Shown here: positions 1 through 64,000 of the stretch, piece by piece | How positions within the stretch are numbered: position 1 is the first letter of the stretch | Layout: the number at the start of each line of letters is the position of its first letter | Assembly (NCBI RefSeq): GCF_007859755.1 | Contig: NZ_SJPF01000004.1 | Span: 894-64,893 of the forward strand | Direction: 5' to 3' | Length of the DNA: 64,000 bases | Source of the DNA: Blastopirellula retiformator | Lineage (GTDB): Bacteria > Planctomycetota > Planctomycetia > Pirellulales > Pirellulaceae | The notes under the pieces: model-generated | The model's input: the letters and a program-made list of their open reading frames with translations, nothing else | The model's database searches: none | Told to the model about the DNA's origin: nothing | Position numbers and translations under genes: made by a program

Positions 1-1392
1 ACGACCTACGACTACGACGCCACCGGCATCCGCGTCAGTGCCAAGCATCAAGTCGATACCGACGCCAACGGCACCTGGGACGAGACGACCGACACCGAGT
101 ACCTGGTCGACCACCAAAACCCGACCGGCTACCAGCAGGTGATCAAGGAGACCATCTACGACGACCAGGGCAACGTCGTCAAAGTCATCGAGTACAACTT
201 CGGCCACGACGAAATCAGCCAGACCGTCACCGAGTACACCGGCGGTGTCCCTGGAACGCCAACGACCCACATCTTCGGACACGACGGCCATGGCAGCGTC
301 AAAGTCCTCTACGACGCAGTCGCCGCAATCGCCCAGGTCTACACCTACGAAGCTTACGGCCAAATGCTGGCGATTCATAACGCAATCGCTGGGGTAGTAG
401 GAACCACCGAAGCCGCCGCCCTCACCACGCTTCTATACAGCGGCGAGCAGTTCGATTCTCGGATCGGCCAGCAGTATTTGAGGGCTCGGTACTACGATCC
501 AAGCTCCGGGCGGTTTAATCGGCTGGACCCGTTCTCAGGTAATGCTCAGGATCCGCAGAGTTTCCATAAGTATCTGTATGCTCATGGGAACCCGGTGATG
601 GAAATAGACCCTACCGGATTGTTCACCATTTCTTCTATTCTCAGCGGGAGCTCAATACAATCCTCACTCAGAACACAGAACGCGCAGGTATTACACATCT
701 TCAGACAGATTGACAATGTGTTCTCAATCATTGACACAATAAACACCTTTCGAGAAGTCATGTCACTTCTGTCGGGATCCGGAGACTATGCTCAATATCT
801 TCGCAAGTTACAAAATACGATTAACCTAACTTCGAGTAACCAGACTCGGGACTGGCTTAAGCTAAAGGGACTTGAACAGCAACACATTCACGAGGTCATT
901 AATGCAATATCAGTCAACATCATGACAATCCTTGGAAAGATTGCCTCAGAACACAGAAAGCTTCTCTCAAAGGTCATTGCCTACTCATCGACAGCAAGTA
1001 AATCTCGGCGACCAACAATTGTGGTAGGTCTAACTTCTCTACCTGGAGATTTCAAGGGAAGCCAAATGTTGTCAAAAAAGGGAATAAGACTTGGTTCTAC
1101 AGGGCTGAACCTATCGTTTGCCGTTTCGAAAAACGGCAAAGGAGGGAGCCTTTTTTCTATAGGTTTCATCCTACCCTATAGCAAAACTCGTATCGTCCAC
1201 AGTATTTTCCGAGTGGATTATCACGGACAAAAGGACCCCAAAGAAACCTTGGACTACGGCTCACCCTTCAAAAAAATGATGCATGGACACGCATACGTAT
1301 TGGGATCATCGAACGGCATAGGCCCTCACATTCAAGGTGTCGGAAAACCAAAGTTTCATTACCACATTCCTGACTCACGACGCCGCGTCTAG
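1..1392 (+). CDS. Rhs-family protein, C-terminal part (5' end outside window)
   Basis: The frame is open from base 1, so the start lies upstream; 463 residues are visible. Residues up to about 200 are the end of an Rhs/YD-repeat shell: YD-like strands, then the Rhs-associated core signature (RARYYDPSSGRFNRLDP, later HGNPVMEIDPTG). After that motif the composition changes: codons become AT-rich and the sequence is no longer YD-like. This is the usual layout of a polymorphic toxin, where a conserved shell ends at the core and a variable C-terminal tip follows. The tip (about 260 residues) ends in a histidine-rich segment (KFHYHIP) that could be catalytic, but I do not recognise a named toxin fold. 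A small AT-rich gene starts 13 bases downstream. The Rhs assignment is firm; the toxin role of the tip is inferred. Confidence 0.9.
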   Translation, partial: TTYDYDATGIRVSAKHQVDTDANGTWDETTDTEYLVDHQNPTGYQQVIKETIYDDQGNVVKVIEYNFGHDEISQTVTEYTGGVPGTPTTHIFGHDGHGSVKVLYDAVAAIAQVYTYEAYGQMLAIHNAIAGVVGTTEAAALTTLLYSGEQFDSRIGQQYLRARYYDPSSGRFNRLDPFSGNAQDPQSFHKYLYAHGNPVMEIDPTGLFTISSILSGSSIQSSLRTQNAQVLHIFRQIDNVFSIIDTINTFREVMSLLSGSGDYAQYLRKLQNTINLTSSNQTRDWLKLKGLEQQHIHEVINAISVNIMTILGKIASEHRKLLSKVIAYSSTASKSRRPTIVVGLTSLPGDFKGSQMLSKKGIRLGSTGLNLSFAVSKNGKGGSLFSIGFILPYSKTRIVHSIFRVDYHGQKDPKETLDYGSPFKKMMHGHAYVLGSSNGIGPHIQGVGKPKFHYHIPDSRRRV

Positions 1393-1405
1393 GCTGCCAA
1401 TTAAC

Positions 1406-2158
1406 ATGAACATTATTAAAGTTCCGGCATTACGATGCTACATTTCGTGTGAGTCGGGCAGTTCCCGGGTTTACGCCTGGAAACCTAACCATAACGCAAC
1501 CGAGCACGGATACTTCTCAATTTCAAACGGAAGTTACCTCGGGGCCCCAGCGTCAGGAAGAGAGTTGTCGAAGAGTGACAAGTTGACGATTACCAAGTTC
1601 CTAGTTGATCAACGTGACTACGTTACCAGCCAGCGAGATCTTGACTACCTGACCATGCCGCAACACTTCCGCTCCGTCGAACAAAGCACAGTTGCCAGAC
1701 TTTTCCTTCACTACAATCCATATTTACCCAACTGGAAAGTGTCTACACAGGTTTGGAAGGCTGTGGACGAGAATCCTGCTTTTCGCTGGAATCGCAAGTT
1801 CTTCACAGACTCTTTACGCATACTTGTTACCGAAGGTGAGGTAACTGAGTTTCGGCTCGATGTTCTGCGAGACACGTGGGAACAAAGTTTCGCAGACACA
1901 ATGGGAATCGATGACTTCCTATCAGAGATGGACTCTCTCGAGACCCGAAAATTTGTTACGCAAACTTCAGTAATTAGAGGTTGTAAGCTCTGGGAGATTA
2001 CTGGTGTGCCCCACCTGTTTCTAAGAAAGCAGTTCGTTGAAGGCAAGAAAGAATGCACCAGAGCAGAATATGTATGGATTGATAGTGCCGGTGAGGCCCG
2101 ACGCTTGAAAACTCCTGCAACACATCACGGCAACGGAATAATCGAGTATCTACTTTAA
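1406..2158 (+). CDS. Hypothetical protein, candidate immunity partner of the Rhs tip
   Basis: 250 residues from ATG at 1406, chosen because an earlier in-frame start would overlap the Rhs gene. No signal peptide or membrane segment is visible, so it is probably cytoplasmic. I recognise no domain. Its codon use is AT-rich like the Rhs tip and unlike the GC-rich genes further on, suggesting that tip and gene arrived together. The position, 13 bases after the Rhs stop on the same strand, is that of an immunity gene in polymorphic toxin loci. No good ribosome binding site is seen, so it may be translated by coupling. It could also be a second toxin-tip module or an unrelated cargo gene. Confidence 0.6.
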   Translation: MNIIKVPALRCYISCESGSSRVYAWKPNHNATEHGYFSISNGSYLGAPASGRELSKSDKLTITKFLVDQRDYVTSQRDLDYLTMPQHFRSVEQSTVARLFLHYNPYLPNWKVSTQVWKAVDENPAFRWNRKFFTDSLRILVTEGEVTEFRLDVLRDTWEQSFADTMGIDDFLSEMDSLETRKFVTQTSVIRGCKLWEITGVPHLFLRKQFVEGKKECTRAEYVWIDSAGEARRLKTPATHHGNGIIEYLL

Positions 2159-2224
2159 CGTGACCACTGGTCTTTGCGCATTCATCGCGTAAAAGATCCT
2201 CAGCGCCGCATTTTCAAGTGCGAT

Positions 2225-2244
2225 GAAGAACAGGTGTCAGGACT
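2225..2244 (+). repeat. REP-type repeat unit, diverged copy
   Basis: Matches the repeat that bounds the REP-associated transposase downstream (core AGGTGTCAGGACT) with one substitution. It lies about 65 bases after the stop of the candidate immunity gene. The stretch from here to 2485 holds no convincing gene. A short minus-strand frame (about 2293-2484) is open and could be a decayed coding remnant, but I recognise nothing in it. Confidence 0.7.
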
Positions 2245-2485
2245 GGGCTGAGAAAAGGGGACGGGGGCAATACTGTTCGGCACGGCGGCGTGTCAGGTAC
2301 GGATTCGACTCCATCGCATCCTTTCAGGCATTTTCTCGAAGCAGTAGCGTTGTGCAAGAGACCAACGCGTTTTACGTCCGCGCAGCATCGACCCGAAGAC
2401 CGCTGGGACGGCGGACTCCTTGAAGCGGACTACGATTGTTTCTCTGCAGACGCGGCGGATTGTTTCTGGATCTTCTTCAGATGGC

Positions 2486-3249
2486 GAAGAAAAGGTGTCA
2501 GGACTCTTTTTTCCTCCGCCAGCACATGATACCCTGCTGTCGTGGGTAGACCAAAGCGAGCAGACGAAGCCGGCGGCATCTATCATGCCTTGAATCGAGG
2601 CAACTCTCGGGCGGCGATCTTCGATACGCCGGACGATTTCGACGCGTTCGAGCGCATCTTGGCCGAGGGGCTGTCGCGGTACCCGTGTCAAATTTTAGCC
2701 TACCAACTGATGCCCAACCATTGGCATTTGGTCGTCCGCCCCACGGCTGACGGCGGCATGAGCGACTTGCTGCGGTGGGTCACCCTGACGCACACGATGC
2801 GCCGACACGCGCACTGCCACACTTCCGGCAAAGGGCACATCTATCAAGGGCGGTTCAAGAGTTTTCCGGTGCAAGACGACGGGCACTTTCTGGTCGTATG
2901 TCGTTATGTCGAACGCAATGCCCGGCAGGCTGGCCTGGTAACTTTGGCCGAAGACTGGAAATGGGGATCGCTCGCCCGTTGGTTGGCCAAGCCGCGGCGA
3001 AAGCCCGATCTCCTGACGCCGTGGCCGATCGCCCGACCTGGTCATTGGAAAGACCGAGTCAATCAGGCGATGTCCAAGAAAGAAGTCGACGCCGTCCGCC
3101 ACGCGATCCGCCGAGGCTCCCCCTTCGGCGATCCCGATTGGACCCAATCAACCGTCCGCCGCCTGAACCTAGATTCCACCCTCCGCCCCCGCGGCAGGCC
3201 GAAGAAGGTAGCGCCTGGTTGACACAAAGAGTCCTGACACCTTTTCTTC
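2486..3249 (+). mobile_element. REP-associated transposase unit bounded by perfect 24-bp inverted repeats
   Basis: Bases 2486-2509 and 3226-3249 are exact reverse complements over 24 bases (core AAGGTGTCAGGACTC). Between them lies a single gene for a REP-associated tyrosine transposase. The left repeat ends 32 bases before the start codon and the right repeat begins 3 bases after the stop. This is the expected layout of a RAYT gene flanked by its own REP sequences. Further copies of the repeat occur at 2225, 4004 and 4719, one followed by a truncated copy of the gene. Confidence 0.85.
2542..3222 (+). CDS. REP-associated tyrosine transposase (Y1/HUH, IS200-like)
   Basis: 226 residues from a GTG start at 2542; the truncated paralogue at 4061 has ATG at the same place, supporting this start. 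The N-terminus (RPKRADEAGGIYHALNRGN) is typical of the TnpA_REP family. The HUH metal-binding motif is visible as PNHWHLVV near residue 60. A candidate catalytic tyrosine lies in the VCRYVERNARQAGLV helix near residue 117, followed by the WKWGS segment common in this family. Such enzymes cleave and rejoin single-stranded DNA at REP hairpins. The gene looks intact. It lies immediately inside inverted copies of the repeat it presumably recognises. Confidence 0.92.
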   Translation: MGRPKRADEAGGIYHALNRGNSRAAIFDTPDDFDAFERILAEGLSRYPCQILAYQLMPNHWHLVVRPTADGGMSDLLRWVTLTHTMRRHAHCHTSGKGHIYQGRFKSFPVQDDGHFLVVCRYVERNARQAGLVTLAEDWKWGSLARWLAKPRRKPDLLTPWPIARPGHWKDRVNQAMSKKEVDAVRHAIRRGSPFGDPDWTQSTVRRLNLDSTLRPRGRPKKVAPG

Positions 3250-3314
3250 ACCGTCGAGGAGGTTTCGACGGTGCCATTCACCTCCGTCCCCTCTGATTTC
3301 TCGACGCACTGCGG

Positions 3315-3809
3315 CTAGTCGCTCCCCGAGTCTTGTATGTCCGTTTCCGCTAGATTTCCTTGTCGCCAGCGATCAATAAGATTGATGCGATCAAGTTCTT
3401 TTCGACTTTCCATGTCCCTGAGTTGGCTGCTCGCCTCTTGTTTTAAGTTGTCGATCGCATCCAAGATTTCTTGGGGGGAAAGCGTTCCTTCACTAGCACC
3501 GCATGCAATGACCCAACAAGCCCAGTCCGGAAAATCTTGGCCCATCTCCGCCTGCCATTTCTCTAACAAGTATCGCACAAAACCGGGCGATTTGTAGCAC
3601 GCGGAAAGGCTGTCGGCATCCATCGAATCGACGCTAGGTCTGGTTTCCTGCAACTCGTTAAATGCGTTGTCGTACCTTCCCGCTTCTAAATGCTCCCGAA
3701 GCGAATGGCGGCGAATGGCGGTATCGGCTGCTATCCAGCATAATGACGCCGAAACGAAAGCCACAACAACGCAAGCTATCTGCCAGCGTCTACGACCAAG
3801 AAAAGTCAT
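3315..3809 (-). CDS. Hypothetical membrane-anchored protein
   Basis: 164 residues on the minus strand from ATG at 3809; a TTG nine bases upstream is possible but less likely. An N-terminal hydrophobic segment (residues about 8-27) looks like a signal anchor, followed by a soluble, helix-rich domain with three cysteines. No family is recognised. Its ATG overlaps the TGA of an upstream minus-strand reading frame (stop at 3806), so the two were translated as a coupled pair. By analogy with the Rhs tip and its partner at 1-2158, this could be an immunity-like partner of an eroded effector; that is inference only. Confidence 0.6.
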   Translation of the reverse strand: MTFLGRRRWQIACVVVAFVSASLCWIAADTAIRRHSLREHLEAGRYDNAFNELQETRPSVDSMDADSLSACYKSPGFVRYLLEKWQAEMGQDFPDWACWVIACGASEGTLSPQEILDAIDNLKQEASSQLRDMESRKELDRINLIDRWRQGNLAETDIQDSGSD

Positions 3810-3993
3810 CGGACCCAAGACTTATCTCCTTTGATCGGCCCCTTGCTAGGTGCCTTTTCACCCTTGTCTTCCTTTTCGAGCTTGCTTGGACTGTATTCGC
3901 ATCCCTTGATCTCCTTGAGGCCAAGGTCAGTGCCTGGCAATCCATGCAACAACACGCCTATGAAATCAGCGATCGCATTGTAGTTTTCGAAGA
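3806..3993 (-). pseudogene. C-terminal remnant of a coding sequence cut by a REP unit
   Basis: On the minus strand an open frame runs from about 3993 to a TGA at 3806 and reads sensibly for 62 codons (NAIADFIGVLLHGLPG, later GPIKGDKSWVR). Upstream it meets the REP repeat at 4004-4027 and a truncated transposase, so the 5' part is gone. Its stop overlaps the ATG of the membrane protein gene by ATGA. It may be the end of another Rhs-type effector, but too little is left to be sure. Confidence 0.5.
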
Positions 3994-4003
3994 AGAAAAG
4001 GAA

Positions 4004-4027
4004 GAAGAAAAGGTGTCAGGACTCTTT
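4004..4027 (+). repeat. REP-type repeat unit
   Basis: Exact 24-base copy of the left repeat of the RAYT unit, in the same orientation, followed by the same 33-base leader and the start of a second transposase copy. It sits at the broken end of the minus-strand remnant at 3806-3993. Confidence 0.85.
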
Positions 4028-4060
4028 TTTTCCTTCGCCAGCACATGATACCCTGCTGTC

Positions 4061-4225
4061 ATGGGTAGACCAAAGCGAGCAGACGAAGCGGGCGGCATTT
4101 ATCATGCCTTGAATCGAGGCAACTCTCGGGCGGCGATCTTCGATAAGCCGGACGATTTCGACGCGTTCGAGCGCATCTTGGCCGAGGGGCTGTCGCGGTG
4201 CCCGTGTCAAATTTTAGCCGGGTAG
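4061..4225 (+). pseudogene. Truncated REP-associated tyrosine transposase
   Basis: The first 53 codons are almost identical to the intact gene at 2542, differing at only a few bases, and start with ATG instead of GTG. Similarity stops abruptly after the codons for CQILA, and the frame ends at TAG 4223-4225. That TAG belongs to the terminal inverted repeat of a miniature palindromic element (4223-4360). The HUH motif is therefore lost. The copy is dead but recent, given the near identity. Confidence 0.9.
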
Positions 4226-4360
4226 GTCAGGCCTTGGCCTGACGATGCGTCGGCGTAGGTTGTCCATTGGCAAAACCAACGCCCCTGCATGCCTTGCACG
4301 ATCGTGCGGATGCTGGGGCGATGGTTGTTCGGCAGGGTCGTCAGGCCGAGGCCTGACCTA
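4223..4360. repeat. Miniature palindromic element with 23-bp inverted ends
   Basis: The ends at 4223-4245 and 4338-4360 are inverted copies of each other at 22 of 23 positions (core GTCAGGCCTNGGCCTGAC), and each end is itself a palindrome. The 138-bp unit has no coding frame worth calling. It terminates the truncated transposase copy on its left. Immediately right, the sequence continues as the tail of an unidentified open frame ending at 4454 (TVEVLFEDDTTRTLSTF), perhaps a gene fragment. Confidence 0.75.
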
Positions 4361-4555
4361 CAACTACTTGGGAACGGTGGAAGTCTTGTTTGAGGATGAC
4401 ACGACGAGAACGCTGAGCACGTTCAATTTGGACAACAAGGGACCGGCGTTTTAGAATGCGAAATCTAAGGATGGCCAAACGTCTTGCAGGCATTTCTTTA
4501 CTCGTGAAGGCGACTACCGAAGATGCATGTTTTTCCAGTGTGTTTATCCAGGACG

Positions 4556-4753
4556 ATGTTTTTCCTGGCTTTGTTCTTCCTTACCAATCTTTTCCAGGCA
4601 CCAACTGTGAATGCCGAAGATTCTTCTTTTCTAGACGCCGTCGTCGCCCAGTGCGCCAGTGGCGAGTGGGACCAAGTGAAGGCGGTCGTCGCACGTACCG
4701 ATCGAAACGATCCCAGACGAAGAAAAGGTGTCAGGACTCGTTGTTTTGATTAG
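4556..4753 (+). pseudogene. Truncated secreted protein gene, cut by a REP unit
   Basis: ATG at 4556 opens a classical signal peptide (MFFLALFFLTNLF, cleavage plausible after VNA) and a short mature part (SFLDAVVAQCASGEWDQVK). After about 54 codons the frame runs into a REP repeat at 4719-4739 and ends within 15 bases of it at 4753. The last residues are therefore repeat-encoded. An upstream ATG at 4523 is in frame but less likely. The original function is unknown. Confidence 0.6.
4719..4739 (+). repeat. REP-type repeat unit
   Basis: Carries the same 21 bases (core AAGGTGTCAGGACTC) as the RAYT boundaries, with no transposase after it. It interrupts the signal-peptide gene that starts at 4556. 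Confidence 0.8.
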
Positions 4754-4809
4754 GCGTCACCTTTTTCGGCCTTCAGCCGGGCGGCACTGTTTGATTTTCT
4801 ACTTCGGGA

Positions 4810-4984
4810 GCCACGGTCGTCTGCGACAGTGACTCTTGCCTTCCGGCCGAGGCTCCCTTGAGCACCGTATTGCATCGCCCATTGGAAGTCAAAAGAATAG
4901 CACCACTAGAATTGCCTGATCGTGTCTCAATGCCGACCCAGTCACTTCAACCGGCTGAAGAGCACTGTCGCAGACGACAGTGGC
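4810..4984. repeat. Inverted-repeat element, about 175 bp
   Basis: Arms at 4810-4837 and 4958-4984 are inverted near-identical copies (core GTCGTCTGCGACAGTG), each also palindromic. The ends resemble those of the elements at 59199-59961 (AGTGCTCTTC next to GTGCCACT-type arms), so it may be a distant member of the same family. No gene is seen between 4754 and 5077. Confidence 0.65.
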
Positions 4985-5077
4985 ACCCAAGATTGAGAAC
5001 AACAAACAGCACCACTTGGCCGCTGTCCAGTTCATCCCGGTTTCCATCGACCGCAGCAGACTGGCCTACAACAACCA

Positions 5078-5142
5078 CGACCTGCAACCACGACCTGCAA
5101 CACCGACCTGCAACACCGACCTGCAACACCGACCTGCAACAC
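5078..5142. repeat. Tandem array of five 13-bp units
   Basis: Five consecutive 13-base units of CGACCTGCAACAC type at 5078, 5091, 5104, 5117 and 5130; the first is slightly different. It lies 20 bases beyond the dsbB stop codon. It is too short and too regular to be CRISPR. It is probably slippage-derived. Confidence 0.85.
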
Positions 5143-5161
5143 CGAACCCGCCGCTCCATCC

Positions 5162-5701
5162 CTACGGACAGGGACCATCATCGCAGCAAGGACCAAACCA
5201 GCACATCGCGAAGGTCGCCGCTACGTTGACGAAGCAGACCAGGCTCGCCAGGCCGAAGACGATCTGTTCAAACAGGCTGGGCCTGCGATCGCTCTCTTCG
5301 GGATGTTCCTTGACCAACGTCAGCAAGATCGAACTGCCGAGGATGCTGGCGGCGAAGATCAAGACGCCCCACGTGTAGAGATGCAATCCCATCATCGGTT
5401 CGCCAAATCCGGTCGGCTCGCCGGTCACGGGGCAGATGTGAAGCAGCACTTGGCGAATCGAGAAGGTTGCTCCCACCAACGACGCCACGTTCACCGCGGC
5501 GAAATGAAGGCGATGGAAACCGAGTTGCATGTTCATCGCCAGGCCAACGATCACGCCAATCATTCCCATCCGCTGCAGCAGACAGAGGGGACACGGATTC
5601 TCGTGCAGGCCAAACTGGTAGTAGAACGCCCCCAGCAAGATCGAAACCACAATCAGCATGCAGGCCGCGTTCAGATCGTAAAGTCGCTGACTGTTCGCCA
5701 T
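5162..5701 (-). CDS. dsbB: Disulfide bond formation protein B (DsbB family)
   Basis: 179 residues, four predicted membrane helices. DsbB reoxidises periplasmic thiol oxidases of the DsbA type and passes electrons to quinones. The first periplasmic loop carries the redox pair in CPLCLLQRMG near residue 37, the most typical DsbB signature. A cysteine in LLHICPVTG and a C-terminal cysteine cluster (FGPCCDDGPCP) may provide the second pair, although their spacing differs from E. coli DsbB. The ATG at 5701 overlaps the stop of the small gene upstream, indicating coupled translation. No DsbA-type gene is in the window. Confidence 0.88.
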   Translation of the reverse strand: MANSQRLYDLNAACMLIVVSILLGAFYYQFGLHENPCPLCLLQRMGMIGVIVGLAMNMQLGFHRLHFAAVNVASLVGATFSIRQVLLHICPVTGEPTGFGEPMMGLHLYTWGVLIFAASILGSSILLTLVKEHPEESDRRPSLFEQIVFGLASLVCFVNVAATFAMCWFGPCCDDGPCP

Positions 5702-5853
5702 CAGAAATTCAACTCCAATGCAGAGTCGGTGTGGTAAGCGAACATCGCGATGCTGGCGAGCGTGCTAATCAATAACGCCACATAGGCGGCCTTGCGCCGG
5801 CGAAAAAACAGCAGCACAAAGCAGGCCGAGTAGAGCAGGAAAATCACCGCCAT
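5701..5853 (-). CDS. Small membrane protein, DUF5993-like
   Basis: 50 residues from ATG at 5853. The sequence is one hydrophobic helix (VIFLLYSACFVLLFF), a basic turn (RRRKAAY), a second hydrophobic stretch, and a C-terminus ending in ALELNF. From memory this matches the small DUF5993 proteins found directly upstream of dsbB-like genes, which end in a similar DxLxLxF tail. Its TGA overlaps the dsbB ATG (sequence TGATG on the minus strand). The pairing and overlap argue that it is real despite its size. Its role is unknown; an accessory subunit of the DsbB-like protein is plausible. Confidence 0.75.
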   Translation of the reverse strand: MAVIFLLYSACFVLLFFRRRKAAYVALLISTLASIAMFAYHTDSALELNF

Positions 5854-6620
5854 AGGACGCCACCTAGACAAGGAGGATGTTTACAAGTCGTCGCTGCATC
5901 CTCCCTGATTCGATCTCTGACGGCGCCTTCCTGCACGCTCTCTCCATCGTGACGCTGGACCTGAAATCAGAGCCAGCACAGCGGACTACGGGGCTGTTAT
6001 CGACCAAAAACCGAACGCACTTTACCCATTTTCGCACATTCCACCGATCCGGCAGGGACGTATGGCTTTCCGCTCTTCCTTTTTCGCTTGCCCGATTGCC
6101 CGATTTTTTGTATAAATATGTTCAGGCATGCCGTGAATGAATTCCCACGAGTGAATTGCATGAATTTGCCTTTCACCGACCCCGTGGAGACGGGGAGTGA
6201 TCTTGCCGCTGGGTGACTTTGCTCCTGGGCTTTTACGCCTGAGATAGTGGAGAGGAGCAAACGTAAGCCCAACAAAGAGACCAGTCACCTGCGAATTTGC
6301 AGCGTGTTACCTGGCTGGGTCTTCGTTGCCTGTCCGCTTGCGCGTCGTTTTTGGGGACGTTGTTTGTTTCGGCGTACGCGCAGTTGAAGCCGGGTGTAAT
6401 TCAGAAGCGTTTCCGGCGGAGATCGCCGAGTGGGACGAAAACCTCACGAGGTTAACGGGTTGCGTCGATTTCCATCGCGAGACGACCTGGCGAGCAGAAA
6501 AAAAGTGTGCGGCGTGAGTCCACTATGACACGAAAAAAGCAACGCGGTCCGGTCCAGTCGGTGCGGAAATAGGATCCGGGGTAGGGTGCGTCTGGACGCA
6601 CCGAGAGCCTGCTGTTGCGT
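5854..6620. other. Intergenic stretch without a recognised gene
   Basis: No convincing coding frame is seen on either strand. It includes a small palindrome (GGTGCGTCTGGACGCACC, about 6585-6602) whose counterpart lies on the far side of the insertion sequence near 8391-8410. It also holds one occurrence of an A-tract followed by GGTCCAGTC (6532-6559), a motif that recurs in other gaps of this window. Confidence 0.6.
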
Positions 6621-6624
6621 CTAG

Positions 6625-6773
6625 CAGTCCGTTGATTTTCTCGACGGACTGCGTGATCGCACGGATGCGATCCCAAAATAGCGACGTAAGTCGTTATTTT
6701 GCGAGCCGCGAAGAGCTATGCTCTGAGCCTGGCGAGGTTGAAAAATGCCACGATGGCATTTTTCAACAGGCAG
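6625..6773 (+). mobile_element. 149-bp five-hairpin miniature element, copy A
   Basis: Flanked by CTAG on both sides (6621-6624 and 6774-6777). The interior is a chain of five hairpins: 6625-6651 (CAGTCCGT stem), 6655-6672 (GATCGCA stem), 6674-6701 (CAAAATAGCGAC stem), 6712-6724 (AGAGC stem) and 6738-6766 (TTGAAAAATGCCA stem, perfect 13 bp). The two ends are imperfect inverted repeats ending in GTTGA. There is no coding capacity. Used here as the reference copy. A YTAR target duplication is the habit of the IS5 group, so a MITE derived from such an element is the likely explanation. Confidence 0.88.
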
Positions 6774-6802
6774 CTAGGGATACCTTCGCGTGGCAACGCA
6801 AT

Positions 6803-8328
6803 GAGGCTGTGAGTTTTTCCAACCCGCCTTGGCGACCTCAGATCGCGGCGCTAAAACGGGGGGATGGATAACTCAGATTCACAACCAGACGTTGCTCGGG
6901 TGCGCGTGAAGCGGCCGGAGCGGTTTCAAGTTCAGTTCCGAGACGCTTCGTTGGATCAGATGATTCCGCGCGATCATCGCGTGCGGGCGGTCTGGGCCTA
7001 TGTCGATTCGCTCGATCTGACGCCCCTTTATCGGAAGATTCGCGTCGTCGAAGGATCGGCCGGACGCGACGCCGTCGATCCAAAAAACTTGATGGCGTTG
7101 TGGATGTTCGCGATTATCGAAGGAATCAGCAGCGCCCGGCATTTGGCTCGACTGTGTAAGCGCGACTTGGCTTATCTGTGGATCTGCGGCGACGTCGGCG
7201 TGAACTATCACCTGCTTGCCGATTTTCGCACGATGCATGGCGAGTTCCTGGACGAACTGCTGACCGACACCATCGCGACGCTGCTGCACCAGAATATCGT
7301 CACGCTGGAAACGGTCGCTCAGGACGGTATGCGAGTGCGGGCCAGCGCCGGGACCAGTTCGTTTCATCGCCGGCAGACGTTGGAAAAATGTCGCGAGGAA
7401 GCGGCGGCGCAGGTGAAAAAGTTGCGTGACGAAAGCGACGACAATTCGGATACCGGCGTTAGCGACGCGCGCCGCCAGGCGGCTCAAGAGCGGGCGGCGC
7501 GGGAGCTGTTGGAGCGGGTGAACAAAGCCTTGGAAGAGTTGCCGGAAGTGCAGCGACAAAAAGACCAGCAGAATAAAAGTAAGCGCAAAGAGGCGCGCTG
7601 CAGTACGACCGACCCGGAAGCCCGCAACATGAAGATGGCCGGAGGCGGATTTCGTCCGGCCTACAACGTGCAATTCGCGACCGACGCCGAGACGCGCTTG
7701 ATCGTCGGCGTCGACGTCACCAACAACGCCAGCGACGGCAATCAGATGCGGCCGATGCATGAAAAGCTCTGCGAGCGTTATGACAAAACTCCCCAGCATT
7801 ACATCGTCGACGGTGGGTTCGCGAGCCGGGGAGGAATCACCGCGGTCGAGCAAGCCGGCAGTCAAGTGACGGCGCCGATGACTTATGTCGAGCAGATCGA
7901 AAAGCGGGGGGGCGACCCGTACCAGCGTCGAAAAAAGGACAACGACGAAATGGCTGGGTTCCGCGAACGGATGAAAACGGAAGAGGCCCAGAACCGGCTC
8001 AAACAACGTCCCTCGATCGCGGAATACCCCAACGCCGAATGCCGCAACCGGGGTCTGCAACAGTTCCGAGTTCGCGGCCGAGAAAAAGTGAATGCGGCGA
8101 CGCTGTGGTACGTCATCACCCACAACTTCCTGAGGATGATGAGTCTGGGAATCTTAAAACCGGCCTAAAAAGGAGAACCAAGCAGGGCGGAACCAAGCGA
8201 TCCGGCCTCGAACGGACCGCCGCCATCCGCCCCAGCAAACACAAAAATCGAGCGTTCACCCCAGAAAATCAAAAACCGCTCCTGCAGCGAGGCGAAAAAG
8301 TCGCGACGGAGAATAAACTCACAGCCTC
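6803..8328 (+). mobile_element. IS1182-family insertion sequence
   Basis: Inverted ends GAGGCTGTGAGTTT at 6803-6816 and its complement at 8315-8328 enclose a single transposase gene; total about 1.53 kb, normal for the family. Outside the ends, TCGCGTGGCAAC (6786-6797) and its reverse complement (8347-8358) face each other. The element therefore appears inserted in the loop of a palindromic repeat. The exact ends are inferred from the repeats and could be off by a few bases. Confidence 0.8.
6864..8168 (+). CDS. IS1182-family transposase (DDE)
   Basis: 434 residues, an intact frame of the expected length. The N-terminal part is a DUF772/InsH-like domain (residues about 25-120; RDAVDPKNLMALWMFAIIEG). 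A charged, helix-rich insertion follows at about 170-245, then a DDE_Tnp_1-type catalytic domain. Candidate acidic residues lie in TVAQDGMRVRAS near residue 155 and in LIVGVDVTNNASDGNQ near residue 295. The C-terminus (WYVITHNFLRMM) is typical of IS1182 proteins. No frameshift or internal stop, so the element may be active. Confidence 0.92.
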   Translation: MDNSDSQPDVARVRVKRPERFQVQFRDASLDQMIPRDHRVRAVWAYVDSLDLTPLYRKIRVVEGSAGRDAVDPKNLMALWMFAIIEGISSARHLARLCKRDLAYLWICGDVGVNYHLLADFRTMHGEFLDELLTDTIATLLHQNIVTLETVAQDGMRVRASAGTSSFHRRQTLEKCREEAAAQVKKLRDESDDNSDTGVSDARRQAAQERAARELLERVNKALEELPEVQRQKDQQNKSKRKEARCSTTDPEARNMKMAGGGFRPAYNVQFATDAETRLIVGVDVTNNASDGNQMRPMHEKLCERYDKTPQHYIVDGGFASRGGITAVEQAGSQVTAPMTYVEQIEKRGGDPYQRRKKDNDEMAGFRERMKTEEAQNRLKQRPSIAEYPNAECRNRGLQQFRVRGREKVNAATLWYVITHNFLRMMSLGILKPA

Positions 8329-8610
8329 AATGGAGTGGGTGATTGGGTTGCCACGCGAGTTATTGAAACAACCGATGCGGCAGGTTCGTGGTGCGTCTCG
8401 ACGCACCCTACCTAAGAAAGAAACGAAACGATCCAGTCCACAGCCCCAAGGGGGCGATCTAAAGCAGCCCCGGGTTTGGAATCCGAACAGATTTAAAAGC
8501 CCTGAAGGGGCGCGCTAACGAGCCATGTTCCCACTCGAAAAAAACGAAATGGTCCAGTCCTACCAAGCAGTTCAATCAATCAACCTCCAATCCGTATTCT
8601 AGATATCACC
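8329..8610. other. Repeat-rich gap after the insertion sequence
   Basis: No gene seen. It contains the right arm of the palindrome that hosts the insertion sequence (8347-8358), a second small palindrome (GGTGCGTCTCGACGCACC near 8391-8410), and two occurrences of an A-rich tract followed by (G/A)TCCAGTCC (8416-8439 and 8537-8560). Confidence 0.55.
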
Positions 8611-9351
8611 ATGCTCCCTGCTGAAATTCTCTCTCAATACATCGTCACTCCCCTCACACTGGAAGAAATTGACGAACTCGAAAGCGATTGCCAGCGCAAG
8701 CTGCCTGAACCGATTCGCCAATGGCTCGCAACGGTCGGAGCTCCCCAAAACGTTTGCTACCGCTTACCGGAGAACGAAAGCCGATTTATCACAATGCAGC
8801 AGTGGACGCCGGCCGGCTACTTTGCCTTCGCTTCGGATGAAGACCTCGACGCCACATTTGTGCTGGATGATCAAGCAAACGTCTACATGCTGCAGCTTGG
8901 CTCAAAGAAGCCGGAGCCAGTCTCCGGCACCTTCGTCGAATACGTTCTCGCGAACCTGGCTCCGCGTGAGCCAATTGAAGAGATAAAGTGGCACACCCAA
9001 CTTGCATTTCAGACCGACGAAGAAGATATCGTCCTGCGCGAATTGTCGGAAGCCTTCTCGCTAACCGACCTCGGCGGCTGGCAGTATCAAGACACCTCAC
9101 CTGCCGAAGTAATCACCTACACGAATAGCTGCGTCTCACCCAACGGAGACGTCAAAATCTCGCGGCAGGAGTACAACGGCTGGGACGCGCCGATTTATTA
9201 CTTCAACCGCGAAGTCGACATCGCGCAGATCCGACGCCTAAAGTCGATCTTCCGCCGGTTCGAGAAACTCAACATCGGATTCAAACTGATCGACTACGGC
9301 CTGCTCGCCATGGGCGGCGACGACAACGAGGAAGAGGATGACGATTACTAG
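8611..9351 (+). CDS. SMI1/KNR4 (SUKH)-like protein
   Basis: 246 residues, soluble, no signal peptide. The N-terminal 100 residues resemble the SMI1/KNR4 fold: a helix LTLEEIDELESDCQ, a LPEPIRQWLATVGA motif, and a later AFASDEDLDATFVLDDQ segment. The C-terminal half (about 120-235) is an unrecognised alpha/beta region, and the protein ends in a strongly acidic tail (EEEDDDY). SUKH proteins often act as immunity factors against contact-dependent toxins, but no toxin gene is adjacent here. The nearest is the Rhs gene about 7 kb away. The family match is moderate and the function is not established. Confidence 0.6.
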   Translation: MLPAEILSQYIVTPLTLEEIDELESDCQRKLPEPIRQWLATVGAPQNVCYRLPENESRFITMQQWTPAGYFAFASDEDLDATFVLDDQANVYMLQLGSKKPEPVSGTFVEYVLANLAPREPIEEIKWHTQLAFQTDEEDIVLRELSEAFSLTDLGGWQYQDTSPAEVITYTNSCVSPNGDVKISRQEYNGWDAPIYYFNREVDIAQIRRLKSIFRRFEKLNIGFKLIDYGLLAMGGDDNEEEDDDY

Positions 9352-9400
9352 TTTGTAAGAGCAGATCGCATCGGCCGCCGCAGCCTGCCCTACGATTAAA

Positions 9401-10039
9401 CTACCGTTTTATCACCCAACACGACCAACCCAACGGGCGCTCCGGATTTTGCGGGCTCTCGTCGAATCGGAACTCGTGCAGTTCGAGAATCTCGAACTCG
9501 CCGCCCAGTTCGCTGCGGATTTCCTCTTCGGTGACGACCGGCGGGCCAGAGCTTGGCTCTTTGGCGTTGCCGGCCAGGATGAGGCCGTGGGCGCCAGGGA
9601 CGAGCAAGCGGGCGACTGCCGGGGCGTATTGATCGGGGGCGTCGCGGCGGACGATGTGGTAACAGCCGCGGTCGAAGAAGAAATCAAATGGCCCGCCGGC
9701 GAGCGGCGCGGTGACGATGTCGACCACGGCGAACGTGGCGCTAGAGCCGGCGTCATGAGCCCGCTGCTCGGCCCGCTCGATCGCCAGCGGGGCGAGATCA
9801 AAACCGGTCGCAGTAAAACCTTGCTCGGCCAACCACAACGTATTGCTGCCGGTGCCACAGCCGATATCGAGGGCCCGGCAAGGGGCTAGCCGGTAACGCT
9901 GGATCGCGGCCTGCAGTTCGGTCGACGGAAGCCCGGTGTCCCAGGGGAGATTGTTATCGCGGTAACGGTCGTTCCAGGGTTGGGGTGCGGGCATGGCTGT
10001 GGTCGTTGGGTAAGACGGACTCGGTGGCGGCGCAATCAT
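9401..10039 (-). CDS. Class I SAM-dependent methyltransferase
   Basis: 212 residues; an internal ATG at residue 16 (MPAPQPWNDRY) is an equally good start. The opening WNDRYRDNNLPWDTG is characteristic of a small Rossmann methyltransferase group related to thiopurine/tellurite-type enzymes. Motif I is clear in ALDIGCGTGSNT near residue 58, followed by an acidic residue at the end of strand 2 (GFDLAPLAIE) and a FDFFFDRGCYH motif. It transfers a methyl group from S-adenosylmethionine to an unknown small substrate. It is a monocistronic cytoplasmic enzyme. Confidence 0.85.
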   Translation of the reverse strand: MIAPPPSPSYPTTTAMPAPQPWNDRYRDNNLPWDTGLPSTELQAAIQRYRLAPCRALDIGCGTGSNTLWLAEQGFTATGFDLAPLAIERAEQRAHDAGSSATFAVVDIVTAPLAGGPFDFFFDRGCYHIVRRDAPDQYAPAVARLLVPGAHGLILAGNAKEPSSGPPVVTEEEIRSELGGEFEILELHEFRFDESPQNPERPLGWSCWVIKR

Positions 10040-10416
10040 TTTGTGCGAAAGCGAAAACCGATGTCAAAGCGGGCCCCCAATCGAACGAGAAAGACTCAGG
10101 CGCGTAGGAGCGAAGGCGTTAGGGGAGGTGCGAGCGAATGGTGAGGCATCTTGTCGCTGCGCGACCCGGCCAGTCTTGGTAGACGTGGCCGGGCCACCCT
10201 TCGTCGTAGATTGTCCGGTCCGATTCGTTATTCCATTGGAGGACGCATTTCCCTCGCTTGCGGGCTTGTCGATTTAATCGCAAACCCAAAAACCGCAACC
10301 AATTAAGCGCCGTTACGACTTGTCGAGCGGCGCTAAGGCTGCTGCTATTTCGGAAAATTGGATTAAATCAACAAGCCCTTGCGCATCGGGCTACTATGCT
10401 CCCGCCTTCGCCTTAC
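10040..10416. other. Intergenic region with a small palindrome
   Basis: No gene is supported. A palindrome with arms CCCGGCCA (10165-10172) and TGGCCGGG (10186-10193) is present. The minus-strand methyltransferase starts at the left edge, so its promoter should lie here. The glucoamylase-family gene ends at the right edge. Confidence 0.5.
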
Positions 10417-11856
10417 TTACTGCGTGCTCGGGATCGAGACCATCGTCTCGTCCGCCATCACCGGGACGCTGTTGGGGGTTTCGATCGGCTGCTGGTGGCT
10501 GACCAGTTGGGCGGTCGCGGCACTGGCAGAATTGGCGGCGGTGAAGCCGGCCAGGCTGAGGGCGCGCGTGGCGGCCGGGTGTTGCATGAACAGGTTCCAG
10601 ACTCCGCCGGTCAGCATGTTTTCGCCCATCAGCAGCGAGATGCCGGTGTCGATGCCGATCACGTCGCGGTCGACCCAACCGGTGACCGGGTTAAAGGCGT
10701 TCGCGAAACCATAGCGACCGTACACCTGCTCGCCGTACATTTCCTTCTGATAGGTAAGCGTACGGAGCGCCTCTTCCGGCACAACGGCCAAACCGCCGGC
10801 GGCGGCGCTGGGGACGACGGTACCGTCGATGCCACGCTGGGGCTCGGCGCGACCATCGGAATACGGACCGCCCCAGTCGCGATAGCCGGTTTGGCTGTCG
10901 CTGCTGGTCAGGCCCCACAAGTCGGCGCCATAGTGCCCCATCCGCTGCGGATACTTGGCCGCCAGGCGATTTTGAAACGCGATCTGCGCGTGGTGCGCCG
11001 TGACCGAGTTGTCCCAATAGTTACGTCCACTCGGCGAGCGATAGTTTTGGAATTGGAAAAACGCCATCGGGTACTGCTGCACGAACAGCGGCGGGTAGCT
11101 GAGGAACTTCTTGCCGTCATGTTCCAGCATCGGTTCGCGGCGCCACGCTTCCCAAGCCGAACCGGGAACCGGGTTCTCGGGAGCGCCGATCGCCAACAGA
11201 AGCAGTATCAGATGTTCGCTGAAGTGATCCCACTGGTATGGCAGCACGCCTTGTTCCGGCGTGTAGCCCATGTGCAGGCAGTTGTTCTCGCCCAGCATCC
11301 ATCGCCAGTCGACGCGACGATACAGTTGGTCGGCCAGCTCGTCGATCTCGGCGTTGTCGCGGAAGGCGACCTGTGCGGTCAGCGCGCCGGCCAACATCAA
11401 CGCGGTGTCGATGGTCGACGCCTCGCAGCGCATCGCCCGGGTCCCTTTGCGCCCATCGAAGAAGTGATAGACGAAGCCCTTTTCGTGCTCGACCAAGTGA
11501 ACCAGCGAGTGGAGCATCGTCTTGGTTCGCCGCTCGATCTCGACTCGCGGGACCCAGTCGTGTTGCGCGGCGATCGAATGCGCAGCCAGGCCAAACCCGC
11601 AAGCAGCGCTACTGGCGTGCGCACTGTAGCCATTGCCATCGGCGGCGGCGCGGTCGGCGATCAGCTGCGTCTGCGAATCGGCCGCTTCAAGGAAATAGCG
11701 GTAACAGCGACGCTGCATATCGCGGACCAGCGCTTCGCCATCCAGACCGGCGGCGGAGTCCGTGGAAATCGTTTCAGAAAATGCTTTGCGCGGCAGCAGT
11801 CCGCTCATCACCAGCGGCAACGACAGACCGGCGGCGAGAAAATTTCGACGCTTCAT
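10417..11856 (-). CDS. Tat-exported glucoamylase-family protein (PF10091-like)
   Basis: 479 residues. The N-terminus KRRNFLAAGLSLPLVMSG is a twin-arginine signal, so the protein is probably exported folded. The rest matches the Glycoamylase/GH144-type alpha/alpha barrel: an early helix RRCYRYFLEAA, the segment EASTIDTALMLAGAL near residue 140, VDWRWMLGENNCLHMGY near 180, and YGRYGFANAFNPVTGW near 390. Proteins of this group act on beta-glucans such as beta-1,2-glucan or on uncharacterised exopolysaccharides. The C-terminus is a short disordered tail. The family is fairly certain; the substrate is not. Confidence 0.85.
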   Translation of the reverse strand: MKRRNFLAAGLSLPLVMSGLLPRKAFSETISTDSAAGLDGEALVRDMQRRCYRYFLEAADSQTQLIADRAAADGNGYSAHASSAACGFGLAAHSIAAQHDWVPRVEIERRTKTMLHSLVHLVEHEKGFVYHFFDGRKGTRAMRCEASTIDTALMLAGALTAQVAFRDNAEIDELADQLYRRVDWRWMLGENNCLHMGYTPEQGVLPYQWDHFSEHLILLLLAIGAPENPVPGSAWEAWRREPMLEHDGKKFLSYPPLFVQQYPMAFFQFQNYRSPSGRNYWDNSVTAHHAQIAFQNRLAAKYPQRMGHYGADLWGLTSSDSQTGYRDWGGPYSDGRAEPQRGIDGTVVPSAAAGGLAVVPEEALRTLTYQKEMYGEQVYGRYGFANAFNPVTGWVDRDVIGIDTGISLLMGENMLTGGVWNLFMQHPAATRALSLAGFTAANSASAATAQLVSHQQPIETPNSVPVMADETMVSIPSTQ

Positions 11857-12168
11857 TTGCGCACTCGTCCCTAAAGGCGAAAGGAAGGAAAGATCGACGG
11901 CAGGCAGTTGGGTTGACGGGTTCTTCTGGGCTACGGCCGTCTCTGGCCGACGAACACCCAGAAGGGGAGTGGTGATTCGTCACAGAATCATAGAAGAATT
12001 GAACAACCGAGTAAAGGCAAAATACGCCTTTTAGATCGCACCTAAAGAGGGTATTTCCCGCAACTTAACACCAACGGGTGGACAGCAAGGAGCTTAACGT
12101 TGAGCAAACTCACCTTATCGCCCCAAAACAGACGAGCCCCCCGCTAGCCATTAAATCCACCTCCCGGA
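11857..12168. other. Intergenic region, no gene seen
   Basis: Both neighbours read leftward, so this is the presumed promoter region of the Tat-signal gene. A short stem (AAAGGC / GCCTTT, 12013-12032) might be a weak terminator of the dihydrouridine synthase gene, but it lacks a good T-run. Confidence 0.4.
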
Positions 12169-13257
12169 TTAGCATTCCGAGGTTCCGGCGTGGACGCTTG
12201 GACTGAGGTAGTTGCCCGGGCGGTCGTCGCAGTAGTGCTCGTCGCGGATCGCGTACCAGTCTTCCAAGGTTCGCATCTTGGTGAACTTGCCACGGACCTG
12301 TTCGAGATCGGGGTGCAAGAAAGAGTATTTAATACCGAATTTTCTCATGTGTCCCAAGCCACGTTTTTCGCCATACAGCTCGTCGGCGATTCGCATGTGC
12401 TCTTGGATCACGTCCCGCTGCTCAAACAAACTCGGCGGCGGGGGCAACGGCTGCCCGGCGTACAAAGCCCGGGCCTGCTGAAAGATCCAGGGATTGCCGA
12501 TCGCGCCCCGGGCGACGGTCACCCCATCGATGCCGGTCTGCCGCATCATGTCAAAGCAGTCTTGCGCGGTGAACAAGTCGCCGCTGCCGAGAATCGTCTT
12601 GTCGCCGACGTGCGCCTTCACGTCGCGGAGGAACTCCCAGCGGCTCGGTCCCACGTAACGCTGCTCGACCGTGCGGCCATGTACGGTGATTGCGGCGACG
12701 CCCAGATCAAACGCGCCGTCGAGAATGCGAAAGAAGTTATCGCGGCTCTCGGCCGTGTCATCGATTCCGCGGCGCATCTTCACCGTGACCGGGATCTCGG
12801 CCGGGGTCGCATTGCGGGTGCGAGCGACAATCTCCAGCGCCACTTCCGGTTGACTGAGGTGAAACCCGCCGCGGCAGCGTCCCAGCACCTTCTTGACCGG
12901 GCAACCAAAGTTGATGTCGATCACGTCATATCCGGCCTCGACCAGCTTGACCGCTCCGGCGGCAAACTGGATTGGCTCGGCGCCCATCAACTGCCCGCCT
13001 ACCGGATGCTCTTCGTCGGCGATCGCCAAATAGTGCTTGTTCTTACTCCGGTCCTTGAAGTTGACCAGGAACTGATCGAGCATCACTTCGCAAATGGCGT
13101 ACGACGCTCCAAAACGACGGGCCATGACCCGCATCGACATGTCGCTATAACCAGAGAGGGCGGCCTGAACGACGGGAAACCCGAGTTCGATGTCGCCAAT
13201 TTTAAGCGGGGCAAAGGGAGCTTGTTCGATGTGATTCGTTTGGTTGTTAGTCATCAA
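12169..13257 (-). CDS. dus: tRNA-dihydrouridine synthase
   Basis: 362 residues; a TIM-barrel flavoprotein that reduces uridines in tRNA with NADPH. Family signatures appear in order: GFPVVQAALSGYSDM (FMN site), VIDINFGCPVKKVLGR near residue 115 (with the catalytic Cys often present in VKKVL-type DusB), VKMRRGIDD, AITVHGRTVEQRY, TILGSGDLFTAQD, and VARGAIGNPWIF near 255. The C-terminal helical domain is typical of DusB. The start is either of two adjacent ATGs. No fis-like gene is next to it, unlike in enterobacteria. Assignment to Dus is certain; the subclass B is likely. Confidence 0.93.
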   Translation of the reverse strand: MMTNNQTNHIEQAPFAPLKIGDIELGFPVVQAALSGYSDMSMRVMARRFGASYAICEVMLDQFLVNFKDRSKNKHYLAIADEEHPVGGQLMGAEPIQFAAGAVKLVEAGYDVIDINFGCPVKKVLGRCRGGFHLSQPEVALEIVARTRNATPAEIPVTVKMRRGIDDTAESRDNFFRILDGAFDLGVAAITVHGRTVEQRYVGPSRWEFLRDVKAHVGDKTILGSGDLFTAQDCFDMMRQTGIDGVTVARGAIGNPWIFQQARALYAGQPLPPPPSLFEQRDVIQEHMRIADELYGEKRGLGHMRKFGIKYSFLHPDLEQVRGKFTKMRTLEDWYAIRDEHYCDDRPGNYLSPSVHAGTSEC

Positions 13258-13661
13258 TAACCGGTAACAGCTAGTTGGCCTAATACGAAATTCGCCGACG
13301 CAATCGGCAATTTCCGCAGGATTAGAGGTGGAAACTGGCCCGCCCGACGCATCAGCCGCTTCTTATCAGAAAGAAGTTATTTTTCGGAGGCATGCGCTAA
13401 AGCGGCAGACCGCATTCGGTCGATGCCCTTTTGTGCGGCGAAGAACAGCCCCACCAAAGGTGGCAAAAGACATGTAGATGTCAACTCGCCCGCTTCACGT
13501 ACATTCTAACAAGTAGACGCCTACTTTACGTAGGCGACGTACTCGGGGATCGACCGGTTTCCTGCCCCCAACCGGTCGGTCCTTTTTTCTTTCTTGCCTC
13601 CGGCGACGCCAGCGGAAATTATAACGGCTTGGCGGCCCATTCCATCTTGTCGCCCCGGCTC
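13258..13661. other. Divergent promoter region
   Basis: Lies between the leftward dus gene and the rightward MoaD/ThiS-like gene, so it must hold both promoters. A perfect 7-bp hairpin CGCCTAC-TTTAC-GTAGGCG lies at 13518-13536. A rightward reading frame continues upstream of the MoaD-like start (back to about 13431), but it has no family features and I regard it as non-coding. Confidence 0.5.
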
Positions 13662-13934
13662 ATGCTTGCAATCGAAGTCACGTCGCACCTGCGTCGATTG
13701 GTGACGCTTCCCGAATCGATCGAAGTCAACGCGGCGACCGTCGCCGCTGCGCTCGATCAGCTAGAGCAACTGGCGCCGAGGATCGATTCGTACCTGCGAC
13801 ACGAGGATGGTTCGCTGCGGCAGCACGTCAACCTCTTCCTCGACGAGCAGTTCGTCCGCGATCGCAAAACGCTCAGCGATTCGACCGACGGCGTCTCTCG
13901 GCTGTTCATCATGCAGGCTTTGTCCGGAGGCTAA
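13662..13934 (+). CDS. MoaD/ThiS-like ubiquitin-fold sulfur carrier
   Basis: 90 residues from ATG at 13662. Length and layout match the beta-grasp sulfur carriers: an N-terminal strand (MLAIEVTSHLRRL), the helix ATVAAALDQLEQ, a central segment where VNLFLDEQFV corresponds to the conserved VNxxxV strand, and a C-terminal Gly-Gly (ALSGG). In this family the terminal glycine is adenylated and thiocarboxylated to deliver sulfur for molybdopterin, thiamin or other products. No moaE, thiG or E1-like gene is adjacent, so its pathway cannot be read from context. Confidence 0.8.
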   Translation: MLAIEVTSHLRRLVTLPESIEVNAATVAAALDQLEQLAPRIDSYLRHEDGSLRQHVNLFLDEQFVRDRKTLSDSTDGVSRLFIMQALSGG

Positions 13935-14011
13935 CCCGTGCCGCTTCTCGCTTTGACGACCCGCAAAGGTTCTGCTGCGGGTTCGTGATCATGGTGATCG
14001 CTGTACGCTAG

Positions 14012-14160
14012 CAGCCTGTTGAAAAATGCCATCGTGGTATTTTTCAGCCTCGCCAGGCTCAGAGCGTAGCTCTTCGCGGCTCGCAAAATAATGACTTACG
14101 TCGGTATTTTGGGATCGCATCCCTGCGATCACGCAGTCCGTCGAGAAAATCAACGGAGTG
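14012..14160 (-). mobile_element. 149-bp five-hairpin miniature element, copy B
   Basis: Reverse orientation to copy A, exactly 149 bp. Left flank is CTAG (14008-14011) and right flank is TTAG (14161-14164), one mismatch from a perfect duplication. The right-hand TTAG supplies the TAA stop of the RND pump gene on the minus strand (CTAG would give TAG at the same place). It also carries substitutions not seen in other copies (GGTATTTTTCAG, GGAGTG end), so it is an older insertion. Confidence 0.88.
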
Positions 14161-17100
14161 TTAGGTAGCCGGCGTTTCCGTTGCCTTCGGCTTGGCGGCG
14201 AGTTTCCGCAAGACGACGTAAAACACCGGCGTCAAAAACAACCCGAAGATCGTCACGCCCAGCATCCCGGCGAAGACCGCGGTCCCCAGCACGCGACGCA
14301 TTTCAAAACCGGCGCCAGTCGCGATCAACAGCGGAATCACGCCCAGGATAAACGAGAACGCCGTCATCAGGATCGGACGCAAACGCAATCGACAGGCGTT
14401 GACCGCCGCTTCAAAGCGGTCCTTGCCGGCATCCTCTTCCTGCTTGGCGAACTCGACGATCAAAATCGCGTTCTTACAGGCCAGACCGACCAACACGATA
14501 AATCCGATCTGCGTCAGGATGTTGTTATCCATACCGCGGAACCAAATACCGACAATCGCAAACAAGATGCACAGCGGCACGATCAAAATGATCGCCAGCG
14601 GCAAGATCCAGCTTTCGTACTGAGCGGCCAGCGTCAGAAAGACGAACAGCACCGCCAGCGGAAACAGGTAAACGATGGTGTTGCCCGCCTGGCGTTCCTG
14701 ATAGGCGATGTCGGTCCAGGCATAGCCGAATCCCGGCGGCAGGTTTTGATCGGCCAACTCCTCAATCGTCGCCAACGATTGACCGGTACTGAAACCAGGC
14801 ATCGTGTCGCCGTTGATATCGGCCGCCGGATATAGGTTGTAGCGAACCAGACGGTCAGGCCCGGTCACCCGCTGCAATTGCACGACCGAACCTAGGGGCA
14901 CGGTGGCGCCACGTTCGCTACGGGTCCGCAACTGTAAAATGTCGCTGGCTTCGTCACGGAACTCCGGCTCGGCCTGGGCGGTCACGCGATAGGTGCGTCC
15001 CAGGAAGTTGAAGTCATTGATGTAGACCGAACCGAGGTAAACCTGCAGCGCCGTGAAAACGTCGCTCACCGGGATGCCCAGCATTTCGGCCTTCGTCCGA
15101 TCAACGTCGGCAAAGACCTGCGGCACGCTGAGTCGGTAGTTGGAGTAAACCTGAACCAGGCCGGGGCTGGCGTTGGCGTCGGCCAGCATCTTATTGGTCA
15201 CTTGATTCAAAGCGTCGAGGCCGGCGCCGCTTTGATCCTGAATGTAAAGCTTGTAACCGCCGCCACGGCCGATACCACGGACCGGCGGAGGCTGAATCAC
15301 AAAGATCTGCGCTTCGTTGATCTTGCCCATTTCGACCCGCAGGTCGTTGACGATCGCGTCTAAACTGCGACCGCGAGCCGCGCGAGCCTTCGCATCTTCG
15401 AGCGGCAGGAAGGTGACCGCGGCGTTCGGGCTGATCGTGAACGTCGATCCATTCAGACCGGCGATGCCGACCGCATGCGCGACGCCATCCACCTTGCCGC
15501 CCACTTCGGCGACCTTTTTGGTGACGATGTCGGTTCGAGCAAGCGCGGCGCCATCGGGCAGGCGAATACTACAGATCAAGTAGCCTTGGTCTTGCTGCGG
15601 AATAAAGCCGGTCGGCACCAGGCCAAAGCTGTACCACGTGGCGACCAGCAGCCCGACATAGCCCAGCAGCACGACCGCCGAAAAGCGGATCGTCCGGCCA
15701 ATCAGCCAGGCGTACCAATCGCTGGAAACGTCAAACGTACGATTGAACCAGCGGAAGAACCAGCCGAAGCAGATGTCGCCGGCGCGATCGAGGAATCCGC
15801 TCGAAGCTTCCCCCTTGGGACGCAACAACAAGGCGCACATCGCCGGGCTCAAGGTCAGCGACACGAAGGTCGAAAACCCGGTCGAGATCGCAATCGTCAA
15901 GGCGAACTGTTGATAGAACTGACCGCTGATGCTGGGGACGAACACAGTCGGCACAAACACGGCGATCAACACCAGCGTCGTCGCGATCAGCGCCGATCCG
16001 ACGTCGTCCATCGCTTTGTGCGTCGCCGCTCGCGGGTCCATCCCTTCGCCGATCAAACGCTCGACGTTCTCCACCACAACGATCGCATCGTCGACCACGA
16101 TGCCGATCGCCAGCACCAGACCAAACAGCGACAGCGTGTTGAGCGTCACCCCCAGCGACTGCATCGCAGCGAACGTACCAATCAACGAGATCGGAATCGC
16201 AATCACCGGAATGATCGTGGGGCGCCAGCCATGCAGGAACAAGAAGACGGTCAGCACAACCAACACCGTGGTGATGACCAGGGTCTCAAACACCTCGGCG
16301 ATCGACTCTTCGACAAAGTCGGTCGGGTTGTAGGCGACCTCGTAGCCAACCCCTTGCGGGAAGTCTTTTTCCAAAGCGGCCATCGTCGCTTTGATCTGAT
16401 TGGTCGTGTCGACGGCGTTGGTTCCAGGACGCTGATACACGATCACAGCAATCGCCGGCTTGCCGTCGAGATAGCTGATCCGTGAGTAGTCTTGGGCGCC
16501 CAGCTCCAACCGGGCGATGTCGCCCAACCGCGTCACGCGGCCGTCGTCTCCCCGTTTGACGATGATCTGTTCAAACTCTTCCGGTTCTTGCAGACGACCT
16601 TGCGTCGTCACGTTCAACTGGAAGGCGCCGGTATCGTCGGTCGGCGGTTGGCCGATCACGCCCGCGGCGACTTGCACGTTTTGACCACGAACCGCCGCCA
16701 CGACGTCGCCCGGCGACAAGTCGAGATAGGTCATCCGCTCGATATCGAGCCAGACCCGCATCGCGTATTCGTTACCGCCGGCGATCCGCACGTCGCCGAC
16801 TCCATCCAAACGCATCAAGGCGTCGCGAACGCGCAAGAAGGCGAAGTTACTGATGTACAGCTGATCGCGGCTGCCGTCGGGCGAAGTGAGGTGCGCCACC
16901 AGCAGCATGTCGGGAATCTGCTTGGTGGTCGTCACCCCGATTTGGCGAACCGCCTCCGGCAGGCGGGGCAATGCGACCGAAACGCGGTTTTGCACCAACA
17001 CCTGGGCGTCGTCCAGGTCGGTTCCCAGTTTAAACGTCACCGTCAGCAGCATCGTGCCGTCGGCGCTAGAGGACGACTCCATGTAAAGCATGTCGTCGAC

Positions 17101-17319
17101 GCCGTTCATCTCTTGCTCGATCGGCGTCGCGACGGTGTCGGCGATCACCTGCGGCGTGGCGCCAGGATAGCTGGCTCGCACCTGAATCGTCGGCGGCGCG
17201 ACGTTCGGATATTGCGAGACCGGCAGCGTCAGGTACGTAATGCCGCCGACCAGCACGATGATGAACGACAGCACCGACGCAAAGATCGGCCGCTCGATAA
17301 AAAAGTGAGGAAACTTCAC
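14161..17319 (-). CDS. RND multidrug efflux pump, HAE1 family inner-membrane transporter
   Basis: 1052 residues, the normal length of AcrB/MexB-type pumps. Visible landmarks: FFIERPIFASVLS at the N-terminus, the first helix, two large periplasmic loops, the proton-relay Asp pair in GIVVDDAIVVVENVERL near residue 410, and ALTLSPAMCALLL-type helix 6 sequence. The GFIPQQDQGYLI segment opens the second half, and AKQEEDAGKDRFEAA follows. It works as a trimer, driving substrates outward at the expense of the proton gradient. Its ATG overlaps the TGA of the adaptor gene upstream. No outer-membrane TolC-type gene is nearby. The stop codon is provided by the flank of a miniature element. Confidence 0.95.
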   Translation of the reverse strand: MKFPHFFIERPIFASVLSFIIVLVGGITYLTLPVSQYPNVAPPTIQVRASYPGATPQVIADTVATPIEQEMNGVDDMLYMESSSSADGTMLLTVTFKLGTDLDDAQVLVQNRVSVALPRLPEAVRQIGVTTTKQIPDMLLVAHLTSPDGSRDQLYISNFAFLRVRDALMRLDGVGDVRIAGGNEYAMRVWLDIERMTYLDLSPGDVVAAVRGQNVQVAAGVIGQPPTDDTGAFQLNVTTQGRLQEPEEFEQIIVKRGDDGRVTRLGDIARLELGAQDYSRISYLDGKPAIAVIVYQRPGTNAVDTTNQIKATMAALEKDFPQGVGYEVAYNPTDFVEESIAEVFETLVITTVLVVLTVFLFLHGWRPTIIPVIAIPISLIGTFAAMQSLGVTLNTLSLFGLVLAIGIVVDDAIVVVENVERLIGEGMDPRAATHKAMDDVGSALIATTLVLIAVFVPTVFVPSISGQFYQQFALTIAISTGFSTFVSLTLSPAMCALLLRPKGEASSGFLDRAGDICFGWFFRWFNRTFDVSSDWYAWLIGRTIRFSAVVLLGYVGLLVATWYSFGLVPTGFIPQQDQGYLICSIRLPDGAALARTDIVTKKVAEVGGKVDGVAHAVGIAGLNGSTFTISPNAAVTFLPLEDAKARAARGRSLDAIVNDLRVEMGKINEAQIFVIQPPPVRGIGRGGGYKLYIQDQSGAGLDALNQVTNKMLADANASPGLVQVYSNYRLSVPQVFADVDRTKAEMLGIPVSDVFTALQVYLGSVYINDFNFLGRTYRVTAQAEPEFRDEASDILQLRTRSERGATVPLGSVVQLQRVTGPDRLVRYNLYPAADINGDTMPGFSTGQSLATIEELADQNLPPGFGYAWTDIAYQERQAGNTIVYLFPLAVLFVFLTLAAQYESWILPLAIILIVPLCILFAIVGIWFRGMDNNILTQIGFIVLVGLACKNAILIVEFAKQEEDAGKDRFEAAVNACRLRLRPILMTAFSFILGVIPLLIATGAGFEMRRVLGTAVFAGMLGVTIFGLFLTPVFYVVLRKLAAKPKATETPAT

Positions 17320-18791
17320 TGAACCTGCTCCCGCTTCTGCCGAGCTGCGTTGGCCGTTTCATCCATATCCGGCAAGACGGCCGTCGCTTCCGTCTCCGGC
17401 AACGAGGTCAGGCCGGCCGAAATCCAGCGTTCCGGCGGCAACGGCTGATACGTATCGGGCAAACCGTCGTCAGCGACTTGAATCGTCTCGGCTTGCACGT
17501 TCACCTCGATCCCGGGTCGCGACATCAACAGACCTTCGATCACCAGCGCTTCGTCGCCATTCAAGCCGTCATGAACGACTCGCAGACCATCGACGATCGC
17601 GCCCAACTTCAGGTCGCGACGTTCGATTTTGCCGTCGACGACGATGTACGCGAACTGCGTCGATTGATCGGTGCCGATCGCCGAATCGGGAATCAAGACC
17701 CGCTCTTCGGCGGCGCTGCCGGGCAAGCGCACGCGAGCGAACATCCCCGGCACCAGGTCTTCTTTCTCGTTCCGGAAAATGCAGCGGACCCGAATGCAGG
17801 CGGTGTCGTTGTCAAAACGGTTGTCAACAAAGTCCATGTGCCCTTCGTGCGGGAATCGTTCTTCGTCAGCCAGCCCCAGGTAGACCGGGTTTTTCGCAAC
17901 CCGCGAGCTGACCCGTTTGCCGGCTTGGGCCAGGCGAATGTACTTCAGCGCCTGCTGCTCGTTGATGTCGAAAGTGCAGTAGATTGGTTGAATCGAAGTG
18001 ATCGTCGTCAGCAGCGTCGAAGTCGCTGTGCCGCCGCTCACCAGGTTCCCTTCAGTGACGTATTCGCGGCTGATCCGTCCCGCGACCGGGGCATGAATCT
18101 GCGTGTAACGGAGATTCAGCTCGGCCGTTTCGACGCCCGCTTGCGCCGACTCAATCGCGGCTTGGGCGGTGGCGACGCCGGCGGCCGCCAAACCGATTCC
18201 CGCCTCGGCGGCGGCGACGTCGGCCTGGGCTTGTTCGATCTCGGCCTCGTGCCCGTCCAGTTCGTCTTGCGAAATCGCGGCCGAGGTTCGCAGCTTGCGG
18301 GCTCGCTCGACGCGCGAAACGGCCAGCTTCAATCGGGCGTCAGCTTGCTGCTGCTGCGCTTCCGACTCGTCCATCTGAGCGTTGGCTTGCGAGAGTTGCG
18401 ATTTCGCCTGATTCAAGGCCGCCTTGGCGCCATTCAATTCGGCGACGAACGGGCGAGTATCGATCACGAACAACAAGTCGCCCGCATTGACCATCTGGCC
18501 TTCGTCAAAGTGAATCGATTGGAGATAACCGCTGACCCGCGAACGGATCTCGACAAACTCGATCGGCTCGAGCCGGCCGGTGTACGAGTCCCACTCGACA
18601 ACTTCTTTACGAATCGGCTGCGCCACGGTGACCGTCGGCACAGGTTTGGTCATCGCCGGACCGGCTGCCGGTTGGCAGCCCGAGAAGGCCGCGAAACCGA
18701 ATCCGCCTGATATTGCGAGGGCCAAGACAAGGAATGGAGTTTGGCTGTTTTTCATAGAGGCAAGCGACTGATTGAGGGACTGCTTGGACAT
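17316..18791 (-). CDS. RND efflux adaptor (membrane fusion protein)
   Basis: 491 residues from ATG 18791 (MSKQSL); ATG 18755 (MKNSQT) is equally plausible, and a TTG further upstream is unlikely. An N-terminal hydrophobic segment ends in a possible lipobox (FSGC). Then come the beta-barrel/lipoyl half (VRSRVSGYLQSIHFDEGQMV-type), a long alpha-hairpin rich in Ala, Gln and Glu (about 125-215), the second lipoyl half (LRYTQIHAPVAGRIS), and the barrel domain (VPGMFARVRLPG). The C-terminal tail of about 60 residues after the usual end is longer than in MexA. It links the inner-membrane pump to an outer channel in the periplasm. First gene of a two-gene operon. Confidence 0.92.
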   Translation of the reverse strand: MSKQSLNQSLASMKNSQTPFLVLALAISGGFGFAAFSGCQPAAGPAMTKPVPTVTVAQPIRKEVVEWDSYTGRLEPIEFVEIRSRVSGYLQSIHFDEGQMVNAGDLLFVIDTRPFVAELNGAKAALNQAKSQLSQANAQMDESEAQQQQADARLKLAVSRVERARKLRTSAAISQDELDGHEAEIEQAQADVAAAEAGIGLAAAGVATAQAAIESAQAGVETAELNLRYTQIHAPVAGRISREYVTEGNLVSGGTATSTLLTTITSIQPIYCTFDINEQQALKYIRLAQAGKRVSSRVAKNPVYLGLADEERFPHEGHMDFVDNRFDNDTACIRVRCIFRNEKEDLVPGMFARVRLPGSAAEERVLIPDSAIGTDQSTQFAYIVVDGKIERRDLKLGAIVDGLRVVHDGLNGDEALVIEGLLMSRPGIEVNVQAETIQVADDGLPDTYQPLPPERWISAGLTSLPETEATAVLPDMDETANAARQKREQVQ

Positions 18792-19166
18792 TTTGGAGTT
18801 TTCCAGACACGTAATGCGCCCAGCGTGATCTCGTTGCGGCAATCTTATACTACACGCTAACGATTCGCCTAGGAATGTTTTCCATGGAACATAGATTTGC
18901 GGACATTTGTTTACACATCAACCAAAAAACAGCTCTCTCAGGGGAATAAGAGGAGCTTAATTTGCAGCAGAATGCCCGCAACATGCGGAAAGGTGGGAAC
19001 TAGGGCGTGAAACGACCCAACTTGCCAATCGAATTGCAAACCGTGACCGAACCGCCCATGCTACCGAAGTTGAGGGGAAGGCTTCGGTAAGATGCAACAC
19101 ATTAGCGAGCGAATCAACTCGGCCGACATGGCGAGACAGCAACTTTGAGGGAACTAGGGACCTACG
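18792..19166. other. Promoter region of the RND operon
   Basis: Both neighbours are on the minus strand. A TATAAG sequence (about 18845-18850 on the minus strand) could be a -10 element for the efflux operon, but no good -35 is visible. No adjacent regulator gene, operator-like palindrome or other gene is seen. Confidence 0.35.
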
Positions 19167-21479
19167 CTACTCCATCAGCTTCAGCACGACCCCAACGGAT
19201 GTCGAGTCGTCAAACCGATTGAGCGATAGCTTGGAAGCGATCAAGCCACTTTCCAGATCGACCTTCGTCTTCTCTTCCGGGCTGCTGAAGAACTGCTTGA
19301 GACTTGGAATCTGACTGCCAATCGACACCATCTTCGGATTGGCGATGACTCCTTCGCTCGGCGTGTCGCTGATCCAAACGTTACCTTCGCCATCGGTGAC
19401 GTCGATGATCGCCGTATTTTGTTCGACCCGCGTCAGAAACTGCGTCAGCCGACGCAGTAAATTGACCTGAACCACGACCACGCCAAACAGGTCGCCCGAT
19501 TCTGCCGCGTAAACCGGCGTCGCCGCAAACAGCCGCACGCCGTCAGTCACCGCGTCGGCCGGATCATCATTGGCGTCGCGCAGCACCAGTTGAATGTCGC
19601 CCGGCTCTAGCTTCAACGTCTGCTGCAGCACGCTTTGCTCTTCAAACTTCGCCAAACGGCTTGCCGGCACTCGCCGGATGTAGGCGGGATCGTCGGTATT
19701 CCGCTCGACGCGGACAATATCGGTCGCCGCTTCCTCGGTTAGCTGCATGTACGCGATCGACACATAGTCCGGATTCGCCCGCAAGAACTCTTCATAGATC
19801 ATTTCGAGCCGGCTACGCCACACTTCGGGCGATTCGCCAACCGCCGCATCCGGCTTCGCCGGGATCAACGCTTGAATTGGCGGCAAACTCGACATGAAGC
19901 GGGCGTCTTTCGAGACCTGCTCGGCGGTCGACTGCAGTTGAACTTCCAATTCGCGGCTGTAGGCGCGCATTTCGTCGAAGCGGATCTGACGATTCGATCT
20001 CGACGCTTGATGCGAGGTGACGATCATCACCGCCACACCGACAATGGCGGTCACCACCACCAGGGCGATCGCTTGCGACAGGATGCGATTGTTTTGAATC
20101 CAGCGCGCCAGCAGCTGCAGCGGTTTCTCTTGATAGGCGCTGACGTTCTCTCCCGCCATCCAGCGTTCGACGTCGTCGGCAAGATCGGTCGCACTTTGAT
20201 ACCGAGCATATTGCCGGCGAGCCATCGCTTTTGCGCAGATCGCCGTCAGCGCGGGGTCGGCGTGCGGGTTCGCATCGCGGGCATTGGGCGAGGGGCGGCC
20301 GGCGATGGCCGATAACAATTGACGACCATTGGTCGATTTCGAAGTTTCTCGCGTTTGTTCGTGCGGCGCGGCGCCGGTCAAGATGGCGTAAAGGATGGCT
20401 CCGAGGCCGTAAATATCGGTCCGCTCGTCCAGTTCGTCGACGCGGCCCGCCGCTTGTTCCGGCGCCATGTAAAGGGGCGTCCCTAAGATCTGCCCTTCGA
20501 TCGTGCTGTTGCCGCTGCCGGCCACACTTTGACTGCCCGCCAGGTTGTCGAGCGACTGCAGTTCGTCAATCACTTTCGCGATCCCCCAGTCGATCACGAT
20601 CACCTGACCAAAACTGTCGATCGCCACGTTTTCGGGCTTCAAGTCGCGGTGAATCACCTTGCGCGAGTGGGCGTGACCGATCGCCTGGCAAATGTTGACG
20701 AAGTCGGTCAGCAGCCGCCGCAGCAGCATCGGGCTATGATCTCCTTCGGCGAGTCGCTCGTGGTACTCCATGATTGAATCATGCAGCGTCGTCTTACCGA
20801 GAAACCGCATCGCGTAAAACGCCTGACCGGTCGCGGCGTCTTCTCCCAACTGGTAAATCGGCACGATGCCGGGATGCTCAAGCCGGCCGGTGATCTCCGC
20901 TTCGCGGCGAAACCGCTCGAGCGCCGTCTGCTGATCGATCGCCGTGATTTCTTTGACGGCGACTGGACGCTTGAGATGTTCGTCGTAGGCGAGCCAGACG
21001 CGGCCCAAGCCACCTTGCCCGAGCTTTCGCAAGAGTTTGAAGCGAGCTTCCGAGGCGCGCATGCCGGTAACGTCAGCAGCGCCCGCTCCGGCAACGGCTC
21101 GAATGCCCATCAGCCGGGCGATCGTGCCGGCCGGGTCGACCGCATCGAGCGTCTGGGCGACGACGCATTCGACCGAAGAATTTCGCTCGGCCCCGGCCTC
21201 GACTTCTTCCAGCAAGCGTGGCGCGCTGCGGGCAATTTTTCGGTTCGTATCGTCGTCAATTAACCCCAGCGCCAGCAAATGATCGTTCAGCGGCAGGCTG
21301 CCATGGATCGTCCACGAGGCGAAACCTTGGGCCAACTGCCGCTCGGTCAGCGCGCCAGAGCGCAGCAATAGCGCCGACATGGCGATATCTTGCTGCTCTT
21401 TGCTGAAATCTCCACCTTCGGTATGGGCGATCGTTTCGCCAATATTCGAGTCGCTAAGCGGGTCGTCAGAAGTAGACAT
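19167..21479 (-). CDS. Membrane Ser/Thr protein kinase with a C-terminal extracytoplasmic sensor
   Basis: 770 residues. An N-terminal region (1-140) of unknown type precedes a Hanks-type kinase domain (about 148-440): glycine loop LGQGGLGRVW (153-162), lysine in VAVKEI (176), HRDLKPENV (277-285), DWG instead of DFG (297-299) and GTPLYMAPEQ (333-342). A single membrane helix (about 468-488) follows. The remaining 280 residues look like an extracytoplasmic Cache/PAS-type sensor (DIVRVERN, LFGVVVVQVNLLRR). It probably phosphorylates cytoplasmic proteins in response to an external ligand. DWG kinases are common in planctomycetes, so the substitution need not mean loss of activity. Confidence 0.9.
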   Translation of the reverse strand: MSTSDDPLSDSNIGETIAHTEGGDFSKEQQDIAMSALLLRSGALTERQLAQGFASWTIHGSLPLNDHLLALGLIDDDTNRKIARSAPRLLEEVEAGAERNSSVECVVAQTLDAVDPAGTIARLMGIRAVAGAGAADVTGMRASEARFKLLRKLGQGGLGRVWLAYDEHLKRPVAVKEITAIDQQTALERFRREAEITGRLEHPGIVPIYQLGEDAATGQAFYAMRFLGKTTLHDSIMEYHERLAEGDHSPMLLRRLLTDFVNICQAIGHAHSRKVIHRDLKPENVAIDSFGQVIVIDWGIAKVIDELQSLDNLAGSQSVAGSGNSTIEGQILGTPLYMAPEQAAGRVDELDERTDIYGLGAILYAILTGAAPHEQTRETSKSTNGRQLLSAIAGRPSPNARDANPHADPALTAICAKAMARRQYARYQSATDLADDVERWMAGENVSAYQEKPLQLLARWIQNNRILSQAIALVVVTAIVGVAVMIVTSHQASRSNRQIRFDEMRAYSRELEVQLQSTAEQVSKDARFMSSLPPIQALIPAKPDAAVGESPEVWRSRLEMIYEEFLRANPDYVSIAYMQLTEEAATDIVRVERNTDDPAYIRRVPASRLAKFEEQSVLQQTLKLEPGDIQLVLRDANDDPADAVTDGVRLFAATPVYAAESGDLFGVVVVQVNLLRRLTQFLTRVEQNTAIIDVTDGEGNVWISDTPSEGVIANPKMVSIGSQIPSLKQFFSSPEEKTKVDLESGLIASKLSLNRFDDSTSVGVVLKLME

Positions 21480-21769
21480 ACGCTCGTTTCGCAGGAAGAG
21501 CAGGGGGGCGGAATAATTCGACGAGATACCACAAGCTTACCTGCCAATTGAGTCCTGGTGGAGCTTTTCCGGCCGCGGCAGGCTCAAACTACGGGCACTT
21601 TGCTGCCGCCAGCGGCTTTCCTGCGAATTCGCCCCCCCGCGACCGCACGAGCAAGATGGGCCCCAGACACCCCCGAACGCCGAGAAGACAGGCAATCCAG
21701 AAAAGATAGGAATGCCGTGAAATTGCGGCCGAAAAATCGTCGCAAAATCTGCACTCACCAATTGCGCAT

Positions 21770-21803
21770 AAAAAACCCAAGTCGTTATCCGACTTGGGTT
21801 TTA
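21770..21803 (-). terminator. Rho-independent terminator of the tRNA-Cys gene
   Basis: On the minus strand, 7 bases after the tRNA 3' end, a perfect stem AACCCAAGTCG / CGACTTGGGTT with a short loop is followed by a run of six T. Orientation and distance fit termination of the tRNA transcript. Confidence 0.88.
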
Positions 21804-21808
21804 GCAAG

Positions 21809-21880
21809 AGGCGCCGCCCGGATTCGAACCGGGGATGACGGATTTGCAATCCGTTGCCTTAGCCACTTGGCCACGGCGCC
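21809..21880 (-). tRNA. tRNA-Cys (anticodon GCA)
   Basis: 72 bases on the minus strand fold into a complete cloverleaf. The acceptor stem GGCGCCG pairs with CGGCGCC and leaves U at the discriminator position, as expected for Cys. The anticodon stem is ACGGATTGCAAATCCGT, with GCA in the loop. The T arm is CCCGGTTCGAATCCGGG. CCA is not encoded. It is a single gene with its own terminator. Upstream (21881-22182) I see nothing but a likely promoter region. Confidence 0.97.
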
Positions 21881-22182
21881 GCGGTGTCATTCACGCAAAC
21901 TTAGAGAAACTGCTTCTGCTGGTCAAGTGGCGGTAGCAGTTCCGATCGTAGCGATTGCTGGCAAGCGACAAGGATGAATATCGGCGTCATGATCGTTCAG
22001 CTTGATCTAAATGTTACGAAAGTTACGAGCGGACCGAATTCGCTGGACGCTCTAACGAGACCCGCGGCGAGAAGTTTGATCGCCCAGGGCCGCTTGGTTC
22101 GAAAATGGGAGATGCGTTAAACCGGCGTCTGGCCGGGCGAATGCATTTTTTCCAGTACCGCCTTAACAGGGGAGGGAACGCC

Positions 22183-22518
22183 ATGGAGTGGCTGAACCCT
22201 TGGGGTTGCTCGCGACGTCGCGTGGTTGCTGAATTATCCGCCAAAATCGCTACCGCAGCGATTCCTGTGGTCCGACGCCGTCTGGATGACGAATGTCGTG
22301 ATATGTCGGACGCCGAATTCCGAGGATTTGTTCGCGCTCGGGCCGCTGCGGCAATTCACGCCGAACTCGACAAGGTGCGGGGCGCCGAGCGTCACCTGGT
22401 GATTCGCCATCGCGAGCGTCTGTATGACGCGTCGTTGGCGCTGATGCTCGTCTCCGAACTGCTAAAGCCAACCGCCGATCAGCCGCGAGATTACATCCGT
22501 CTCGCCAATGCGGCGTAG
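22183..22518 (+). CDS. Hypothetical protein, Arg/Ala-rich helical
   Basis: 111 residues from ATG 22183, preferred over an upstream ATG at 22105 because a strong AGGGGAGGG ribosome binding site lies just before it. The N-terminus MEWLNPWGCSRRRVVAEL is followed by amphipathic helices rich in Arg, Ala and Glu, with no membrane segment. I recognise no family. It is 27 bases upstream of the HPt-like gene on the same strand, so the two are probably one transcript. Confidence 0.7.
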   Translation: MEWLNPWGCSRRRVVAELSAKIATAAIPVVRRRLDDECRDMSDAEFRGFVRARAAAAIHAELDKVRGAERHLVIRHRERLYDASLALMLVSELLKPTADQPRDYIRLANAA

Positions 22519-22545
22519 CCAAACGACTTTTCTCCCTCTCCCAGC

Positions 22546-22884
22546 ATGGAGCCCCCGACCTTGACCGACACTCAACTACCCGACATTTCGGGTACCTCGC
22601 TGCGACTTGCGCTCGACAACGTCCGTGTGCAGAAGTTTTTGGATGGGCTCACCCCGCACATTGACGAACTGGTCGCCGCGGTTAAAGACAAAAATTGGAC
22701 CGAAGCGGGCCGCTTGAGCCACTTCATCTATCGCTGCAGCGAAGTCTACGGCTACCCCGAAATTGCCGAAATCGCGGGCTCGGTCTGCAACGCCGCCGCC
22801 GGCGGAGACAAGCAATTGGCGGGGCGTCACGTGCTGAAACTGCTGGGCGCCTACGCCCGCGCCGGCCGGAAAACAATGGTTTAA
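22546..22884 (+). CDS. HPt-like phosphotransfer domain protein
   Basis: 112 residues, all helical. The segment AGRLSHFIYRCSEVYGYPEIAE is laid out like the phosphorylated helix of HPt domains (H-x-x-K/R-G...L-G...L), with His59 in the expected place, an early helix with SLRLALDN and a late helix KLLGAYARAG. The usual HxLKG signature is altered to HFIYR, so it may be a diverged or inactive HPt. No histidine kinase is adjacent. The stop TAA (22882-22884) lies within the TTAA target duplication of a miniature element. Confidence 0.6.
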   Translation: MEPPTLTDTQLPDISGTSLRLALDNVRVQKFLDGLTPHIDELVAAVKDKNWTEAGRLSHFIYRCSEVYGYPEIAEIAGSVCNAAAGGDKQLAGRHVLKLLGAYARAGRKTMV

Positions 22885-23033
22885 CTGCCTGTTGCAAAAT
22901 GCCATCGTGGCATTTTGCAACCTCGCCAGGCTCAGAGCATCGCTCTTCGCGGCTCGCAAAATAACGACTTACGTCGTTATTTTTGGATCGCATCCGTGCG
23001 ATCACGCAGTCCGTCGAAAAAATCAACGGACTG
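22885..23033 (-). mobile_element. 149-bp five-hairpin miniature element, copy C
   Basis: Reverse orientation, exactly 149 bp, TTAA on both sides (22881-22884 and 23034-23037). The left TTAA carries the stop codon of the HPt-like gene. The terminal hairpin at 22891-22921 has a changed base pair relative to copy A (TTGCAAAATGCCA with TGGCATTTTGCAA), altered on both arms so that pairing is kept. Confidence 0.9.
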
Positions 23034-23038
23034 TTAAC

Positions 23039-23142
23039 GTAGGGTCCGCTGTGCGGACCAAATGCGTTCTCGATGGCAAATTCCCCGCCCAGGGTCCCCT
23101 GAGTCGGCCAAGCTCGCGATTGGTCCGCACAGCGGACCCTAC
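23039..23142. repeat. Miniature palindromic element (GTAGGGTCCGC family)
   Basis: Ends GTAGGGTCCGCTGTGCGGAC at 23039 and the reverse complement at 23121-23142 enclose about 60 bases of unique sequence. Each arm is itself a hairpin (GTCCGC / GCGGAC). It abuts the TTAA of the 149-bp element. Other copies are at 59078, 61235-61335 and 61572-61594. No gene lies between 23038 and 23356. Confidence 0.8.
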
Positions 23143-23356
23143 GGCACGCCCTTCGGCCATTTCCACTTTTCTGGGGTTAATCTCCCAATCCACTCCCCAA
23201 TCCCGCCATCGCTGGCGCTTGCCTGGGTTCTCTCGCCCCTAATTGTCGGGTTCTTTTTACTCGTCTAAAATTGGCGGTTTTGTCGCGGTTCTTGGTTTCA
23301 CTATTGGAGACCAGCGTCGTCCGTTTTCCTCGCCCCTTTGCTGCTTGAGTTACCTA

Positions 23357-24658
23357 ATGAGCGCTCCCAAGAATATGATCGTCGCCCAGAGCGGCGGCCC
23401 GAGTCCGGTGATCAACAACACCTTGCGCGGCATTGTCGAGATGGCCCGCGACATGGACAACATCGGAACGGTCTACGGCGCGCACCATGGCATCGAAGGG
23501 GTGCTGAAAGAAGAATTGATCAGTCTGTCGGATCAGCCGGCCGAAGAAATCTCGCTGCTCCGCTACACGCCGGCCGCCGGTTCGATCGGCACCTGCCGCT
23601 ACAAGCTGAAGGATTGGCAGAACGAAGATTTCGATCGCGTGATCGAAGTTTTCAAGGCCCACAACATCGGCTACTTCGTCTACATCGGCGGCAACGACTC
23701 GATGGACACCGCCAACAAGATGGCGATCATGGCCCAAGAGCGCGGGCTCGATCTGATCGGCATCGGCGGCCCCAAGACGATCGACAATGACGTCGGCGAC
23801 AGCGAATTCAAGTTGATCGACCATACGCCCGGCTATGCGTCGACCGCCAAGTACTGGATGCACATGGTTCAGTACGCCAACGAAGAAAACCAAGGGAGCA
23901 GCCCGGCTGACCCGGTTCTCGTCATGCAGGCGATGGGTCGCAAGATCGGTTACATTCCGGCCGCCGCTCGGTTGGCCGATCCGAACCGCGAAATGCCGCT
24001 GCAGATCTACCTGGCCGAGTCTCCCTGCTCGCTGGAAGAGCTGCACCAAAACGTCAACGAACAGCTGAAGAAAGATGGCCGCTGCATGGTCGTCATCAGC
24101 GAAGGCTTTAACGTGGGCGACATTGGCGAAGTGAAAGACGCGTTCGGGCACACCTCGTTCAGCTCGAGCCAAATCACCGTCGCTCAAACGGTCACCAACT
24201 TCCTGAACCAAAAGGGCCTGGCCGCCAAGGGCGCCGCTCGCTGCAACGTTTCGGGTACGGATCAACGTCACGCGATGGCCTACGCTTCGAGCGTCGACCT
24301 GGACGAAGCCTACCACGCCGGCCAACAAGCGGCGCTGCTGGCCTCGAATCGCGAGTCGGGCTTCATGTCGACCATCCTGCGTAACGAAGGGCCGGTCTAC
24401 AGCGTCCGTTACGACAAAGCCCCGCTGTCGGAAGTCGCCAACAGCGAACGCACCTTCCCCAAAGAATGGATCACGCCGAACGGCTACGACGTCACCGACG
24501 ACTTTATCGCTTACGCCAAGCCGCTGCTGGGCGAAGGGATGGTCTCGCTGCCGATGATCGATGGCCGTCAACGCATGACCCGCCTGCAGCCGATCTTCGC
24601 CGACCAAAAACTGCCGGCTTACGTGCCGCAAGCCGATCGCCAAAAGGCGCCGAAGTAA
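23357..24658 (+). CDS. pfp: 6-phosphofructokinase, pyrophosphate-type
   Basis: 433 residues from ATG 23357; the upstream extension to 23243 is not conserved-looking. Substrate motifs: AQSGGPSPVINN (phosphate-donor loop), YIGGNDSMDTA near residue 115, GGPKTIDNDVG near 138 and MQAMGRKIGY near 195. ATP-dependent enzymes have GGDGS and PGTIDND. Here the second position is Asp (GGND) and PKTIDND carries Lys, the combination linked to pyrophosphate use. It interconverts fructose 6-phosphate and fructose 1,6-bisphosphate reversibly in the cytoplasm. It heads a run of sugar-phosphate genes (HAD phosphatase, gnd, SDR, zwf). Confidence 0.88.
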   Translation: MSAPKNMIVAQSGGPSPVINNTLRGIVEMARDMDNIGTVYGAHHGIEGVLKEELISLSDQPAEEISLLRYTPAAGSIGTCRYKLKDWQNEDFDRVIEVFKAHNIGYFVYIGGNDSMDTANKMAIMAQERGLDLIGIGGPKTIDNDVGDSEFKLIDHTPGYASTAKYWMHMVQYANEENQGSSPADPVLVMQAMGRKIGYIPAAARLADPNREMPLQIYLAESPCSLEELHQNVNEQLKKDGRCMVVISEGFNVGDIGEVKDAFGHTSFSSSQITVAQTVTNFLNQKGLAAKGAARCNVSGTDQRHAMAYASSVDLDEAYHAGQQAALLASNRESGFMSTILRNEGPVYSVRYDKAPLSEVANSERTFPKEWITPNGYDVTDDFIAYAKPLLGEGMVSLPMIDGRQRMTRLQPIFADQKLPAYVPQADRQKAPK

Positions 24659-24712
24659 CCGGCCGATCTTGGCGTTTACCCCAATCCACCACACACGAAC
24701 TGAATCAATACG

Positions 24713-25582
24713 ATGACCTATCAAATCGAACCGAGCAAAAAGTTCCTCGTCGGCATCGACTCTGACGGCTGCGTCTTCGACACGATGGAACTGAAGCACA
24801 AAGAATGCTTCATCCCCAACATCATCAACTACTACGAACTGCAAGGCGTCAGCAAGTACGCTCGCGAAGCGGCCGAGTTCGTTAATCTCTACAGTAAAAG
24901 CCGCGGCATCAACCGCTTTCCGGCTTTGATCGAAGCGATGGAGTGGCTGTCGAAGCGTCCCGAAGTGAAGTCGCGCGGCTACGAAATCAAGATCCCGCAG
25001 GCGGTCGTCAAATGGATGAAGGAAGAGACGAAGCTCGGCAACCCGGCGCTCGAAAAGAAGGTTGCCGAAACGGGTGACGAAGAACTGGCCCACGCCTTGA
25101 AGTGGTCGGTCGCCGTCAACGAAATGATAGCCGGCATGGTCCGCGGCGTTCCGCCGTTCCCGTATGTGCAAGAGTCGCTCGAAAAGCTGAAAGACAGCGC
25201 CGACATGCTGGTCGTTTCGGCCACGCCGAACGAAGCGCTCGAAGCCGAGTGGTCGGAACATGGCCTGACGCAGTACGTCACCGCCATCTGCGGCCAGGAA
25301 GCCGGCAACAAGAAAGAGACGCTGACCAACGCGACCAAGTACGCCGAGAACCACACCCTGATGATCGGCGACGCCCCCGGCGACTACGCCGCCGCCAAGG
25401 CCAACAACTGCCTCTTCTACCCGATCAACCCGGGCGATGAAGAAAACAGCTGGAAGCGATTCCGCGATGAAGGCGTCGACAAGTTCCTCAGCGGCGAATT
25501 CGCCGGCGACTACCAACAGGCGTTGCTCGACGAATTTGATCGCTACCTGCCGTCGCGTCCCAGCTGGCCGGTCGAAGACTAA
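24713..25582 (+). CDS. HAD-superfamily hydrolase (phosphoglycolate phosphatase-like)
   Basis: 289 residues. Motif I is GIDSDGCVFDTM near residue 15 (nucleophile and acid Asp), motif II is VVSATPNEA near 163, and motif III is LMIGDAPGDYAAAK near 218. A large alpha-helical cap lies between motifs I and II (residues about 30-140). It should dephosphorylate a small metabolite. The location 54 bases after phosphofructokinase and before gnd suggests a sugar phosphate, possibly repair of a side product, but the substrate cannot be read from the sequence. The stop TAA lies in the CTAA duplication of a miniature element. Confidence 0.82.
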   Translation: MTYQIEPSKKFLVGIDSDGCVFDTMELKHKECFIPNIINYYELQGVSKYAREAAEFVNLYSKSRGINRFPALIEAMEWLSKRPEVKSRGYEIKIPQAVVKWMKEETKLGNPALEKKVAETGDEELAHALKWSVAVNEMIAGMVRGVPPFPYVQESLEKLKDSADMLVVSATPNEALEAEWSEHGLTQYVTAICGQEAGNKKETLTNATKYAENHTLMIGDAPGDYAAAKANNCLFYPINPGDEENSWKRFRDEGVDKFLSGEFAGDYQQALLDEFDRYLPSRPSWPVED

Positions 25583-25697
25583 CTGCCTGTTGCAAAATGC
25601 CCTCGTGGCATTTTGCAACCTCGCCAGGCTCAGAGCATCGCTCTTCGCGGCTCGCATCCATGCGATCACGCAGTCCGTCGAGAAAATCAACGGACTG
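25583..25697 (-). mobile_element. Internally deleted five-hairpin element, copy D (115 bp)
   Basis: Reverse orientation. CTAA flanks both ends (25579-25582 and 25698-25701). Compared with the 149-bp form, 34 bases are missing, cleanly removing the third hairpin (the CAAAATARCGAC stem). It shares the altered terminal hairpin of copy C (TTGCAAAATGCC). The left CTAA contains the stop codon of the HAD gene. Confidence 0.88.
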
Positions 25698-25785
25698 CTA
25701 AACCAACCCGTCAAGATTTTAAAATAGTATCCGCCTGTCCGCGCTATGGCGTCGGACCCGTCATCTTGCAAGAAAGTGAACAACC

Positions 25786-27228
25786 ATGTCCGAAAAATGT
25801 GATTTCGGTTTGATCGGTTTGGCCGTCATGGGCGAAAACCTCGCCCTGAACGTCGAAAGCCGCGGCTACAGCGTCGCCGTCTACAATCGCACGACCGAGA
25901 AGACCGACGCGTTCATCGCTGGTCGCGCCGCCGGCAAGAAGTTCGTCGGGTGCCACACGTTGGAAGACCTGGTCAAGTCGCTCAAGACGCCCCGCAAGGT
26001 GATGATGCTCGTCAAAGCGGGCCCGGCCGTCGACGCGATCATCGAATCGCTGCTGCCGCTGATGGACAAAGGGGACATCATCATCGACGGCGGCAACACG
26101 CTCTACAGCGACACCGAACGCCGCACCAAGTATGTCGAAGAGAAGGGTCTGCTCTACTCCGGCACCGGCGTTTCGGGCGGTGAAGAAGGCGCCCTGAAGG
26201 GTCCGAGCTTGATGCCGGGCGGTAGCGAAGCGGCCTGGCCGGAACTGAAAGAGATCTTCCAGTCGATCGCCGCCAAGGTCGGTCCGAACGACGACATCCC
26301 GTGCTGCGAATGGGTTGGTCCCCGCGGCGCCGGCCACTACGTGAAGATGGTCCACAACGGCATCGAGTACGGCGACATGCAGATGATCTGCGAAGCCTAC
26401 TTCCTGCTGAAGCATGGCATCGGCCTGACCAACGAAGAGCTGTACGACGTCTTCGCCGAGTGGAACAAGGGCGAGCTGCAAAGCTACCTGATCGAGATCA
26501 CCCGCGACATCTTCAGCGTCAAAGACGAAAAGACCGGCGACTTCCTGGTCGACAAGGTCCTGGATCGCGCCGGCGCCAAGGGTACCGGCAAGTGGATGAG
26601 CCAACTGGCGCTCGACCTGGGCGTTCCCAGCACGCTGGTGACGACCGCGGTTTACGCTCGTTCGCTCTCGGCCGTTAAGGAAGCCCGCGTTCGCGCCAGC
26701 AAAGTGCTGTCGGGTCCGACCGAAACCTACAGCGGCGACAAGCAAGAGTTCATCAACCATGTTCGTGACGCCCTGTACGCGTCGAAGATCATGAGCTACG
26801 CCCAAGGCTTCGTCCAACTGCAAGCGGCTGCGGCCGAGCATGACTGGCCGCTCAACTACGGCGACTGCGCCCTGCTGTGGCGCGGCGGCTGCATCATTCG
26901 GGCTCAGTTCCTGGATCGCATCAAAGAAGCGTTCGACGCCGACGCGAACCTGGAGAACCTGCTGCTGGCTCCGTACTTCACCGACGCCGTCAAGAAGGCG
27001 GAAGCGGGCTGGCGAAACGTCGTCGCCACCGCGGCGACGCTTGGCATCCCGGCTCCGGCGTTCGCGGGCGCCTTGGCCTACTACGACGGTTACCGTCGCG
27101 CCAACCTGCCGGCCAACCTGCTGCAGGCCCAGCGCGACTACTTTGGCGCCCACACGTTCCAGCGAACCGACGAGGAAGGGACCTTCCACGCCGAATGGCT
27201 GAAACTGCGGAAAGAGCCGGAAGCCTAA
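25786..27228 (+). CDS. gnd: 6-phosphogluconate dehydrogenase, decarboxylating
   Basis: 480 residues, full length. The N-terminal Rossmann domain has [16 protein letters not shown] and the NADP-type VYNRTTEK. Substrate and catalytic signature [19 protein letters not shown] (about 185-203) contains the essential Lys and His-Asn. The C-terminal helical domain ends in [15 protein letters not shown]. It oxidises 6-phosphogluconate to ribulose 5-phosphate and CO2 in the pentose phosphate pathway. It sits with zwf, which makes the pathway's first intermediate, and an SDR. There is no gluconolactonase (pgl) in the cluster. Confidence 0.96.
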
Positions 27229-27288
27229 TCGGCGCCGCTGGTTACCAACCGCGTGAGTTAGCATCAACGGACGAGAAAGTAGGGCGAA

Positions 27289-28074
27289 ATGTCGGATAGT
27301 TATTTGCGGGGCTTGTTCGGTCTCGAAGGTCGAACAGCCATCGTTATCGGCGCCACGGGCGTTTTGGGCGGGGCCATCGCCGAAGGGCTGGCCCAAGCCG
27401 GAGCCAAGGTCGTCGTATCTGGCATGAACCCCGAGCGGGGCGATGCGCAAGCGACCCGCATTGCCGAACTTGGCGGCGAAGCGATTTTTCACCCAGTCGA
27501 CGCCGTCAGCAAGGCGTCGCTGGAAGAGTTGAAAGCCGTAACGCTCGAAAAATTCGGTTCGATCGACATGCTGGTCAACTGTGCCGGCGTCAACTCGTCC
27601 GTTCCGTACGAAGAAATCACCGAAGAAGATTGGGACCGCGTCCTGGCGACCAATCTGACCGGAACCCACTTAGCCTGCCAGCTGTTTGCTCCCTTCATGG
27701 CCAAACAGCCTGGCGGTGGGTCGATTTTGAATATCGGCAGCGTGACCGCCCACTTGCCGCTGTCGCGGGTCTACGCCTATTCGGCCTCCAAAGCGGCGGT
27801 CGTCAATCTGTCGCAGAACGTCGCGCGTGAGTACGCCACGCAAAAGGTTCGCGTCAACGTCCTTTGCCCCGGCTTCTTCCCAGCCGAGCAAAACCGAAAA
27901 ATCTTGGATCAAGATCGCGTCGCCAACATCATGGCGCAAACCCCGATGAAGCGTTTCGGTGAGCCGGAAGAGCTAGTAGGGGCGGCGATCACTCTCTTAT
28001 CTCCCACCGCGGGCAGTTTCATTACCGGCGCGACAATCTACGTCGATGGCGGCTTTACGGCGATGCGGTTCTAG
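27289..28074 (+). CDS. Short-chain dehydrogenase/reductase
   Basis: 261 residues, classical SDR. Cofactor loop GATGVLGGAIAEGL (about 21-34), NCAGVN (about 97-102), catalytic Ser in LNIGSVTAH and Tyr-Lys in YAYSASKAAV near residue 164, and PGFF followed by the C-terminal GATIYVDGGF. The FGLEGRTAIV start resembles gluconate 5-dehydrogenase and mannonate oxidoreductase types. It probably oxidises or reduces a sugar or sugar acid. It is 60 bases after gnd and 114 before zwf on the same strand. Confidence 0.88.
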   Translation: MSDSYLRGLFGLEGRTAIVIGATGVLGGAIAEGLAQAGAKVVVSGMNPERGDAQATRIAELGGEAIFHPVDAVSKASLEELKAVTLEKFGSIDMLVNCAGVNSSVPYEEITEEDWDRVLATNLTGTHLACQLFAPFMAKQPGGGSILNIGSVTAHLPLSRVYAYSASKAAVVNLSQNVAREYATQKVRVNVLCPGFFPAEQNRKILDQDRVANIMAQTPMKRFGEPEELVGAAITLLSPTAGSFITGATIYVDGGFTAMRF

Positions 28075-28188
28075 ATTTCACGTGATGCGTCGCTCGGCCA
28101 CTGCCGGGTTTCGCATCTTGCTCAAGAAAACCTAGAATAACCAGATCGCACTGCGCGCGTCCTGTCCGAACACTCCACGAAAGCAACC

Positions 28189-29634
28189 ATGTCGCACACA
28201 ATCGTGATTTTCGGCGCTTCCGGCGATCTGACGAGCCGCAAGCTTATACCCGCTCTGTATCTGCTTCACAAAAAAGGTCGTTTGCCCGAGTCGACTCGCG
28301 TGGTCGGCGTCTCCCGGACCACGTTTACGTCCGACGCCTGGCGGGCGGACCTCGAAGAAACGACCAGGAAATTCACCGGCGACTCGTTCGACGCCGCCGC
28401 GTGGACCGAGTTTGCGGCCCAGGTTTATTACCAGCCAGGCGACCTGCAAGACTCGGGCGATATGGAAACCCTGGCCGGTTTCTTGAACGAACTGGAAGGG
28501 GGCGAGGCGAGCCGTATCTACTATCTCTCCACGATGCCGAAGCTCTATCCGATCGCCGTCGAAATGATTGGCGCCGCCGGCATGGCCGATCAATCGCAAG
28601 GCCCACGTCGCGTGGTGATCGAAAAGCCGTTCGGCACCGACCTGACGACCGCCCAGCAGTTGAACTCTCGCGTTCATAAGGTTTTCGCGGAAGATCACGT
28701 CTATCGCATTGACCATTACCTGGGCAAAGAGACGGTCCAAAACCTGTTGGTGCTGCGGTTCGGCAACTCGATTTTTGAGCCGCTCTGGAATCGCAATTAC
28801 ATCGATCACGTGCAGATCACCGTGGCCGAAGAAGTGGTCGTCGGTCGCCGCGGCGGCTATTACGACACTTCCGGCGTCATGCGAGATATGGTGCAAAACC
28901 ACTTGCTGCAATTGATGATGATCACCGCGATGGAATCGCCGGTCCGCTTTGACGCGTCGATGGTTCGCGGCGAGAAAGTCAAAGTGCTGCAGGCGATTCG
29001 CCCGATGACCGGCGCCGACTTCGCCCAAAACACGCTGCGCGGCCAATACGACGGTTACCTTAACGAAGAAGGGGTTCCGTCCAATAGCCAAACGCCCACC
29101 TTCACGGCGCTAAAGCTGTGGGTCGACAATTGGCGATGGCAGGGCGTTCCGTTTTATCTACGAAGCGGCAAAGCGATGTCCTGCCGCACCACGCAGATCG
29201 TCATTCAGTACAAAGAGCCGCCGCTGACGCTGTTTGAGCATTGCGAGTCGCTGGAAGGAAACCGCCTGGTGATTCAAATCCAGCCGGCCGAAGGACTGCA
29301 GGTCCATATTCAAAGCAAGGTTCCCGACGCCGGGATGCGGACCCGCACGACCGACCTCGATTTCCGGTTCCGCCGACAGTTCGCCGGCGACCTGCCGGAC
29401 GCCTACCAACGACTGTTGTTGGACGCGATTCAAGGCGACGCCAGTCTCTTCGCCCGCAGTGACGAAGTGGAACTCGCATGGGGCATCGTTGATCCGATCC
29501 TGGCAGCTTGGAACAGCCCAGCCGCATCGCCTTTGATGAAATACGAGCCCGGCGGTTGGGGACCGGAAGAGTCGACCAAGTGGATGTACAAACAAGGGCG
29601 GCAATGGTTTGACGTTTGCCCGGTCCTCCACTAG
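28189..29634 (+). CDS. zwf: Glucose-6-phosphate 1-dehydrogenase
   Basis: 481 residues. The coenzyme motif is IFGASGDLTSRKLIPALY at the N-terminus, with the diagnostic active-site peptide RIDHYLGKETVQN near residue 180 (His and Lys for substrate phosphate). FGNSIFEPLWNRNYIDHVQ follows, typical of the family. It catalyses the NADP-dependent entry step of the oxidative pentose phosphate pathway. Last gene of the sugar-phosphate run; a hairpin follows the stop. Confidence 0.96.
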   Translation: MSHTIVIFGASGDLTSRKLIPALYLLHKKGRLPESTRVVGVSRTTFTSDAWRADLEETTRKFTGDSFDAAAWTEFAAQVYYQPGDLQDSGDMETLAGFLNELEGGEASRIYYLSTMPKLYPIAVEMIGAAGMADQSQGPRRVVIEKPFGTDLTTAQQLNSRVHKVFAEDHVYRIDHYLGKETVQNLLVLRFGNSIFEPLWNRNYIDHVQITVAEEVVVGRRGGYYDTSGVMRDMVQNHLLQLMMITAMESPVRFDASMVRGEKVKVLQAIRPMTGADFAQNTLRGQYDGYLNEEGVPSNSQTPTFTALKLWVDNWRWQGVPFYLRSGKAMSCRTTQIVIQYKEPPLTLFEHCESLEGNRLVIQIQPAEGLQVHIQSKVPDAGMRTRTTDLDFRFRRQFAGDLPDAYQRLLLDAIQGDASLFARSDEVELAWGIVDPILAAWNSPAASPLMKYEPGGWGPEESTKWMYKQGRQWFDVCPVLH

Positions 29635-29645
29635 CGGGGATCACC

Positions 29646-29667
29646 GAAAAAAGATCCACCTTTTTTC
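29646..29667 (+). terminator. Possible terminator after zwf
   Basis: Stem GAAAAAAG / CTTTTTTC with a 6-base loop, 12 bases after the zwf stop. The stem is A/T-rich, so it is weak, but the T-run and position fit. From here to 30183 no credible gene is seen on either strand. That gap presumably holds the promoter of the response regulator gene. Confidence 0.5.
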
Positions 29668-30183
29668 CTGCCATTTTTTTCTTATCATCTATCTACAGTT
29701 TGAGCGCAATTTTGGTCGGCCCAGTTCGGCTCACAGTCGAGTAGATAGGAGGTAGAGCATCTAGACATCGGTGCAAGATAATGCGCATCGACCGCACCAT
29801 TTTGCACACAAGTCGAAAGTGCTCTGCTTTTTCCTTGAAAAACACGTAGTTTGTGAAGATTACGCGGAAACCCGCTGTAGCAACAAACGCTGGATGTCGT
29901 AATGATTTGAAAGGTGGGAAGAGGGCAAGCATTCCCCCCTGTGGAATCTCAGCCAAATCGCCAAGCCCCAAATAACCAATTTTTTATCGCTTTTAGGCTT
30001 TCACACCCGCTGCCGACAGCCAGCTAAACCCCAATGAAGCTACTTGGCGCCGGATGTGCTAGAAATTTGTCGTAAAACCGGATGGTTTTCCGAAAAGATG
30101 CTAGTGCAGCCCCGTCAGTAACACCGATGGCGGGTACAATAAGTCTAAAATCGATAAGTCGAGCGTTGCATCTGGAGTGTTGA

Positions 30184-30816
30184 ATGACCATTCGATTGTT
30201 AGTTGCCGACGATCACGAAGTCGTCCGCTGCGGTTTAAAGAGCCTGGTTTCGGGCACCGACATTGAAGTTGCGGGAGAAGCCCGAACCGGCGAAGAAACG
30301 GTGCGGATGGTTACCTCCGTTAATCCCGACGTCGTTCTGCTTGATATCCGCATGCCCGAAGGGGATGGCCTGACCACCCTGGGACGAATCAAGCTGGAAC
30401 GGCCCGACCTGCCGATCCTGATCTTGTCGACCTACGACAACCCCACCTACGTCGCCCGGGCCGTTGCCCTTGGCGCCAATGGGTACGTCTTGAAAGGGGA
30501 TCCCCGCGACCGTCTGGTCGATGCGATCCACACCGCCGCCAATGGCGAAAGCGCCTGGACGCGAGATGAGCTGCGTCGCGTGACCGGCGCCCTGGCCACC
30601 CCGCGTTTGAACGCCGACGTCGAAGTGCCGCTAACCCAACGGGAAAGCGAAGTGTTGCGTCAACTCGCCCTGGGGCTGACGAACAAAGAGATCGCTCAAG
30701 CGCTGCACATCAGCTACGAGACGGTCAAAGAACACGTCCAACACATTCTGCGCAAAGTCGGCGTCTCCGATCGTACGCAAGCGGCAGTGTGGGCGGTTCG
30801 CAAAGGTTTGGTCTAG
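30184..30816 (+). CDS. NarL/FixJ-type response regulator
   Basis: 210 residues. The receiver domain (about 1-120) has the acidic pair VADDHE, phosphoacceptor Asp in VVLLDIRMPEGDG (about residue 54), Thr/Ser in LILSTYDN and Lys in YVLKGDP. The C-terminal LuxR-type HTH (about 148-210) contains LTQRESEVLRQLALGLTNKE and the recognition helix region SYETVKEHVQHILRK. It is a DNA-binding regulator activated by phosphorylation. No histidine kinase is adjacent, so its partner is elsewhere. The TAG stop lies inside the CTAG flank of a miniature element. Confidence 0.93.
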   Translation: MTIRLLVADDHEVVRCGLKSLVSGTDIEVAGEARTGEETVRMVTSVNPDVVLLDIRMPEGDGLTTLGRIKLERPDLPILILSTYDNPTYVARAVALGANGYVLKGDPRDRLVDAIHTAANGESAWTRDELRRVTGALATPRLNADVEVPLTQRESEVLRQLALGLTNKEIAQALHISYETVKEHVQHILRKVGVSDRTQAAVWAVRKGLV

Positions 30817-30923
30817 CAGTCCGTTGATTTTCTCGACGGACTGCGTGATCGCAGGGATGCGATCCCAAAATAGCGACGTAAGTCGTTATTTTGGGAGCCG
30901 CGAAGAGCTATCAGAAAAACGCT
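30817..30923 (+). mobile_element. Chimeric miniature element: five-hairpin family left, AGCGTTTTTC family right
   Basis: From 30817 the sequence follows copy A through hairpin three and into the fourth. At the shared hexamer AGCTAT it switches to the end of another element (ATCAGAAAAACGCT), the same end seen at 59049-59062. Both borders are CTAG (30813-30816 and 30924-30927), so the hybrid itself is flanked by a matching 4-bp repeat. The left CTAG supplies the response regulator stop codon. Confidence 0.75.
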
Positions 30924-30956
30924 CTAGCATCCGGTTGATGTTTTCAACCGGGGAAT

Positions 30957-31112
30957 AGCAGCCCGTTGATTTGCGACGGGCTGCTGTAGTGCATCCATGC
31001 GTTCCGCAACTAACGACGTAGGACGTTCGTTTGCAAACCGCGAGAGACTTCGCCAGCAGCTTGGCGATGTGGAAAAACGTCATCCGGGCGTTTTTCCTGA
31101 GATGCAACAGTC
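30957..31112 (+). repeat. Diverged relative of the five-hairpin element
   Basis: Same order of structures as the 149-bp element but different sequence: GCAGCCCGT / ACGGGCTGC hairpin at 30958-30984, an AACGACGTAGGACGTT segment, a CGCCAGCAGCTTGGCG stem and a final GGAAAAACG / CGTTTTTCC hairpin at 31071-31097. A further small hairpin (CCGGTTGA / TCAACCGG, 30931-30951) lies between it and the chimera. No target duplication is evident. The whole block forms the leader of the enolase-superfamily gene. Confidence 0.6.
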
Positions 31113-31218
31113 TAAAAGCCTCTTAGCTTGGTTGCGGCGGAGCCTGTCTCGCGCCATATTCTACGGTTCTTCAAATCGGCGGAATGAATCCGCTCACGTC
31201 GAACCTAGGAGCAACCGC

Positions 31219-32571
31219 ATGGCCAAACCTACCGATATCCGTATTCGCGACGTCCGCATCTCGGCGGAGCACATCAACTACCGCACCCCGATCAAGTTTG
31301 GGGGACGCGTGGTGACCGACGTGACGCTTCTGAACGTCAAGCTCGATGTCGAAACGGCCGATGGTCGCCGCGGCACGGGGTTTGGCTCGATGCCGATGGG
31401 CAACGTCTGGGCGTGGCCAACTTCGCTTACCTCGGGGGATGCGACTCTGCAGGCGATGATCGACATCGGTACCGCCATCGCCGAGTCAGGGCCAAAGCTC
31501 GACCAAAGCGGCCATCCGCTAGAACTGACCGCCGCCGCGCATACGCAGTATGGCGACATCGCCGCCAAGATCGCCCAGGACGCCGGCATTACCGAAGCGG
31601 TCCCCAAATTGGCGGCGTTGGTCGCGGCCAGCCCGACCGAAGCGGCGATCCATGACGCCTACGGCAAAGCGCTGGGGCAGAACAGCTACAACGTACTCGG
31701 CGCCGAGTACGCCAACACCGACATCGCGACCTATCTCTCCAGCGAGTTCGCCGGCGAATATCTCGATCAATACACGTCGCGCACGCCCCAGGCCAAGATG
31801 CCGCTCTATCATCTGATCGGCGCGCTCGATCCGCTCGATCAGGACGAGCTCGAAAACCCGGTCGGCGACGGCCTGCCCGAGACGCTGGGGGACTGGATCC
31901 TGGCCGACGGTTTGACCCACCTGAAGATCAAGCTCAACGGCGACAATCTCGATTGGGACGCGGCCCGCGTCGCCAAGATCGACGCGGTCGCCACCACCGC
32001 CCAAACGCAGCGTGGCGTCACGACCTGGCAGTATTCGCTCGACTTCAACGAGCGCTGCCCCAATGTGCAGTACATTCTCGACTTCCTCGCCAAGCTGAAC
32101 GAGTCGAGCCCGACGGCGCTTGATCGGGTGCAGTACATCGAACAACCGACTAGTCGCGACCTGCGAGCCAATCCCGAAAACCGCATGCACGCCGCCGCCA
32201 AGATCAAGCCGGTGGTGATCGACGAGTCGCTGATCGATTACGAGTCGCTGTTGCTGGCTCGCGAACAAGGTTATAGCGGCGTCGCCCTGAAGGCCTGTAA
32301 GGGACAAAGCGAAGCGCTGCTGATGGGCGCCGCGGCGCAGAAGTTTGGGATGTTTCTCTGCGTGCAAGATCTGACCTGCCCCGGCTACTCATTCCTCCAC
32401 TCGGCCAGCCTGGCGGCCCGCTTGCCGACGATCGCCGCGATCGAAGGGAACGGCCGCCAATACTGCCCGGCCGGCAATGTCGAATGGGCGAAGCGATTCC
32501 CCAGCATGTTCCACATCACCGATGGAACGGTCGGCACGGCGGCGCTTAACGGACCGGGGCTCGGCTTTTAA
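31219..32571 (+). CDS. Enolase-superfamily enzyme (mandelate racemase/muconate lactonizing type)
   Basis: 450 residues from ATG 31219, with an AGGAG site 7 bases upstream; the longer frame starting at 30997 runs through repeats and is rejected. An N-terminal capping domain (TDIRIRDVRISAEHINY) is followed by the barrel. A KxK-type motif lies in LTHLKIKLNGDN near residue 235, with metal-ligand positions in SLDFNERCPN near 275, YIEQPTS near 310 and VVIDESLID near 335, and a LKACKGQ strand at 360. The ligand order (D, E, D/E) fits abstraction of an alpha-proton from a carboxylate. The substrate is unknown. There are no transporter or pathway neighbours. Confidence 0.88.
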   Translation: MAKPTDIRIRDVRISAEHINYRTPIKFGGRVVTDVTLLNVKLDVETADGRRGTGFGSMPMGNVWAWPTSLTSGDATLQAMIDIGTAIAESGPKLDQSGHPLELTAAAHTQYGDIAAKIAQDAGITEAVPKLAALVAASPTEAAIHDAYGKALGQNSYNVLGAEYANTDIATYLSSEFAGEYLDQYTSRTPQAKMPLYHLIGALDPLDQDELENPVGDGLPETLGDWILADGLTHLKIKLNGDNLDWDAARVAKIDAVATTAQTQRGVTTWQYSLDFNERCPNVQYILDFLAKLNESSPTALDRVQYIEQPTSRDLRANPENRMHAAAKIKPVVIDESLIDYESLLLAREQGYSGVALKACKGQSEALLMGAAAQKFGMFLCVQDLTCPGYSFLHSASLAARLPTIAAIEGNGRQYCPAGNVEWAKRFPSMFHITDGTVGTAALNGPGLGF

Positions 32572-32662
32572 ATCGGCCCAAGACGGAAGCGCGAATCGCC
32601 ACAAGTAGCCCAACGCGCGAGCGAGGGAAATGCTTCCGACCAAATGATTAATGTCGAAACCG

Positions 32663-32695
32663 GAATGACGAATCAGTGTGGTGCATTCGTCATTC
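32663..32695. terminator. Perfect 11-bp hairpin after the enolase-superfamily gene
   Basis: GAATGACGAAT at 32663-32673 pairs with ATTCGTCATTC at 32685-32695. It has no T-run, so it is either a weak terminator or one more dispersed palindrome. Confidence 0.45.
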
Positions 32696-32747
32696 CCAAT
32701 CGCCGCGCTCCCCTTGTTAGCGGCGCGGTGACTTTCCTGTTGCGGAG

Positions 32748-33056
32748 CTACCGACGTTTTCGCTTGGCCGCCGAGTAACGACTCCATGCTCGCCTGTTGC
32801 GATTCGGTATCAAAGTCAATCTCAATCGCGACCAGGCGATCTCGTTCCAAGGCCCGATCAACGCCAGCGCGAGGCTGGTCATTTCGAGCAGCGCGACCGG
32901 AATCGCAATCGCAAAGTAAAGCCATTTACCGCGGGTGTACGAAGCAGCCAAGTCTTCTCTCTTGCTGTCAGAATTGAATCGATTGCCAAGTCTGCGTACG
33001 TTGCTCGGCGACGTCGGCAGCCTACTCTGAGAAAATTCAGCCGCTCCGACCTGCAA
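32748..33056 (-). CDS. Possible small membrane protein or gene remnant
   Basis: An open frame of up to 102 codons with only a TTG start. It encodes one clear hydrophobic helix (WLYFAIAIPVALLEMTSLALAL) followed by a basic tail (RNRRAWSRYSAAKRKRR). The composition is protein-like, but the lack of a proper start suggests a decayed gene. No family recognised. The surrounding gap (32572-33097) holds nothing else. Confidence 0.35.
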   Translation of the reverse strand: MQVGAAEFSQSRLPTSPSNVRRLGNRFNSDSKREDLAASYTRGKWLYFAIAIPVALLEMTSLALALIGPWNEIAWSRLRLTLIPNRNRRAWSRYSAAKRKRR

Positions 33057-33097
33057 ACTTGGGCACTAGGCGACGGGCTCGGAAGGCGCCCTGGGAG

Positions 33098-33733
33098 CTA
33101 CACGCCTTCCCCTTTGGTCTCACAGGCAAAACGGAACGTCTTGCCTTCGATCCGTCCTTCGACGGTAATCGGGTATTCGAAGCCGAGCTTCTTCATGAAG
33201 TCGAGCAGTTGCCAGCAATCGGCCGAGCCAAACTCGTCGTCGGCGTAGGCGCGGCGGACTTCGTCGTAGTCGGGGTCTTCCCAGCGGATCAAGTACTGTT
33301 CGATTTCTCCAGAGGCGAGCCCAGGGACTGCCTGCGCGACTTGCTGGGGATCGCCGGCCCAGTATTTGATCTCTTCTTCGCTCAGATTGTCGTCCCAATA
33401 GTCGGGGATCGGATTGAAGGCGTCGATCGGCTGTCCCTTGCGGAACAGCAGGTACATCCACAGATCTTCATCGTGGATGTGAAACGAAAATACCGGGGCG
33501 GCCAGCTTCCGCGACAGGTACTGACTGGCGGCGTCCCAATCGAAGAAGTCGCTCGGGTAGAGGACCGACGTCCGATCTCCGTCGCCCGCCAGCACCAGAC
33601 AGTCTTCGTCGACGATCGTGCGGGTCGCCTCGGCAAAGTCCCCCTCTTTTTCATCGGCGAAGGCGGACAGCGCCGCTTCTACGGCGGCGACGTCTTTACC
33701 GATGACGCCGGACATCGAGAGAAATAATCCCAT
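33098..33733 (-). CDS. Hypothetical acidic cytoplasmic protein
   Basis: 211 residues from ATG 33733, no signal or membrane segment. Sequence highlights are GLFLSMSGVIGKDVAAVE, many aromatic and acidic residues (FDAFNPIPDYWDDNL-type) and a C-terminal strand VEGRIEGKTFRFACET. No known domain recognised. It is monocistronic and diverges from the PARG gene at 33922, so the 188 bases between them hold two promoters. Codon use is like the surrounding core genes. Confidence 0.75.
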   Translation of the reverse strand: MGLFLSMSGVIGKDVAAVEAALSAFADEKEGDFAEATRTIVDEDCLVLAGDGDRTSVLYPSDFFDWDAASQYLSRKLAAPVFSFHIHDEDLWMYLLFRKGQPIDAFNPIPDYWDDNLSEEEIKYWAGDPQQVAQAVPGLASGEIEQYLIRWEDPDYDEVRRAYADDEFGSADCWQLLDFMKKLGFEYPITVEGRIEGKTFRFACETKGEGV

Positions 33734-33921
33734 GGTGCAATTCTTCGGTTTCTGCGTGCGACTAGTCCCAGGTGCGTTCCGCCGCTCCTAACTTACTACC
33801 GTCGCGACGACATTTCCAGCGCTTGCATAAGGAGAAATCTCGCCGCGCGAACCTTTGGACTTTCTCTGGTGACCTACCGGCAACAAGATAGTGTAACACA
33901 AACACAAAGAAAGCGCGAGAA

Positions 33922-34761
33922 ATGACAAGTCGCAGCACTCGCCGGTCGATCGCCGGCGAAACGGTCGAGATTCTCGACCGCGGAACTTACGTATCGAACG
34001 GCGAACAAGTCTCCATCGAACCCCAATTAACCGAGTCTCTCGCCGGCACAAGACTCTACACACCCGAGCAGGCCGAATCGCTCGCCGCCAAGCTTGCCGC
34101 GCCCGATTCGCCGCACAACACGCAACTGCGGGTCGACAACTGCACCACCTTCGCCGCGGTCCGCCGGCAGATTGCCGAAGGGTTCCGCGATCCGGTCTGC
34201 CTGAACTTTGCCTCGGCGAAAAACCAGGGCGGCGGATTCCTGGGCGGAAGTCAGGCTCAAGAAGAATCCCTGGCCCGGGCTTCCGGTCTATACGCCAGCT
34301 TGCAGAAGGCGCCAACCTACTACGAAGTGAATCGCGCCGGCGGCAGTTGCTTGTACACGCATCACTTGATCTACTCGCCGCGGGCGCCGGTCTTTCGGGA
34401 TGACGACGACCAACTGCTGCCGCAGCCGTACGCGACGTCAATCATCACCTCGCCGGCGGTCAATGCCGGAGCGGTTCGCCAGAACGAGCCGCAAAACGTC
34501 ACCCAGATCGAGCCGGTAATGCGCGAGCGACTAGCCCATGTCTTGGCGGTCGCCCTTGCACATGGGCACGATGCGATCGTCCTGGGAGCGTGGGGATGCG
34601 GCGTCTTCCGCAACGATCCGGGCGAGGTCGCCCGCTGGATGCACGAAGCGCTGACGCAAGACCCGCGGTTTGTCGGGGCGTTTGCCAAGGTTGACTTCGC
34701 GGTGCTTGATTTCACGTCAGAGAAGAAGACGTATGAGGCGTTTCGCCAGCAGTTCGCCTAG
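33922..34761 (+). CDS. Bacterial-type poly(ADP-ribose) glycohydrolase (TIGR02452)
   Basis: 279 residues. The macrodomain-type catalytic signature is present: NFASAKNQGGGFLGGSQAQEESLARAS at about 93-119, containing the GGG loop and the paired Glu residues of QEE, where the second Glu is catalytic in this family. An N-terminal helical extension and VLGAWGCGVFRNDP near residue 215 complete the fold. It hydrolyses ADP-ribose polymers or protein-linked ADP-ribose. No ADP-ribosyltransferase or toxin gene is next to it. The start codon is at the first ATG; another in-frame start is not needed. Confidence 0.9.
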   Translation: MTSRSTRRSIAGETVEILDRGTYVSNGEQVSIEPQLTESLAGTRLYTPEQAESLAAKLAAPDSPHNTQLRVDNCTTFAAVRRQIAEGFRDPVCLNFASAKNQGGGFLGGSQAQEESLARASGLYASLQKAPTYYEVNRAGGSCLYTHHLIYSPRAPVFRDDDDQLLPQPYATSIITSPAVNAGAVRQNEPQNVTQIEPVMRERLAHVLAVALAHGHDAIVLGAWGCGVFRNDPGEVARWMHEALTQDPRFVGAFAKVDFAVLDFTSEKKTYEAFRQQFA

Positions 34762-34992
34762 CGCCGGCTGGATGTGCGACTGCTCCATCCCTTGCATCGG
34801 GTTCAAGTCATGGTCGTAGTGGGGCGCCCAGCGATCATCGCCTTGGCGAACTTGGGAGAGATCGTCGTTCATGCAAACGGCTCTGGCGAGAAATGACGGG
34901 GGAAGTTGGCGAGACAAATTGTTATGGCAGTTGGTTCGCTCGTTCGCTATCGTAATACCGCGAAGTCTTGAAAACTCGATCCGCCGCCCGCC

Positions 34993-35487
34993 ATGAATGC
35001 CCCACGACAAGACATGATCTCGAAAATTCAACAAGTCTTGCGCTGGATCGCGTGCCTGATCGCACCGATTTTCCTGCTGTTGGTCGCAGTGATCGTCTTG
35101 ATCTGGCAGTTTACGGAAATCACATCGCGGCAAGAGGTCCTGTCGCTCACCTCGTTTCTGGTCATCCTGACGTTCAGCGCGTCATCGTTCAACTGGAGCC
35201 GCGCTACGCATAACTTCGCTTCGGAAGTGACGCGAAAGCGAATCTACCAAGCCGGCGTCGATCTGTTTCTCGCCGCGCTGTTGGCGCTGATCGCCAGTTG
35301 CTTCGCCTGGCTGCAATCGAGTCCTCCACGATTTTTTCGCCTTTCGATCATTTCAGACAATCAGCAGTTTCTCTTTCTCCTGCTGTTCTGGATCCACTGG
35401 ACGTTCCTCTTGCTGGCGCTGCTGATAACCTGTGTGTCGCTCACGTCGCTCGTCCTATCGATCCATCGCGCCAAGGATCAGGCGTAG
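34993..35487 (+). CDS. Hypothetical membrane protein, four helices
   Basis: 164 residues with about four hydrophobic segments: IACLIAPIFLLLVAVIVLI (about 18-37), a shorter one at VLSLTSFLVILTFSAS, LFLAALLALIASCFAWL and FLFLLLFWIHWTFLLLALL. Charged residues are confined to loops and the C-terminal tail. No family recognised. Between 34762 and 34992 nothing else is seen. Confidence 0.75.
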   Translation: MNAPRQDMISKIQQVLRWIACLIAPIFLLLVAVIVLIWQFTEITSRQEVLSLTSFLVILTFSASSFNWSRATHNFASEVTRKRIYQAGVDLFLAALLALIASCFAWLQSSPPRFFRLSIISDNQQFLFLLLFWIHWTFLLLALLITCVSLTSLVLSIHRAKDQA

Positions 35488-35659
35488 TCGCCTATCCTTG
35501 GGTACCCCGACCAGACTGCTTCCTACTGGTCGGATTGCGCAACTATCAGGTCAGTTCTAGCGACCTGCCCAGGCCGCCCGATCGATGCATCAAGCTGGAT
35601 TTGAACTTTCTGAAACCTCGCCTGTTGACACATTCCCTTATGGGAATATAAATAAAGCC

Positions 35660-36034
35660 ATGCCACGAGCCGCCACCACCACCGACGTCTTCAACGCCAT
35701 TGCCGAACCGCGGCGACGACAGATTATCGACCTGTTGGCTGGGGCCAGCCGTCCGCAAGCGGTTGGCGATCTGGTCGAGGCGCTGCAGTTGCCGCAGCCG
35801 GCGGTGTCGAAACACCTGGCCGTGCTCCGCAAGGTCGGCGTCGTTTCCGTTCGCAAGCAAGGGAAACAGCGTCTGTACGAACTGAACGCGGTGGAGTTAC
35901 GACCGGTGCATGACTGGGTGAAAACGTACGAACGATTCTGGAGCAATCAGCTCGATCGAATCAAACAACGCGCCGAGAAACTGGCGGCCGAGCGCGCCGC
36001 CCAGCCGAAATCGAAAAAACCGAAGGAGATCTAA
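35660..36034 (+). CDS. ArsR-family winged-helix repressor
   Basis: 124 residues from ATG 35660. Winged helix: TTDVFNAIAEPRRRQIIDLL, then the recognition region LPQPAVSKHLAVLRKVG and the wing VVSVRKQGKQRLYELN. The C-terminal extension (WVKTYERFWSNQLDRIKQRAE) is typical of the subgroup that is paired with SRPBCC/AHSA1 genes. It lacks the metal-binding CxC of ArsR itself. It is three bases upstream of the SRPBCC gene, so they form an operon, likely autorepressed. Confidence 0.9.
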   Translation: MPRAATTTDVFNAIAEPRRRQIIDLLAGASRPQAVGDLVEALQLPQPAVSKHLAVLRKVGVVSVRKQGKQRLYELNAVELRPVHDWVKTYERFWSNQLDRIKQRAEKLAAERAAQPKSKKPKEI

Positions 36035-36037
36035 GCG

Positions 36038-36508
36038 ATGGTCGCCGTCAACGATACCGAAGCGGTCCGCGTACTTCACATCTATCAGGAAATCGAAATC
36101 AACGCCCCGATCGCCATCGCCTGGGAGGCGATCTTGGCCGAGATGGGCCCAGAGGGGGTCATGCCCAACGACAAGACGCAGCCGTTTCCCATGGTGCTGG
36201 AAGCCTGGCCTGGCGGACGCTGGTTCCGCGATCTGGGCGATAACGCCGGGCACTTCTGGGGTCACGTGCAGGTAATCAAACCGCCGAAGCTGCTCGAGAT
36301 CTGCGGCCCCCTCTTTATGTCCTACGCCGCCACCAATCACGTGCAATATCGACTGATCGAAACAGGCGACATGACGACGCTGCAGCTAACGCATCGTGGC
36401 CTGGGGCAGATCACGCAAGACGTTTTCGACGGCGCAAACGCTGGCTGGGACTTTCGAAATCAGCGGACTAAAGAATTCGCAGAAAAACTGGCCGCCCGAG
36501 CCAACTGA
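36038..36508 (+). CDS. SRPBCC (AHSA1-like) domain protein
   Basis: 156 residues with the START/Bet v1 layout: first strand HIYQEIEINAPIAIAWEAI, a W-rich central sheet (GGRWFRDLGDNAGHFWGHV), LTHRGLGQI and the long C-terminal helix. This family binds hydrophobic ligands or acts as a chaperone-like partner. Its position right after an ArsR-type regulator is a frequent arrangement. Ligand unknown. Confidence 0.85.
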   Translation: MVAVNDTEAVRVLHIYQEIEINAPIAIAWEAILAEMGPEGVMPNDKTQPFPMVLEAWPGGRWFRDLGDNAGHFWGHVQVIKPPKLLEICGPLFMSYAATNHVQYRLIETGDMTTLQLTHRGLGQITQDVFDGANAGWDFRNQRTKEFAEKLAARAN

Positions 36509-36589
36509 TGCTCTATTCAACGTCATCGCGAGCCCTCGACAAATGTCGGATGTCGCTTTGGTTATCCATTCTCGTGGAGACACGTTCTT

Positions 36590-37171
36590 ATGATCCTCAA
36601 AATTGTTCTCGGCATCGTCCTACTGCTGGTCTTGGCGGTCGTCGTCATTCTGATCGCGGCGATGACCCGTCCCAATCAGTTTTCGTACGCGCGTTCGATG
36701 AAGATGGCCGCTCCGCCGGAGGTAGTCTTCCCGCACGTCAACAACCTGCAAAAGTGGGAAGCCTGGTCTCCCTGGGAAAAGCTCGACCCCAACATGAAAA
36801 AGACCTACGGCGATACGGTCGAAGGGGAGGGCGCCTACTATGCCTGGAACGGTGATGGAAACGTAGGCGCAGGAGCGATCACCATCGCCGAGTCGCAGCC
36901 GTACGAGAAAATCAAAATGGACCTCAAGATCCTTCGCCCGTTCGCGTGTGAGAATGACGTCTTCTTCACCTTCGCTTCCGACGGCGATCAGACCAACGTC
37001 ACTTGGCGGATGGATGGCAAGAACAACTTCATGGCCAAGGTAACGAGCCTGTTCATGAACTTCGAAGAGATGTGCGGCAACCAATTTACCGAAGGGCTGG
37101 AAAGCCTGAAGCAGATCACCGAGGAGGAAGTGAAGCAAGCTTCGCCTGGCGAGGCCGGGTCGACCTCGTAA
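36590..37171 (+). CDS. Membrane-anchored SRPBCC (polyketide cyclase-like) protein
   Basis: 193 residues. An N-terminal hydrophobic helix (IVLGIVLLLVLAVVVILIAA, about 4-23) anchors a START-like domain: SRSMKMAAPPEVVF-type opening, NNLQKWEAWSPWEKLDP, GAITIAESQPYEKIKMDL, TNVTWRMDG, and a C-terminal helix. The opening and the W-x-x-W-S-P-W motif are those of a common polyketide-cyclase-like family. It lies 81 bases after the previous SRPBCC gene, possibly in the same transcript. Confidence 0.85.
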   Translation: MILKIVLGIVLLLVLAVVVILIAAMTRPNQFSYARSMKMAAPPEVVFPHVNNLQKWEAWSPWEKLDPNMKKTYGDTVEGEGAYYAWNGDGNVGAGAITIAESQPYEKIKMDLKILRPFACENDVFFTFASDGDQTNVTWRMDGKNNFMAKVTSLFMNFEEMCGNQFTEGLESLKQITEEEVKQASPGEAGSTS

Positions 37172-37218
37172 CATTCAATGTTCACACTTCGTTGGAATCC
37201 AACTTGGGATAATCGAGC

Positions 37219-37866
37219 ATGTTTAACTTTAACTGCCTGTTGAAAAATGCCCTCGTGGCATTTTCCAACCTCGCCAGGCTCAGAGCATAGCTCTTCGCGG
37301 CTCGCAAAATAACGACTTACGTCGCTATTTTGGGATACCATCCCTGCGATCCAGCAGCCCGATGAGAAAATCAACGGACTGTTAAAGTAACCCCAGAGCA
37401 TGAGTGGCTGCAGCGGTTGGTTGGCGACTGGACGTTTGAAGCGACGGTGGAAGACGAACCCGATCAAATGACGCATAAGAGCACCGGCAAAGAATCGATT
37501 CGGATGCTGGGCGCCAACTGGATGATTGGCGAAGGCCAGGGGGAAATGCCGTGCCCCGAGGGAGAGAAGCCGCAGACCGGCTACACCTGCATCACGCTTG
37601 GCTACTCGCCCGAAAAACAGGCGATGCTCGGCACGTGGATCGGCTCGATGATGAACCACATGTGGGTTTACGAAGGATCGCTTGATCTCGACCAGGGGAT
37701 CCTGGTGCTCAACGCGATCGGCCCCAAATTCGACGGTACCGGAACGGCCAACTATCGCGAGACGATTCACTTGATCAACGACAACCAGCGGACCTTCACC
37801 TCGGCCGTTCAGACCGACGACGGCGAGTGGAGCACCTTCATGAAGGCGGTCTACAAGCGGGCGTAA
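37219..37866 (+). pseudogene. DUF1579-family gene split by a miniature element
   Basis: The codons from 37387 on encode a DUF1579 domain (HEWLQRLVGDWTFEA, IRMLGANWMIGEG, YTCITLGYSPEKQ), but there is no usable ATG in front of them. An ATG at 37219 opens four codons and then enters a 149-bp element. Removing 37233-37385 (the element plus one TTAA) joins the parts in frame as MFNFKVTPEHEWLQRL and gives 164 residues, a natural length. In its present form the reading frame from the ATG ends inside the element. A shortened protein from the TTG at 37417 is possible. Confidence 0.85.
37233..37381 (-). mobile_element. 149-bp five-hairpin miniature element, copy F
   Basis: Reverse orientation, exactly 149 bp, with TTAA on both sides (37229-37232 and 37382-37385). 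It is inserted at codon 5 of the DUF1579 gene. The second hairpin is damaged (GATACCATCCCTGCGATCC), but the others are recognisable. Confidence 0.9.
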
Positions 37867-37879
37867 GCCGCCATCCGGC

Positions 37880-37917
37880 GTAGGTTGGGTTTGTAGCGCA
37901 GCGCTGGCCCAACCTAC
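37880..37917. repeat. Short palindrome
   Basis: GTAGGTTGGG at 37880-37889 and its complement at 37908-37917, with an inner GCGCAGCGC. It follows the DUF1579 stop and may act as a terminator or be a single-hairpin repeat. Confidence 0.6.
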
Positions 37918-38020
37918 AACCTTTGAAGGGCATAATTTGTTCTCGAAGCGTGAAAGTAGCGACGCCAGCGTGTACGATAATCGCAGATCGACACGCCTCT
38001 GAATTTTGCCGAGCCCCTTC

Positions 38021-39301
38021 GTGGAATTTCGCTTTCTTTCCCCCGATCAGTCGACGCGACTGCGTAACCTGCCGGACGACCTATTGGGCGGCTCGCTCGA
38101 TTTGGAGCAGCTCGAAAGGTTTTTGGCCGACTCGCGCAACCAGTTATGCGTTTGTTTTGTTGAAGGAATCGCCATCGGTTACGCCGCCGGCGTGCACCTG
38201 ACGCATCTGGATCGTCCCGATGAGTTGTTCCTGGCGGGAATCGAAGTGACGTCCGCTTGGCGGGATGCCGGCGTGGCGGAGGAACTGTTGCTGCGGATGC
38301 GAATCAAAGCGAGCGAATTGGACTGCGTTTCGGTCTCGGCGGTTGCCGACCGAAAGGACGCGGCGTCGATCGTCTTATTCAGTAGCGTACCGGACGTCCG
38401 CGCGTATGACCTGGTCGAGTTTTCGTTTCCCCTCACCGATCTGGCCGAACCGCCGCTGCCAACAGCCCCCAATCGCCCGCCAGAGATTCATCCCCTTCCG
38501 CATCCGGCGCCGGTCAAAGCGCTCAACTTCTTACTTCAGCTGCACCGCGGCGAAAAGTCAGGCCAACCGCCGGGCGAAAAACTGGCGCAGCAGATCGCGG
38601 CCGAGTTTCTGCCGGAAGACGAAATGGAGGTAACGCTCTCGAACTGGCGCGATCTCGGATGGAGCTGGACCTTTACGATCGGCGAGCGGACCTACGAAGG
38701 GGTCGTGGCGATCTTGGCCGATCCAAGCCAGGCGCTGCTGCAGATTGGCCCGCTAGAGCGAATGACCTTCTTCGGCATCCAGTCGAAGTTGTCGCCGGAA
38801 GATATGGCGCCGATCCAAGAGCGGACCGAAGCGGCGATTGAAAAACTGCCGGAACTCGCCCGCTTTCAGTTTTCAACCGAGGGCTTTCCCGATGCGGAAG
38901 TGGCGCCCAGCCAGAAGGCGCTCGAGCGGGCGATGAAGAAGTGGGAGGAATCGCAAGAGACCGGGCTACAGCGGCCTGTCGATGCCGAGCTGACTCTGTT
39001 GCAACGTTTCTTCCTGGCGCCCCTGCGGTCCAAACGGAAAGGAGAAGCCGAGCCGATTCGAAAGATCGATCTCCGCTACCTGGGGATCATGCTTGGCATC
39101 ACGGCGATCGGCAAGATCTACCTCGACTATCACTTTCCCTGGTTCGAGCAGTTGTGGATTGCTCCCGCCGTCGCGCTGGTTATCGGCGCCCTCTTCGCAG
39201 GAGCCCGCAAACGGCCCGCCTGGATCGGCGTCAGTTTCCTGGTGACCGGCACGATCTATGTAGCGCTGCTGTTCTTCCGCGCCCTCATCCGACCTTTTTA
39301 A
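38021..39301 (+). CDS. GNAT-like acetyltransferase domain fused to a membrane domain
   Basis: 426 residues if GTG 38021 is used (VEFRFLSPDQSTRL); a TTG at 38006 would add five. The first 135 residues look like a GNAT fold: LCVCFVEGIAIGYAAGVHL (strands 2-4), LFLAGIEVTSAWRDAGVAEELLLRM in the acetyl-CoA binding position (with GxxxxLL in place of the canonical Q/RxxGxG/A), then SASIVLFSSV-like sequence. A soluble middle part of unknown fold (about 165-325) precedes a C-terminal membrane region with about three helices (IAPAVALVIGALFAG, WIGVSFLVTGTIYVALLFF). The fusion is unusual. The acetyltransferase activity is uncertain. Confidence 0.7.
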   Translation: MEFRFLSPDQSTRLRNLPDDLLGGSLDLEQLERFLADSRNQLCVCFVEGIAIGYAAGVHLTHLDRPDELFLAGIEVTSAWRDAGVAEELLLRMRIKASELDCVSVSAVADRKDAASIVLFSSVPDVRAYDLVEFSFPLTDLAEPPLPTAPNRPPEIHPLPHPAPVKALNFLLQLHRGEKSGQPPGEKLAQQIAAEFLPEDEMEVTLSNWRDLGWSWTFTIGERTYEGVVAILADPSQALLQIGPLERMTFFGIQSKLSPEDMAPIQERTEAAIEKLPELARFQFSTEGFPDAEVAPSQKALERAMKKWEESQETGLQRPVDAELTLLQRFFLAPLRSKRKGEAEPIRKIDLRYLGIMLGITAIGKIYLDYHFPWFEQLWIAPAVALVIGALFAGARKRPAWIGVSFLVTGTIYVALLFFRALIRPF

Positions 39302-39313
39302 GATAAGGGTTAG

Positions 39314-39336
39314 CCGCGATAGCTCCGCTATCGCGG
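39314..39336. repeat. Short perfect palindrome
   Basis: CCGCGATAGC-TCC-GCTATCGCGG, 12 bases after the preceding stop codon. It may act as a terminator for the GNAT-fusion gene. No gene lies between 39302 and 39559. Confidence 0.65.
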
Positions 39337-39498
39337 CGGCGCAGCTGCAGGAAGCGTCAGTCCGCGTTTCGATTCTCGTCGGCTGCTTCAATCCCGTTCG
39401 ACATCGAATCTCGCTTGGGTCTTCTTACCGTAAATTGATGCTTCCTGCCGACTTCGTCGTCCCCGATGGCGAGAGCTATGGCGGCTAACCAAGAACGA

Positions 39499-39530
39499 GA
39501 AAGGGCCGAGCTGGTTTGCTCGGCCCTTTC
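39499..39530 (-). terminator. Rho-independent terminator
   Basis: Perfect 13-bp stem GAAAGGGCCGAGC / GCTCGGCCCTTTC with a 6-base loop, followed on the minus strand by TCGTTCTT. It lies 30 bases after the stop of the secreted protein gene at 39560 and is the clearest protein-gene terminator in the first 48 kb. Confidence 0.82.
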
Positions 39531-39559
39531 GCTTGAATCGAGTTGTTCTAAGCCGTCGC

Positions 39560-39988
39560 TTAGAACTGGACCCCTTCGGTCACGTAGATCGGCCGGGCGC
39601 CGGTGTAATAACGCAGTTGCGTTTCCGGGCTGTACGAAATGTTGGTCCGCAGGTTCGAGTAGTTGCGGAACAGCGGGGTCGAATTGGTTTCGGGACGAGC
39701 CTTCGAGACGCCGTACCATTCGCGCGATTCGATCCGCGAGATCCGTTGCCAGGCTTGGAACTGGGCGCGTTGCAGACGCAGGACCGACGGCGTTTGAGCC
39801 CGACGGTTTTCCATCAGGTAGAACCACATATCGGGCGTCGACGACGACAGCGCCGGGGCTTGTTCCAGCGGCTGGGCCGGCATGTCGCTCGGGCTGCTGG
39901 TTCCGCGGATCGTCAAGTCTTGAGCCATCGCGGCCGAGGCGACCAGCAACGTCGTCAGCGCCGTGGCGACGCAAATCATCTTCTTCAT
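39560..39988 (-). CDS. Secreted hypothetical protein
   Basis: 142 residues from ATG 39988; the frame extends 70 codons upstream without features. A clean signal peptide (MKKMICVATALTTLLVASAA, cleavage after AMA) leads to a 120-residue mature protein: DMWFYLMENRRAQTPSV, FQAWQRISRIESREWYG, NSTPLFRNYSNLRTN. I recall similar short secreted proteins in planctomycetes, but no function. It is followed by a strong terminator, so it is a single-gene transcript. Confidence 0.82.
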   Translation of the reverse strand: MKKMICVATALTTLLVASAAMAQDLTIRGTSSPSDMPAQPLEQAPALSSSTPDMWFYLMENRRAQTPSVLRLQRAQFQAWQRISRIESREWYGVSKARPETNSTPLFRNYSNLRTNISYSPETQLRYYTGARPIYVTEGVQF

Positions 39989-40258
39989 TATTCGACTCCA
40001 GGCAATGTTCGTTCGCTGGCGGTTTTCAGCCAAGGGTGGTAGCCCAGACGCGACTCGTCCGTGCACAACATTCAATTCGGCGTTTTCGACCGGCAGATTC
40101 GAATAATTTGGACGAACCGTTAGAGTCGACCAAGACGGCGGCGGTAAAGTCGACGTGCTTTGCCAAGCCGCCGTTTCGCTAGCGGTAAATGCCGCCAATC
40201 GAAGGGGAGAAGAAGCGCGAAAGCGGCAGCGTCACACGTCAGACCTTCCCCCACGTGC

Positions 40259-40388
40259 GGCACTGCTGGCTTGTCCAGCAGTGCCGGGCCTCCAAGTTCT
40301 TTGAAGAAAGAATTGCCATGAGATTCAACGGTGGCATTTCTTGCTGAATCGTTTCGTGGTTCCCACTGCTGGACAAGCCAGCGGTGGG
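40259..40388. repeat. Palindromic element with hairpin arms, 130 bp
   Basis: Left arm 40259-40285 (GGCACTGCTGG..CCAGCAGTGCC) and right arm 40362-40388 (CCCACTGCTGG..CCAGCGGTGGG) are hairpins and also inverted copies of each other. About 75 bases of unrelated sequence lie between. It occupies most of the gap between the secreted protein gene and uvrB (39989-40435), where no gene is seen. Confidence 0.7.
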
Positions 40389-40435
40389 AACCGGCAAAGA
40401 GTTGCTGGTCTTGACTCAGCCCTCAGAATTGCCAA

Positions 40436-42499
<2,064 letters not shown>

Positions 42500-42677
42500 T
42501 ACCAATCTCGTACATCACAGAAGAAAGCGGCGCTATCGGTCACGGGATAGCGCCGGGCGAATCTTTTCATTATCGCCGTATCGGCGGTAAATGACATCCC
42601 CACACCATTTCCGGCGGCGTCTCGTCTTCACCTGCACCGGCCTGTTGCCGTAGAATCTTCTCCCGTAGGAGACGAAA

Positions 42678-45600
42678 ATGCTGAAACGAATGACGGAAAA
42701 GACCCCATTTCTGGCAGTGGCGATTGTTGCGGCGATCCTGCTGGCGCCCTCGCTTGCGCTTTCTCAAGACGCCGCCGCCCCCCCGGCGCAAAATGGGTCG
42801 ATCACGTCCAAAGACGTCGAAGCCCGCAAAAAAGCGGTCATCGAGTTCGACGGAATTGAAGACGCGGAAAAAGAAAAGCTGGCAGGACAGTTTGACGCCG
42901 CCGCCCAAAGCTTGAAGTCGGCCCAAAAATGGCAAGACAAAAAAGCGGAATGGCAGGCGATGATCGACCAGCCCGACCAGCAGACCGAGAAGCTGAAAAG
43001 CCAGCTCGAAACGGCCGAGCAATCGATCCGGTCATCGGTCGACGATCTCTCGAAACTGCCGGCCGTGGAGGCGGAAGTTGAGCGGCTGCAAGCCACCCAG
43101 ACAAAGCTACAGAACGACCTGCTGGCCGATACCGCCGAGTCGAACCGTCGCACCGAACGCCAGGTCGCCAATCCGAAGGATGTCTCGGAACTGACCGCCC
43201 AGGCGACCAAACTGCGGTCCGAACTGGGAATGTTGCCGCCGCCGATTGAATCGAGCGGATCTCAACTTGCGCGGCGGACCGAGATCGAGGCGAAGCTGGC
43301 CGAGATTCAAGCGCAGCTCGACGCCCTGGCGATCGAACTGAAAGCGTACCAAGCCGCCAGCGGCACGCTGGACCTGAAAAAAGAGTTGGCCAGCAAGAAA
43401 AACGCGTTCCTCAAAAAGGAACTGGAACGCGTTCGCCAGCTGGCGACCATGAAGCGCGAAGCGGAAGCCAAGATGCAGTTGGACGCCGCCAAGGACCAGC
43501 TGGAAGAAGCGAAAAAAGAACAGACCGAAAACTCCGATGCGATCACCCAGTCCCTGGAGCTTAACACCAAACTGCTCGAGGTGCGGACCAAGCTGCTCGA
43601 CGTTTTGCAGCAGCGCGAAGATGAGGTAGAGAAGGTCAAAGCCCGCCTGGCCGACCTCCGCGCGCTGAAGCAAACGACCGAAGCCAAGGCGGGACAGGAC
43701 CTTCCGCCCGATGCGATTGGCTTGATGCTGCGAGAAGCCCGGGCGCAGCTAATCGAAGAGCGTCAGTTTCAAGTTGAATTGCAGAACTTGAATGAAGAGC
43801 GCAAGACGCTGCATTTGAACACGGCCGACGTCGAGGAAGCCGCCAAAGATCTGCTGGCGCTTAAATCGGACGTCGAAGCTGGCGTGATCGAGCCGAAAGA
43901 CTTCAAGGAACGGGCGAGCCGAATTCGTCTCCGCTTGACCCGCAGTCTGAACCGCTTCGCGGAAATGGACGACTCGTTCGCCTTCGCCAAGGTGGAGGGC
44001 AAAATAGCGACGCTGCAGACGCCGGACCTGAGTGACCCAGAAATCGTCAAGCGGATCGCCTCCGCCTACGATACCCAGTTGACGATTGTCGCCGACTCCA
44101 ACGAAACGACCGAAAAACTCTACAAAGAGACGATTAAGCTTGAGGACGAAGAACAACAACTGGCCGCAGTGACCCGCGAATTCAAGACCTTTATCGACGA
44201 ACGAATACTTTGGATTCGCTCCCCCAGTTCGCTCGACTGGGAAGAGTTTGGCGAGGTATGGAAGACGGCCAGTTGGTTCCTATCGCCCACCAATTGGAGC
44301 AGCCTAGCGACGCTGACGTTCGACCAGTTCAAACGAGCGCCCTACGCGTTCTTGCTGGCGATCGTCTTTTTCGGAGGCTTGATCTTCTTTAAGCGGCGGA
44401 TGCGACATCGGTTGAACGACATCGGGTCGGAACTAGCCTGGAAGCGTCTGTCGCCGATGCGGATGACGACCGAGGCGTTGGTGCTGACGACGCTGACCGC
44501 CATGATCTGGCCGTTGATTTTTATGTGGATCGGCTATTCGCTGTCGCTGTTGCGGACCGAGTCGGCATTTGCGGCCGCCCTTTCGGCCGGCTTTTACACC
44601 ACAACCTTTGTGCTCTTTCCGCTCGAAATGCTCCGGCAACTCGCGCGGCCCAACGGCGTGATGGCGGCCCACTTCCGCGTCCCCGACGAGGTGACCAAAG
44701 AAATCCGCTGGACCAGCGGCACGCTGAAGTACCTGTTGCCGGTCGCCGCCGGCATCAACGCCGCGGCCGAAGAACATAGCGGCTCGGCGGTCGACGATCC
44801 GTTGGCTCGGGCGGTGTTTGTGGTCTCGATCGCGATCGTCTCGTTCGTCTTCTGGCGAGTGCTCGGTCCTGAACGAGCGCCCCGCAAGTGGATCATGGAG
44901 AACTACAGCAGCGGCGTCTTCCGCTATCTGGCGCCGGCGATGTTCCTACTGTTTATCGCGACTCCCCTGGCGTTGGCCCTGGCCGCCCTGTGGGGTTATT
45001 ACTACGGCGCCGTCCGAATCGCGGAAACGCTGAACTCGACGCTGTACCTGGTGATCGCGATCGGCGTCGGCCAAGGTTTTTTCTTCCGCTGGATCATGTT
45101 GAAGCGGACCCTCTTGTTGCGCGAACGCCTGAAGGCGCAGCTGCAAAAGAGCGAGAAAGAAACGCAGTTGAGCGAAATCGCCGGAACCGCCCAAGAAACG
45201 CAAGAGCTTGACCCTTCGATCGTCGGCGAACAGACGCGGCATCTGGTCAAAGTGATGTTCGGCGGCATCCTGCTGGTCGGCTTGACCTTCATTTGGCACG
45301 ATGTGCTGCCGGCGATGCGCAGTTTGGGCCGCACCACGATCTATCCGATTGGCGAGTTCGGACAGTCGGCCGATGACGTCGTGGTCGCTCCCACCGCAGC
45401 GCCGACGCCCAGCTCCGATTCTGGCAAAGGGCAGAGCGTGCTTCCCTCGTCGATGTCGCTGCCGACCGTGGCGCCCAGTTCGTCCAGGGGCGAAACGTAT
45501 CGCCTGACGATCGGCTCACTGGCGCTGGCCTGTTTGGCGGCGTTCATTACCTATGTATTCGCCCGCAACTTGCCCGGGGTGTTAGAGCTGTTCATTCTGC

Positions 45601-46415
45601 CGCGGCTCGAACTTGACGCAGGCGGACGTTTCGCCGTGGCGACGATCTTTCAATACGTGGTGGTCGCGATCGGCGTGATCGTCACCTGCGGCGGGATCGG
45701 CCTGAAGTGGGACCAGATTCAATGGCTGGTCGCGGCAATGTCGGTTGGTCTCGGCTTTGGCCTCCAGGAGATCTTCGCCAACTTTATCGCCGGTTTGATC
45801 CTGCTAATCGAACGTCCGATTCGCATCGGCGACATTGTGACGATCGAAGGGGTGACCGGCACGATCGCCCGGATTCAGATTCGCTCGACGACGATTCTCA
45901 ACTGGGATCGCCAAGAGTTTATCGTCCCCAACAAAGAGTTTATCACCGGCCGCGTGCTGAACTGGACGTTGACCAGCACGCTGAACCGGATCGAGATTCC
46001 GGTCGGCATCGCGTATGGTTCCGACACCCGCAAGGCGGAGGCGACGTTGCGGAAGATCGTCTCGAACCATCCGCATGTGCTGGACGATCCAGAACCGCTG
46101 ATCACGTTCGATGGTTTTGGCGACAGCACGTTGTCGTTCGTAGTGCGCGTCTACCTGGCGAACTTTGATCATCGTTTGGAAACGATCCATACATTGCATC
46201 AACAGATTGACGACGCGTTCCGCGAAGAGAACATCGAGATCGCCTTCCCGCAGACCGGCCTCCACATTCGCTCGGCGCCCGAAGAATGGACGCAAGCTTG
46301 GCGGCAATCGCCCCGGTCGAGCAACGGACATGGAAACGGCAAGGGCAAGGGAGTCGAAGGGCCGCATGGTCCGTCGTCCGCCTCGCCAACCGAAAGCGGC
46401 GGCTCGACGAATTAA
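42678..46415 (+). CDS. Mechanosensitive ion channel, MscK-like
   Basis: 1245 residues. A signal peptide (FLAVAIVAAILLAPSLALS) precedes a long periplasmic coiled-coil region (about 40-480, rich in Glu, Lys, Gln, Leu). Then come about ten membrane helices, the last three forming the MscS pore. LSVGLGFGLQEIFANFIAGL near residue 1020 is the pore helix, IERPIRIGDIVTIEG and DRQEFIVPNKEFITGRV the beta domain, and RLETIHTLHQQIDDAF the C-terminal alpha/beta part. It opens under membrane tension to release osmolytes. The size and periplasmic extension match KefA/MscK rather than small MscS. Monocistronic, convergent with the ComEA-like gene. Confidence 0.92.
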   Translation: MLKRMTEKTPFLAVAIVAAILLAPSLALSQDAAAPPAQNGSITSKDVEARKKAVIEFDGIEDAEKEKLAGQFDAAAQSLKSAQKWQDKKAEWQAMIDQPDQQTEKLKSQLETAEQSIRSSVDDLSKLPAVEAEVERLQATQTKLQNDLLADTAESNRRTERQVANPKDVSELTAQATKLRSELGMLPPPIESSGSQLARRTEIEAKLAEIQAQLDALAIELKAYQAASGTLDLKKELASKKNAFLKKELERVRQLATMKREAEAKMQLDAAKDQLEEAKKEQTENSDAITQSLELNTKLLEVRTKLLDVLQQREDEVEKVKARLADLRALKQTTEAKAGQDLPPDAIGLMLREARAQLIEERQFQVELQNLNEERKTLHLNTADVEEAAKDLLALKSDVEAGVIEPKDFKERASRIRLRLTRSLNRFAEMDDSFAFAKVEGKIATLQTPDLSDPEIVKRIASAYDTQLTIVADSNETTEKLYKETIKLEDEEQQLAAVTREFKTFIDERILWIRSPSSLDWEEFGEVWKTASWFLSPTNWSSLATLTFDQFKRAPYAFLLAIVFFGGLIFFKRRMRHRLNDIGSELAWKRLSPMRMTTEALVLTTLTAMIWPLIFMWIGYSLSLLRTESAFAAALSAGFYTTTFVLFPLEMLRQLARPNGVMAAHFRVPDEVTKEIRWTSGTLKYLLPVAAGINAAAEEHSGSAVDDPLARAVFVVSIAIVSFVFWRVLGPERAPRKWIMENYSSGVFRYLAPAMFLLFIATPLALALAALWGYYYGAVRIAETLNSTLYLVIAIGVGQGFFFRWIMLKRTLLLRERLKAQLQKSEKETQLSEIAGTAQETQELDPSIVGEQTRHLVKVMFGGILLVGLTFIWHDVLPAMRSLGRTTIYPIGEFGQSADDVVVAPTAAPTPSSDSGKGQSVLPSSMSLPTVAPSSSRGETYRLTIGSLALACLAAFITYVFARNLPGVLELFILPRLELDAGGRFAVATIFQYVVVAIGVIVTCGGIGLKWDQIQWLVAAMSVGLGFGLQEIFANFIAGLILLIERPIRIGDIVTIEGVTGTIARIQIRSTTILNWDRQEFIVPNKEFITGRVLNWTLTSTLNRIEIPVGIAYGSDTRKAEATLRKIVSNHPHVLDDPEPLITFDGFGDSTLSFVVRVYLANFDHRLETIHTLHQQIDDAFREENIEIAFPQTGLHIRSAPEEWTQAWRQSPRSSNGHGNGKGKGVEGPHGPSSASPTESGGSTN

Positions 46416-46440
46416 GAGCATGGCGCCCGCGAAATTTCCG

Positions 46441-46872
46441 TTAGCTTTCGCCGCCCGACAGCGCCTCGCCGGCGATGTTTTCTACGTTCGCAGTCGGCAG
46501 CAAGTGAGGCCTGAGTCGCTCGAGCGTTCGCGGCCCGATGCCACGGACGCGCTGCAAGTCGTTGTGATCGAGAAACGGCCCTTCGTCCGATCGCGACTCG
46601 ACGATCCGTTTGGCCAGCGTCTCGCCAATGCCCGGCAGCTGCGTCAGTTCGGGCCAATCGGCCTGGTTCACGTCGACGATAAAGGTTGCCGGCAGCGGCT
46701 CGACCTGCTCGATATGAATCGATCGACTGCGACGCTGCTGATCGCGCCAGACGTAAAGCGTCGTCCCGATTACCAGCAGCAACAGCACGATTACCGCCGC
46801 CAATTGATCGCCGCGGCGCAGCGTCCACCGCATGCGGCGGGACGGTTTCGGCGGCGGCAAATTGGCGGGCAT
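46441..46872 (-). CDS. ComEA-like helix-hairpin-helix protein
   Basis: 143 residues. One N-terminal membrane helix (LAAVIVLLLLVIGTTLYV, about 24-41) is followed by two helix-hairpin-helix motifs: VDVNQADWPELTQLPGIGETLAKRIV (about 66-91) and LQRVRGIGPRTLERLRPHL. This is the layout of ComEA, the periplasmic DNA-binding protein of natural transformation. The same HhH pair occurs in other planctomycete proteins. No comEC is adjacent. A copy of the 149-bp element lies upstream. Confidence 0.85.
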   Translation of the reverse strand: MPANLPPPKPSRRMRWTLRRGDQLAAVIVLLLLVIGTTLYVWRDQQRRSRSIHIEQVEPLPATFIVDVNQADWPELTQLPGIGETLAKRIVESRSDEGPFLDHNDLQRVRGIGPRTLERLRPHLLPTANVENIAGEALSGGES

Positions 46873-46937
46873 CGCTTTTCCAGGCTTCTGAGTAGCCTCC
46901 TATTATCGACAAAAGAGTCCCGCCAAGCGAGACTTAA

Positions 46938-47086
46938 CAGTCCGTTGATTTTCTCAACGGGCTGCTGGATCCCAGGGATGCGATCCCAAAATAGCGACGT
47001 AAGTCGTTATTTTGCGAGCCGCGAAGAGCTATGCTCTGAGCCTGGCGAGGTTGGAAAATGCCACGAGGGCATTTTTCAACAGGCAG
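46938..47086 (+). mobile_element. 149-bp five-hairpin miniature element, copy G
   Basis: Same orientation as copy A, exactly 149 bp, TTAA on both sides (46934-46937 and 47087-47090). It lies between the divergent ComEA-like gene and nadC, so it sits where both promoters should be. The first hairpin has partner changes (CAACGGGCTG) that weaken it. The third is intact. Confidence 0.9.
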
Positions 47087-47126
47087 TTAAGCATGTTAAA
47101 CCCTTCCTGTTTTCCGCAGCGCCGCC

Positions 47127-48044
47127 ATGCCGAAAGAATATCGCCAGATCGAGTGGAACGCCCAGCTCGCCGATGATTGCCGCCACCTGATTCGCTTGGC
47201 GTTTCGCGAGGACCTCGACAACGAGCAAGATTGGTCGACCGTTTCGCTGGTCGCCGCCGACGCGCAAGGGAGCGCCGACATCGCGGCTCGCGCTGACGGC
47301 GTCTTGGCCGGCGCGCCGCTCGTTCCGCTGATTATCGAAGAAGCCGAGTTGGAGCTGACCTGGACGCCGCATAAGCACGATGGGGACGCGATCGCCCGCG
47401 GCGACGTGATTGGGACGCTGTCGGGCAGCGTCCGCGATCTGCTGACCAGCGAACGAACGATCCTGAACTTCCTCTGCCGCTTGACCGGCATCGCCACGCT
47501 GACCCGCACCTATGTCGCTGCGGCGACCGGCGCCGCGCAAGTTTACGACACGCGGAAGACGACCCCTGGCTGGCGACGCCTGGAAAAATACGCCGTGCGG
47601 TGCGGGGGCGGGGTCAACCATCGCGTCGGTTTGTACGCCGCAGTGATGGCCAAAGACAACCATCTCGCCTGGAGCGCGACCGAGCGGACCCTGGCCGATA
47701 TCACACCGCAAGTCCGCGAGTTTCTCACCGCGCAGCTCGGCGCCGCAGCCGCCGCCGAAAAATTGATCGAGATTGAAGTCGACAGCCTGGCGCAACTCGC
47801 CGCGGTTCTTCCGTCGCAGCCTGATATTATCTTGCTCGACAACATGCCGCCGGCGACGCTCCAAGAGGCGGTCGCAATGCGCAACAAGTTGGCGCCTAGC
47901 GTTCAGCTTGAAGCTTCCGGCGGCGTGAACCTGGAAACGATCGGCCCGATCTCGGAAACCGGCGTCGAGCGAGTTAGCGTTGGCGCGCTGACGCATGGCG
48001 CCGCGTCGCTCGACCTGGGTCTCGATTGGAAGAGCGCCCAGTAG
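47127..48044 (+). CDS. nadC: Nicotinate-nucleotide pyrophosphorylase (quinolinate phosphoribosyltransferase)
   Basis: 305 residues, full length. Family signatures: LAFREDLDNEQDWSTVSLV near the N-terminus, ERTILNFLCRLTGIATLTRTYV, the phosphate-binding VYDTRKTTPGWRRLEKYAV (about 138-156), GGVNHRVGLYAAVMAKDNH, and EIEVDSLAQL, LLDNMPP and EASGGVNLETI of the barrel core. It converts quinolinate and PRPP to nicotinate mononucleotide in NAD synthesis. No nadA or nadB is adjacent. Confidence 0.96.
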   Translation: MPKEYRQIEWNAQLADDCRHLIRLAFREDLDNEQDWSTVSLVAADAQGSADIAARADGVLAGAPLVPLIIEEAELELTWTPHKHDGDAIARGDVIGTLSGSVRDLLTSERTILNFLCRLTGIATLTRTYVAAATGAAQVYDTRKTTPGWRRLEKYAVRCGGGVNHRVGLYAAVMAKDNHLAWSATERTLADITPQVREFLTAQLGAAAAAEKLIEIEVDSLAQLAAVLPSQPDIILLDNMPPATLQEAVAMRNKLAPSVQLEASGGVNLETIGPISETGVERVSVGALTHGAASLDLGLDWKSAQ

Positions 48045-48078
48045 TTTTCTTGTAGGGTGTGTGGAGCAACCGCACTAG

Positions 48079-48178
48079 CTGCCTGTTGAAAAATCCCATC
48101 GTGGCATTTTCCAACCTCGCCAGGCTCAGAGCATAGCTCTTCGCGATCACGCAGTCCGTCGAGAAATTCAACGGACTG
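48079..48178 (-). mobile_element. Internally deleted five-hairpin element, copy H (100 bp)
   Basis: Reverse orientation, CTAG on both sides (48075-48078 and 48179-48182). A 49-base internal deletion removes hairpin three and half of hairpin two. It is 34 bases downstream of nadC. Nothing else is seen in 48183-48422. Confidence 0.85.
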
Positions 48179-48422
48179 CTAGACGTGACCTTCTTGAATC
48201 GACGTCACTCGCTTGCGCGGGCCCACCTTTCGCTTGCAAGCTCTTTGTTGGGTTGCGCTCCGCTGCACCCAACCGCTTGACGTTCAAGACAGTCGCTACT
48301 AAATCGGGGGATCGTCGCTCTCTGCTTGCGTCAGGCCACACTCTTTTGCTTGCGCTGCGGGCCCGTTTTGTTTCCTTTTCGCAACGTTTCGGCGGCGGCA
48401 AGACGTCTTTTTTCGTTGGCAT

Positions 48423-48450
48423 TTGACTCTCGTCAGACAGATTCTATCTT
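48423..48450 (+). promoter_or_regulatory. Candidate sigma70-type promoter
   Basis: TTGACT (48423-48428), 16-base spacer, TATCTT (48445-48450). The predicted start is near 48457. It lies directly in front of a short region that ends in a strong terminator, then the pseudopilin operon. Reasonable match, but planctomycete promoters are poorly defined. Confidence 0.5.
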
Positions 48451-48456
48451 TCAGTT

Positions 48457-48538
48457 GAACTGAAGCCTTGGGGAGGGGTGAAGTTCGCTGCGCGGCGAGG
48501 AAGCTAGGAGCTTGAGGGGACCTCGCCGCGCTTTTTTT
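48457..48538 (+). ncRNA. Candidate ~80-nt terminated leader or small RNA
   Basis: From the candidate promoter start to a perfect terminator. The stem GCGCGGCGAGG / CCTCGCCGCGC (48490-48500 with 48521-48531) is followed by TTTTTTTATT. The terminator loop holds a second hairpin (AAGCT-AGG-AGCTT). The terminator ends 25 bases before the first pseudopilin ATG and more than 400 bases after nadC, so it does not obviously serve nadC. Transcription through it would be needed to express the operon, which suggests attenuation or an independent small RNA. There is no open frame longer than a few codons. Confidence 0.55.
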
Positions 48539-48562
48539 ATTGCTTTACCCAATGATCTGGCC

Positions 48563-49162
48563 ATGCACTCTCGCACCCGACTCCCACGCCGCGGCTTCTC
48601 GCTGATCGAAGCGCTCGTCTGCCTGACGGTGATCTCGATCACTTCGGCGGCGCTGTTGCTCAGCGTCGAAAGCACGTTGGAAGCCACGCTGGACGCCCAA
48701 GAGATGACGATCGCATCGGGGCTAGCCGATCAAATGCTGGACGAAGTCTTGGGACAAGACTGGGTCGATCCATCGCAATCCGATCCCTATCCGACTTCGC
48801 TCAGCGCCTCGGCGGCCGAGACCAACGGCACCGGGCGGACCAAATATGACGACACCGACGATTACAACGATTATGAGTCGACTCCGCCCACCGCGATCGA
48901 TGGAATAGCGCTTGGACAAACCGATGGGGCAGGGCGATACTTGCCGGCCAGCTTTCAGATGAGCAGCACATTCTTGCAGCGGTGGCGCTGCAAGTGCGAG
49001 GTTTATTACGTCGACGAAGACGACCTTAGCCAGGAGCTCGACGATAGCGATTCAGGCCCGTACCGCGCCGTCGCCGTCTCCGTCTTTCATCGTGACGGCG
49101 ACGCCTGGCGGAAAGTCCTGACTCGTCGCCGTGTAATCACCTATGTTCCCCCCGCGACTTAA
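48563..49162 (+). CDS. Type IV pilin-like/pseudopilin protein
   Basis: 199 residues from ATG 48563. The class III signal RRGFSLIEALVCLTVISI contains the Gly-Phe prepilin peptidase site, with Glu at +5 of the mature protein, and the hydrophobic N-terminal helix. The C-terminal part is acidic and Asp-rich (DDTDDYNDYES) with an RRRVITYVPP end. It is the first structural gene of the pilus/secretion operon and overlaps the next gene by 20 bases. A GspI-type minor pseudopilin is likely. Confidence 0.85.
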   Translation: MHSRTRLPRRGFSLIEALVCLTVISITSAALLLSVESTLEATLDAQEMTIASGLADQMLDEVLGQDWVDPSQSDPYPTSLSASAAETNGTGRTKYDDTDDYNDYESTPPTAIDGIALGQTDGAGRYLPASFQMSSTFLQRWRCKCEVYYVDEDDLSQELDDSDSGPYRAVAVSVFHRDGDAWRKVLTRRRVITYVPPAT

Positions 49163-49949
49163 GCGCACGACACGCCGCGGCCTGACGTTGGCCGAAATGC
49201 TGGTGGCGACCGCCATTATGGGCATGATGGCCGCTGCGCTTAGCACGATCGCTTTGGCCGTGCAGATGGCGCACGAGTTCGCAGCGGAGCAGGGGGTGAT
49301 GGCTCAACATGCCCGCGTGATCGTCGATCGCATTCAACGCGACTTCTCGGCCGCGACCGCCAGCGAAACGTTTCCCGGCGCCCAGGTCGTCACTTACTAC
49401 GACTCGACCTATCCTTTTCCGCAGGCGATCGCCATTTGGCGTCCTGAAACCGTGGCGGTGGATCCCGCCGGCTGGCCGCGAATCGATGAACTCAAGTTCT
49501 TCGCCGCCGATCCGGACGATCCGAACCGCATGCTCGAGTTTCAAGCGACCAGCGATCCCCGCACCGCGCCGACCACCAACGCCGGCTGGCAAAACCTGGT
49601 AGAGGAACTGATCAACGCCGAGGATGTCGAAAAGGTGGAACTGACCGATCAGCTGGCGGCGCCCAAAATGACCGACGGCGCCGTCCGCTCGTACAGCACG
49701 CTCCGGTTTGAAATGCGGGTTCGTCCCAGTCTTGACGAGATCACCGACTTCCGCAATGGAGTCAAAGCCTGGGACACGCTCCGCTGGCCGCAACGGGCCT
49801 ACAGTCACGATTCCGGTACGCGACAATCATGGGTCGCGTTTCAGTTTCAACTTGCTCCCGATGAGACCTCCGCCGAGCGCTCGTCGATCGATCCCGAAGC
49901 CGCTCCTTTTTTCGGTTCGGCCGCCATTTTTTACCTGTTAGAACAATGA
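49143..49949 (+). CDS. Pseudopilin, GspJ-like
   Basis: 268 residues. Prepilin signal RRGLTLAEMLVATAIMGMM with Gly-Leu as the cleavage site and Glu at +5, followed by a helix and a large beta-rich domain (AQHARVIVDRIQRDFSAAT is the usual GspJ-like helix). Length and layout fit a minor pseudopilin. Its last four bases (ATGA) overlap the start of the PilX-like gene. Confidence 0.85.
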   Translation: MFPPRLKRTTRRGLTLAEMLVATAIMGMMAAALSTIALAVQMAHEFAAEQGVMAQHARVIVDRIQRDFSAATASETFPGAQVVTYYDSTYPFPQAIAIWRPETVAVDPAGWPRIDELKFFAADPDDPNRMLEFQATSDPRTAPTTNAGWQNLVEELINAEDVEKVELTDQLAAPKMTDGAVRSYSTLRFEMRVRPSLDEITDFRNGVKAWDTLRWPQRAYSHDSGTRQSWVAFQFQLAPDETSAERSSIDPEAAPFFGSAAIFYLLEQ

Positions 49950-52153
49950 GCCCGCATCCCCGCCAACGCCGACCTGCAAGCCAACGACGATCGGGCATCG
50001 CCGTGGTGGTCGTGCTTGCGCTGCTGTCGATCACGCTGGCGATGTCGTACGCGATGATGCGAACCCAGATGAACGCCAGCCAAATCGAGCGCAATCTGCA
50101 TCGCACCGGCTCGGCGCGGCATGCGGCGCACTCGGCCTTGGCGATCGGCGTGCGCAAGATGCACTCCGGCAACTGGCAAGGGGTCGGCGTTCCGCTGACC
50201 GGTTCGCTGAGCGACGTCGAAAGCTACATCGTCACCTATGAAGCGGGAGACGCGCAGCTAACCCCGGCCGATCCGGATTGGCAGGAATACCCCTATCGCA
50301 TCACGGTCAAAGCGACCGGCATCGCCTTCGATCCGCTCGACCCGACCTACAAGTCGGAATACCAGGCCGAAGCGGTCGTGCAATTGGTCCGCAAACAGCG
50401 CAACGACAACCCGGCCCACTTTACCTCGGCCCAGACCTATACGACCTATTTGTGGGGCACGCAGTCAAACTCGATCGAGATGCCCGTTTCGATCAATGGC
50501 CCCGCACACATTCAAGGTCCCCTCGACCTTTGCACGGCGATGCCGGCGACCGAACGCCCGTTTCATGGCCTGGTCGACGAGGTGGCGATCTTCGATCATC
50601 CGATCAGCAACCTGTCGCTCTTGTTCATGTACCTCAACGGCAACGGCAACAACTCGACCATGCAGTCGCAGATTAGCAATCAGAGTCCCAGCTATTGGTG
50701 GCGGTTTAACGAATCGTCATCCAGTTCGGCTACCACCGCGCCGCAAGTGGGTGGACGGACAGGAACCTACCACGGCGGCACATTGCCGGGCGTGACGGTC
50801 TCTGGGGCCAACCGGGCCGCTTACTTCGACGGCGAAAGCGGTCACTTGGACCTGGGTAAGTTTGAATTGCCGGCCGGCGGCCAGTTCACGATTTTGGCTT
50901 GGATCGCCCCCATGTCCGGCGACTCGACCAACGAGTGGGCCCGCATCATCTCGAAAGCGACCGGCACATCCGCCAGCGATCACTCGTTCATGTTCGGCTT
51001 TCAGAAGGGCAACACGAACTCGGCTCGGTTGCGGACGCATATTACCTTTGGCAACTCCGCTTACACCAATGTCGCCGCCGGCGGCGACGTCATCCCCGGC
51101 TACTGGTCCATGGTCGCTATCACCTACGATGGTAGCGCGCTTCGCTTTTACAAAAATGGGGTGTATATCTCGGGCTATTCGATCAGCGGCGCCCCCGGGA
51201 CCGACCCCAACGCCAAAGTCTGGATCGGCGACAATCCGCCTGGCGCCGCCCGCACGCGGTTTCTCGGCGACCTGCTCAAGATGCAAACCGCCGGGCAGGG
51301 GGACTATCGCCCCTTTACCGGCGACATTCGCTTGAACTCGGCGACCAACCCCAACTCGCATTGGCTGACGCTGTCGCGGATGCTCGGCCTGAACGTCAAT
51401 TTCGCCAACCATAGCGTCACGTCGCCATCCGAGATCACCGCCGACGCCGAAACCTACCAGCTCTTCCCCGGCGGCAAGACGTATACCGTGCCCTCGATCA
51501 ACGGCAACATCCGAGACGTTTCGTTTGTTCCCAGCATGACCGACAATCCGCTGGGAGTCCTCAGAGTGCAAGGCGCACTCGATGTCGGCGACGACGTTAC
51601 GATCGAAGGCCTGATCATCACCCCCACCGCCAATACCGATATTCATTTGAGCGGGGACGGCATCAAGCTAACCGCGACGACGCTTCCCGCGGTAATTGGC
51701 GACACAACCCCCTGGGAGTTGCCGGTAATTTACAGCCGCGACGATGTGATCGTGGACGACGCCCAGGCGGTCGTTGAAGGCGCCGTGATCGCCCACGATC
51801 AGTTTGAAATCGACCAGGGGAAAGACGACGCGAAATTTCTTCTGTCCGGCATGTTACATGCCCAGCGAACCGCCATCGGAACCCGCGAATCTTGGGACCA
51901 GTTCCAAAACAAGTGGGACGATCAGCTTGATAATTTCGTCGATGATACCGGCGCCGATGCGGACGACTATTTTCCGCAGTGGCTGGATGATGAAGAGGAC
52001 TTGCCGTTGGACAAGAACCTCTCTATCTCTCCCCCCGCCGAGCCGAAAAGCTACTATTGGCCCGATCTGTCGCGGCCGCTATACCTGGCGGATCCCAAAG
52101 ACGCTGGGCTGGTCTGGAAATATGTGCGCCGCAGCGCAGGCGGCGGTGGTTAA
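49946..52153 (+). CDS. PilX/GspK-like minor pilin with an embedded LamG domain
   Basis: 735 residues. N-terminal basic stretch, then the hydrophobic helix GIAVVVVLALLSITLAMSYA (about 17-36), without a standard prepilin Glu. PilX-type region: MNASQIERNLHRTGSARHAA. At about 195-425 lies a LamG/concanavalin-type beta-sandwich (YWWRFNE, AAYFDGESGHLDLG, FTILAWIAP, WSMVAITYDGSALRFYKNG). The strand that normally ends a LamG domain (FHGLVDEVAIFDHPIS) comes first, near residue 205, so the domain looks circularly permuted or disrupted. A beta-rich cell-surface region and an acidic tail follow. It may act as a pilus-associated adhesin. Confidence 0.75.
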   Translation: MSPHPRQRRPASQRRSGIAVVVVLALLSITLAMSYAMMRTQMNASQIERNLHRTGSARHAAHSALAIGVRKMHSGNWQGVGVPLTGSLSDVESYIVTYEAGDAQLTPADPDWQEYPYRITVKATGIAFDPLDPTYKSEYQAEAVVQLVRKQRNDNPAHFTSAQTYTTYLWGTQSNSIEMPVSINGPAHIQGPLDLCTAMPATERPFHGLVDEVAIFDHPISNLSLLFMYLNGNGNNSTMQSQISNQSPSYWWRFNESSSSSATTAPQVGGRTGTYHGGTLPGVTVSGANRAAYFDGESGHLDLGKFELPAGGQFTILAWIAPMSGDSTNEWARIISKATGTSASDHSFMFGFQKGNTNSARLRTHITFGNSAYTNVAAGGDVIPGYWSMVAITYDGSALRFYKNGVYISGYSISGAPGTDPNAKVWIGDNPPGAARTRFLGDLLKMQTAGQGDYRPFTGDIRLNSATNPNSHWLTLSRMLGLNVNFANHSVTSPSEITADAETYQLFPGGKTYTVPSINGNIRDVSFVPSMTDNPLGVLRVQGALDVGDDVTIEGLIITPTANTDIHLSGDGIKLTATTLPAVIGDTTPWELPVIYSRDDVIVDDAQAVVEGAVIAHDQFEIDQGKDDAKFLLSGMLHAQRTAIGTRESWDQFQNKWDDQLDNFVDDTGADADDYFPQWLDDEEDLPLDKNLSISPPAEPKSYYWPDLSRPLYLADPKDAGLVWKYVRRSAGGGG

Positions 52154-52180
52154 CCAATCGCATTTAGGAGTTTACGTCGG

Positions 52181-52414
52181 ATGACTAACGAAAAACGCTG
52201 GTTCGCGCTGCTCGGCCTGAACGCTTTGGCGATCGTCGGCATGATCACCTGGCAATCGCAGGCGCAAGCCCCGGCCGCCAACATGCCGTTCGCCAACGCC
52301 GTGGCGCAGCGCGAGCAGATGATTCAGTTGCTGAAGGAATCGAACGAACAGCTGAAAGAGCAGAATGCGCTGCTGCGAAGCGGCAAACTGAAGGTGCAAC
52401 TGGTGGAGAAATAG
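52181..52414 (+). CDS. Small membrane protein of the pilus operon
   Basis: 77 residues. One hydrophobic segment (WFALLGLNALAIVGMITW, about 7-24) and a charged coiled-coil C-terminus (QMIQLLKESNEQLKEQNALL). It lies between two pseudopilin-type genes, 27 and 4 bases from its neighbours, so it is certainly in the operon. No known family. It could be a scaffold linking pseudopilins to the inner membrane platform. Confidence 0.75.
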   Translation: MTNEKRWFALLGLNALAIVGMITWQSQAQAPAANMPFANAVAQREQMIQLLKESNEQLKEQNALLRSGKLKVQLVEK

Positions 52415-52418
52415 GTCG

Positions 52419-53000
52419 ATGCGACAAGCGGCTCGGCAACGTGGTTTTACCTTGATGGAACTGCTGCTGGTGGTGGCGATTATCAGCATCGTCACCGCCG
52501 TGGTGTTGCCGCAGCTTGCGCCGACCTTTGATCAACAACTGCAGGGCTGCGGCGAGATTGTCGTCGGCGACCTCGATTATGCCCGCAGTCTGGCGATCGC
52601 CAACGGCTCTACCTATCGGGTGACGTTTGACGTCGCGGCCAACAGTTATTCGCTGACGCATGTGGGCGGCAACGCGACGCTCGATACGCTTCCCCTCTCG
52701 CCGTTTCATAACAACGCCGACGATCGCACCCAGCAGGTGACCTCCCTGGCCGACCTGCCGCATGTCGGCGTAACCGTTTCAATCGTGGGAGCCGTTATCA
52801 CCGGCAATACCAACACCCCGACCGACTTCGTCGAATTCGGCCCTTTGGGAGAAACTACGGCTACAAAGCCGACAATCATTTGGCTGCGCGCAGGGCGTGG
52901 CGTAGATTCCAAATACGCAGGCGTCCAAATTCACCCGATCACGGGCGTCGCAACTTTGGAAGATTCAACGCAAACCCCTCTGGAAATCCCCGAGTCGTAA
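52419..53000 (+). CDS. Pseudopilin, GspH-like
   Basis: 193 residues. Prepilin signal QRGFTLMELLLVVAIISIV with Gly-Phe cleavage site and Glu at +5. The helix continues into GEIVVGDLDYARSLAIANGS, a hallmark of GspH/FimT-type pseudopilins, followed by a beta domain. Starts 4 bases after the small membrane protein gene. Confidence 0.85.
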   Translation: MRQAARQRGFTLMELLLVVAIISIVTAVVLPQLAPTFDQQLQGCGEIVVGDLDYARSLAIANGSTYRVTFDVAANSYSLTHVGGNATLDTLPLSPFHNNADDRTQQVTSLADLPHVGVTVSIVGAVITGNTNTPTDFVEFGPLGETTATKPTIIWLRAGRGVDSKYAGVQIHPITGVATLEDSTQTPLEIPES

Positions 53001-53060
53001 CGGCCCCGCTGCGGACGACGACCGGCGAAACGTTTTCCGGAATCGCCTTCGTTAGCTCGC

Positions 53061-54104
53061 ATGATCCGCCTTCCTTTCAATTCGACCGGCCCGATCGGAG
53101 TCGATATCGGCTCGCGCTCGATCAAAATGGTGCAGTTCAGCGCCGATCGCTCGTCGTTGTACGAATACGCCACCTACGATCTGCCCGGCGGCTCGAATAC
53201 CGAACCAACCGGCGAGACGCTGCAAGCGGCGCTGCATCACTGTTTGGAAGGACGCCGCTTTCGAGGCAAAGACGCGATCGTATGTCTGGGCCGCCGCGAT
53301 CTGTTCCTGCAAAACATCCGCATCCCCAAGAACGAAACGAAGCCGCTGGAACTGCTGGTGCAGCAAGAAGCGGCGGGGCGCATTCCCTACTCGGTCACCG
53401 ACGCCGAGATCCGGCATTTCGCCACCTGCGACGTGCGGCAAGGAGACGTCGCCGCGCAAGAGGTGGTCGTAATGGCCTGCCATCGGCCGACGCTGGAAAC
53501 CCGCTTGGAAGCGATCGAAGCGGCCGGTCTGCGACCGCTGGCGGTCGATGTCGAGCCGGCCGCGATCCTACGCAGCTACTGCACTCAATATCGCCGCGAA
53601 TCGGACGTCACCGATCGCGTGATGTACGTCCACATCGGCAACGCCACCACCGTGGTCGTCATCGCCGAAGGGGACAAGATCTTGTTCATCAAGTATCTCG
53701 CTCTCGGCGGGCGTCAGTTTGACGAAGCGGTCGAAAAGCGGCTCGATATGTCGGCCCAGCAAGCGGCCGATCTGCGCAAGCACAATGGCGATCGCCGCCG
53801 CACGCAGCAAGACCCCGAAATCGCCCGCAGCCTGACCGAAGCGATGCGGCCGATCGTCGAAAAGCTGCTGGCCGAACTTTCGATGTGCGTCCGCTACCAT
53901 AGCGTCACCTTCCGCGGCAAGCCGCTGGTTCGCATGGTTCTCTCGGGCGGCGAAGCGAACGAACAACTGGTCGATACCCTCGGCAAACGGCTGGCGCTGG
54001 ACGCCGAATTGGGCGACCCGCTACGAGTCTACGACGACGCGCAACAAATCCCCCGACGCAGCACCTGGGACGTCGCGGCCGGCCTCGCCCTGCGAGAAAC
54101 CTAA
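53061..54104 (+). CDS. pilM: Type IV pilus assembly protein PilM
   Basis: 347 residues with an actin/FtsA-like fold. Phosphate-1 motif TGPIGVDIGSRSIKMVQF, then FLQNIRIPKNETKPLELLVQQEAAGRIPY, and phosphate-2 with YVHIGNATTVVVIAE near residue 190. The adenosine motif LVRMVLSGGEANEQLVD is near 295. PilM is a cytoplasmic scaffold binding the N-terminus of PilN. It starts the PilM-N-O-P run, 60 bases after the GspH-like gene. Confidence 0.88.
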   Translation: MIRLPFNSTGPIGVDIGSRSIKMVQFSADRSSLYEYATYDLPGGSNTEPTGETLQAALHHCLEGRRFRGKDAIVCLGRRDLFLQNIRIPKNETKPLELLVQQEAAGRIPYSVTDAEIRHFATCDVRQGDVAAQEVVVMACHRPTLETRLEAIEAAGLRPLAVDVEPAAILRSYCTQYRRESDVTDRVMYVHIGNATTVVVIAEGDKILFIKYLALGGRQFDEAVEKRLDMSAQQAADLRKHNGDRRRTQQDPEIARSLTEAMRPIVEKLLAELSMCVRYHSVTFRGKPLVRMVLSGGEANEQLVDTLGKRLALDAELGDPLRVYDDAQQIPRRSTWDVAAGLALRET

Positions 54105-54125
54105 CGGCGACGCCAGGATACGAAC

Positions 54126-54818
54126 ATGCAAGAGATCGACTTCTTACCTAAAAAGTTCCGCGATCGGCGAAAACGCCGCCGGGCCAACTTGTATCGTTGG
54201 ATTGGCGCCGCGTCGATCGGCGCGCTGTTGGCGATCGCCGCTTTGCTGCAGTTGGGCGTGCAACATCAGTTGCAGTCCAAACGCAACCAGTTGGAGGCCC
54301 CTTACCAGGCCGCCGTCGCCAAACGCGATCAACTGGTCGCGTTGCAATCGAAACTAACCGATCAACGGAGCGAGGCTCGGCTTTACGCCGCCCTGTGCAG
54401 TCATTGGCCGGCAACGCAGTTGTTGGTCTGCATTACGGCGCAAACGCCAGAGTCTCTCTCGTTCCGAGAACTGAAACTCTACCAAGAGACCACGGCCATC
54501 GCCCGGCGGAAGTCGGAAGAGGACGAAGCCGCCGCCAGCCAATCCCCCACGCTGCGCGACTACGACTACTTCGAGTCGTTGAGAGGTTCTCGGACCGCCA
54601 AGATCGACGTCAATGGCGACGTGATGGAGGTTTCGGAACTGTACGAGTACTTGGTGAAGTTGAACGATCATCCGCTCATTCAGCGGGCGAATATCGAATC
54701 GGTCGAACCGGTCGCCCAAGGCGACGACTCGGGACGCTCCGAATTTGAACTGCAGGTCGTCCTGACGCCTCCGCTGGGCGGCAAAGCGGTTCCGGCCGCG
54801 ACAACCGCCTCGCGATAA
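54126..54818 (+). CDS. pilN: PilN-like inner-membrane assembly protein
   Basis: 230 residues. The short cytoplasmic motif EIDFLPKKFRDRRKRRR corresponds to the INLLP motif that binds PilM, followed by a membrane helix (IGAASIGALLAIAALLQLG, about 26-44). The periplasmic coiled coil and ferredoxin-like domain follow. Order and spacing with PilM and PilO confirm the assignment even though sequence similarity is low. Confidence 0.78.
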   Translation: MQEIDFLPKKFRDRRKRRRANLYRWIGAASIGALLAIAALLQLGVQHQLQSKRNQLEAPYQAAVAKRDQLVALQSKLTDQRSEARLYAALCSHWPATQLLVCITAQTPESLSFRELKLYQETTAIARRKSEEDEAAASQSPTLRDYDYFESLRGSRTAKIDVNGDVMEVSELYEYLVKLNDHPLIQRANIESVEPVAQGDDSGRSEFELQVVLTPPLGGKAVPAATTASR

Positions 54819-54840
54819 CTGACACCCGAAAGATAAGGCG

Positions 54841-55410
54841 ATGGCCGACTCGAAATTTTCCCCCAAAAAACCGACGAAACCGCGTAACTGGCGATACGTG
54901 GCCCTGGTGGCCGTGATCGCCGTCGCGTACGCGGCGTTCGTCTACTTGCCGCGTCAGCGTCATATCTCGAAGCTTCGCGAAGAGATCAACCTGATGCAGA
55001 CGACCATCGATTCCGAAACCGACCTCAACGCCCAGTTGACCGAAGCCCAAAAAGAGTTTGATCAGGCCAGCCAGTTCCTTTCGCCCTGGCATTCCGTCTC
55101 CGAGAAAGACATCGACGCCGGCCGCGTCTACCATCTGCTGACCGCCCAGGCCCGCGCCGCCGGCGCCGAGAAGCTGAGCATGGTGCCGATGCCCGAAGAG
55201 CGTCACGCCAGCCTGGTCGCCCAGCCGGTCCAGATTGGCTGCCAAGGCAACTTCACACAGATTCACGAAATGCTGCGGCGATTTGAGCAGTTACCCTACG
55301 TCCTTTGGATAAAGAACATCGAGCTTGCGCCGCTAGCGCCAAATGAGAATTTGCTGCAGTGCGAGCTAACCTTGGAGTTTTTTGTCGATTTTGACGGTAA
55401 ATCCGGTTAG
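54841..55410 (+). CDS. pilO: PilO-like inner-membrane assembly protein
   Basis: 189 residues. A basic N-terminus and membrane helix (YVALVAVIAVAYAAFVYL, about 18-35), a coiled coil (KLREEINLMQTTIDSETD), then a ferredoxin-like domain (MVPMPEERHASLVAQPVQIG, HEMLRRFEQLPYVLWIKNI). PilO heterodimerises with PilN. It is 22 bases downstream of pilN. Confidence 0.78.
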   Translation: MADSKFSPKKPTKPRNWRYVALVAVIAVAYAAFVYLPRQRHISKLREEINLMQTTIDSETDLNAQLTEAQKEFDQASQFLSPWHSVSEKDIDAGRVYHLLTAQARAAGAEKLSMVPMPEERHASLVAQPVQIGCQGNFTQIHEMLRRFEQLPYVLWIKNIELAPLAPNENLLQCELTLEFFVDFDGKSG

Positions 55411-55469
55411 CTCAACGCTATCAGCGTCCGATACATAGAAAGACGAAGCGGAAACGTTTCGTAAAAACC

Positions 55470-56108
55470 ATGAAGTCGCAATCCCTGGTCGCTCGCATCA
55501 AGAAAGAGATCCAGAAGAGCCCGCAGAAGGCGGCGGTGCTGGCTGGCTTGTTTTTGGTCGCGCTGTGGTTTTGGGCGCCGCTGGTGAAAAAGTGGCTGCC
55601 GGCCTCCAAGTCAAGCTCGACGCCGGAGACGGCCGCGCTGGTTCCCACCACGACCACGACCCCGCAAGGCTCAGCCGGCGGCAACCAGAAAGAGACGAAT
55701 TGGCGCGCCTGGGCGAAACGGATGAGGGAAAACCCGCGGATGAAGTCGGCCGCGATTCCCAAGGGAAGCCTCGATCCGTTCCGCACGCGGAAGATCGCCG
55801 TAAAAGCGGACCCGAAAGAGGAAGTCGCCGCCCCGGTGGTCGCCTCGAGTCCGAAGCCGGACGATTTGTTCGTTCGCTCGGTGATCGTCGGACGCCAACG
55901 GGCGATCGCGCGGATCAACCAGTCGAACTACGAAGTGGGAGACGTGATCCAGACGGCCCGCGGGGTCAACTTTGTGATCAGTGAGATTCAGCCGACCGGC
56001 GTCGTGCTGGCTCGCGGCGGAGAGACGTTTGATCTGCCGATCAAAACCTACGACGTGAACCAATCCGACAAAACGTTGGTGATGCGGCAAGGAACGCTGC
56101 AACCGTAA
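55470..56108 (+). CDS. PilP-like pilotin/linker protein
   Basis: 212 residues. One membrane helix near residue 22-40 (AVLAGLFLVALWFWAPLV), a linker rich in Lys, Pro and Thr, then a small beta-sandwich of PilP/GspC homology-region type (DLFVRSVIVGRQRAIARINQ, EVGDVIQTARGVNFVISEIQ). It lacks the lipoprotein signal of PilP but has the domain and operon position. It probably links PilN/O to the secretin. Confidence 0.72.
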   Translation: MKSQSLVARIKKEIQKSPQKAAVLAGLFLVALWFWAPLVKKWLPASKSSSTPETAALVPTTTTTPQGSAGGNQKETNWRAWAKRMRENPRMKSAAIPKGSLDPFRTRKIAVKADPKEEVAAPVVASSPKPDDLFVRSVIVGRQRAIARINQSNYEVGDVIQTARGVNFVISEIQPTGVVLARGGETFDLPIKTYDVNQSDKTLVMRQGTLQP

Positions 56109-56146
56109 CTCGGAAAGTCACCTTTCCTTTGCGACATGGAAGTCGA

Positions 56147-58450
56147 ATGCAATTCATTCTCCGAACGACGGTCTTCGTCTTGTGCGCCATCGCCGGCGTC
56201 GCTGCGGCGATAGGTCTGGTGCGCTATTCGGACGATCTGCTCGACAACCCGCTCTTCGCGCTGCCGACCGAAGTCGCCGCCGTCAGCGAAACCACGCCCC
56301 TCGACGCTGTGCCGGTCGCTGCTGAGCCAACCATCGCCGCGCGAGCCGCGCCGAAGCCTGCCGTCGCTCCCTATGCGCCGCCGGTAACGCAGCAGGTTGA
56401 TATCGAAAGCCTGCAAAAGTCGATCAACGACGCCAACGATCGCAATAGCGAGAACCTGCAGTTCTTCTCCAAAGCGCTCGACTCGATCCGTGACGTCGCC
56501 CAAACCGGCATCAACGCCCAAAATGAGAATGTCGCCAATCCGCCGGTCAATCCAGCCAATCCCGCCGCGCCGATTAACGGCGGCCAATTCAATGGCGGCA
56601 TCATGGCCCCGCCGCCAGTCAACGGCGCCGCCCCCGGCAATCTCGATCCTCTGGCCAATCCCAATCCAGCGCCCAGCGCGCTGCCCGAGCCCAATCCGTT
56701 GCCGGCCGGCCCCCGCATCATTCGGGGCGAAGGGGACGACGGCCTGACGATCGTCATCCAAGACACCGACATTCGCGAAGTGCTGGAGATGCTCAGCGAA
56801 CAGGGGAACTTGAACATCCTACCGACCAACAACGTGCGCGGTACCGTCTCGGCGTCGCTTACCAAGGTCGACGTTCGCACCGCGCTCGACGCGATCCTCC
56901 GCTCGACCGGCTACATCACGCTGGAAGAGAAGGGCTTCATCTACGTCGGTACGCCGTCCGAACTGCACGCGCTAAATAACATGGGCGACCGAGTCCAGAC
57001 GCGGATCTATCGTCCCAACTACGTCCGCGCCGTCGACCTGCAAACGTTGCTTACGCCGTTGTTGACGCCCGAAGTCGGCGTGATCAGCGTCTCGACCGCC
57101 GCCCAAGTCGGCATCGAAGCGAACAGCAACGCCTCGGGCGGCGACGACTTCGCCGGGACCGAAGCGGTCATCGTCCGCGACTACGAACACAAACTGAACG
57201 AAATCGATCAGGCGGTCCGCGAACTCGACCGCCGTCCGCTGCAGGTCGCCATCGAGGCGACGATCTTGCAGGTCAATCTTGACGACCGGGTCAACATGGG
57301 CGTCAATTTCGAGGCGCTTCGCAACAAGAGCACCGTCCGGCTGATCTCCGGCATGCCGCTGTCAGCGCTCGATAACATCAGCATGACCGATGGCGGCTTG
57401 AAGTTCGGCTTCCTCGACTCGAGCCTGGCCGTTTTCATCGACGCGCTGGAATCGTTCGGCGAGACCAGCGTCATCGCCTCGCCGCAGCTCTTGGTCCTAA
57501 ACAAGCAGCGGGCCGAGATCTTGATCGGTGAGCAGCAAGGCTATATCAGCACCACCGTGACCGAAACCGCCTCGACGCAGTCGGTTGAATTCCTCGAAAT
57601 CGGCACCCAGTTGCGTCTGCGCCCCTTCATCACCGACGACGGTATGGTCCGGCTGGAGGTGCACCCCGAAATCTCCGACGGCGACGTGCTGGTCGAAAAC
57701 CAAATCACGCTCCCCAACAAGGTTGTGACCCAAGTCACCACCAACGTCATCTGCCCCGACGGCAGGACGGTCGTCATCGGCGGCTTGATCAAGAGCGACG
57801 TCGGCCGCAACGGCACGCAAATCCCTTACCTGGGCAGCATCCCGCTGATTGGTCCGGCGTTCCGTCAAAAACGGGAAGACACGACCCGCGACGAGTTGAT
57901 CATCTTGATCACGCCTCGCATCGTCGACGCCGGCAACATGCCCAACGACGGAGAATCCTTACAAGGCGTCTTCGAGCAACAGCACGAGAACATGGCCGAC
58001 AAGATGTCGCCGCTCGGCAAAACCTATCTGGGCCGCAAGTACTATCGCCTGGCGACCGCTTCGTGGGCGACCGGCGACGCTTACTCGGCCCTGCGATACG
58101 TCAACCTGGCGATTCACTTCGATCCCAACCGCCTGGAAGCGGCCGAACTTCGCAACGTCATCACGCAACAATCGGGGCTTGGCGATCGCTCGGTCATGAC
58201 CCATCTCCGCGAAGGCTGGGTTCCCCCCAGTCCGCCCCATCCGCCCGAGATCTCACCCTGGCATATTCAACAGATCCAAACGCCGCCGCCGGTGATGATG
58301 CCGCCGCCCGAGTTCATCCATGACGTAGGCCCTGTGCCTGGTCACTTGCCTGGCCCCGAAGTGACGCAGCAAGATTTCGCTCCGGCGCCGGTCGTCACCC
58401 CGCAAGATTTCGCCGCTCCCGCGTCCCCTATGCCCCAGGTGCACCAATGA
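56147..58450 (+). CDS. Type II/IV secretin (GspD/PilQ family)
   Basis: 767 residues from ATG 56147 (MQFILRTTVF); a TTG at 56129 is less likely. A signal sequence and a Pro/Asn-rich N-terminal region precede an N-domain (TIVIQDTDIREVLEMLSEQG, about 200-225; IEGKGFIYVG-type strand). The secretin channel domain (about 360-590) has ANMGVNFEAL, VIASPQLLVLNKQRAEI, VRLEVHPEISDG and YLGSIPLIGPAFRQKRE. A C-terminal tail with a TPR-like helix pair and Pro-rich repeats (PPPVMMPPPE) follows. It forms the outer-membrane gate of the pilus or secretion system. Confidence 0.9.
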   Translation: MQFILRTTVFVLCAIAGVAAAIGLVRYSDDLLDNPLFALPTEVAAVSETTPLDAVPVAAEPTIAARAAPKPAVAPYAPPVTQQVDIESLQKSINDANDRNSENLQFFSKALDSIRDVAQTGINAQNENVANPPVNPANPAAPINGGQFNGGIMAPPPVNGAAPGNLDPLANPNPAPSALPEPNPLPAGPRIIRGEGDDGLTIVIQDTDIREVLEMLSEQGNLNILPTNNVRGTVSASLTKVDVRTALDAILRSTGYITLEEKGFIYVGTPSELHALNNMGDRVQTRIYRPNYVRAVDLQTLLTPLLTPEVGVISVSTAAQVGIEANSNASGGDDFAGTEAVIVRDYEHKLNEIDQAVRELDRRPLQVAIEATILQVNLDDRVNMGVNFEALRNKSTVRLISGMPLSALDNISMTDGGLKFGFLDSSLAVFIDALESFGETSVIASPQLLVLNKQRAEILIGEQQGYISTTVTETASTQSVEFLEIGTQLRLRPFITDDGMVRLEVHPEISDGDVLVENQITLPNKVVTQVTTNVICPDGRTVVIGGLIKSDVGRNGTQIPYLGSIPLIGPAFRQKREDTTRDELIILITPRIVDAGNMPNDGESLQGVFEQQHENMADKMSPLGKTYLGRKYYRLATASWATGDAYSALRYVNLAIHFDPNRLEAAELRNVITQQSGLGDRSVMTHLREGWVPPSPPHPPEISPWHIQQIQTPPPVMMPPPEFIHDVGPVPGHLPGPEVTQQDFAPAPVVTPQDFAAPASPMPQVHQ

Positions 58451-58953
58451 GCCTTCGTCATTGCCTGTTTCCGCTGCTGTTGTGCGGCGCGATCGGTTGT
58501 TCGCACCTGCCAGGCTGGAGCGACTCTCTGATGCATCCAGGCCGAGACCTGGAAGAGCGCAAGGCCGAGCTGGCCGACTCCCTGGCGCAGCGAGGGGCCA
58601 AAGCCCGCTTGAGAACCGCCCAGGCTCACTTCGCCAACGGCGATACCGCCAAGTGCCGCAAGCAAGTTGAAGAGACGCTTGAGCTGCAGCCCGACTCGAT
58701 TCCGGCCTTACAGATGGCGGCCGAAGTCGCCCTGGCCGAAGATCGCGGCGAAGATGCGATCGGCTACTATCGCCGGTTGGTCGCGCTGCGCCCCGGCGAT
58801 GCCCAAACGCAACATCTGCTGGGCGTCGTCCTCGAAATGGAAGGGAAAGTGATCGAAGCGAACGAACACTTTCTCCGCGCCTCGCAGCTCGAGCCCAACA
58901 ATCCCGTCTATCGCATGAGTCAGATTCCGACTTCGCCCCCTATCTATCACTAG
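58447..58953 (+). CDS. TPR lipoprotein
   Basis: 168 residues. Signal peptide with lipobox LLLCGAIGC, then two to three TPR-like helix pairs (AQAHFANGDTAKCRKQVEETL, AEVALAEDRGEDAIGYYRRL, GVVLEMEGKVIEANEHFLRA). It starts within the ATGA of the secretin stop, so it is co-translated. Outer-membrane TPR lipoproteins of this sort act as pilotins (PilF/PilW type) for secretin assembly. The TAG stop lies in the CTAG flank of another miniature element. Confidence 0.82.
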   Translation: MSLRHCLFPLLLCGAIGCSHLPGWSDSLMHPGRDLEERKAELADSLAQRGAKARLRTAQAHFANGDTAKCRKQVEETLELQPDSIPALQMAAEVALAEDRGEDAIGYYRRLVALRPGDAQTQHLLGVVLEMEGKVIEANEHFLRASQLEPNNPVYRMSQIPTSPPIYH

Positions 58954-59062
58954 AGCGGTTTTCCTCCATCGGTATCGTTCTGGCTGATTGCGGCCGCGCT
59001 GGTCGGCCTTGACCAGCTTGCCTCACGAACGCCAGAAACGCTACAGCTATCAGAAAAACGCT
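58954..59062. mobile_element. Miniature element, AGCG(G/T)TTTTC family, 109 bp
   Basis: CTAG flanks both sides (58950-58953 and 59063-59066). The inner ends AGCGGTTTTC and GAAAAACGCT are inverted repeats (9 of 10). The left CTAG provides the stop of the TPR lipoprotein gene. A partial copy of the right end occurs in the chimeric element at 30910-30923. It has no similarity to the 149-bp family beyond the target-site habit. Confidence 0.75.
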
Positions 59063-59077
59063 CTAGCGTCCTCCGGC

Positions 59078-59098
59078 GTAGGGTCCGCTGTGCGGACC
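59078..59098 (+). repeat. Single arm of the GTAGGGTCCGC palindromic family
   Basis: GTAGGGTCCGCTGTGCGGAC copy without a matching right arm, followed by a CACCGCGTGGCAACGCAAGTG palindrome like that flanking the insertion sequence at 6786. Confidence 0.7.
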
Positions 59099-59198
59099 AA
59101 AAACCTGCCCACCCGCAATTTTCTCTCACCGCGTGGCAACGCAAGTGAGCCGCGCATCGGTCCGTAGGCTGGGTCAAGACCCAGCAGATCTCCCCCAC

Positions 59199-59310
59199 CG
59201 GGTGCCACTGGCCTTCAGCCAGTGCTCTTCATGATTGAAGTGACGCGGTTGAAGTACGGAGCTGGATATCGATTCACGGAAGACACTGGCTGAAGGCCAG
59301 TGGCACCCAG
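59199..59310. repeat. Palindromic element, GTGCCACTGGCC family, copy 1 (112 bp)
   Basis: Inverted ends (CGGGTGCCACTGGCCTTCAG at 59199 and its complement to 59310) with hairpin arms (CACTGGC / GCCAGTG). It lies inside a wider pair of arms (GTAGGCTGGGTC / CCCAGCCTAC). No gene is present between 59067 and 59642. Confidence 0.78.
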
Positions 59311-59514
59311 CCTACCCAGGGCCTACGAAGCGTCAAAAAAGGCTTGCAAAACTGCCTGGCTTTTCGTACACTACACCCCTTAAAGTTGCGGGCGTCTGAT
59401 CAATCGCCCGCCGAGCAATAATTCTTCGCGCCCTGCATGGCGGCAAGGCGAATTTTCCCAAGCACGCAGGTCGCTGATGGCCCTCCCTGCGCGCTGAGCG
59501 AACCAACTTCCCAC

Positions 59515-59612
59515 CGGGCGCCACTGGCCTTCAGCCAGTGCTCTTCAGATCGAAGTACGGAGCTGGATATCGATTCAACGGAAGACACTGGCTGCAGGCC
59601 AGTGGCACCCAG
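59515..59612. repeat. Palindromic element, GTGCCACTGGCC family, copy 2 (98 bp)
   Basis: Same ends as the copy at 59199 but with a 14-base internal deletion. It starts the first unit of a tandem duplication that continues into the ATPase 5' end. Confidence 0.78.
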
Positions 59613-59642
59613 ATTTTGTTTTCACAAACCAAGGGAAATCTC

Positions 59643-59894
59643 ATGCGCCGAGCCCGAATTCAGAAGTTCCAAACCCGGATGCGTCAGTTGCGGAAAGAGC
59701 TGCGAGCGAAGGAAACTGCCGAACAACTCGCCGCCGACCGAACGAAAATCATCGAGCGACTCGACGCGTTGACCGCCGACGATTCCGCTTCCAAAGATAT
59801 TGACTTCTTCCGCAGCGATGTCGGCGGCGGCGAAGAAGCCAAAGAGTCGCCGGGTGCCACTGGCCTTCAGCCAGTGCTCTTCAGATCGAAGTGA
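59643..59894 (+). pseudogene. Duplicated 5' end of the ATPase gene
   Basis: 67 codons from ATG 59643 (MRRARIQKFQTRMRQL) match the start of the ATPase gene at 59992 with about nine base differences in 232, mostly silent. The frame then enters the palindromic element copy 3 and stops at 59894. No ATPase motif is included. The silent bias of the differences suggests the unit was once under protein-level selection. Confidence 0.82.
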
Positions 59895-59961
59895 CGCGGT
59901 CGAAGTACGGAACTGGATATCGATTCACGGAAGACACTGGCTGAAGGCCAGTGGCACCCAG
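59851..59961. repeat. Palindromic element, GTGCCACTGGCC family, copy 3 (111 bp)
   Basis: Nearly identical to copy 1 (59199). It begins the second unit of the tandem duplication, 31 bases before the ATPase start codon. Confidence 0.8.
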
Positions 59962-59991
59962 ATTTTGTTTTCACAAACCAAGGGAAATCTC

Positions 59992-61278
59992 ATGCGCCGA
60001 GCCCGAATTCAGAAGTTTCAAACCCGGATGCGTCAGTTGCAGAAAGAGCTGCGAGCGAAGGAAACTGCCGAACAACTCGCCGCCGACCGAACGAAAATCA
60101 TCGAGCGGCTCGACGCGTTGACCGCCGACGATTCCGCTTCCAAGGATATCGACTTCTTCCGCAGCGATGTCGGCGGCGGTGATGAAGCGAAAGAGACGCA
60201 TCGCACGCTCTCGACTGCCGAAATGCTCGCCGAGAAAAAGCCGCAGGAGTGGCTCTTCCCGAATTTGCTCACCAAGAACGAACCGGCCGTGATCGTTGGG
60301 CCGAGCAAGACATTGAAGAGTTCACTGGCGGTCGATCTCTGCGCGGCGCTCGCGACCGGCGGCAAGTTTTTGGGAGAGTTCGCCGCCGAAAAAGTGTTCC
60401 GCGTCGGCTTTGTTGGCGCCGACAACAAGCAGTCGCAGCTCACCGACTTGGCGGTGCGGTGGAGCGCCGCGCGCAAAGAAAACCCAACGCTCGACAACCT
60501 GCAGTGGTTCATGGCGGTCGAGGAGCCGGCGACTCCAGAGCACCTCGAGAGCTTGCGAGAGTGGATCGAGAAGTTTCAGCTCGAAGTCGTCGTGATCGAT
60601 CCGCTGCGTCTTGGCTCCACCAACAAACGCAAGCAGGCCGAAGCAATTCAAACGCTCGTGAAAACCATTTCGAAAGCTGGCGCCACGCCGATCCTCTGCG
60701 TGCAGACTCGCAAAGAAATGAAACCGGGCAAGCTGGACGCCTCGATCTTGGCCGGCAGTCTCGACTTCGCCCAGCAATGGCTATTGGTGAATCGCCGCGA
60801 AGCGTTTGAGTCGGGTAGCGGGCAGCACAAACTCTGGCTGTCGATCGGCGGCTACGCCGGGCAAGGTGGCGAGTGGGGCGTTGATATCGACGAGGGTAAA
60901 CTGACCGATGACGGAGGCCGGCGGTGGAACGTCACTCTTCGCGAAGCGACCGAGATCGAAGCCGCCGCGAAGCAGGCGAAAGAAGACGTGAAGTTCGAAA
61001 AGCTCGAGTCCCAACTTCGCCGCGTCCTGCTCGATGCTGGTGAAAACGGCCTCTGCAAATACAACATCCGCAGCAACAGCGGCATGAGCGGCAGCAAATT
61101 CGGCCCGACCTGGGACCGGATGATGACGGCGGGGAAGATCGTCGAGATGCCGAAAGAACCCCATTCGACGCTCAAGCGATATACGTTGCCGCCGGAGAAC
61201 GAAAAAAATGAAACGGAGCGGTCCAGTCGTAGTCGTAGGGTCCGCTGTGCGGACCACGAACCTGCTCAACAAGCATGA
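59992..61278 (+). CDS. RecA-like AAA ATPase (AAA_25/RepA type)
   Basis: 428 residues from ATG 59992. An N-terminal coiled coil (QTRMRQLQKELRAKETAEQL) precedes the RecA-like core: Walker A in IVGPSKTLKSSLAVDL near residue 102, Walker B in VVVIDPLRLGS near 200, and a sensor-like ILCVQTRKEM near 235. A winged-helix-like C-terminal part follows (AGENGLCKYNIRSNSGMSGSK). The order matches the RepA-like helicases of plasmids and integrated elements. The last residues (VRCADHEPAQQA) come from a palindromic repeat that has replaced the original end. Probable remnant of a mobile element. Confidence 0.82.
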   Translation: MRRARIQKFQTRMRQLQKELRAKETAEQLAADRTKIIERLDALTADDSASKDIDFFRSDVGGGDEAKETHRTLSTAEMLAEKKPQEWLFPNLLTKNEPAVIVGPSKTLKSSLAVDLCAALATGGKFLGEFAAEKVFRVGFVGADNKQSQLTDLAVRWSAARKENPTLDNLQWFMAVEEPATPEHLESLREWIEKFQLEVVVIDPLRLGSTNKRKQAEAIQTLVKTISKAGATPILCVQTRKEMKPGKLDASILAGSLDFAQQWLLVNRREAFESGSGQHKLWLSIGGYAGQGGEWGVDIDEGKLTDDGGRRWNVTLREATEIEAAAKQAKEDVKFEKLESQLRRVLLDAGENGLCKYNIRSNSGMSGSKFGPTWDRMMTAGKIVEMPKEPHSTLKRYTLPPENEKNETERSSRSRRVRCADHEPAQQA

Positions 61279-61335
61279 GCAACGGGCGCCAAATGACCGA
61301 TGTGGCAGGCTCTTGGTCCGCACAGCGGACCCTAC
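61235..61335. repeat. GTAGGGTCCGC palindromic element, copy at the ATPase end
   Basis: Inverted arms (GTAGGGTCCGCTGTGCGGAC and complement) spanning 101 bp. The left arm and adjoining bases are read in frame by the ATPase gene, which stops at 61278 inside the element. An A-tract with GGTCCAGTC precedes it (61201-61229) and two more follow (61350-61378, 61396-61423). Confidence 0.8.
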
Positions 61336-61571
61336 GCCGATGGGGGCTCGAAAAAAACGTGCGCTGCGGTCCAGTCCCGATCGACGTCGGCCAGCAAAAA
61401 AAATGCAAACCATCGGTCCAGTCCATCACAGGATACGAACCGATAAACGGCGCCGCTATTAGATCGCCCCGATGGGCTGATGAAGATGCGGGCTCTGTTT
61501 GGCAATTCGGAAATTTTGGAACGTGGCGGTCCGGTTGGGGTTGTTCGCCAAATGAGCGTTGGGGCAGGCTC

Positions 61572-61594
61572 TTGGTCCGCACAGCGGACCCTAC
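61572..61594 (-). repeat. Right arm of the GTAGGGTCCGC family
   Basis: Copy of the right arm of the element at 61335 with about 20 similar bases before it (GGCAGGCTCTTGG). It lacks the left arm. Confidence 0.7.
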
Positions 61595-61638
61595 GGGGAT
61601 GGGGATCAAAAAAACTGCGCTGCGGTCCGGTCTTCCTC

Positions 61639-61820
61639 CTACGAGATCAATTCTGGGATCGGCTGGCCTCGGTCGACGATTGGGGTCGGGCGGCCGTTGA
61701 GGTCTTTGATGAAGACTTTGCGGCCATCGATGCCGAGGTGGTGGTAGATCGTCGCCAGGAAATCGCGGGGGCCTGGGTTATCTTTCATGCAACCCAAAGC
61801 CCGAAGATTGCACGCCGAAT
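61639..61820 (-). pseudogene. C-terminal remnant of a DUF1501 protein
   Basis: On the minus strand a frame from about 61820 to TAG at 61639 reads NLRALGCMKDNPGPRDFLAT, then IYHHLGIDGR and RPTPIVDRGQPIPELIS. ATIYHHLGID with the GRPTPI...PIPELI tail is the conserved end of DUF1501 proteins, which are abundant in planctomycetes. Only about 60 codons remain; an in-frame stop lies just upstream. DUF1501 genes usually pair with DUF1549/1553 cytochrome-type genes, absent here. Confidence 0.75.
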
Positions 61821-61967
61821 CAACTTATCCTCGGTTCGCCCAAACCGGGAAAAATTGTGCGCCGCCTGGCGAGCTTCCCGGAAAGTTGACCGATTACCGG
61901 CGATGGGGGAGAATAGCGGCTTCCGCAAATTGCCCTCCTCACCACCCCCCCAACCAGGCCAGAATTC

Positions 61968-63419
61968 ATGCTTCGCACACTTATTCTGACGGCCGCGGCC
62001 CTGCTGTCGGTCGTCGCTGGTTCGTCTCAACTTTCCGCCGCAGACGCCAAGCTGCCCAACATCGTCGTCATCTTTATTGACGACATGGGCTACGCCGATA
62101 TCGCCCCGTTTGGCGCCACCGCCTATCCGACGCCGCACCTGGACGCGATGGCGAAAGAGGGGACGGTCTGCACCGACTTTTACGTCACCCAGGCCGTTTG
62201 CTCGGCTTCGCGCTGCGGGCTACTGACCGGCTGCTACAACAACCGGGTCGGCATCCTGGGCGCCCTCGGCCCCGGCGCCAAACATGGCCTCAACCCGGAC
62301 GAGACGACCCTGGCCGAAATCTGCAAGCAGAAGGGTTACGCCACCGCCGCCTACGGCAAATGGCACCTGGGACATCACGAAGAGTTCCTGCCGCTGCAGC
62401 ATGGCTTTGACGACTATGTCGGCCTGCCGTACTCCAACGACATGTGGCCCTATCATCCTCGTCTGCGCAACAAGCCCCTCGAACAACGCAAGAAGACTTA
62501 TCCCGACCTGCCGCTGATCTCGAAGAACGAAGTGATCGACGAAGAGGTGACGCCCGAAGATCAGAAGAACCTGACGACCCTCTACACCGAGAAAGCGGTC
62601 GAGTTCATTGATGATCACGCTAAGGAGCCATTCTTCCTGTACGTGCCCCACTCGATGGTCCACGTGCCGCTGTATGTCTCCGACAAGTTTGCCGGCAAGT
62701 CGGGCGCCGGCTTGTTTGGCGACGTGGTGATGGAAGTCGACTGGTCGGTTGGTCAGATTATCGAGGCGCTTCACCGCAACAAGGTTGACGACAACACGCT
62801 GGTGATCTTCACTTCGGACAATGGCCCGTGGCTTTCGTACGGTGATCATGCCGGTTCGGCCGGACCGCTGCGAGAAGGGAAGGGGACGATGTGGGACGGC
62901 GGCTGCCGCGAACCGACGATCTTTTGGATGCCGGGCCAGATTCCGGCCGGCAAGAGCGTCAGCACGCCGATGATGACGATCGACATCTTGCCGACCGTCG
63001 CCGAGTTAATTGGCGCCAAGCTGCCCGATCATAAGATTGACGGCAAGAACATCTGGCCGATCGTTACTGGCCAGCCGGGCGCCAAGAGCCCGCACGAAGC
63101 GTACTACTTCTACTATGGCGATCAGTTGCAAGCGATCCGCAGCGGCAAGTGGAAGCTGCACTTCCCGCATGGCTACCGCACCATGAATGGTCGCCCCGGC
63201 GGCAAGGGTGGCATTCCGACCAACTACGAACAGGCCAGCACCGGACTGGCGCTGTACAACCTGGAAAGCGACATCGGCGAAACGACCGACGTAAAGGATT
63301 CGCACCCCGACGTCGTCGCCCGACTACAGAAACTGGCGGACGAAGCGCGAGCCGATCTGGGCGATAGCCTGACCAAGACGAAAGGCTCAGGCCTGCGTCC
63401 GCCGGGCCGCGTGAAATGA
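61968..63419 (+). CDS. Secreted sulfatase (arylsulfatase family)
   Basis: 483 residues. Signal peptide ([21 protein letters not shown]), then the family start [20 protein letters not shown]. The formylglycine site is [11 protein letters not shown] near residue 76, with Cys in CxAxR context, followed by [10 protein letters not shown] near 123 and the metal ligands in [12 protein letters not shown] near 282. The C-terminal domain is complete ([20 protein letters not shown]). It hydrolyses sulfate esters, probably of algal polysaccharides, in the periplasm or outside. A formylglycine-forming partner must be elsewhere. It overlaps the next gene by ATGA. Confidence 0.95.
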
Positions 63420-63985
63420 GGCGAGTCCTGTTCGGTCTCGCGATCGTCGCCATCTGCTGGCTCTGGATGCAGATCATCCACGAGCTAGGGCATGCGGCGG
63501 CCACATGGCTGATTGGCGGCCAGGTAGAGTTAGTCTACCTGGTTCCGTGGGAGATCTCGCGGACCGACTTTCACGCACCGCAGCACGAACTGCCGATCAT
63601 CTGGGCCGGGCCGATCTTTGGCGCGATGGCGCCGCTGATCGTTTGGCTGGCGATGCGACTTGGGAAGAGTAAGCATGAACCGCTCGCTGCGTTCTTTGCC
63701 GGCTTTTGCTTGATTGCCAACGGAGCGTACTTGGGGGCTGCGATACGCTCGCCGGTTGGAGACGCGGCGGAGATCCTGAAGCAGGGAGGCGCCGTCTGGC
63801 AGCTTGCCGCATTTGGCGGCGTTTGCGTTCCGCTGGGACTGTGGCTGTGGAACGGCCGCGGCGGCTACTTTGGCTTTGGGCGAGAGGCTGACGAAGTGAC
63901 GACCTACGGTGCAGCGATCGCGTGTGGGGTTTTGGCGGCGACGGTGGTCGGCGAAGCTTTGCTCTACTTCGCGGTCGTCGCCTGA
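63416..63985 (+). CDS. Membrane protein with HELGH motif (M50-like)
   Basis: 189 residues, about five hydrophobic helices. The first helix contains [16 protein letters not shown] (residues about 20-35), a HExxH zinc site like that of M50 site-2 proteases, but no second LDG-type ligand is apparent, so activity is uncertain. Small M50-like proteins with this layout are common and uncharacterised. Translationally coupled to the sulfatase by an ATGA overlap, which hints at a shared role. Confidence 0.72.
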
Positions 63986-64000
63986 ACGAGGCCGCCAGGC

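Follow-up and report, generated by a model that had tools for sequence, protein, structure and literature searches.

A 149-bp, five-hairpin MITE with YTAR target duplications and an excess of stop-codon insertions in Blastopirellula retiformator

INTRODUCTION

What are the hairpin-rich repeats that recur along one stretch of the Blastopirellula retiformator genome, what moved them, and why do several of them abut the ends of genes? The stretch analyzed here (the window) comprises 64,000 nucleotides (contig NZ_SJPF01000004.1, positions 894 to 64,893, of assembly GCF_007859755.1). An original prediction, made from the letters of the window, described the repeats as miniature elements (MITEs) with a YTAR target-site duplication, moved in trans by an IS5-group enzyme encoded elsewhere. 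We examined the repeats, their flanks, their sites in relatives, and the transposases of the host genome.

RESULTS

A hairpin-rich element in about 300 copies

Five copies of the element in the window (6625-6773, 14012-14160, 22885-23033, 37233-37381, and 46938-47086) were exactly 149 bp long each, as originally predicted. The two internally deleted copies described there measured 115 bp (25583-25697) and 100 bp (48079-48178), and the reported chimera was a two-part copy at 30817-31096, in which a partial copy is followed by a 70%-identical relative (Table 1). The ends of the element were CAGTCCGTTGA on the left and CTGCCTGTTGA on the right. In agreement with the prediction of five hairpins without coding capacity, the consensus folded into five hairpins (-72.8 kcal/mol; z = -7.8 against 200 dinucleotide shuffles) and its interior held no gene. 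The structure obtained with RNAalifold was unlike the single-sequence fold and is left out of the results. Mean identity of 110 sampled 149-bp copies to their own consensus was 96%, and covariation has to be read against this small divergence among copies: 5,500 pair cells, summed over hairpins, contained 12 double changes, 163 one-sided changes, and 153 broken pairs. The sole Rfam match within the window was a tRNA, a consensus scan around the first copy alone found no terminator-like site, and comparison of the element with plasmids and phages gave no match.

Genome-wide, the host assembly (6.197 Mb in 10 contigs, 97.3% complete) contained 298 matches to a 33-bp inner core at ≤3 mismatches, while the reversed control pattern gave 0. 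One copy identical to that at 6625-6773 was located at G000:C2:696256-696404. The high genomic load that had been suspected is therefore real, but the window does not represent it: with 9 places in 64 kb against one per 21 kb genome-wide, the window is denser than the genome. Among 199 Pirellulaceae genomes, at least 7 had an element match when the best 4 candidates per genome were scored; four of these belong to the host's genus (host included), and the matches in the other three were partial. Since the three congeners had few and diverged matches (5, 5, and 2, at ≤90% identity), the burst of copying is assigned to the lineage of the host. Short, noncoding, and dispersed, with a target duplication and with empty sites in relatives (see below), the element is confirmed as a MITE, that is, a nonautonomous DNA transposon, as had been proposed.

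Table 1. Features of the window, in window coordinates.
Feature	Position	Strand	Basis or remark
MITE copy, 149 bp (6625-6773), with CTAG/CTAG duplication	6621..6777	+	Sequence match, flanks
Hairpin 1 = left end, CAGTCCGTTGA...TCGACGGACTG	6625..6651	+	Consensus fold; also exists alone, 27 bp
Hairpin 2	6655..6672	+	Consensus fold, element positions 31-48
Hairpin 3, missing in the 115-bp variant	6674..6701	+	Consensus fold, positions 50-77; 115-bp copies
Hairpin 4	6702..6736	+	Consensus fold, positions 78-112
Hairpin 5 (6737-6767) and right end (...CAACAGGCAG)	6737..6773	+	Fold; tip is IS4-family landing site in other copies
IS1182-family transposase, 434 aa	6864..8168	+	NF033551, 333.9 bits against cut-off of 270
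149-bp copy, CTAG/TTAG flanks	14008..14164	-	1052-aa ORF (14161-17319, - strand) ends in flank
149-bp copy, TTAA/TTAA	22881..23037	-	Duplication contains stop codon of ORF 22546-22884
115-bp copy without hairpin 3, CTAA/CTAA	25579..25701	-	Duplication contains stop codon of ORF 24713-25582
Left part (positions 1-95) of a copy	30813..30911	+	CTAG flank contains stop codon of ORF 30184-30816
Divergent (70%) relative of the element, just after the 30813..30911 piece	30955..31096	+	Both together form the chimera of the original prediction
149-bp copy, TTAA/TTAA	37229..37385	-	Near 5' end of called gene (2% of gene length)
149-bp copy, TTAA/TTAA	46934..47090	+	Upstream of quinolinate phosphoribosyltransferase gene
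100-bp internally deleted copy, CTAG/CTAG	48075..48182	-	Flanks, internal deletion

Apart from the MITE, two exact GTAG-tagged palindromes, GTAGGGTGCGTC..GACGCACC, occur at 6581-6602 (+ strand) and 8390-8411 (- strand) and so bracket the first MITE copy together with the IS1182-type gene. In form they are similar to GTAG-type REPs; at ≤3 mismatches, 14 of 100 shuffles also gave 2 matches.

Target duplication and empty sites

Flanks were compared for 123 distinct two-ended copies, a nonrandom sample. It was drawn from the window, from C1:1-800000, from the 30 loci with the best hits (L001-L030), and from 60 stretches picked around listed matches (L197-L256), with 29 partial matches in the same sequence excluded. 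Identical 4-bp flanks were found in 91 of them, whereas permuted pairing gave 21.0 on average and never more than 37 (2,000 runs), and in 1 of the 123 the identity extended to 5 bp. YTAR accounted for 72 of the 91 identical pairs (CTAG, 27; CTAA, 20; TTAG, 19; TTAA, 6); the other 19 were ATAG (10), GTAG (3), and six 4-mers found once each. In the remaining 32 copies the flanks were not identical, and in 23 of these they differed at a single base. Within the window, the flanks were those originally listed, namely CTAG, TTAA, or CTAA plus the imperfect CTAG/TTAG pair of the copy at 14012, and the wider tabulation likewise bore out the YTAR duplication, with matching far above chance (91 against 21 expected) and mostly at YTAR.

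Empty sites were sought in three congeners for four of the 91 insertions with identical flanks, picked for their gene-like surroundings, and 10 matching loci were returned, none of which contained a match to the element. At all four sites, at least one congener aligning across the junction was element-free. For the site at 37233, the element was absent and the alignment ran across the junction in L260, L261, and L262, and the same held for C1:316266 in L257, L258, and L259. At C1:51458, L266 aligned across the junction without the element and L264 and L265 aligned only up to it; at C1:565357, L263 aligned across without the element, with merely 11 aligned bases on the left. The aligned empty place carried YTAR in L258, L259, L263, and L264 and lacked it in L257 and L260 to L262. 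It was a stop codon in L258, L259, L263, L264, L265, and L266 (ending frames of 257, 257, 177, 598, 598, and 534 codons, respectively), so three of the four tested insertions occupy a stop codon shared with relatives.

Excess of insertions in stop codons

Four elements in the window abut ORF ends exactly (+ strand, 22884, 25582, and 30816; - strand, 14161). Every YTAR includes a TAA or a TAG, so that an insertion in a stop codon duplicates the stop and hence keeps it. To assign insertion classes, the empty sites were reconstructed and genes were called on them by codon usage, with local calls for the MITE sites and for 1,200 sampled YTAR controls; the counts omit copies whose flanks were not identical (32 of 123) and those with a non-YTAR duplication (19 of 91). 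Of the 72 YTAR insertions left, 32 fell exactly in a stop codon, 35 were intergenic, and 5 lay in genes, compared with 101, 565, and 534 of the controls (odds ratio for stop codons, 8.7; P = 1e-14). A larger control set with the codon-model caller gave 32/72 against 211/2,660, a cruder ORF caller gave 22/72 against 213/2,660, and a simple open-frame rule reduced the contrast (35/72 against 137/531). At stop codons, the right end of the element was the adjacent one in 25 cases and the left end in 10 (P = 0.017), a weak signal and one of several looks.

We think it fairly probable that purifying selection lies behind this excess, insertions in genes and promoters having been lost and those in stop codons being neutral; such an account concerns the excess only and is compatible with the mechanism of movement favored below. 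It fits the scarcity of in-gene insertions (5/72 against 534/1,200) and the crowding of intergenic ones near gene 3' ends, with 24 of the 28 whose distance was measurable lying within 181 bp (control median, 166 bp; n = 220). The contrast was also smaller within 60 bp of a gene 3' end, where 32 stop-codon and 8 intergenic insertions compared with 77 and 51 controls (plus 6 in genes). Nevertheless, the excess persisted among nongenic sites alone (32/67 against 101/666; odds ratio, 5.1; P = 4e-9), among nongenic sites with controls having G or C at -2 and +2 (21/42 against 77/431; P = 8e-6), and in both the codirectional (24/40 against 66/283) and the convergent (8/16 against 32/85) classes. Much of the stop-codon excess is explicable by selection against other sites. 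A more tentative idea, which we consider doubtful at present, is that the transposase family itself prefers stop codons, through YTAR and the gene-end setting, as safe harbors in which IS and MITE alike spread cheaply. If so, the duplication would regenerate the stop and spread through coding-dense genomes would cost little, and the MITE would set five hairpins right behind the stops of numerous genes, a position from which they might influence transcript ends.

A transposase family with similar ends

The mover had been placed outside the window, and we likewise saw no enzyme with matching ends within it; the window's IS1182-type enzyme (6864..8168) was rejected because its inverted repeat, CAATGAGGCTGTGAGTTT (in L065), differs from the ends of the MITE. 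A PF01609 search of the host genome returned 23 loci, one of which (L067) encodes a transposase with a matching end, and a PF13751 search returned L067 and the IS1182-type gene of the window and nothing else. L067 is truncated on its 5' side, its transposase starting at residue 63 of the relative L126, and behind it stand an inverted CAGCCCGTTGA end and then CTAG (retained right end, CTAG|CAGCCCGTTGA). This remnant occupies C1:769726-771005 (within L067/L125) and is cut next to an IS3-like gene, so named from the appearance of its protein and not by a profile; the missing left half was not found beyond that gene in C1:763001-775000. The 97.3%-complete assembly yielded no intact member of the family, and the L067 protein matched itself and one fragment there. 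Since this truncated remnant and a fragment are all that was found, amplification has probably ceased or depends on an enzyme absent from the assembly. Congener G018 had 5 MITE matches and no transposase match.

The MITE ends agree with CAGCCCGTTGA at 10 of 11 bases on the left and 9 of 11 on the right, a short and imperfect likeness, and the MITE and the IS have only ∼11 to 16 terminal bases in common. Relatives of the L067 transposase were found at 53 loci in named genomes, and matches occurred in 38 of the 199 family genomes, 14 of them (host included) at E < 1e-60 and many others weak. The records that hold the 53 loci are labelled as several phyla, although most are metagenome bins whose labels may err. 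We surveyed end pairs at 73 relative loci (L072-L144), allowing ≤1 mismatch to CNGNCNGTTGA and a spacing of 1.35 to 1.6 kb, with no filter on flanks. Of 60 distinct pairs, 43 had NTAN on both sides; 28 had identical 4-bp flanks, with TA central in 28/28 and YTAR in 26/28, and 15 further pairs had NTAN on both sides that was not identical. Members in other genomes were mostly 1.4 to 1.5 kb long, with ends near CAGCCCGTTGA and YTAR duplications. At L130, deleting the IS and one CTAA rejoins two gene halves into one open frame.

The autonomous family, too, ended frames more often than expected in other genomes by the same open-frame rule (frames of ≥100 codons), with 12/30 insertions against 36/321 in the background (P = 1.5e-4). 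One entry, L127 of congener G107, repeats L087 of Blastopirellula marina DSM 3645 (identical over 4,038 bases), and its removal left 11/29 against 36/321 (P = 4.5e-4). These counts took loci whose flanks were identical with a central TA, keeping CTAT and CTAC entries though the background was YTAR only, and 11 of the 30 loci came from one genome (KatS3mg105).

The family carries DUF772 and DDE domains. L067, L087 (to the first stop), L126, and L130 scored 164 to 195 bits with the IS1182 model NF033551 (cut-off, 270), and the best IS5 model, NF033581 (IS5_4), gave 89 to 116 bits (cut-off, 140). Judged by these subthreshold scores, the family would best be called IS1182-like/IS5-like, nearest to IS1182 and then to IS5_4, and filed in neither. 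The prediction of an IS5-group mover therefore holds in part: the YTAR duplication and a family with near-matching ends were found, but the enzyme missed the IS5 cut-off and lay nearest to IS1182, itself below cut-off.

The IS701 family has a preference for YTAR. An enzyme of that family or of the IS5 group proper could instead have moved the MITE, the likeness of its ends to the L067 family being coincidental, and we judge this improbable. In its favor, PMC11677980 describes for IS5 a 4-bp duplication and a location at CTAA/CTAG sites, and the L067 family scores below both the IS1182 and the IS5_4 cut-offs. Against it stand the agreement of both MITE ends with CAGCCCGTTGA and the presence in the same genome of a remnant carrying CAGCCCGTTGA. 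Moreover, around the 23 PF01609 loci, further end-like motifs occurred only singly (near L051, L052, and L054), a count that excludes MITE copies, IS4 composites, and L067; the DDE searches of the genome covered PF01609 and PF13751. A 406-aa PF01609 group (L050-L059) was rejected as mover because it had such motifs at no pair of borders.

An IS4-family element nested in hairpin 5

In L061, L063, L064, and L071, and on one side in L070, the tip of hairpin 5 is occupied by another element with inverted ends of its own, AATACYGTTCGGCACG. Its profile score with NF033592 (217 bits; cut-off, 115) assigns it to the IS4 family, and it has a YREK-type motif, which we take to be the IS4 signature. The 11-bp direct repeat flanking it, GCCACGAGGGC, was exact in L063, L064, and L071 (whose sequences include unread bases), had one mismatch in L061, and was lacking in L070. 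Target duplications of the IS4 family are about 9 to 13 bp. Elsewhere in the window, positions 2252-2474 hold part of another IS4-type element (∼70% identity over 209 to 224 bp to L062 and L061).

The 1,709-bp composites (L061 and L063) thus contain an IS4-type transposase (426 aa in L061) between MITE ends, and they have YTAR duplications (CTAA in L061 and CTAG in L063, with TTAA at the shorter L071), as would be expected if the IS4-family element were the mover and the 149-bp form its deletion derivative. We regard this as very improbable and rejected the candidate: the element has ends of its own and, in hairpin 5, an 11-bp repeat, a copy of it lies outside the MITE in L062 between the near-identical 11-bp repeats GGGACGGGGGC and GGGACGGGGGG (one mismatch), and its orientation in L071 is opposite to that in L063. 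The two orientations indicate that it probably entered hairpin 5 at least twice, with inversion as the alternative. Some composites may subsequently have moved as a single unit. Of the 11 bases of the second type of flank, GGGACGGGGGC, 8 agree with GCCACGAGGGC, and at window positions 2254-2284 this flank again stands before the end of a related IS.

Smaller units

Four copies of 115 bp have one junction in common and carry T at position 38, a base found there in 13 of 110 full copies; the 115-bp form therefore probably moved as such, and 3 of the 4 copies had identical flanks. Hairpin 1 by itself (27 bp) was found twice between unequal YTAR flanks, hairpin 5 by itself (43 bp) lay between CTAG and CTAG, and a 26-bp unit in which the two outermost ends are fused also had YTAR at either side, again unequal. 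These tiny units of 26, 27, and 43 bp are at C1:439680-439714, C1:686324-686374, C1:203451-203484, and L251:2341-2375. Such units with YTAR on either side, together with the hairpins, the high copy number, and the frequent adjacency to stop codons, would suit REP-like palindromes moved by a Y1 (RAYT) transposase with YTAR as part of the element, but this is the least credible account, as left and right 4-mers agree far above permutation in a 4-bp duplication and congeners carry one YTAR at the aligned empty place (L258, L259, L263, and L264).

DISCUSSION

Taken together, the copy number, the duplication statistics, the empty sites, the end of L067, and the restored frame at L130, along with a stop-codon excess in both the MITE and the autonomous family, make it very likely that the MITE was moved in trans by the IS1182-like/IS5-like DDE family, inserting at YTAR. 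In this mechanism, proposed from sequence comparison, the transposase would recognize the short left and right ends of the MITE, insert it at YTAR with a 4-bp duplication, and generate copies while being supplied in trans; where the element landed in a stop codon, the duplication would preserve the stop, and many surviving copies would be of this kind. Movement in trans by a DDE enzyme, as originally proposed, is thus the best reading, and the L067 family the mover we infer, although what the host retains of that family is remnants. Counting against this reading are also the short and imperfect likeness of the ends, the MITE matches of congener G018 in a genome with no transposase match, the 32 of 123 copies with unequal flanks, the 15 IS pairs with differing NTAN flanks, and the aligned empty places that lack YTAR (all three congeners at 37233 and one of three at C1:316266).

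The system offers a large natural series of insertions (∼300 copies with 4-bp duplications, and congeners without the element) and ties a MITE to a transposase family with relatives in records labelled as several phyla. The stop-codon excess makes target choice and selection directly testable against each other, and the nested IS4 insertions show a hairpin of this sort serving another element as a landing pad. The insertions in hairpin 5, the stop-codon excess, and the finding of mover remnants only in the host genome go beyond the original prediction. In the titles and abstract openings of the open-licence literature we found no description of the element or of a stop-codon preference in such a family, which may be in print elsewhere, and for this phylum no title on a planctomycete MITE.

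Among known systems, REP/BIME sequences with RAYT share the palindromes, the high copy number, and the location mostly outside genes; our element differs in its target duplication and in a DDE-type partner with matching ends. The IS4 family (NF033592) is represented above cut-off by the inner element, whose role is that of an arrival in hairpin 5, not of a mover. The mover family shares with IS5 the 4-bp duplication at CTAA/CTAG sites but matches its profile more weakly than that of IS1182, and below cut-off. IS1182 (NF033551) is its best NCBIfam match, with DUF772 and DDE domains in common, yet the score is below cut-off and the 4-bp duplication is clear, whereas IS1272, an IS1182-family member, reportedly replaces inverted repeats and makes no target duplication (PMC5678879).

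Bacterial MITEs usually have a target duplication and are usually moved in trans. Examples named in PMC3733652 are RUP, NEMIS, and Nezha. Like other bacterial MITEs, the element is within 70 to 300 bp, noncoding, and bounded by short inverted ends; it differs in its imperfect 11-bp ends, the left one lying within a complete hairpin, in its five-hairpin interior, and in its ∼300 copies in a planctomycete with an excess in stop codons. This planctomycete element is a bacterial MITE like others in kind, and what is unusual is its pattern of insertion.
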